IMG/VR virus record: IMGVR_UViG_3300037156_000063
Location: 1-22,971 of that record
Direction: 5' to 3' (one strand)
DNA length: 22,971 nt
Source: a virus
Below the pieces are notes generated by a model. That model worked only from the letters and a program-made list of their open reading frames with translations. It did not search any database and was not told where the DNA came from. The position numbers and the translations under genes are program-made. Position 1 is the stretch's first letter, and the number at the start of each line of letters is the position of its first letter. This document shows positions 1 through 22,971 of the stretch, piece by piece.

Positions 1-596
1 CAAGGGGTGAACGATGCCGCTCCAGCTGCGCCACCCTGGGCTGGCTGAGAAGCCTGCGAGCTGTCCGCCGCAGAGAGCTTGTTGTAGTTCGCCTTGACCT
101 TCTGGACGTACGCAGGCGTGTCGTAGTGTATTGTCTTTCCGTTGATGACCACGTTGCCAGAGTGGTTCACGAAGTTTGATGGGTTGCCGCTGTTCCACTG
201 AGCGGCTATCTGGGCAGGCTGCAAGCCCGCGTCCTTCATCTTCTTGACCGCGTAGTAGGCAACCTTGTCCTGGTTCTCGGGTGACGTGTCGCTCGGGTCC
301 AGCCCCGCCGCCTTCGCGTCGGATGCAAACTTGCCTGGTCCGTTCCACTGGTACGCGCCGAAGGACGTGCCGTTGTCTCCCGTGGTGTTCTTGTAGTCAG
401 GTGTGCCGCTTGAGCCTGTCTCGGCGAGCGCAATTGCGTGGGTCAGGGCAAGAGCCTGGGGGTCAACCTGAGGCTGCTGTGGCTGCGCTGGTGCTGCACT
501 CGGCGCTGCCGGCAGGGGCTGCTGGCTCGTCGCCGTTCCCACGCTGGTGATGCTGCCCTGCCCCTGCGCCGGCTGTACTTGTAGTTGGTCGCCCAT
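1..596 (-). CDS. Lysozyme/transglycosylase-like virion protein (partial, runs off left end)
   Basis: This open frame starts at ATG 596 and is still open at position 1, so only about 198 N-terminal residues are visible. Residues 1-45 are a low-complexity Q/P/A-rich lead. A lysozyme-like fold follows: 'AIALAETG' places a probable catalytic Glu at residue 59, and then come 'SFGAYQW', an 'ENQDKVAYYAVKKMKDAG' helix, 'IAAQWNSGNP' and 'YVQKVKANY'. This order is typical of phage peptidoglycan-cleaving domains related to lytic transglycosylases. It lies directly after the low-complexity internal protein gene, at the end of the tail module. This suggests a virion-associated hydrolase that opens the cell wall during DNA entry, probably the N-terminal domain of a larger ejection protein. 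The leader (AACCTAAACCAACATG) has no Shine-Dalgarno sequence. The fold is seen from motifs; the ejection role is inferred. An endolysin is less likely because there is no holin or spanin neighbour. Confidence 0.75.
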   Translation of the reverse strand, partial: MGDQLQVQPAQGQGSITSVGTATSQQPLPAAPSAAPAQPQQPQVDPQALALTHAIALAETGSSGTPDYKNTTGDNGTSFGAYQWNGPGKFASDAKAAGLDPSDTSPENQDKVAYYAVKKMKDAGLQPAQIAAQWNSGNPSNFVNHSGNVVINGKTIHYDTPAYVQKVKANYNKLSAADSSQASQPAQGGAAGAASFTP

Positions 597-617
597 GTTG
601 GTTTAGGTTACTGGTTG

Positions 618-2249
618 CTATCCGTTCCACCCGAACACGCTCGCAGCGCTCGAGCCTCCGGCAGCCGAGCCGCCCCCCGCCGCTGCGTTCATGGCGTTCT
701 GCGCGGTGTTCTTCTTGTCGCTCAGCACGTTCTCGTAAGATGCACCTTCTGCTCCAATCCTGTTCATCACGTCGATAATCTGAGAGATTGGCATTGACCC
801 GTCGATAATGGAGTTGGCGTCTGCGGTCACGTCTGACGGTATGCTTGAGCCAGAGGCGTTGCCCGCTGCCATGATTGACCCGACGGCTGCCTGCACCTGC
901 TTAATGGTAGCGGCGTACTGCGCCACCGGTCCGCTGCCGGTCTTCGCCGACGCGCTGTTGAGAACCGAGTTGATGTCTGAGAAGCTTGAGGGGCTAACTC
1001 CGGCAGTGTTGCTCAGAAGTATGTTGCCCAGGCTCTGGAAGCTCTGGTTCGCCGCTACGATGTTCGAGTAGTCGGTGGTGGCTTTCTGCAGTACGGTGTT
1101 GTACGCGTTCACCGCTGACGTCCCCGTGGTGGTGGCGTTGGCCGACTGCGCCGCCCCTGCGCCCGTAGCCGTGTTGTAGTTGAACGTCCCTTTGGTCATC
1201 TGCTGCGCCATGTTCTGAACCTGGGCAAGCACCGCCGGAGGAAGGCTCGGAACCGCTGTCGTCTGGTTGGTTGCCAGGTCGTTGGCGTACGTCTGGAGGG
1301 TCTGGTAGTACGGGTCGGTCGGCGCGACGGGCTGCGCCCCCGTGCCGCTCGGTCCGACGGGCTGCCCGCCAGGGGTAAGCCCCGTCGCCTGGTTGTAGGC
1401 GTAAGGCGCTCCCGTCTGGGTGTTCGTGCCGACGGAGTACTGCGGCGCGGTTGCCACCGTGCTGCCGGTGGTTGGGCTGACCAGGTTGTTGTTCAGGGTC
1501 ATCGGTGCCATCTGCTGCGCCGCCGCGGTCTGCTGCGCGAACTGCGTAGTTGCCAGAGGCTGGAGCGATGAAAGCTCCTGCGTCAGCGACGCTATGCGCC
1601 CCGCGTAGTTCGCCTGCGTCGCCGCCTGCATTCCGGTCGTCGGTCCGAGGTCTCCACCCCCAACTCCCTGCGCCGACGTCATGGCAGCCTGCTCCTGCTG
1701 GAGCTGCTGTATCTGCTGGGTCAGGTCGGTTATGCGCCCAACCGTTGCCGTGCTGCCCGCCCCCGCCTGCTGCTCGGCCGCCACCTGCTGGCTGAACGGC
1801 GTTTGGTTCTGGGGCACCTGGTAGCCCCCGAGGGGGGTTGTTCCCCCGTTGCTCTGGTCAGCCGTGGTGCCGGTTGTCGGCTGTGGAGCGTTGTTGCTGC
1901 CAACGGGCATCGGGCTGTTCGGAACCTGGGGCGTCGCCTGCAGCGGGCTGGCGGCCTGGGGTGCCTGCTGCGGTGCGCTGTACGCCTGGGGGTTCGCCTT
2001 CAGCGCCGCCAGGTCAGCCTGGTTGCTGGGGTTGCCGCTTGCCAGGTTCGGCTGGAGCGTCCTCACGAGGGGCTTCTGCGCAGCTATCTTCTGGTTCGTG
2101 GTCTTCGGGGCTGGGGGCGTCACCGTAGCACCCATGCTCTGGGTTGGCTGGGTCTGCGCCCCCTGCAGCGTGGACGTCTGGCCACCCTGCAGCGACTGCG
2201 CGCTGCCCTGTAGGTTCGGAGCTGCTCCCTGTAGCGGTATTGCTGGCAT
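618..2249 (-). CDS. Low-complexity internal virion / ejection-type protein
   Basis: This is a 543-aa protein dominated by Gln, Ala, Thr, Pro and Gly, with no Cys and no membrane segment. Residues 1-30 contain four copies of Leu-Gln-Gly (residues 6, 13, 20 and 28) in a short imperfect tandem repeat. Residues about 30-150 are Pro/Gln-rich and probably disordered. Two short helical stretches (about 170-195 and 215-235, 'LTQQIQQLQQEQ' and 'SLTQELSSLQ') look like coiled coil, and the C-terminal 200 residues are Ala/Ser/Asn-rich and probably helical. No family is recognised. Its place between the adaptor and the muralytic protein matches internal or ejection proteins of podophages, which are often Ala/Gln-rich and poorly conserved. 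The start ATG 2249 lies 12 bp after the previous stop, in an A-rich leader without a Shine-Dalgarno sequence. The gene is real by length and clean spacing; its function is inferred from position. Confidence 0.7.
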   Translation of the reverse strand: MPAIPLQGAAPNLQGSAQSLQGGQTSTLQGAQTQPTQSMGATVTPPAPKTTNQKIAAQKPLVRTLQPNLASGNPSNQADLAALKANPQAYSAPQQAPQAASPLQATPQVPNSPMPVGSNNAPQPTTGTTADQSNGGTTPLGGYQVPQNQTPFSQQVAAEQQAGAGSTATVGRITDLTQQIQQLQQEQAAMTSAQGVGGGDLGPTTGMQAATQANYAGRIASLTQELSSLQPLATTQFAQQTAAAQQMAPMTLNNNLVSPTTGSTVATAPQYSVGTNTQTGAPYAYNQATGLTPGGQPVGPSGTGAQPVAPTDPYYQTLQTYANDLATNQTTAVPSLPPAVLAQVQNMAQQMTKGTFNYNTATGAGAAQSANATTTGTSAVNAYNTVLQKATTDYSNIVAANQSFQSLGNILLSNTAGVSPSSFSDINSVLNSASAKTGSGPVAQYAATIKQVQAAVGSIMAAGNASGSSIPSDVTADANSIIDGSMPISQIIDVMNRIGAEGASYENVLSDKKNTAQNAMNAAAGGGSAAGGSSAASVFGWNG

Positions 2250-2261
2250 AGTGTTTGTTAA

Positions 2262-3143
2262 TTAAGTTCCCTGGATAAGAAATAGGTTCGGGTTCGTCAC
2301 GTCCTCGATGCCGTCCGAGATTGCCACGCTCGAGGTCTTGCTGCCGAACTCGGCGTTCAGCCTCGCGTACCCCTCGTCGTACATGCCCTTGAACAGCTCC
2401 GCCCTGTTCGGGTCGGGGACGCGGGTCGTGAAGTAGACGTACAGCCCACGGTACACGGCTAGGTCGTGGTAGTCCTCTGGCAGCGTCGGCATTTCGCCTA
2501 CGGTGTAGCTCAGCCCGCTTCCCGACACGCCGTTGTAGACGTTGAACAGGGTAACGCTGGTTGCCGCCGCGGTTTGGATTTGGTACCACTCGCCGTCCCC
2601 TCCAGGCTCGGGTATTCGCAGCCAGCAGCCGTTGTAGAACGACCCCCACGTCGTTCCCGCGCCCGTAACCGTTGCGCTGGCGTTCGTGACCGTCACCGTC
2701 CCCACGGCGTAGTCCGCCTGGCTCAGGTCTTTTATGCGCTGCTTGTAGTTCACCGTCACCACGTTGCTGCTGCTGGCGGGTATCGGGAAAATGTTTATTG
2801 CGTTGGCGTATCTGAAGAAGAACTGCGGCACGTCGCTCTGGTACGGCACGACGTTCAGCTTGTCCCAGAACTTTCGCGTGGGGGCCTCCGTCAGGGTGTA
2901 CCGTATCGTCCCCACGGTTATGGTAACGTCTATAATATCTTTAACGTTGAACGGGACGCTGAAGACGTTCGTCCCCGCCACCGTGCCTCCTGGCAGGACG
3001 TAGCTCGCCTCGTTCTGGAAGAAGCGGGACTGGAGGTAGCGCAGGCTGTCGTTGATTAGCTGGTCGCCGAGCAGCAGGTTCGCGCTGGTGCTGTTCTGGC
3101 TCAGCGTCCCGAACTGGTTCCGTAGGGTTGTGTAGCTCTTCAT
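2262..3143 (-). CDS. Head-to-tail adaptor (P22 gp4-like / podophage tail accessory protein)
   Basis: This 293-aa protein has the layout of podophage adaptors that dock under the portal. There is an N-terminal helical part (residues about 1-45, ending 'LINDSLRYLQSRFFQNE') and then a beta domain with 'VFSVPFNVKDIIDVTITVG'. The motif 'RYANAINIFPIPAS' precedes a conserved-looking 'VTVNYKQRIKDL'. An inserted beta element (about 150-215, 'VTVTNASATVTGAGTTW') resembles a module common in phage structural proteins. The C-terminal 'LPEDYHDLAVYRGLYVYFTTR' helix is a characteristic feature of these adaptors. It sits next to the nozzle-like gene, as in other short-tailed phages. The start ATG 3143 follows an AT-rich leader (TTAACCTAAAAACC). 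The assignment rests on architecture and motif appearance, not on an alignment. Confidence 0.65.
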   Translation of the reverse strand: MKSYTTLRNQFGTLSQNSTSANLLLGDQLINDSLRYLQSRFFQNEASYVLPGGTVAGTNVFSVPFNVKDIIDVTITVGTIRYTLTEAPTRKFWDKLNVVPYQSDVPQFFFRYANAINIFPIPASSSNVVTVNYKQRIKDLSQADYAVGTVTVTNASATVTGAGTTWGSFYNGCWLRIPEPGGDGEWYQIQTAAATSVTLFNVYNGVSGSGLSYTVGEMPTLPEDYHDLAVYRGLYVYFTTRVPDPNRAELFKGMYDEGYARLNAEFGSKTSSVAISDGIEDVTNPNLFLIQGT

Positions 3144-3148
3144 GGTTT

Positions 3149-3457
3149 TTAGGTTAATGCAGAGTAGTGCCAGTCGCCGTTCACGTGGCAGTATAGTCGG
3201 TACGCTCCAGCGTTGTTCACAATAACGGTTGCCCCGTCCCTTGCGGGCAGCGTCGTGTTGGACGGCCAGCTCGCCTGGGTCAGCACCTGGGTCTGGAGGT
3301 ACTGGCCGAGGGGAACGTTCGGGGTTGCCAGGTCGCTCTGGCTCACGCTCTGGCTGTTTACCCCGTTGTGGTCGTGGAGCTGGTACCTGTCGCGGAGCAG
3401 GTCCACCTGCTGCTGAAGCCCCTGGAGCGCCTGCTGTGTTTGCTGGTCTAGTGCCAT
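3149..3457 (-). CDS. Small virion protein with coiled-coil start and HDHNG motif
   Basis: This is a 102-aa protein. Residues 1-25 form an amphipathic Gln/Leu helix, probably an oligomerising coiled coil. The motif H28-D-H-N-G32 followed by 'VNSQSVSQSDL' resembles the 'HDH.G..S..I....L' signature seen near many phage tail and fibre attachment domains. The C-terminal half ('PARDGATVIVNNAGAYRLYCHVNGDWHYSAL') is beta-rich and looks like a small fibre-tip or knob fold. The gene lies between the nozzle-like and adaptor genes, with its start 2 bp below the preceding stop. A tail-associated structural role is therefore likely; the exact role is unknown. The start 'MALDQQTQQAL' resembles that of the coiled-coil protein at 9479-9973 ('MPLDTLNPETQQAL'). 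Confidence 0.7.
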   Translation of the reverse strand: MALDQQTQQALQGLQQQVDLLRDRYQLHDHNGVNSQSVSQSDLATPNVPLGQYLQTQVLTQASWPSNTTLPARDGATVIVNNAGAYRLYCHVNGDWHYSALT

Positions 3458-3458
3458 G

Positions 3459-5366
3459 CTAGTAAATTTTTAGCTGCCTTAGCTCGGGAGCGTCGTACAG
3501 GAGTTGCCCCCCAGGAGAGGTTATTTGCACGAACGCCTGAACGAGGGTTGCGTTCTCCACGTTCACGGGGACGTCCAGGTACGTTATAGGTCCGTAGGTT
3601 GCGTAGTCCACCGTCGCGTAGGAAAGGCTCTCAGGCTGCACGTCCTCCTTGCGGAACGCGAGCTGGATGCCCTGCCCAGCCGACAGCGGCTTGGCGAACG
3701 TAACGAGGCACTTCTCAAAGGTACGTGGGTTGTTGCTGTCCCCGACGACGTAAACTTCTGAGGCGAGCATGGCCAGGTAGCCGGTGGCTCGGGACGGTCC
3801 AATGAACCCCTTAGTGGCGTAGCTGTCCACGCCGTAGCTCGGCGTGCCGCTCGCGTTCGGGTTGTACCACCCCAGCACTGGCCACTGAACCCCCGTGTGG
3901 GTTGCAGGAACCTGCCAGGCGTACATCGCGCCGGTCTGAACGCCGTACCCCCCGCTGCTGACGTACTCCATGCAGTACGCGTCGGGCTGCGGCTGGAAGT
4001 CCTGCGCGGGCGAGCCAGCCTCAAGGTTCACCGAGTATATGCCCGATACTTGGTCGTCCGGAGGCGTTGCCGCCGACGACACGTCTCCCGTGAACGCCAC
4101 GAAGAGCCTCCCCTGGATGGCGCACATTCCGTTGGTGGAGCAGGTGACGGTGTACTGCGGGTAGCCTGAAAGGTAGTCCGAGAAGTCCACAATCTTCTGC
4201 ACGTACGTCCCGTAGGTTTTGTAAATGTTGCCCTTGTACCCGCAGCTGACGTACAGGATGGAGTTGATGTTCACCATCGCCGCCACGTTGTTCTCGGGCA
4301 TGAACATGGGGGTCGTCGGGTTCTGGGAGGTCAGGTCCCAGAGGTAAATGCGGTTGGACGCCGTGCCGATTACGAGCTGGTCCGCGAAGTTCTCGAGGCA
4401 CGTCACCTGAATTGCAACCAGGGGGACGACGAGGGCTGCGATGTTGGCGGTGTACGTTCCCGAGCTGGTCGGGTCGAACGTTGAGCCTGCCGTTGCCGTC
4501 AGCGACCCAATGAACGGCTGGCCGACGGGGTACGTGCTGCTGACGGTCGTGTCGGCGTAGTCCCCCCAGTACAGCGTCCCACCCGTTGCCCTGGCTGCCT
4601 GCACGAACGGGCAGTGGGTCTTCGTGTCGGTGTTGGCGCACAGGAGCGTTACCCAGCTGTTCTGCCAGCCCCTGCTGGCGCGGACGCTCGTGAACGGACC
4701 CCACGTCGAGATGGTTGCGTTGTCAAAAACTAAGAGGTAGTTGTTCCAGAAGACCAGCCCGTTGCCAGCCGCGCTGCTGCCTCCCGCCGAGGTGTTGCCG
4801 GCGATGAGGTACCAGAGCAGCGACGCGTCCTGCACCCAGAGCCTGCCCGTGCCGTCCAGCCCGTACAGGAGGTGGCTGCCGTCGCTCTCCCTCGACAGTG
4901 CGAACTGGGTCATTAGGTGGGGAGCGAGCGTGGCGAACCCAGAGCCTGAGGTGCTCGACCCCGACAGTGAAATGGCCGTGCCGACGAGCGCGTTGTCGAG
5001 CGTGGCTGCAACGCTGGCGGTTAGGCTGCCCGTGTCTATCACGAAGTACACCACGCCAGCCGTCAAGCCCGTTGGAAGGGTGCCGCTGAACGTGATTGCC
5101 ATGCCGTCCGCCGAGCCTGTGCCTCCGCTGTTGAAGGTGCGCTCTATTGACTTTGACAGCGTTATTACGTTGCCCGAGCCTGGGTAGCTGAACGTCCCGA
5201 CGACGGGAACGTCAGCCTGGCTGAACATCTGGAAGTTCGGCTTCACCACCCCGTCCACGTTGAAGACGTCGCAGTTGTACATCTCCTGGAAGCCCGTGTG
5301 GGGGGACGCGCCAATGCCCGCGCTCCAGCCCTCGATGGTTATTACGTTCTGGGTTGGCTTTGCCAT
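3459..5366 (-). CDS. Propeller-like tail nozzle / stabilisation protein
   Basis: This is a 635-aa protein. It opens with 'NVITIEGWSAGIGASPHTGFQEMYNCDVFNVDG', a layout like the N-terminus of podophage nozzle or tail hub proteins, in which the first strand introduces a beta-propeller. Residues about 55-150 are a Ser/Thr/Gly-rich insertion. After that come regularly spaced blade-like strands: 'HLLYGLDGTGRLWVQD', 'GLVFWNNYLLVFD', 'FADQLVIGTASNRIYLWD', 'SILYVSCGYKGNIYKTY' and 'GRLFVAFTGDV'. The C-terminus (about 530-635) is a beta domain that ends in a charged 'ELRQLKIY'. The neighbouring adaptor gene supports a tail hub or nozzle role like P22 gp10. The repeats and strands are visible; the homology is inferred. 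A general propeller adhesin is the main alternative. The start ATG 5366 follows GTAACCTAAAGCT, with no clear Shine-Dalgarno sequence. Confidence 0.65.
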   Translation of the reverse strand: MAKPTQNVITIEGWSAGIGASPHTGFQEMYNCDVFNVDGVVKPNFQMFSQADVPVVGTFSYPGSGNVITLSKSIERTFNSGGTGSADGMAITFSGTLPTGLTAGVVYFVIDTGSLTASVAATLDNALVGTAISLSGSSTSGSGFATLAPHLMTQFALSRESDGSHLLYGLDGTGRLWVQDASLLWYLIAGNTSAGGSSAAGNGLVFWNNYLLVFDNATISTWGPFTSVRASRGWQNSWVTLLCANTDTKTHCPFVQAARATGGTLYWGDYADTTVSSTYPVGQPFIGSLTATAGSTFDPTSSGTYTANIAALVVPLVAIQVTCLENFADQLVIGTASNRIYLWDLTSQNPTTPMFMPENNVAAMVNINSILYVSCGYKGNIYKTYGTYVQKIVDFSDYLSGYPQYTVTCSTNGMCAIQGRLFVAFTGDVSSAATPPDDQVSGIYSVNLEAGSPAQDFQPQPDAYCMEYVSSGGYGVQTGAMYAWQVPATHTGVQWPVLGWYNPNASGTPSYGVDSYATKGFIGPSRATGYLAMLASEVYVVGDSNNPRTFEKCLVTFAKPLSAGQGIQLAFRKEDVQPESLSYATVDYATYGPITYLDVPVNVENATLVQAFVQITSPGGQLLYDAPELRQLKIY

Positions 5367-5375
5367 AGCTTTAGG

Positions 5376-5480
5376 TTACGCCGTACACGCGGAGGTAGCT
5401 GTACCTGCCGAGGTTAAGACCGCCGAGGTGGGGTTGAAGACCGAATCCGTGAGACCTATGATAACCTGTCTGTCTGCCAT
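5376..5480 (-). CDS. 34-aa small protein between fibre and nozzle genes
   Basis: This short frame reads 'MADRQVIIGLTDSVFNPTS...' and ends at TAA 5376, nine bp above the nozzle start. It is supported by a good Shine-Dalgarno sequence (AAGAAAGGA, about 5 nt before ATG 5480), one of the clearer ones among the virion genes. Without it there would be an unexplained 133-bp gap between two genes in an otherwise tightly packed operon. The peptide is Ser/Thr/Ala-rich with a single Cys near the end and no membrane segment. No family is recognised. It could be a minor virion peptide or a short coupling ORF that helps translation of the large gene below it. Confidence 0.5.
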   Translation of the reverse strand: MADRQVIIGLTDSVFNPTSAVLTSAGTATSACTA

Positions 5481-5499
5481 GTGTGTCCTTTCTTGTTGT

Positions 5500-6888
5500 T
5501 TATCGAGCGTAAGAGGCCGCGAGGAACGCGTCGCTCGGCTGGCTGCTGCCGGCTCCAGATACCTGGAACGACGCACACGAGTCTAGGTCGGTTGAGTACG
5601 TTGGGAAGTTTGACGTGAGGTTTGTTGCGCTGCTCCACGCACCGCCGTTCTTCTTCCAGTAGTAGTTGACGCTCGACGTGCCCTGGCACTGGAAGCACAG
5701 GTCGAGCACGTCCCCCGCGGCGAGCGACGACGTGAGTGCCGAGGAGGCGTTCTCGGTTGTCCCGTCAGCCTGGGTCGCGTAGAGTGCAGAGTTTGACCCA
5801 GCCGTGGCAATTTTGAAGCCGATGTGCCTGAACGTGAAAGGCATCGTTGCCGTGGCGAGGGTCTGTGCGCCGAGGCCGCAGAACATGTAGTACGTCGCTA
5901 AGCCAGCAGACGACTGCGTGTGGCGAACGGTGAACGTCGGAGAGCCTGTGTACGCAGAGTTTCCGCTGCCGCCAGAACCCTGGTCGCTCGATAGCTCCCA
6001 GTTGTACGCAGCGTACTGGCCAGTACCGCTGGCGACCATCTGCATGCCGTACTTTGTAAAAGATACCGTGATGCCGCTCACGCCCGATGACACGAACCTG
6101 CTCGACCCCTCAAAGTTGGTAGCCTGCACGGTGGACGGTGCAAAGCTCCCAGACGGGGCTGCGAACGTGCCGTCACCCCTCAGGAACGTGGTCGTGTTAT
6201 TCGGAGGTGTGGGGACTGCCCCTCCCGCAGTGGCCGTCATGGTGGCCATGTACGCTGGGGCAATTGCCGTCCCCTGCCAGACACCAGTACCGATTGTTCC
6301 CACGGATACCAGAGAGGACAGCGTGGTGACAGAGTTCAGCACGACAGCACCCGCCGTCCCAATGTTGATTGCCAGAGCCGTGGCTACGCCTGTTCCCAAT
6401 CCCGTCACGCCAGAGAGGGCTACCGAGCCAGCACTACCAGACACCGAGGTCTGGTCTCCCGTGTTAGAGCCTGAAATTGAGGAAGTACCCGTTACCGCCA
6501 GCGTAGGCGTAGATGAGCCTGAAATGACCACGGAGTTCACCGAGATGGGTGATATCGCCCCAGCGGTGATGGTGATGGCTGGTGTTGTGGTCGCGTTGGC
6601 AACCGTACCCGAGAAGCCGTTTGCGGTAGCTACGGATACCGTGGTCACCGTGCCGCTGCCGAACGCCTTCTCGCCCAGCACGCCGTTGTTGTCGTACAGG
6701 GCGTAGCCGTTCGTGCCTCCCGTGGTGGTGGTCGTGCCTACGATAAGAGAGGCAGCCGACAGCACGGCGGTGATGAGCAGGTTGCCAGTGGACGGGTCAA
6801 TCGGCAGGGGTACTATCGTCCCGCTGCCGTCGTTGTACAGCCCGCCCGCTACGACTACGTTGTTTGGGTCTCGTGGAAGTGGTGCCAT
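5500..6888 (-). CDS. Tail fibre / receptor-binding protein with N-terminal attachment module
   Basis: This is a 462-aa protein. Residues 5-42 ('PRDPNNVVVAGG...IVPLPIDPSTGNLLI') match a module carried twice by the next upstream small gene, so this is probably the virion-attachment end. Residues 45-230 are Thr/Ser/Val/Gly-rich repeats of the kind that form beta-helical fibre shafts. They include 'TIGTGVWQGT' (198-207) and 'FLRGDGTF' (235-242), motifs widespread in phage fibre shafts. Residues about 255-462 form a separate, less repetitive beta domain with aromatic residues ('FRHIGFKI', 'DLCFQCQG', 'VNYYWKKNGGAW'), likely the receptor-binding tip. The start ATG 6888 is 6 bp after the preceding stop. 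The fibre assignment is strong from composition and motifs. The receptor is unknown. Confidence 0.75.
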   Translation of the reverse strand: MAPLPRDPNNVVVAGGLYNDGSGTIVPLPIDPSTGNLLITAVLSAASLIVGTTTTTGGTNGYALYDNNGVLGEKAFGSGTVTTVSVATANGFSGTVANATTTPAITITAGAISPISVNSVVISGSSTPTLAVTGTSSISGSNTGDQTSVSGSAGSVALSGVTGLGTGVATALAINIGTAGAVVLNSVTTLSSLVSVGTIGTGVWQGTAIAPAYMATMTATAGGAVPTPPNNTTTFLRGDGTFAAPSGSFAPSTVQATNFEGSSRFVSSGVSGITVSFTKYGMQMVASGTGQYAAYNWELSSDQGSGGSGNSAYTGSPTFTVRHTQSSAGLATYYMFCGLGAQTLATATMPFTFRHIGFKIATAGSNSALYATQADGTTENASSALTSSLAAGDVLDLCFQCQGTSSVNYYWKKNGGAWSSATNLTSNFPTYSTDLDSCASFQVSGAGSSQPSDAFLAASYAR

Positions 6889-6894
6889 AAAAGT

Positions 6895-7176
6895 TTATCC
6901 TAATGTTATCGTTACGGGTACTCCGCCCGTCGCCGCGTCAACTAAAATTGGTATCGGTATTTTCAGCGATGGGGTCTTCGCCCCAGCCAGCACCGGTCGC
7001 CCGTTCGGGTCACGGGCAACGTCCGAGGCGAGCGTGTTCGTGAGGCTGCCCACTGGGTAGACCGTTGCCACCACGCGCCCCGTGACGGGGTCAATCGGGA
7101 TGGGCTTTGGCACTCTCGCCGCCGTTGCCCCCATCAGCACGGGGACGCTGTTCGAGTCTCGAGGTGCGGTAGACAT
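6895..7176 (-). CDS. Small fibre-linker protein with two tandem RDPN/PIDP modules
   Basis: This is a 93-aa protein built almost entirely of two copies of one motif. The first (residues about 4-40) reads 'APRDSNSVPVLMG' then 'PKPIPIDPVTGRVV'. The second (about 53-92) reads 'VARDPNGRPVLAG' then 'IPIPILVDAATGGVPV'. A third copy begins the fibre protein encoded immediately downstream. The simplest reading is an adaptor or capping protein that shares an attachment surface with the fibre, or whose modules bind the same partner. No database family is recognised. The start ATG 7176 abuts the preceding stop (TAAATG), which indicates translational coupling. Confidence 0.65.
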   Translation of the reverse strand: MSTAPRDSNSVPVLMGATAARVPKPIPIDPVTGRVVATVYPVGSLTNTLASDVARDPNGRPVLAGAKTPSLKIPIPILVDAATGGVPVTITLG

Positions 7177-7434
7177 TTACGTTGCTGCTGGGTTAGCCGC
7201 CACGAACTCCGAGATGGCGGTGAGCTGCCCCTGCACCTTGGCTGCCTGCGCCGTCAGGACGGTCGTCAGCCACGCGAGGTCGGACGACTGCACCGTGACC
7301 GTCGCGTTCCCCAGCAGCTCACCCGTCGAGGGGTCGAACTGCGGGCTGGTGACGGTGTACGAAGTCCTGTCGAACGTGACGGTCTGGTTCGGGACGGCTG
7401 CTATCTGCTGGATGACCTGTGAGAGGAGTAACAT
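7177..7434 (-). CDS. Small hypothetical virion protein
   Basis: This is an 85-aa protein with an N-terminal helix ('MLLLSQVIQQIAAVPNQ'), a short beta stretch containing 'FDPSTGELLGNATVTV' and a C-terminal Ala-rich helix. The 'DPSTGELL' piece recalls the 'PIDP.TG' half of the module found in the next two genes, but the remainder is different. It sits between two fibre-type genes and is coupled to the gene below it through TAAATG. A role in fibre assembly or attachment is a guess from position. The leader (CTAACTAACCAATAAAAGT) is G-poor, with no Shine-Dalgarno sequence. Confidence 0.6.
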   Translation of the reverse strand: MLLLSQVIQQIAAVPNQTVTFDRTSYTVTSPQFDPSTGELLGNATVTVQSSDLAWLTTVLTAQAAKVQGQLTAISEFVAANPAAT

Positions 7435-7445
7435 ACTTTTATTGG

Positions 7446-9122
7446 TTAGTTAGTTGAAATCGGGGTAATGTTTCCCTCGACGTTGTAGGTGAGCGAGGTG
7501 AACGTTCCGCTGGTGGATATGGTTACGGTCGTACCCGCCTTAGCCCGTACGTGCACCGGTATGCCCTCGAACGCTCCCGCCGCGGCGACCGCTATTCCCA
7601 GCGTTCCCGTGATGCTCGAAAAGTTTAAGCTGAGGCTGCGTGGGGTATTCGTTTCGTCGGTGTACGCACAGACGACGTTGAACGTACCCGCGACGAACGC
7701 GGTTACGTTTGCATTGGCGGAAACGAGATATGAAGAATCTGTGGCAGGGACGGTGAGAGTTTGTACGGTCGCCTGGGCAGAAGTTTTAGCCGTCAGTCTC
7801 CCCGTATTGCCGAGCATTAAAGTTCCAGCGGCATCTCCGCTTACGTTAAGTTCTGGGTAGGTGACCTGTAAATTTCCTGCACCTAAATCTACCTGCGACA
7901 GGTCGAGCCACGTGTAGTACGAGGATAGGTCAGAATTAAAAAACTGTAACTGTCCAATCCTGCCTGAACCTGATGTCGAGCCTGGAAGAATAACGACATC
8001 TCCCCCTTGATTCGTTCCACCTGCACCACCTGAACCGAATATATACACACCGCCACCATTGCCGTTGGTTACAGCACCTCCGCTGATTCCAACACTTCCT
8101 GCATCTCCGCTTGTATTTCCGCCATCACCACCAGCGATATTTACGTATCCACCTGGACCAGTCGCACCGCCACCACCACCAGTGTACTGCAAGCTCCCGC
8201 CAGCACCGCTGCCGTAGCCGCCGCCGCCGATGTTCACGAACGCACCACCCTGCTGTCCAGCGATTACGGAATTCCCACCAGCCATGGCGAATTGAGAACC
8301 TCCGCCAGACGACTGTACGCCTGCAACGAACTGAACTTGGTTTGAAGCATGTATGAAGTACGGATTATTGCCGCTGTTGAGCTGAAGCTCACCGCCAGAG
8401 TAGTTCCCAGAGTTTCCGTACAGGGTAACGTCGCCGTTAGCTGCAACGCCGATAGCTTGAACGCCAGATGAAGATAGAATGTTGTTGCCGAGCGTCAGGT
8501 TGCCCGTGTTTGCAAATACCTGTATGACGCTGACGGCACTGATGACAAACCCGGACGTTGAGCCAACAGAGGCGATTGACAGGCTGGCTGTAGACACCGC
8601 GAGGAAGGTGCTGGTGTACGTTCCAGGAACACCGAAGTTGTTAGAGATGTTGCCGCCGAGCGAGTAATTGAAAGAGCCTACGGTGACTGCCGACGCTGTA
8701 ATGGTAACCTGGTACGTGTTTCCGGCAACAATAGGCAGAGCAGAAGCTGGGTGGACACTTGATGCAATTCTTCCTGATTTGTTGAGCACGTTCGGGCTAG
8801 TCCCGTACACCCAGCCAGAGGTCATCGTCCAGTTCGGCGTGGTGAGCGCAGGTGCGAGCTGTGCGCCGTTGGCGGTCTGGTAGATTGCGGCGTTCTGTCC
8901 TGCTGTTGTCGTGCCGACGTCGAGGGCGTTGGCTGGCGCCGCAGTGCCGATGCCGATTTGCCCCGTGGGGGAGAAGAATATCAGACCGCCGCCCGTGTAC
9001 GACCACTGGGTTGAGTAGGCACCCATCGTGAGTGCGAGGTTGGCGGTCGGGTTGCCCAGCCCAGACCAGAGGGCAGAGCCGCCGCCAGAACCAGGTGCCG
9101 AGCTGTACGGTAAGAGTGCCAT
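7446..9122 (-). CDS. Glycine-rich tail fibre / adhesin
   Basis: This is a 558-aa fibre protein with distinct segments. Residues 57-69 ('GIGTAAPANALDV') are a motif seen in many phage fibres. Residues about 90-205 look like a beta-sandwich, possibly a carbohydrate-binding module ('WTMTSGWVYG', 'YQVTITASAVTVGSFNYSLGG'). Residues about 290-375 are strongly Gly-rich, with repeated 'GG..V.I.GG' patterns that could pack as a polyglycine sandwich like the receptor-binding tip of phage S16. Residues about 440-558 form a C-terminal knob ('CAYTDETNTPRSLSLNF', 'GIPVHVRAKAGTTVTISTSGTF', 'YNVEGNI'). The DNA for the central region (roughly 7700-8500) is markedly more AT-rich than its flanks, which suggests mosaic exchange of the specificity part. 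The start ATG 9122 lies one base after the preceding TAG. Confidence 0.75.
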   Translation of the reverse strand: MALLPYSSAPGSGGGSALWSGLGNPTANLALTMGAYSTQWSYTGGGLIFFSPTGQIGIGTAAPANALDVGTTTAGQNAAIYQTANGAQLAPALTTPNWTMTSGWVYGTSPNVLNKSGRIASSVHPASALPIVAGNTYQVTITASAVTVGSFNYSLGGNISNNFGVPGTYTSTFLAVSTASLSIASVGSTSGFVISAVSVIQVFANTGNLTLGNNILSSSGVQAIGVAANGDVTLYGNSGNYSGGELQLNSGNNPYFIHASNQVQFVAGVQSSGGGSQFAMAGGNSVIAGQQGGAFVNIGGGGYGSGAGGSLQYTGGGGGATGPGGYVNIAGGDGGNTSGDAGSVGISGGAVTNGNGGGVYIFGSGGAGGTNQGGDVVILPGSTSGSGRIGQLQFFNSDLSSYYTWLDLSQVDLGAGNLQVTYPELNVSGDAAGTLMLGNTGRLTAKTSAQATVQTLTVPATDSSYLVSANANVTAFVAGTFNVVCAYTDETNTPRSLSLNFSSITGTLGIAVAAAGAFEGIPVHVRAKAGTTVTISTSGTFTSLTYNVEGNITPISTN

Positions 9123-9123
9123 T

Positions 9124-9474
9124 CTAAGACCCCGCTATGCTAATTACATCTCCGAGCGTCCCGTTCACCCAGAGGACGTTCGTGTTCGTGACGGCAAAGG
9201 AAACGGACGCACCCGCTGCCAGGATGTACCCGTTCCCCGTGCCGTCCACCGTGTTCGTCACGCCAGAGCCGCCGACGGTGATGCTGGCGGCGTTCGTAGA
9301 CTTGGTCGAGATGATGACCCCGTTCACCAGGGTGTTCGCGGCGAGCTGAACCGCCGTCCCCGTGGTGGCTATCTTTGCTTGGCCTACGAAGGCAGTGCCG
9401 GACAGCACGGGCGCTGCGGTGACGGTGGTCGTCCCTATGCTCGGGTTGTACGGTCCTGGCTGTAGTCCTGCCAT
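9124..9474 (-). CDS. Small beta-rich virion protein (decoration- or spike-like)
   Basis: This is a 116-aa protein rich in Thr, Val, Ala and Gly. 'AVQLAANTLVNGVIISTKSTNAASITVGGSGVT' leads into 'NGYILAAGASVSFAV' and ends 'WVNGTLGDVISIAGS'. This order of strands is common in small phage head or tail accessory proteins with a compact beta-barrel. It lies just upstream of the glycine-rich fibre and could form the fibre's base or decorate the capsid. The similar composition of 9980-10294 suggests a related fold. The gene boundary is clear: the start is 4 bp after the previous stop, and its own stop is 1 bp before the next ATG. Confidence 0.7.
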   Translation of the reverse strand: MAGLQPGPYNPSIGTTTVTAAPVLSGTAFVGQAKIATTGTAVQLAANTLVNGVIISTKSTNAASITVGGSGVTNTVDGTGNGYILAAGASVSFAVTNTNVLWVNGTLGDVISIAGS

Positions 9475-9478
9475 ACGG

Positions 9479-9973
9479 TTACAGGCTGCTTAAGAAGCTG
9501 TTAATCTTTTCTAGCCGCTCGGTCGCCTCTCGGTGCTTCGCCTCTGCGGTGCGCTCGCGCTCGGCAACGACGGCCTCTCGGCTGTCCAGCGACACCTGGG
9601 CAGCCTTCGCCTCGGCAACGTGCTGCCCCGCGGACTGGCTTGCCGCGTCCGCGTCCGCCTGAGCCTGCCTGTTCACCGCGGCGAGCAGGTCCTTCTGCTC
9701 CGCAAGGTGGTCAAGGTCGTACCTGGCAACCTCTGCCAGCTTCTGGTGCTCGGCAACCTGCTGCTCTTTGGCAAGCACCTCGCCCCTCAGGAACTCGAGG
9801 TGCGTTTCGTGCGCCACCGCCTCGGACTGCACCCTGTCTCGGTGGATGGTTGCCTCCTTGACCCTCAGCTGGAGGTGCTCAAGGTTCGCCTGCTGCTCTG
9901 AAATTCTGCGGCTCACGTCCTCCAGGGAGGACAGAGCCTGCTGCGTTTCTGGGTTCAGTGTGTCTAGTGGCAT
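9479..9973 (-). CDS. Coiled-coil protein A
   Basis: This 164-aa protein is almost wholly alpha-helical. Heptad-like spacing of Leu/Ala/Val with many Glu, Gln, Arg and His residues runs from about residue 15 to 160 ('LEHLQLRVKEATIHRDRVQSEAVAHETHLEFLRGEVLAKEQQ'). There is no Cys, no signal peptide and no enzymatic motif. The last 30 residues ('SREAVVAERERTAEAKHREATERLEKI') resemble the tail of the second coiled-coil protein at 10295-10996. It sits among virion genes between two small beta-rich proteins, so a rod-like structural part (head or tail spike shaft) or an assembly chaperone are both possible. The start ATG 9973 is 6 bp after the preceding TAG. Confidence 0.7.
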   Translation of the reverse strand: MPLDTLNPETQQALSSLEDVSRRISEQQANLEHLQLRVKEATIHRDRVQSEAVAHETHLEFLRGEVLAKEQQVAEHQKLAEVARYDLDHLAEQKDLLAAVNRQAQADADAASQSAGQHVAEAKAAQVSLDSREAVVAERERTAEAKHREATERLEKINSFLSSL

Positions 9974-9979
9974 ATGGTT

Positions 9980-10294
9980 CTACTTTTCAAATACCGCGTA
10001 GCTGGGAGTTCCCGCGCTGGCCACGCTCACGAGTCCCGTGTAGATGACCCCAATGCACTCCGCGTAGCTGCCGCCCGTGCCGTCCGCGGCGGAGCTGCCA
10101 GCCTTCAGCACCATGTGGTAGTTGCTGGTGCTTGCCCCCGCGCCGAGCAGTACGTACAGCACCCCCGTGTCAAGGTTCTGCACCTGCCAGCCTCCCCGCG
10201 CGGAGTTCGCCGCCAGCGCCGTGGTGGACGTCTTTACCGTCCCCGTGCTGGCAACTACGCTCCTCTGTGAAACTATCGCGCTTACGTCTGCCAT
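9980..10294 (-). CDS. Small beta-rich virion protein
   Basis: This is a 104-aa protein. Its middle ('SARGGWQVQNLDTGVLYVLLGAGASTSNYHMVLKAGSSA') and end ('ECIGVIYTGLVSVASAGTPSYAVFEK') match the pattern of a small single-domain beta protein found repeatedly in phage head and tail gene clusters ('gw.iqN...g.lyv.lG..as....h..Lkag......ytG.v'). The function of that group is not established; a capsid spike or decoration protein is the usual guess. Here it sits between the two coiled-coil genes, which invites the idea of a rod plus tip complex. Its start ATG abuts the TAA of the preceding gene (TAAATG). Confidence 0.7.
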   Translation of the reverse strand: MADVSAIVSQRSVVASTGTVKTSTTALAANSARGGWQVQNLDTGVLYVLLGAGASTSNYHMVLKAGSSAADGTGGSYAECIGVIYTGLVSVASAGTPSYAVFEK

Positions 10295-10996
10295 TTAGGT
10301 TTTCTTTAATGCTATCAGTCTCGCGTTCTGTAAAATAATTTGGTCGCTGGCGAGCTTCTGCCTCTCAAGCTGGAGCTTCGCTTCCCTGCCGTTCAGAGCT
10401 TCCTCCCGTGCGTCCTGCGCCGCCTGCCTGTTGTCCAGCTCTGCCGCCTGGGCTGCCACGTGGTGCTCGTGGTCGGCCTTCGCCCTCACCGTTGAAGCCT
10501 CGCGCCCGTTCGCTGCCTCCAGCGTTACCTGCGCCTCGCGCTGCTGCGCCTGGGAACGTGCCAGTAGTGCCACAGATGCCTCCCTGTCGGCTACCGCCGC
10601 GCTGTGGGCGTCCTGTGCGTCCTGGCGGGCTTTCAGGGCGCTGTCCGTAGCCTCAATTGCCTTGGCTTCCAGCAGCTCTTGGGCTTCCCTGTGCAGAGCC
10701 AGCTCTGCCTCGCGCTCGGCAAGTACCTTGCCCCTCGCGTCCAGCTCCAGCACGAACGTTGCCGCCTCTGCCCTCGCCACCTCCACCTTGGCGTGAATGC
10801 TGGCAAGCTCTGCCTCGGCTGCCGCCCGCTGGTCGGCTATCTGCTGCGCAAGGATTTGCCCCTGCTGCTGCTGCACGCTGCGCATCTTCCTCAGCCGGTC
10901 CACGTCCGCCGCAACCTCTGCGCCGTCCGCGAGCTGCTGGTTGTCCTGCACGCGCTTCGCCTGCTGCGCCGCCCTCTGGTCTAGCAGTAACGGCAT
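10295..10996 (-). CDS. Coiled-coil protein B
   Basis: This is a 233-aa protein predicted by eye to be one long alpha-helical coiled coil. It is rich in Ala, Gln, Glu and Arg, with repeated segments such as 'ELDARGKVLAEREAELALHREAQELLEAKAIEA', 'DREASVALLARSQAQQREAQVTLEA' and 'DNRQAAQDAREEALNGREAKLQLERQKLASDQ'. The recurring 'GREA'/'DREA' units suggest internal duplication. There are no Trp or Cys residues and no membrane segment. With the shorter coiled-coil gene at 9479-9973 it may have arisen by duplication and length variation. A fibrous virion part or an assembly scaffold is likely from context; no enzyme is suggested. The start ATG 10996 lies 4 bp after the preceding stop. Confidence 0.7.
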   Translation of the reverse strand: MPLLLDQRAAQQAKRVQDNQQLADGAEVAADVDRLRKMRSVQQQQGQILAQQIADQRAAAEAELASIHAKVEVARAEAATFVLELDARGKVLAEREAELALHREAQELLEAKAIEATDSALKARQDAQDAHSAAVADREASVALLARSQAQQREAQVTLEAANGREASTVRAKADHEHHVAAQAAELDNRQAAQDAREEALNGREAKLQLERQKLASDQIILQNARLIALKKT

Positions 10997-11000
10997 CTTG

Positions 11001-11444
11001 CTATATTACGGCTGCCTCTTCCTCGTCCGCTGGGGTCTCGGTTGCCACCACCATGTCGTAGCTGCCGAGCTTCTTCACGCGGCTCTTGTCCTTCAGGTTG
11101 CTCTCCATGCGCTTCCGGTCGGCGGTCGCCCTGCTGCGGGACTGCTCCTGGGCAGCCAGCAGCTGCACCTCGGACACGTCCGTCGCCAGCCGCGGCGTGA
11201 GCATACACCGCTCGAGTATCTGGTCCTTCAGGTACTCGTTCTGCATGTCCTTCGGGCTGCGACCCGTTACCTGGTTCACCAGGTGCTTCGCGTAGTGCCA
11301 CGCCAGGTACTCGGGCACGTCCACGCTCTCCCCAGGCTTGAACGTCCTGCTGTTGCCGGCCCACGTCCCCGTGAAGTCCCTGTCGTCCACGTTCACGAAC
11401 GTCAGTATCACGTTCGGGTCAAAGACCCCGTCCTTCTGCTTCAT
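11001..11444 (-). CDS. Hypothetical structural protein after the head-protein gap
   Basis: This 147-aa protein starts at ATG 11444 ('MKQKDGVFDPNVILTFVNVDDRDFTGTWAGN'), which has a strong Shine-Dalgarno sequence (GAAGGGGATTCT then ATG). The same frame stays open upstream but crosses hairpin-rich noncoding sequence, so the longer version is rejected. The N-terminal 75 residues look like a small beta domain with 'RTFKPGESVDVPEYLAWHYAKHLVNQ', a pattern I associate with small phage head or neck proteins that have a KPGE turn. Residues 85-130 are charged and helical ('QEQSRSRATADRKRMESNLKDKSRVKKL'), and the C-terminus is acidic. The function is unknown; a neck or head-completion role is possible. 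It begins a sub-block after a 125-bp gap with strong hairpins. Confidence 0.75.
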   Translation of the reverse strand: MKQKDGVFDPNVILTFVNVDDRDFTGTWAGNSRTFKPGESVDVPEYLAWHYAKHLVNQVTGRSPKDMQNEYLKDQILERCMLTPRLATDVSEVQLLAAQEQSRSRATADRKRMESNLKDKSRVKKLGSYDMVVATETPADEEEAAVI

Positions 11445-11479
11445 AGAATCCCCTTCGCGGCGTTTATGGTGCGCTGCTT

Positions 11480-11498
11480 GCGTGCCGCCGGAGCACGC
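11480..11498 (-). other. Perfect 6-bp hairpin in the 125-bp intergenic gap
   Basis: On the minus strand GCGTGC and GCACGC flank the 7-nt loop TCCGGCG. No T-run follows, so it is not a classic intrinsic terminator. It lies about 36 nt upstream of the start of the 147-aa gene and about 20 nt downstream of a much longer hairpin. It may act in mRNA stability or processing. Confidence 0.5.
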
Positions 11499-11517
11499 GC
11501 AGGAAAGGTGGCTTGCG

Positions 11518-11567
11518 CCGCCAGTCCCCTCCCCAGGGAGTATCGGTAGCTGGGGAGGGAGTGGCGG
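11518..11567 (-). other. Long two-part hairpin just after the putative decoration gene
   Basis: Ten perfect base pairs (CCCTCCCCAG with CTGGGGAGGG, positions 11527-11536 and 11550-11559) close a 13-nt loop. A further six pairs (CCGCCA with TGGCGG, 11518-11523 and 11562-11567) extend the stem past a small internal loop. The structure begins 2 nt after the stop codon of the 249-aa head protein. No U-run follows. It is most simply a 3' stabilising or processing structure, or a partial terminator that lowers expression of the genes beyond the abundant head proteins. Confidence 0.7.
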
Positions 11568-11569
11568 AA

Positions 11570-12319
11570 CTAGCCGACGTTCAGGAACACTGGGGCAATC
11601 TGCCCGTCCGTGCTCGTGATGATGGCCGTTCCGACCTGGCTCGTGGTTGCAGCAACAACCGCCACCGCGCCCGGGGTGGAGGTCGACGGTGCGCACCCGA
11701 GGGCAATCGTAATGCCGCCCTGGGAGAGAACCGCGGTCGTGCCGAAGGTCTGAACCCAGCCGTAGCTCGTTGCCGGCAGAATCCAGTTCGCCACGCCCAC
11801 GGGCTGGCCGAGGGGGGTCGTTGGGTTCTGGACGACGTTCGTGTACTGGTGGGGAATCAGGGTCACGGCCGTTGTGCTCGCGTCCCACGCCACAATGAGC
11901 GGGTCGGAGAGGTTCAGCGTGATGACGCCGCCGCTGATCGCCGCCGAGGAGGTGTTGATTTGGTAGCTGTAGCCTGCGCCCGCGCCGCTCACGACGACCG
12001 CGTAGCCGCGGTTGTAGTAGCCCACGGTTGCGGCGGTTGAGCCGAGGGTAATGGTCACGGTGGTCGCGCCGACGGCGGCCGCCGCGCTCGGGGTCTTGGC
12101 CACGTGGTTGGCAATCGTCACCGGACCCGCCACCAGGTTGCCCGCGACGAGGTTCGACGCGCCAGCCTGCACCCAGCGGAACTCGCGCCCGTCGGAGCCG
12201 GTAATCATCGGACCCGTCTGTGAGCCGTCGAACAGCACGTTGGCCGACGTGTTCGAGGGCAGGTCGCTCTGGAACTGGTCAACCGGTGCGTTCATCAGGT
12301 TCGGGGAAAGTCTTGACAT
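11570..12319 (-). CDS. Putative head decoration / minor capsid protein
   Basis: This 249-aa beta-rich protein has a short N-terminal arm ('MSRLSPNLMNAPVDQFQSDLPSNTSANVLFDG') before 'GREFRWVQAGASNLVAGNLV'. Ala/Val/Thr-rich strands follow, including 'ATTVTITLGS' and 'GYAVVVSGAGAGYSYQINTSSA', and then a second part with 'QPVGVANWILPATSYGWVQTFG'. The strand-and-loop composition and its position two genes after the major capsid protein fit a capsid decoration or head-surface protein. Its leader contains the 14-mer TTAACCAACCAACA, exactly as in the capsid gene, which suggests the two share high-level translation. No specific family is recognised; a tail-tube or spike protein is the alternative. There is a strong hairpin right after its stop. 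Confidence 0.65.
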   Translation of the reverse strand: MSRLSPNLMNAPVDQFQSDLPSNTSANVLFDGSQTGPMITGSDGREFRWVQAGASNLVAGNLVAGPVTIANHVAKTPSAAAAVGATTVTITLGSTAATVGYYNRGYAVVVSGAGAGYSYQINTSSAAISGGVITLNLSDPLIVAWDASTTAVTLIPHQYTNVVQNPTTPLGQPVGVANWILPATSYGWVQTFGTTAVLSQGGITIALGCAPSTSTPGAVAVVAATTSQVGTAIITSTDGQIAPVFLNVG

Positions 12320-12321
12320 GA

Positions 12322-12335
12322 TGTTGGTTGGTTAA
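12322..12335 (-). promoter_or_regulatory. A/C-rich translation leader (copy 1)
   Basis: The minus-strand leader TTAACCAACCAACA ends 2 nt before ATG 12319. It contains no G and no Shine-Dalgarno complement. The same 14 bases precede the major capsid gene. An unstructured, A/C-rich leader of this kind would suit SD-independent ribosome loading. Shorter versions (TTAACCAACA, AAACCAACA) precede the genes starting at 15661 and 596. Confidence 0.5.
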
Positions 12336-12343
12336 TGGTTTTC

Positions 12344-12892
12344 TTAAGCTGTTCTGCTGAACGTTGCGGCGGTCGCGCTGGAGAACACGACCTGGTACTT
12401 CGCCGTGCCGGCAACTCCGCTCCGAACGGTCAGCGGGGTGATGGCTGCGGCAGAGCCGCTCACGGTGGCTGCGGTAATCTGCAGGTCCCAGTCGGACTGC
12501 ACCATGTTGGTGTTGACCACCATGGTGACCGTGTTCGAGCCTGCCGTGTTGTCCACGTAGAAGTCGAACACCGTGCCCTGCACCGCGCCGAGGACCGTGC
12601 CGAGGTCTGTTCCGGTCGGCAGGGTGATGGCCGTTGCGCTGCCCGACGTCGAGGTCAGGTAGCCGCACTTCAGGTTCGCGCCCGTGACGGCTGCGGTGGA
12701 GTTGACGGCGTAGGTCGTGCCGTGGCCGCCGATGGCGGGAACCGCGTTCGTTACCACCCCGTTGTTGGTCACCGTGCCGTTGTTGGTCACGGCGCCGGCA
12801 ACGGTCATGGCTCCGCCCAGGGTCACAGCCTTGTTCGTGTTCAGGCCAGCCGCCAGAACCACGGGCAGGTTGTTCTCTAATAGTTGTGCCAT
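12344..12892 (-). CDS. Virion protein downstream of major capsid (head accessory)
   Basis: This is a 182-aa Thr/Val/Ala/Asn-rich protein. Residues about 15-50 form a beta-like repeat ('NTNKAVTLGGAMTVAGAVTNNGTVTNNGVVTN') resembling a short fibre shaft or spike neck. A single globular beta domain follows ('CGYLTSTSGSATAITLPTGTDLGTVLG', 'FDFYVDNTAGSNTVTMVVNTNMV', 'KYQVVFSSATAATFSRTA'). Similar small proteins are placed after the capsid gene in many phages and are found in virions as head-surface or fibre proteins. A head-fibre role is plausible here because of the repeat-then-knob layout. The start ATG 12892 has AGAAAGGG about 11 nt upstream, a possible but distant Shine-Dalgarno sequence. Confidence 0.65.
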   Translation of the reverse strand: MAQLLENNLPVVLAAGLNTNKAVTLGGAMTVAGAVTNNGTVTNNGVVTNAVPAIGGHGTTYAVNSTAAVTGANLKCGYLTSTSGSATAITLPTGTDLGTVLGAVQGTVFDFYVDNTAGSNTVTMVVNTNMVQSDWDLQITAATVSGSAAAITPLTVRSGVAGTAKYQVVFSSATAATFSRTA

Positions 12893-12913
12893 ATAGGTTA
12901 GACCCTTTCTAGG

Positions 12914-13942
12914 CTATACGCCCGTTATGCCGGTCAGCGCGCCGTGGCGACGTGGGTTGTCGGTAATCAGGTTGCCGCCCAGGACCACGAAGGAGTTCAC
13001 GCTGAAGCTGTTGAAGGACTTAATCCAGCCCGTCCAGCTGAAGCCCATGCTCTCGGCCTCGTTGTACTGGTTGCCCACGATTTTCTCGTAGCGTACCGGT
13101 ACCTCTTCGCCGAACTCGCCAGGAATTGGCAGGACGTAGAAGTCCATGAACTCCTCGTTCAGCATATACAGGTAGCCCGCTGGGGCTTTCCTGTCGCTCA
13201 GGAGGGGAATGCCCAGGAACTCCATCGCCTTGTAGCCGGTGAAGCCCTTGAAGTTCTTTGCCACCTGCACGTCCTTCATGATGCGCTCCTGGGGCTGCAG
13301 GAGTGACTCGTAGAGGGCGGTGACTGCGAACGGGGCGTAGATGCTCGTCGGCTGCACGCCAGCGTCGGTGATGGCGTTGTACAGCGTTCGGAGGCTCAGG
13401 AGGGTCAGGAGGCCGCTGGAGGCTGCCGTGAGGGTGCCGTCCAGGGTTGGGTACGTGCTGCGGCTCAGGTTGCCGATGGTGGTAACGGTCGTGCCGTCGT
13501 TCACCAGGGCCGTCAGGCCGAGCATGTCCTTGCCGCCGTTGCCCGTGCCGTCGCCGTAGAACATGGTGCCGAGGAAGTCGGCCAGGTCCTGCGCTCGGCT
13601 GCGGCACTCAACCTCGGCGAGGTCGATGGTCTTCTGCACGGTGTTGTTTGCCGCCAGGTCGGTAATGGGCAGCGCGATGTTCGCCGCGACGAACTTCGGG
13701 TTGTACTGCATGAGCACTCTGGTGTTCGTTGCGGTGGTTGGTAGGGAGTCGAACCCGCTGAAGGAGGTGATGTTGCCGCCGGTGTTGAACTTGATAGGGA
13801 AGTCCATGGTCGCTGCCTTGAACTTCTTGTCCGTCTTGCTGAGCATGGACGTCGTGAAGACGTTCGTTCTCAGCACGGTGTCAACAACCTGCGGTACAAT
13901 CCACTCCAGCGTAAGGGTGTCTACCCTGTTGTCGAATGACAT
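12914..13942 (-). CDS. Major capsid protein (HK97-fold type)
   Basis: This is a 342-aa protein encoded directly after the scaffold, in the canonical position for the capsid subunit. The N-terminal helix ('NRVDTLTLEWIVPQVVDTVLRTNVFTTSMLSK') is followed by an extended 'FPIKFNTGGNITSFSGFDSLPTT' that would suit the E-loop. A spine-helix-like segment follows ('TIDLAEVECRSRAQDLADFLGTMFYGDG'), then an A-domain-like region with 'TLYNAITDAGVQPTSIYAPFAVTALYESLLQPQ' and 'GYKAMEFLGIPLLSDRKAPAGYLYMLNEEFMDFYVLP'. These last segments are typical of phage capsid proteins of this size. Its leader carries the G-free TTAACCAACCAACA motif instead of a Shine-Dalgarno sequence. The assignment rests on position, size and segment order; no alignment was possible. 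Confidence 0.85.
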   Translation of the reverse strand: MSFDNRVDTLTLEWIVPQVVDTVLRTNVFTTSMLSKTDKKFKAATMDFPIKFNTGGNITSFSGFDSLPTTATNTRVLMQYNPKFVAANIALPITDLAANNTVQKTIDLAEVECRSRAQDLADFLGTMFYGDGTGNGGKDMLGLTALVNDGTTVTTIGNLSRSTYPTLDGTLTAASSGLLTLLSLRTLYNAITDAGVQPTSIYAPFAVTALYESLLQPQERIMKDVQVAKNFKGFTGYKAMEFLGIPLLSDRKAPAGYLYMLNEEFMDFYVLPIPGEFGEEVPVRYEKIVGNQYNEAESMGFSWTGWIKSFNSFSVNSFVVLGGNLITDNPRRHGALTGITGV

Positions 13943-13944
13943 TG

Positions 13945-13958
13945 TGTTGGTTGGTTAA
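13945..13958 (-). promoter_or_regulatory. A/C-rich translation leader (copy 2)
   Basis: The 14-mer TTAACCAACCAACA is identical to copy 1 and ends 2 nt before the capsid ATG at 13942. The preceding 27 nt back to the scaffold stop are also A-rich (CAAAAACAAAAAG), giving a fully unstructured initiation region for what should be the most translated gene of the phage. Confidence 0.5.
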
Positions 13959-13983
13959 AGGTTAGTGGAACTTTTTGTTTTTG

Positions 13984-14805
13984 CTATCGGAAGTGCTGCC
14001 TCCACTGTCCCCAGTTGCCTGGCTGCAGCGGTGGCAGGCTGCTCCCCGCGCTCGGAGCGCTTCCGCTCCCCGAGCTGCCCGTCAGGCTGGCTATCTGCCT
14101 GCGCTGCGTGGCCTGCCTGCTGGCCACCCCGGCCGGGTGCTTCAGCAGGTACAGGTCGTAGGCCTTCTCGAACGGCATTGGCCGCCCTCCCACGTATTTG
14201 CCTTCGTCGTCCTTCGGGGTGAACTCGTCCGCTAGGTCGAGTACCTCCTCCTGGGCGCTCGCCGACAGGGTTACGCCGAGGGTCTCCTGGAGGTCGTCCA
14301 TCGACTCGTCCAGCTCCTCCTCGTTGCGCGCATTCGCGCTGCGGTCGGTTGCCTGCTGCTCCCGCACGGCCTCCAGCGTTCGGTCTATCATGGCCTGCTG
14401 CTGGGACGCGGTTGCCTCCTGGTACACCTGCCAGCCCTGCTGCGCGTTGGCGTCCGCCCCGTAGAGCTTCGTCCACCAGCTCGGCTGGTCACCCGCTGCG
14501 GTCGCCACTCGGCTCTGGGTGGTGGCAGGGGCGTGGGTGCTTCTGAACCTCTCCAGCTCCGTCTCGGCTTCCTCCAGGCGCTCCTTGTACTCCATTCTCT
14601 CTCGGAACACCCTGTTGAAGCGCTTTACCGGAACCGGCTTCTCGTCGTCACGTCCAGCTTGCTCCCCCTGGTCGGCTGGGGCTGCGGCTGCCGGTGCCGC
14701 TGGCTCTGTCTCGGCTGCTCTGTCGAACGACCTGGAATCCTCTGACTTGCCGAAGGTCGCTACCTCGTTCGGGTCGAACGTGTCTGGCGGGATGCTGCCT
14801 TTCAT
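13984..14805 (-). CDS. Capsid assembly scaffold protein
   Basis: This is a 273-aa, strongly acidic, helix-rich protein encoded immediately before the capsid gene, as scaffolds are. Residues 25-60 are an Ala/Pro/Glu/Asp-rich disordered part. 'VPVKRFNRVFRERMEYKERLEEAETELERFR' (about 58-88) is a clear coiled coil. The middle (about 130-200) is helical and acidic ('NEEELDESMDDLQETLG', 'QEEVLDLADEFTPKDDEG'). After 'FEKAYDLYLLKHPAGVASRQATQRRQIASL' the protein ends in a Ser/Gly/Pro linker and a short basic/aromatic tail 'NWGQWRQHFR', which fits the capsid-binding tail of scaffolds. No protease motif is visible, so a fused prohead protease is unlikely. The start ATG 14805 has AGAGAGAAAGG upstream. 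Confidence 0.75.
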   Translation of the reverse strand: MKGSIPPDTFDPNEVATFGKSEDSRSFDRAAETEPAAPAAAAPADQGEQAGRDDEKPVPVKRFNRVFRERMEYKERLEEAETELERFRSTHAPATTQSRVATAAGDQPSWWTKLYGADANAQQGWQVYQEATASQQQAMIDRTLEAVREQQATDRSANARNEEELDESMDDLQETLGVTLSASAQEEVLDLADEFTPKDDEGKYVGGRPMPFEKAYDLYLLKHPAGVASRQATQRRQIASLTGSSGSGSAPSAGSSLPPLQPGNWGQWRQHFR

Positions 14806-14835
14806 GGTGTAAAACCTTTCTCTCTAAGATGCTTG

Positions 14836-14865
14836 TTTAGCGACGCCAGCTTAGGAACACGTCAA
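14836..14865 (-). promoter_or_regulatory. Weak promoter candidate upstream of the scaffold gene
   Basis: In the 94-bp gap before the scaffold gene the minus strand has TTGACG (positions 14865-14860), then an 18-nt spacer and GCTAAA (14841-14836). The -35 matches the sigma70 consensus at 5 of 6 bases but the -10 at only 3 of 6. It would give a leader of about 25 nt before the Shine-Dalgarno region. A small GGGC/GCCC hairpin (14875-14889) lies just upstream, after the preceding gene. Confidence 0.3.
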
Positions 14866-14899
14866 GTTAATGCAGGGCTTTCGCTGCCCAGGAACGTTG

Positions 14900-15169
14900 C
14901 TACTTGCTGCCGCCGCTCTCGACGTAAGGCTCGGTGACCACCGTCTGCCCGAACTTCGTCGCGTCGGGCTGCGTTGCGGCTATGTCCTCGATGTAGCTGC
15001 CTCCGCCCTCTACCGCCAGGCTGTTGCCAGCCTTACCCTCGCCTGCGTCTGCCATAAAGTCTGGTGTGGTTAGTTGCTGCCCTGAGCCTGCGCAGTCTGC
15101 GCACAGCTCGGTGCTGTTTTTCAGCCCTGTTGCGCTGCACGTTGTGCATGGTGTTAGTGTGTCCGCCAC
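14900..15169 (-). CDS. Small protein with DnaJ-type CxxC...CxxC zinc knuckle
   Basis: With the start at GTG 15169, directly after the TAA of the previous gene and about 10 nt below AAGGAG, the product is 89 aa. Residues 8-30 hold C8-x2-C11-x3-G and C23-x2-C26-x-G-x-G. This is the pattern of one half of the DnaJ cysteine-rich domain, which normally has four CxxCxGxG motifs. A single zinc ion could be bound. The remainder ('AGNSLAVEGGGSYIEDIAATQPDATKFGQTVVTEPYVESGG') is acidic and flexible. It is encoded between portal and scaffold; its role is unknown. Assembly-chaperone-like action is speculation. An ATG at 15226 in the same frame would overlap the neighbour by 56 bp and is less likely. Starting at the internal ATG 15052 would lose the cysteines. 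Confidence 0.6.
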   Translation of the reverse strand: MADTLTPCTTCSATGLKNSTELCADCAGSGQQLTTPDFMADAGEGKAGNSLAVEGGGSYIEDIAATQPDATKFGQTVVTEPYVESGGSK

Positions 15170-15170
15170 G

Positions 15171-15422
15171 TTAGTCGCGCTCCTTGTAAATTGGCTTGCT
15201 GGCGAACCTCTTTGTCGTTCCGCCATCCTCGTCCTTGCCTGCTCCTTTGCGCTTGCCCATCTTGCTCGCCATGCTCTTCTTGCGGTCGGCTACGCCCTCG
15301 CTCAGCTCCTTCTTCACCGCCTTGCGGGTTTCCGTTTCCTCTCCCTTTACCTCGGCCTTGCGCTGCTTGCTGCCGTCGTCCTTAGCCTCTCCCTTTCCTT
15401 CCATCGGTTCAAATCGTGCCAT
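15171..15422 (-). CDS. Lys/Glu-rich small protein
   Basis: This is an 83-aa protein in which Lys, Arg, Glu and Asp make up about half of all residues. It has no Cys or Trp and few hydrophobics, so it is probably disordered or a loose helix. The segment 'DRKKSMASKMGKRKGAGK' resembles 'KKKDMAGKMAPRER' in the preceding 70-aa gene, so the two may be distant duplicates. Proteins like this occur between portal and scaffold in several short-tailed phages and are sometimes virion components or nucleic-acid binders. The function here is unknown. The start ATG 15422 follows a G-poor leader (AACCAGTAAACAGACAACCACA). Confidence 0.65.
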   Translation of the reverse strand: MARFEPMEGKGEAKDDGSKQRKAEVKGEETETRKAVKKELSEGVADRKKSMASKMGKRKGAGKDEDGGTTKRFASKPIYKERD

Positions 15423-15448
15423 TGTGGTTGTCTGTTTACTGGTTAAAT

Positions 15449-15661
15449 TTAGGTGTGCCTGTGCTTCAGGTCTTCCTCAAGCTCTGCCGAGGTCATTCGG
15501 AGAGGGTTTCTCTCTCGTGGTGCCATCTTGCCTGCCATGTCCTTCTTCTTGCCTAAGTTTGACCCATTCTTTTCAGTTTCAGATTGTGTCCATTTTGGAG
15601 TTCGGCTAAATCTGTCTGGATACTTTCTGGTCTGCTCTTCTTGCCTAGCTGTAAATGCCAT
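15449..15661 (-). CDS. Basic small protein in AT-rich DNA
   Basis: This is a 70-aa basic protein ('MAFTARQEEQTRKYPDRFSRTPKWTQSE...') with a Lys-rich centre ('LGKKKDMAGKMAPRERNPLR') and an acidic-then-His-rich end. No family is recognised. The DNA is clearly more AT-rich than its surroundings; the line at 15541-15600 is about 40% GC, against about 60% for the window. This suggests recent acquisition or unusual codon pressure. It begins 9 bp after the portal stop with leader TTTAACCAACATTT. It could encode a small DNA-binding or capsid-associated protein. The coding call rests on tight spacing, the shared 'KK.MA.KM' motif with the next gene, and an open frame on the operon strand. Confidence 0.6.
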   Translation of the reverse strand: MAFTARQEEQTRKYPDRFSRTPKWTQSETEKNGSNLGKKKDMAGKMAPRERNPLRMTSAELEEDLKHRHT

Positions 15662-15670
15662 AAATGTTGG

Positions 15671-17539
15671 TTAAATTTGAATTGACTGAACCAGCTGCTG
15701 CCCCATAGCCTCCGCTGGGTCTACGGGGGGCGTGGGCAGGGGAGGAGACGTCCCCTGCGCAATTTGCCCTTGGCCTGGCGGTTGTCCAGGCTGAACCGGC
15801 GCGGGCTGCTGCCAGTCGGGGAACATCACCGTCGGGGGCAGCGTGCCCATCTTTACCATGCTCCAAACAAGGAGCTGCTTCGCCTTTTCGTATGGGTCGG
15901 GGTCGTCCAGGGCGCTGAACAGGCTGATTGGGTCAATTGCCTCGGCGTTCCACAGGTCAATAGCCTCGTTGCGCTTCGTTAATGGGTCTTTTGGTATGCT
16001 GCTGCCGCCCTTCACCGTCACCATGAGGCGCGTGTCGCCGAACTGGGTGTTCACGAGCTGGTAGAACTGGGCTGCCTTGTCCTCGCCGAGCGTCACCGCC
16101 GTGCGCACCTCGGTGTAGTGGACGTAGAACATCTGCACCCAGTAGTCGTACAGGGAGGCCACCATCTGCTCGACGTGCGACGTTACGCCGCCGCCAATCC
16201 TGCTGGTGTCCAGCTGCGCGTTCAGTATCTTGCCGCGCACCGTGTCCTCCTTCTTGCTGCCCTCTGGAGTGCTGCCCGAGATGCCGAAGATGTCCTTCAT
16301 CTCGCTGCGCCTGTCGCGGAGGTCGTTGAACACGTCGGCGGGCAGCCCCGGCACCTCGCTGCGCTGGTAGCTGTCGCCTATCGGTCCCTCGGGCACCCAC
16401 AGGCTGTTGCCCCTGGCCAGCTGGTCGCTCGCCTCGCTCGCCTGCTCCTTCGTGAAGCTCTTGCCGCTCAGGACGATGGCGTTGTTCATCATGCGGACGT
16501 TCTTGTCAATCTGCTTCTCGCGGGCGTTCACCATGTCCTGGTTCGCCAGGTTCTGCTCGACGAGGTTCGTGTCGTCGTGGGGGCGCTGGCCCGTGGTGAA
16601 GACGCTCAGGAACACGTAGGGAATGCGCGGGGACTGGAGGTGGTTCTTGCCCTGCACCTCGTTCTCGCTGGTAACCTCGCCCGTCTCGGGGTCGGTCTGC
16701 TGCTCCACCGCGTCGTAGTTCCAGTGCGGGTTGCGGTACTTGCCGAGCACGACGTCCCTGCCGAGCGTGAAGAACAGGCTCTCGGCCGTCCACCACTCCG
16801 TGTACGTCAGAACCTTGGCGAGGTTGCCCTGGCACGCTGCCAGTATTGCGTCCTTCTTCTTCGGGAACATCTCGGACAGCCGCTTGGCGGTGCTGTACTT
16901 GTACTGGCCGACGTAAGAGCCTTTGTATAAACCGTTCTCGTCGATGCCGTAGTCTTTATCAAAAATGAGGTGCTCGGTGTGGACGACCTCGGTGCCGATG
17001 TCGTTCTCCTCGGCGTCCCACGTCACCTTCAGCGCTCCCACGAACTCGAGCGTCCACACGCGCACGGTGCGCTGCACCTTCAGGCGCAGGGCTAGGCGGT
17101 CTGCCTGGAACTTCAGGAACGCCTGCACGGTCTTGGCCATCTGCTGCCCCTGGGGGCTGTCGTCGGCGTACACGAGGGCGTCCGGGGGCTGCTGGATGGC
17201 CATCGGGACAAAGGTTTCAACCGAGTTGAACAGCTGGTTGTCCACGATGGGGCGCGTTCCCTGCTTCAGCCCCTGCGCCCAGCCGAACTGCCGTCCGCGC
17301 CAGTAGTCGTAGTTCTCCTTCTGGCGCTTGCTAACCTTCTGCTGGTAGTCGAAGTACGCGTCCTCCCACTGGTGCGTCGTATCCAGTATTTCGTCGTCCG
17401 GCATGGACAGCTCGAACTCCGGCACCTCCTCGCTCAAGTCCTGCGCCAGCTTGCCCTCGACCGAAGACTTGCCCTTGTTCAGCGGGTTGAAGAGGCTTAG
17501 GAAGCCGCGGACGTTCTCGATGTAGTTGCTTTGAGCCAT
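15671..17539 (-). CDS. Portal protein (P22/podophage type)
   Basis: This is a 622-aa protein from ATG 17539 ('MAQSNYIENVRGFLSLFNPLNKG'). An upstream GTG at 17560 in the same frame falls within the terminator region and is rejected. Portal-like signatures include 'QKENYDYWRGRQ' (wing), 'PIVDNQLFNSVETFVPMAIQQPPDALV', 'HTEHLIFDKDYGID' and 'RIPYVFLSVFTTGQRPHDDTNLVEQNLANQDMVNAREKQIDKN'. The stem-to-crown segment 'MKDIFGISGSTPEGSKKEDTVRGKILNAQLDTSRIGGG' is a hallmark of dodecameric portals of this large type. A Pro/Gln-rich tail (about 575-622) closes the protein. It forms the DNA channel at the capsid vertex, binding TerL during packaging and the adaptor afterwards. It is the first gene of the late virion operon, 10 bp below an intrinsic terminator. 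Confidence 0.9.
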   Translation of the reverse strand: MAQSNYIENVRGFLSLFNPLNKGKSSVEGKLAQDLSEEVPEFELSMPDDEILDTTHQWEDAYFDYQQKVSKRQKENYDYWRGRQFGWAQGLKQGTRPIVDNQLFNSVETFVPMAIQQPPDALVYADDSPQGQQMAKTVQAFLKFQADRLALRLKVQRTVRVWTLEFVGALKVTWDAEENDIGTEVVHTEHLIFDKDYGIDENGLYKGSYVGQYKYSTAKRLSEMFPKKKDAILAACQGNLAKVLTYTEWWTAESLFFTLGRDVVLGKYRNPHWNYDAVEQQTDPETGEVTSENEVQGKNHLQSPRIPYVFLSVFTTGQRPHDDTNLVEQNLANQDMVNAREKQIDKNVRMMNNAIVLSGKSFTKEQASEASDQLARGNSLWVPEGPIGDSYQRSEVPGLPADVFNDLRDRRSEMKDIFGISGSTPEGSKKEDTVRGKILNAQLDTSRIGGGVTSHVEQMVASLYDYWVQMFYVHYTEVRTAVTLGEDKAAQFYQLVNTQFGDTRLMVTVKGGSSIPKDPLTKRNEAIDLWNAEAIDPISLFSALDDPDPYEKAKQLLVWSMVKMGTLPPTVMFPDWQQPAPVQPGQPPGQGQIAQGTSPPLPTPPVDPAEAMGQQLVQSIQI

Positions 17540-17548
17540 AGTGTATAC

Positions 17549-17587
17549 AAAAAAAGACACCTACGTGCCCGTTGGGGTCGTGGTGTC
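17549..17587 (-). terminator. Intrinsic terminator directly upstream of the portal gene
   Basis: On the minus strand GACACC-ACG pairs with CGT-(A)-GGTGTC, nine base pairs with one bulged A, around an inner CCC/GGG. The hairpin is followed at once by seven T (17555-17549). This is a textbook rho-independent terminator. It ends 9 nt before the portal ATG, so transcription from upstream would stop there unless antiterminated. Confidence 0.8.
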
Positions 17588-17632
17588 CGTCTGTTTCCAG
17601 TTTAGGACCTAAGGGAAACTGTCTACGTCTCA

Positions 17633-17661
17633 AAAGTACACCATCGGCGTAAGGGTGTCAA
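17633..17661 (-). promoter_or_regulatory. sigma70-like promoter candidate before the portal
   Basis: A perfect TTGACA (minus strand, 17661-17656), a 17-nt spacer and TACTTT (17638-17633). The -10 matches TATAAT at only three positions, so strength is uncertain. Predicted start is near 17627, giving a leader of about 75 nt that runs into the terminator. That arrangement would suit an attenuated or antiterminated late promoter. Confidence 0.45.
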
Positions 17662-18169
17662 GTCGGGTCAGTTGTCCACAGGTCGGCGTTCGCTTCTGAG
17701 TACAGGTCTACCTTTGTATCCCCCTTGTAGCTGGGTGGGTACACTGTGGAATATACAGCGAAGCATGGAAGTAAACGGCGTTTTGTGTCCTTGAGGGGTC
17801 ACCCGTTGTGAGGTAGTCGCACAGCGCGGGTAATTGGCAAGGGCGCAAGTGCAGGGATTTAACGTGGCTCGCTGCAATCCACGGGCTGCCTGCGTTGTAT
17901 TTTGTTCCACAATCTTTCTTCGCCGAGCTTTGAACGCTCGCGGCTGGACTGTGCGTAGTCGCTCCACTGGTAAGTGGGTTAATTCGGGGAAAGAACGGTG
18001 CACCTATCCTTCCCTTACTTCCCCAAGCCCTGCTACGCCCATTGCGGGAGGGGGCTTCTACAGTCCATGCGCGAGCAAACAAAAAACTACCCTAGTCTGG
18101 CTCGCGGGTGGTTGAGGCACCTACGAGCAAGCTACGGCAGTCTTTTAGCCCCTCAACAGCGGTACAATC

Positions 18170-18197
18170 AGTATACCACACCTGCTCACAGGGGCAA
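18170..18197 (-). promoter_or_regulatory. sigma70-like promoter with extended -10
   Basis: Minus strand: TTGCCC (18197-18192), 16-nt spacer, TATACT (18175-18170), preceded by TGG, which gives an extended -10 (TGnTATACT). The -35 matches 4 of 6 and the -10 matches 5 of 6 consensus bases. It overlaps the last codons of the 74-aa gene and points into the noncoding region, with a start near 18163. Confidence 0.6.
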
Positions 18198-18410
18198 GCC
18201 CTTGGAGCTGTGGATAACTCCGACCCTGAATATTGATATGCGCGGCACCTCGACGCGGACGATGGTCCCGTCGTGGTTGAAGTGCACCAGCGCCACGCCG
18301 CTCTTCACGTCGAACAGCTGGCTGTCCACGAGCTTCTGGAACTCGTCCTGGTGCTCGCGCCACGCCTTGAAGGACTCCGCCTCGAGGTCGGTCAGGTCGA
18401 CGCTAATCAC
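18186..18410 (-). CDS. 74-aa hypothetical protein coupled to TerL
   Basis: Starting at GTG 18410, which overlaps the TerL stop (GTGA) and has GGAGGGAG just upstream, this frame encodes 74 aa. The N-terminal helix 'DLEAESFKAWREHQDEFQKLVDSQLF' is followed by 'DVKSGVALVHFNHDGTIVRVEVPRISIF', a compact alpha/beta pattern. I recognise the look of a small conserved hypothetical found near terminase genes of short-tailed phages, but no function. The longer frame opening at 18605 lies inside TerL and is not accepted. The promoter for the noncoding region overlaps its 3' end. Confidence 0.65.
   Translation of the reverse strand: MISVDLTDLEAESFKAWREHQDEFQKLVDSQLFDVKSGVALVHFNHDGTIVRVEVPRISIFRVGVIHSSKGLPL
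18209..18217 (-). other. DnaA-box-like 9-mer TTATCCACA
   Basis: This is an exact match to the classic DnaA box, read on the minus strand, at the end of the 74-aa gene. Related sites in the adjacent noncoding region are TTGTCCACA (+, 17672-17680), TATTCCACA (-, 17753-17745) and TGTTCCACA (+, 17903-17911). Four TCCACA cores in about 550 bp is more than expected by chance, but this one falls in codons (Val-Ile-His-Ser), so function is uncertain. Confidence 0.3.
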
Positions 18411-19999
18411 ACCTCCCTCCAGTCCGGCTCGCGTGCCCTCAGCGGCACCAGCAGCTGCAGTGCGCTCGTCTCCCTCAGCTTCGCCCCGACGGTGAACGTT
18501 GCGCTCGGCTCGACGAACCCGCCGGGAGTGCCGCCGTAGCGCTGCATTCCCGCCATCCAGTACACCGCCGCCATGACCAGGTGGTCGGCACCAGTGCGCC
18601 TCCACACGTAGCGGTCCACGCCCAGGCTCGTCTCCTCAACCTCCCTGTAGATGGCGTTCGCGTGCAGCCAGAACTGGTGCCAGTCGAGCCTGCTGCCGTT
18701 CAGGACTATGCGCCTGTCCCGCAGCTGCTCCGCCAGCATGGACACGCTCCTGTTGCGGTCAACCTTCACCGTGCCGTACTCGTCGCCCTCGCCCCACCGC
18801 GACAGCTCCATGCTGGCCTTGTCGCTCTGGAAGTAGCACAGGAACACGCGCCCGGGGTACTTCACCTGCAGGGCGCGGATGCCTATCAGGTCGCCCCCCT
18901 GGTCCGCCACCATGATTGCCCTCGGCCACTTGACCATCAGCAGGTCCAGCTCGTCGTACCCCTTGCAGTGGCCGTGGAAGAACAGCCCCTGGTCGTTGCC
19001 GCACACGTACCAGATGGGCAGCCCCGTGTCCACGCCTATGATGACGCGCCCGCCCTGGTCGTTCGCCACGCTGGAGCAGCACCCCAGCACGTCGTCCTCG
19101 GACAGCTTGCTCGTTGAGTCGGCGTAGGGCAGCCCCAGCACGTAGTTCCAGAAGTACTGCGCGTCCTTGTGCTGGAAGTCGTCCACGATTTTCGCCGCGG
19201 TAATCCACGGGCACATGAGCTGCGACACCCAGTAGCCGCTGAACTTGCCCTGCGCGGTCGCCCGCCACACCCCCACGCGTCGCTCGTCGTCGCTCAGGGT
19301 GTGCCCGCACGCCTTGCACACGTACACGCCCCTCTCGGCGTCCACGCTGCGCGGCCACGTCAGCGTCTGCTGCGCACGGCAGCTCCCGCACGTTACCATC
19401 CACAGCTTCTGGTCGCTCTGCCTCCAGTACCTGTCTATCCCCACGTTCTCGAGCGTCGGGTGGCTGAAGTACCACCTCATGCCGTCCGAAACGGCCTGGA
19501 GGCGCGTCTCGTACTGCTCCATGACCTGCGGGTTGCTGGCGTCCACCTCGTCGTGCACGTTCAGGCGGCTGGTGACCATCATGGCCTGCTTCGCCGTGAA
19601 CGTGCCGCGTATGTAGATTAGGTTGTCGCCCACCTGCTTCTGCTCGATGGTGTCGTGGTCCTTCACCCAGTCCATGAACACTGGGTTCTGCGCGATGATG
19701 CGGTTCAGCTTGCCGCCGACTATCTCCTGCACGTCGCTGGCCGTCGGCAGCGTGTAGATGGCGTCCATCTGCCTCTGCTTCGCCATGAACATGACCTTGA
19801 CGAGGTTCATGGTCGTTGCGCCAACCTGCGGTGCCTTCAGCAGAACCTGCAGCGGGCTGAGGTCGTTGTAGATGTCGTACAGGAACAGGTGGTCGCGGAA
19901 GCGTATCGGCAGCCCCTGCTCGTTCTTTACCCCGTACTTCTTAATCAAAAGGGTCGGCAGCTCCTCCATCGCGAGGCTGGCCATCTCGTCATTCGTCAT
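18407..19999 (-). CDS. terL: Terminase large subunit (lambda gpA-like family)
   Basis: This is a 530-aa protein from ATG 19999, chosen over an ATG at 20050 because GGGGAGG lies 3 nt upstream and the overlap with the previous gene shrinks to 11 bp. The ATPase part carries a deviant Walker A 'KAPQVGATT' (55-63) and Walker B 'NVHDEVDA' (147-154). A zinc ribbon, C204-x2-C207 with C228-x2-C231, sits between the ATPase and nuclease parts as in gpA-type terminases. The RNase H-like nuclease shows Asp324 ('IIGVDTG'), Asp366 ('MVADQGGD') and Asp472 ('TGADHLVMAAVYW'). Known terminases of this family translocate DNA through the portal and cut concatemers. The absence of GKT/S in Walker A is normal for this family. 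It sits with TerS upstream and the portal downstream of the noncoding region. Confidence 0.92.
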   Translation of the reverse strand: MTNDEMASLAMEELPTLLIKKYGVKNEQGLPIRFRDHLFLYDIYNDLSPLQVLLKAPQVGATTMNLVKVMFMAKQRQMDAIYTLPTASDVQEIVGGKLNRIIAQNPVFMDWVKDHDTIEQKQVGDNLIYIRGTFTAKQAMMVTSRLNVHDEVDASNPQVMEQYETRLQAVSDGMRWYFSHPTLENVGIDRYWRQSDQKLWMVTCGSCRAQQTLTWPRSVDAERGVYVCKACGHTLSDDERRVGVWRATAQGKFSGYWVSQLMCPWITAAKIVDDFQHKDAQYFWNYVLGLPYADSTSKLSEDDVLGCCSSVANDQGGRVIIGVDTGLPIWYVCGNDQGLFFHGHCKGYDELDLLMVKWPRAIMVADQGGDLIGIRALQVKYPGRVFLCYFQSDKASMELSRWGEGDEYGTVKVDRNRSVSMLAEQLRDRRIVLNGSRLDWHQFWLHANAIYREVEETSLGVDRYVWRRTGADHLVMAAVYWMAGMQRYGGTPGGFVEPSATFTVGAKLRETSALQLLVPLRAREPDWREV

Positions 20000-20189
20000 G
20001 CGCCTCCCCGACCAACGTGTAGTCCTCGGGCAGCGCGTACTGGGACTCAACCCACGCGCCGTCGAACTTCTTCATCCTAACAACGTCGCTCCACTGAACC
20101 GTGCAGCCGTCGCGCAGCGGCTTGCCGTTCCTGTCGGTGAAGCCCTGGCGAGCGTAGTGGAAGCCTCCGCCCTGGATGGCTATGGTCAT
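19989..20189 (-). CDS. 66-aa hypothetical protein between TerS and TerL
   Basis: This is a 66-aa protein ('MTIAIQGGGFHYARQGFTDRNGKPLRDG...') with a beta-rich pattern, 'VQWSDVVRMKKFDGAWVESQYALPEDYTLVG', and no Cys. It starts with an ATGA overlap on the previous gene and ends inside the TerL start by 11 bp, so the three genes are translationally coupled. No family is recognised. Position suggests a packaging accessory or simply a conserved small operon member. Confidence 0.65.
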   Translation of the reverse strand: MTIAIQGGGFHYARQGFTDRNGKPLRDGCTVQWSDVVRMKKFDGAWVESQYALPEDYTLVGEAHDE

Positions 20190-20371
20190 GGGTGCAGCTG
20201 TTTACTGATTGCGTCCAGCTTCTCGTGCGCCCCGTCCAGGCGGACGCTGCCCGCAGCCTCCCGCGCAAGCTCCGACGGGGTCCTCATCGGCACGTGCCCG
20301 TACTTCTGAGCGTCCCAGTACGCGCCGTTGATGTACTTCTGTATGCTCCTGTAGAGCTCTTCGTCCGTCAT
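20186..20371 (-). CDS. 61-aa hypothetical protein
   Basis: This is a 61-aa, mostly helical protein ('MTDEELYRSIQKYINGAYWDAQKYG' then 'RTPSELAREAAGSVRLDGAHEKLDAISKQLHP'). Its ATG overlaps the TerS stop (ATGA) and its own TGA overlaps the next ATG. The Tyr/Gln-rich N-terminus and Ala/Glu helices show no catalytic or metal-binding motif. The function is unknown. It is retained because of perfect operon spacing on both sides and natural-looking amino acid use. Confidence 0.65.
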   Translation of the reverse strand: MTDEELYRSIQKYINGAYWDAQKYGHVPMRTPSELAREAAGSVRLDGAHEKLDAISKQLHP

Positions 20372-20766
20372 TCTGATTCAGCTAGCCTGCCCTGCTCCGC
20401 CAGCACCTTGGCCATGGCGCGCACGGCCTCCTGGTCAACCGTCGCGCCGACGTGGACGGTTACGCTCTTGTCGGGTGCGTAGCTGCCGTGCACCTTGAAA
20501 ATCATGTCCGCCGCGCGTATCTGGTTCTCCTCCTTGCCGCCGTTCAGTATCCTGCCCACAACCTTGCGTGCGTTCAGCGGAGAGAACCCAAAGTCTTCCA
20601 GCGCCTCCTGTACGCCCTCGCTCTCTATTATCTTGGTTGGGTACGCCGTAGCCACGCTCTCGCTGTACCCAACACCAACCAACAGTTGCCCAACCCCAAC
20701 AGGCTTGGCCGTTTTGGCGTTCGCAACTATTGCCTCTGCGAGCTTCCTTTGGCGCTGTGTAGCCAT
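20368..20766 (-). CDS. terS: Terminase small subunit
   Basis: This is a 132-aa protein. The N-terminal region 'QRKLAEAIVANAKTAKPVGVGQLLVGVGYSESVATAYPTKIIESEGVQEALEDFG' follows the helix-turn-helix layout of phage TerS proteins, in which a 'GYS...A...P..ll....' block precedes short helices that bind the packaging site. The middle 'ARKVVGRILNGGKEENQIRAADMIFKVHGSYAPDK' is the kind of oligomerisation and spacer segment that often ends in 'Y.pd' in TerS. The C-terminus is a charged helix that would contact TerL. Its place two genes before TerL agrees. A short AAAGGA touches the ATG at 20766. The assignment is by motif layout. Confidence 0.75.
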   Translation of the reverse strand: MATQRQRKLAEAIVANAKTAKPVGVGQLLVGVGYSESVATAYPTKIIESEGVQEALEDFGFSPLNARKVVGRILNGGKEENQIRAADMIFKVHGSYAPDKSVTVHVGATVDQEAVRAMAKVLAEQGRLAESE

Positions 20767-20775
20767 TCCTTTGCG

Positions 20776-21090
20776 CTAAACGTGCAGTGCTGCTTCCAGC
20801 GCGTCCCGCCTGCTCTCCAGCGTTGCAGTCCTCAGCTGCTGCACCGTCTTCTCCAGCTCGTCCACGCGCAGCGCCAGCGCGTCGAACTCTTCCTGGGTCG
20901 GTGCGCTCGTGTCGCTGAACGTGCTGGTTGCCGTGAAGGGAACGTTCGCCCCAGCCAGGACACCATGAAGGTACCCGTTGTACCCCGCCTGGTTAGTTAC
21001 GCTGTACCCTACCTGTAACTGTGCGGACGTTGCCAGCTGGCTTGCCATTATCGATTTACCCTGGTTCTTGCTGTTCCTAAAGAAGGACAT
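20776..21090 (-). CDS. Hypothetical protein with C-terminal coiled coil
   Basis: This is a 104-aa protein from ATG 21090, overlapping the upstream gene by 14 bp. An in-frame ATG at 21048 ('MASQLATSAQLQVGYSVTNQAGYNGYLHGVLAG') would avoid the overlap and give 90 aa; the sequence does not decide between them. After a Gly/Ala/Thr-rich part, residues about 65-100 ('TQEEFDALALRVDELEKTVQQLRTATLESRRDALEAALHV') form a clear coiled coil. A trimeric or dimeric small structural or assembly protein is possible. No family is recognised. Confidence 0.6.
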   Translation of the reverse strand: MSFFRNSKNQGKSIMASQLATSAQLQVGYSVTNQAGYNGYLHGVLAGANVPFTATSTFSDTSAPTQEEFDALALRVDELEKTVQQLRTATLESRRDALEAALHV

Positions 21091-21310
21091 GGCGTTTGGT
21101 GGTTACTTGCATTTTCTCTGGGTGGTACCTGTAGTACAGGTTCTCCCACGGCTGGAGCGTCTCGTACCGGTGAGCCTTGGTGTACGCAGGCTCGAGCCGT
21201 CCGCTGTCTGCCTCTTTCCTGAAGAATAGCCTCTCGTGGCACTTCTGGCAAACCTCCTGCACGCCGCTGGGCATTTCCTCTACCCGAACCAGGTCGTGCA
21301 ACTCGCTCAC
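21077..21310 (-). CDS. Small CxxC protein next to GroES
   Basis: From GTG 21310, which makes a GTGA overlap with the GroES stop, this gene encodes 77 aa. An ATG at 21328 in the same frame would overlap GroES by 22 bp and is less likely. The sequence 'ELHDLVRVEEMPSGVQEVCQKCHERLFFRK' has one CxxCH pair that looks like half a zinc ribbon. No second cysteine pair is present, but several His residues follow ('KAHRYETLQPWENLYYRYHPEK') and could complete a site. This looks like a small conserved phage hypothetical; the function is unknown. Confidence 0.6.
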   Translation of the reverse strand: MSELHDLVRVEEMPSGVQEVCQKCHERLFFRKEADSGRLEPAYTKAHRYETLQPWENLYYRYHPEKMQVTTKRHVLL

Positions 21311-21552
21311 TCCGTCACAGTGCCGCATATCGCGTTGTGCGCCCTGTCAATGAAGGCGAACTCCTCTCCCCCCACGTTGAACACGTCCACTGCCCACGCC
21401 TTCAGCAGCAGCACGTCCCCAACCTTCCACATCTTCTCGTCCGGGTGTACGGCTACCACGTCGGCAACCTCTGTGCGAACCTGGCTGCTGAGCGCGCTGC
21501 TGGCGTTCCGCAGCTTAACCATTATCTTGTCGCTCGTTGGGTACACCGTCAT
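21307..21552 (-). CDS. groES: Phage-encoded GroES-like co-chaperonin (short mobile loop)
   Basis: This is an 81-aa protein aligning by eye with GroES (97 aa in E. coli). 'MTVYPTSDKIMVKL' corresponds to 'MNIRPLHDRVIVKR', 'VADVVAV' to 'GEVLAVG', 'WKVGDVLLLKAW' to 'VKVGDIVIFNDG' and 'EEFAFIDRAHNAICGTV' to 'EEVLIMSESDILAIV'. The stretch equivalent to the mobile loop ('RNASSALSSQVRTE') is about ten residues shorter than in GroES and lacks the usual hydrophobic Ile-Val-Leu tripeptide that contacts GroEL. The gene follows the phage groEL with an ATGA overlap, so the two are surely made together. In T4-like phages the analogous co-chaperonin gp31 enlarges the cage for capsid folding; a similar virion role is inferred here. 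Confidence 0.8.
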   Translation of the reverse strand: MTVYPTSDKIMVKLRNASSALSSQVRTEVADVVAVHPDEKMWKVGDVLLLKAWAVDVFNVGGEEFAFIDRAHNAICGTVTE

Positions 21553-22971
21553 TTTACTGTAACCCCTTCCGCGAGCTGGAAGCTGACGGCCACCTCGGTC
21601 GTAGCCAGCGTCGCCGCGGCGTGAACCGCGTTCTTAATGGCCTCCGTTTCAACCTTCGCCGGGTCTATAATGCCCGCGTCCACCAGGTTCACCCACGCGC
21701 CCGTCCGTGCGTTCCACCCCATGCCAGGGTTCGTCGGGAGGAACAGAGACGTTACCGAGCGCACGTTCTCGCCGGCGTTCCTGAGTATCTGAGCCAGCGG
21801 CTCCTGCAAGGCTCTGCCCAGTATCCTGCTGCCCTCGTCGCTTTTCTCCAGCAGGGCAAGCCCAATGCGGTACAGCGTAGCCCCGCCGCCTGGCACAACG
21901 CCGCCGTCGGCCGCCGCCTTCACCGCCTGCACCGCGTCCTCAATCTTCTTCAAAAGGTACTTAGCCTCGCTCTCGACTGGTGCGCCGACGTGTATCGTTG
22001 CCACCTTGCCCTCCAGCCTCCGCGCCCGCTCGTTCGTCATGTCCCGCTCCACGAGGTTCTTGTTGGCGTGCGCCGTAGCCTTCAGCCAGCTGACGTGGCC
22101 TGCCGGCACGGTGCAGCCCGTCACGACCGTCTGCTTCTCGCCCACGGCTACGCTCGGCGCGTGGCCCAGGTCGCCCACGTCCAGCACGTCGAAGTCAATG
22201 TTCTGCTTCGCGCCCGTCAGCGCTGCCACGTCGTCCAGCTCTGCCTGGGTAAGCCCCTTCACCACGACGCTGCTGAACCTCGCCATCTGCTTGTTGGCGA
22301 CGAACGTGGCAACCACCGCGTCGTCAATGTCCGCGCAGAATATGGCCAGCTTCGCCTGCCCAACCTTCGCCAGCTTCTCGGTTATCGGCACAATGTTCTG
22401 CACCACGTCTATCCGCTTGCCGACGACCAGCACGGGGGTGTCCGTGAGCACCGCCTGCCCCGTGTCCGCGTTGTTCTGGAACTGGCTCACCGCGTAGCCC
22501 CGCTTCAGCATGAAGCCGCTGGTCACCTCCTTGAACACGCTCCCCTCCTGGCTCTGCTCCACGTTGATTAGCCCGTCCGAGCCTACCTGCTTCACCACGT
22601 CCAGTATGGTCTGCCCAACCTCCGCGCTCTCCGCGCTCAGGGTGGCGACGCTCAGTATGTCCTCGTCCGTTGCAATTGGCTTGGCTGCGGCGTTCACCAT
22701 GGCCACCGCGTCCGCCGCTGCCGCGTTCAGCTCGTCGCGCAGCTCCATCGGGTTGCTGCGGCTGGCGAACGCTCCCTCGACCACCGCCTGCATTATGATT
22801 GCCGTCGTGGTAGTGCCGTCGCCGGCGCTGTCGTTCGTTGCCGCCGCCGCCTGCTTCGCAGCCTGCGCGCCCAGGTCTTCAAACTTGTCCGCCAGCTTGA
22901 TGGCGGCGATGATGGTCACGCCGTCGTTCGTCACCTCGGGCGACCACTCCCTGTCAATGAAAACGTTCCTG
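21549..22971 (-). CDS. groEL: Phage-encoded GroEL/Cpn60 chaperonin (partial, 5' end outside window)
   Basis: The frame is open to 22971 and there lacks its N-terminus; the visible 473 residues begin 'RNVFIDREW'. An apparent GTG start at 22934 is simply an internal Val codon. Conserved GroEL features are 'TNDGVTI' (Asp near E. coli 52), the nucleotide loop 'GDGTTTT' (Asp87), the apical 'KRGYAVSQF', the hinge 'VVPGGGATL' and 'VDAGIIDPAKV' (Asp398). The protein ends soon after 'TTEVAVSFQL', so it lacks the Gly-Gly-Met tail. The apical segment matching 'APGFGDRRKAM' is replaced by a shorter, different sequence. It should form an ATP-driven folding ring with the GroES encoded just downstream. Phage GroELs are known from Pseudomonas phage EL, among others. 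Clearly diverged from bacterial groEL and placed in a terminase operon, it is not host contamination. Confidence 0.92.
   Translation of the reverse strand, partial: RNVFIDREWSPEVTNDGVTIIAAIKLADKFEDLGAQAAKQAAAATNDSAGDGTTTTAIIMQAVVEGAFASRSNPMELRDELNAAAADAVAMVNAAAKPIATDEDILSVATLSAESAEVGQTILDVVKQVGSDGLINVEQSQEGSVFKEVTSGFMLKRGYAVSQFQNNADTGQAVLTDTPVLVVGKRIDVVQNIVPITEKLAKVGQAKLAIFCADIDDAVVATFVANKQMARFSSVVVKGLTQAELDDVAALTGAKQNIDFDVLDVGDLGHAPSVAVGEKQTVVTGCTVPAGHVSWLKATAHANKNLVERDMTNERARRLEGKVATIHVGAPVESEAKYLLKKIEDAVQAVKAAADGGVVPGGGATLYRIGLALLEKSDEGSRILGRALQEPLAQILRNAGENVRSVTSLFLPTNPGMGWNARTGAWVNLVDAGIIDPAKVETEAIKNAVHAAATLATTEVAVSFQLAEGVTVK

Follow-up and report, generated by a model that had tools for sequence, protein, structure and literature searches.

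In phage lambda, the late promoter pR' is followed by a short leader, the terminator tR', and then the late genes. Q is described as controlling these late genes (PMC7171158). DnaA can activate or repress bacterial promoters (PMC8203912), and near lambda pO it protects sites that resemble DnaA boxes (PMC3985674). Attenuation of the his operon that depends on DnaA is also reported (PMC10989985), which is taken here as a lead only. GOLLD and ROOL, two large noncoding RNAs carried by phages, are often found near tRNAs (PMC12286853).

The window (the whole stretch of DNA analyzed here, an IMG/VR virus contig of 22,971 bases) has its genes on the minus strand. Upstream of the large terminase gene (18407-20050, minus strand; PHROG 675, 5.1e-81) lies a gene for a GroEL-like chaperonin (21549-22934, minus strand; PHROG 5725, 1.8e-87). 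The portal gene (15671-17539, minus strand; PHROG 156 portal protein, 2.4e-16) and the major head protein gene (12914-13942, minus strand) are found further along the same strand. The gap examined here lies between the large terminase and portal genes, as the first-pass annotation had placed it, and its immediate upstream neighbor is a small gene encoding ~74 amino acids (18186-18410, minus strand). The GTG start of this small gene overlaps the end of the large terminase gene, and its in-frame coding score is +0.42/+0.43. Comparable short ORFs exist directly 3' of the large terminase gene in many relatives.

Relatives of the terminase and portal genes were collected from about 90 IMG/VR loci, and relatives of the head protein added 11 more. 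Terminase relatives are also found on three MAG contigs, which bear the names Parcubacteria, Jorgensenbacteria, and Nealsonbacteria. The host of this clade is thus likely to be among the Patescibacteria, with the usual caution about MAG binning. A scan for closer relatives found no virus sharing the peptide patterns of the GroEL-like protein. In one relative (L100:3940-5000), the large terminase gene is split by an intein-like stretch with an apparent HNH-type endonuclease reading frame inside.

The gap is probably, as we see it with modest confidence, the promoter-attenuator region of the late (portal/head) operon, widened by a partly structured orphan insert. In this clade, the slot between the two genes usually holds a predicted sigma-70-type promoter, a short leader, and a terminator-like hairpin, with a candidate DnaA box in a significant minority of the loci.

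All reading frames of 17540-18180 are negative when scored on the phage's own codon usage, while real genes of the window score from +0.1 to +0.47 with one exception. Pfam and PHROGs searches of the ORFs in the gap gave no credible match. A protein-coding gap is rejected on both grounds, and the block of ~650 bp free of any credible gene is as it had been described. The first-pass annotation had also likened the block to GOLLD and ROOL, and it had named these two, tmRNA, and RNase P as families to be sought in Rfam. When this search was made, no Rfam covariance model, including those of GOLLD and ROOL, matched the region at the gathering score or with E up to 5, and no tRNA, tmRNA, or RNase P was found in the gap by Rfam or ARAGORN. 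Membership in GOLLD or ROOL is thus not upheld, and tRNA, tmRNA, and every other Rfam family are rejected as the identity of the gap.

The gap is more than one unit, with the promoter P2 separating the terminator unit from the rest. The unit next to the portal gene consists of a DnaA-like box (box 2), P2, a leader of ~80 nt, and the terminator T2, in this order (17680-17549). P2 (TTGACA-17-TACTTT; 17633-17661, minus strand) is the predicted promoter of the portal leader. Only three of the six positions of its -10 hexamer match, and promoter-like sites exist at the matching place in most relatives. T2 (17549-17588, minus strand) is a hairpin followed by a T7 run that ends 9 nt before the portal ATG; it is the intrinsic terminator already noticed at this end of the block. 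In relatives, the slot that follows the large terminase gene typically contains the small gene and then a promoter, with a short leader and a T-run hairpin ahead of the portal start. A terminator hairpin (dG of -10 or lower, within 90 nt of the portal start) was found in 42 of 71 distinct loci including the window, compared with 0.6 in shuffled sequences and 6 of 286 other ORF starts of the same loci; about 40% of the loci are without a hairpin by this criterion. Promoter-like hexamers are located 5' of the hairpin in most of 45 units, some promoters of relatives being missed by the scan, and the distance from the -10 element to the T-run has a median of 62 nt (interquartile range 59-70).

The leader of the window resembles those of relatives weakly, and a CTAACC-type leader motif is mildly enriched over shuffles. 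MAFFT alignment of the hairpins yielded no pairs, and the leader model (R1) is a weak, sequence-only model. Its best hit is the window unit, at a weak score (7.8 bits, E 0.16), even though this unit had been part of the training set. The window unit is assigned as a putative portal leader by its position and architecture. In another relative (L031, with the portal start at 4215), the leader between the promoter and the portal gene is enlarged to ~160 nt; the hairpin arms are apparently kept, and the apex has a larger insert. This is a possible precedent for leader growth.

The first-pass annotation had proposed a single RNA of ~600 nt running from the upstream promoter to the terminator. Because the terminator is part of a separate short portal-leader unit that is found in many relatives lacking any large RNA, this single RNA is unsupported.

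The upstream promoter itself is present in the sequence as described. P1 (TTGCCC-16-TATACT; 18170-18197, minus strand) has the extended -10 TG, and one such promoter was found where 0.2 were expected. Between P1 and P2 lies the insert of ~500 nt, which is present only in the window phage among the loci compared. Early in it lies T1 (18081-18146, minus strand), a long hairpin with an A-tract, a stem, and a T6 run, whose dG is about -32 to -35 kcal/mol. T1 could be either a terminator-like hairpin or the 5' domain of the insert. A 14-mer is 86% common to the T1 region (18115-18128, AGGCACCTACGAGC) and the T2 hairpin (17555-17568, AGACACCTACGTGC). This may be chance or a trace of duplication. T1 as a second copy of the portal leader is rejected, as model R1 gives no match to T1 and the common 14-mer may be due to chance.

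T1 is followed by a predicted branched domain of 149 nt (17930-18078, minus strand; z -3.9), which has about four inner stems and is closed by a two-part helix of 7+8 bp (18077-18060 / 17952-17935). The 8-bp long-range pair that had been pointed out within it (18067-18060 / 17952-17945) is exact, and it extends to two arms of 24 nt that are 79% complementary. The remaining 3' part of the insert (17690-17929, minus strand) has no coding signal and is not structured beyond chance (z -1.0). These results suggest that the 5' half of the insert (~220 nt, 18146-17930) is structured beyond what chance folding would give. The proposal of a structured noncoding RNA is therefore kept in part: the region is noncoding, has a promoter, and is partly structured, but structure beyond chance is limited to about 18146-17930.

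It is rather unlikely that the insert (18170-17690) specifies a single large structured RNA, noncoding and of a new class, with transcription from P1 continuing across T1 and the branched domain. Such an RNA is consistent with the lack of coding signal and with the strong promoter at the 5' end of the insert. Folding also agrees with it, as the minus strand has a z-score between -3.4 and -3.7, compared with -1.2 to -1.3 for the plus strand, and no long-range helix of the insert is better than the one closing the domain, which just 3 of 200 shuffles match. Windows of 400 nt along the contig, however, have a mean folding z of -0.36 (sd 1.47), and coding places reach equally low values (-5.1 at 13801 and -3.9 at 19201), so that folding energy by itself is weak evidence. 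A second 8-bp pair, TTGAGGGG/CCCCTCAA (18156-18149 / 17798-17791), could enclose ~366 nt, but its TTGAGG strand has an alternative local partner, CCTCAA. T1 resembles a terminator and comes 80-90 nt after P1, and the 3' half of the insert is unstructured.

Another point against one large RNA is that none of the collections searched gave a homolog of the insert, and there is hence no covariation. The searches (blastn, nhmmer, and whole-record searches) covered about 100 relative loci and 42 whole records or MAGs of relatives, and no homolog was found among 380 genomes of the likely host phylum either. Three exact-pattern scans of IMG/VR gave no homolog, although very near records are perhaps absent from the collections searched. 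Nine IMG/VR contigs share a 16-mer only, with unrelated sequence around it, and two other contigs share a 16-mer. A more specific proposal is that a new class of structured phage RNAs is seen for the first time in the insert. Its features would be a long 5' hairpin and a branched domain with a two-part closing helix of 15 bp, and its transcription would start at a promoter tuned by DnaA, next to the late operon, in phages that have their relatives in Parcubacteria. We consider this quite improbable.

An alternative in line with the absence of homologs is that the insert is decayed sequence. It would be the functionless remains of genes or tRNAs, in a slot whose cargo comes and goes. The content of the slot does vary among relatives, from tRNAs to extra ORFs to nothing. 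tRNA genes are found in the slot of five loci (L044, L047, L065, L091, and L106) and not in that of the window, indicating that the slot accepts RNA cargo. Decay would also agree with the unstructured 3' half. On the other hand, compactness is the rule in phage genomes, the insert retains a strong promoter and two structured elements, and there are no traces of tRNAs or protein families; we regard decay as doubtful. In three relatives (L001:2862-3574, also L002 and L071), a tRNA-like stretch of ~108 nt lies between the slot promoter and the leader hairpin. The stretch of L001 has 7-bp acceptor-like ends, a TTCGATT loop, and a terminal CCA, and it is not called by ARAGORN or Rfam.

Both promoters of the window are preceded by DnaA-box-like sites. 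The perfect DnaA box TTATCCACA (18209-18217, minus strand) is 11 nt upstream of the P1 -35 element and is the sole consensus match in the window. Box 2, TGTGGACAA (17672-17680, given on the minus strand), is in the opposite orientation with one mismatch and is 10 nt upstream of the P2 -35 element. Among relatives, TTWTNCACA is found in 18 of 71 slots, compared with 3.0 +/- 1.6 in shuffled sequences and 2.9 for randomly chosen positions in these loci. The spacing from box to -35 element is 11 nt in L065, 9 nt in L106, and 9 nt in L047, and ranges from 1 to 31 nt across relatives. In many relatives the box falls within the small gene, at its 3' end, and part of its conservation may therefore come from coding; in the slots of L065, L106, and L039 the boxes are outside genes.

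In the window, the boxes belong to an inverted pair of 15-mers (17670-17684 / 18205-18219) that flanks the insert and is 87% complementary. This pair and the uniqueness of the perfect box could mean that the insert is a DNA element with marked ends, such as a replication origin, a packaging site, or the remnant of a mobile element. We hold this to be very unlikely, as both boxes are 10-11 nt 5' of promoters as they are in relatives without the insert, there are just two boxes and no repeat cluster, and strand-specific folding together with the T-runs favors RNA.

If the gap is the promoter-attenuator region of the late operon, most transcription from P2 would end at T2 and give a short leader RNA, and the portal and downstream genes would be expressed once RNA polymerase passes T2, as happens at lambda pR'/tR' with Q. 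Host DnaA might tune the promoters through the upstream DnaA box. The insert would add a second box, P1, T1, and the branched domain (~500 bp) to this region. The P1 transcript would be ~85 nt if it ends at T1 and longer with read-through into the branched domain, and it would most likely act as an accessory leader or a small RNA. The insert is possibly an RNA specific to this lineage. How phages of Patescibacteria control their genes is poorly known, and the recurring unit of promoter, leader, and terminator, together with the DnaA boxes of some members of the clade, provides a hypothesis for the switching-on of late genes and for the way in which this switch could sense host replication. The importance of the insert as a candidate for a new RNA class would depend on homologs that show covariation.

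GOLLD RNAs are often longer than 800 nt and have a universally conserved 3' region. P1 and the portal ATG are ~630 nt apart, and a shared 3' region was found in no relative. Like GOLLD and ROOL, the insert is phage-borne, large, and noncoding. As to the nearness of tRNAs, no tRNA gene is present in the window, and tRNAs occupy the same slot in some relatives. Unlike GOLLD and ROOL, the insert has no Rfam match and ~220 nt of predicted structure, and with no homologs it shows no conserved fold. The resemblance to DnaA-regulated promoters lies in consensus boxes close to the promoter, with putative DnaA binding. The window promoter differs from those of phages and bacteria in preceding head genes and not replication genes. 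The order at lambda pR'/tR' is the same as in the window at the level of sequence: a promoter, a short leader, an intrinsic terminator, and late genes. No Q homolog or pause element was identified in the window, nor any antiterminator gene, the window covering part of the genome. Compared with lambda, the window has a shorter leader (~60-80 nt), a DnaA box upstream of the promoter, and a terminator that ends a few nucleotides before the portal ATG.
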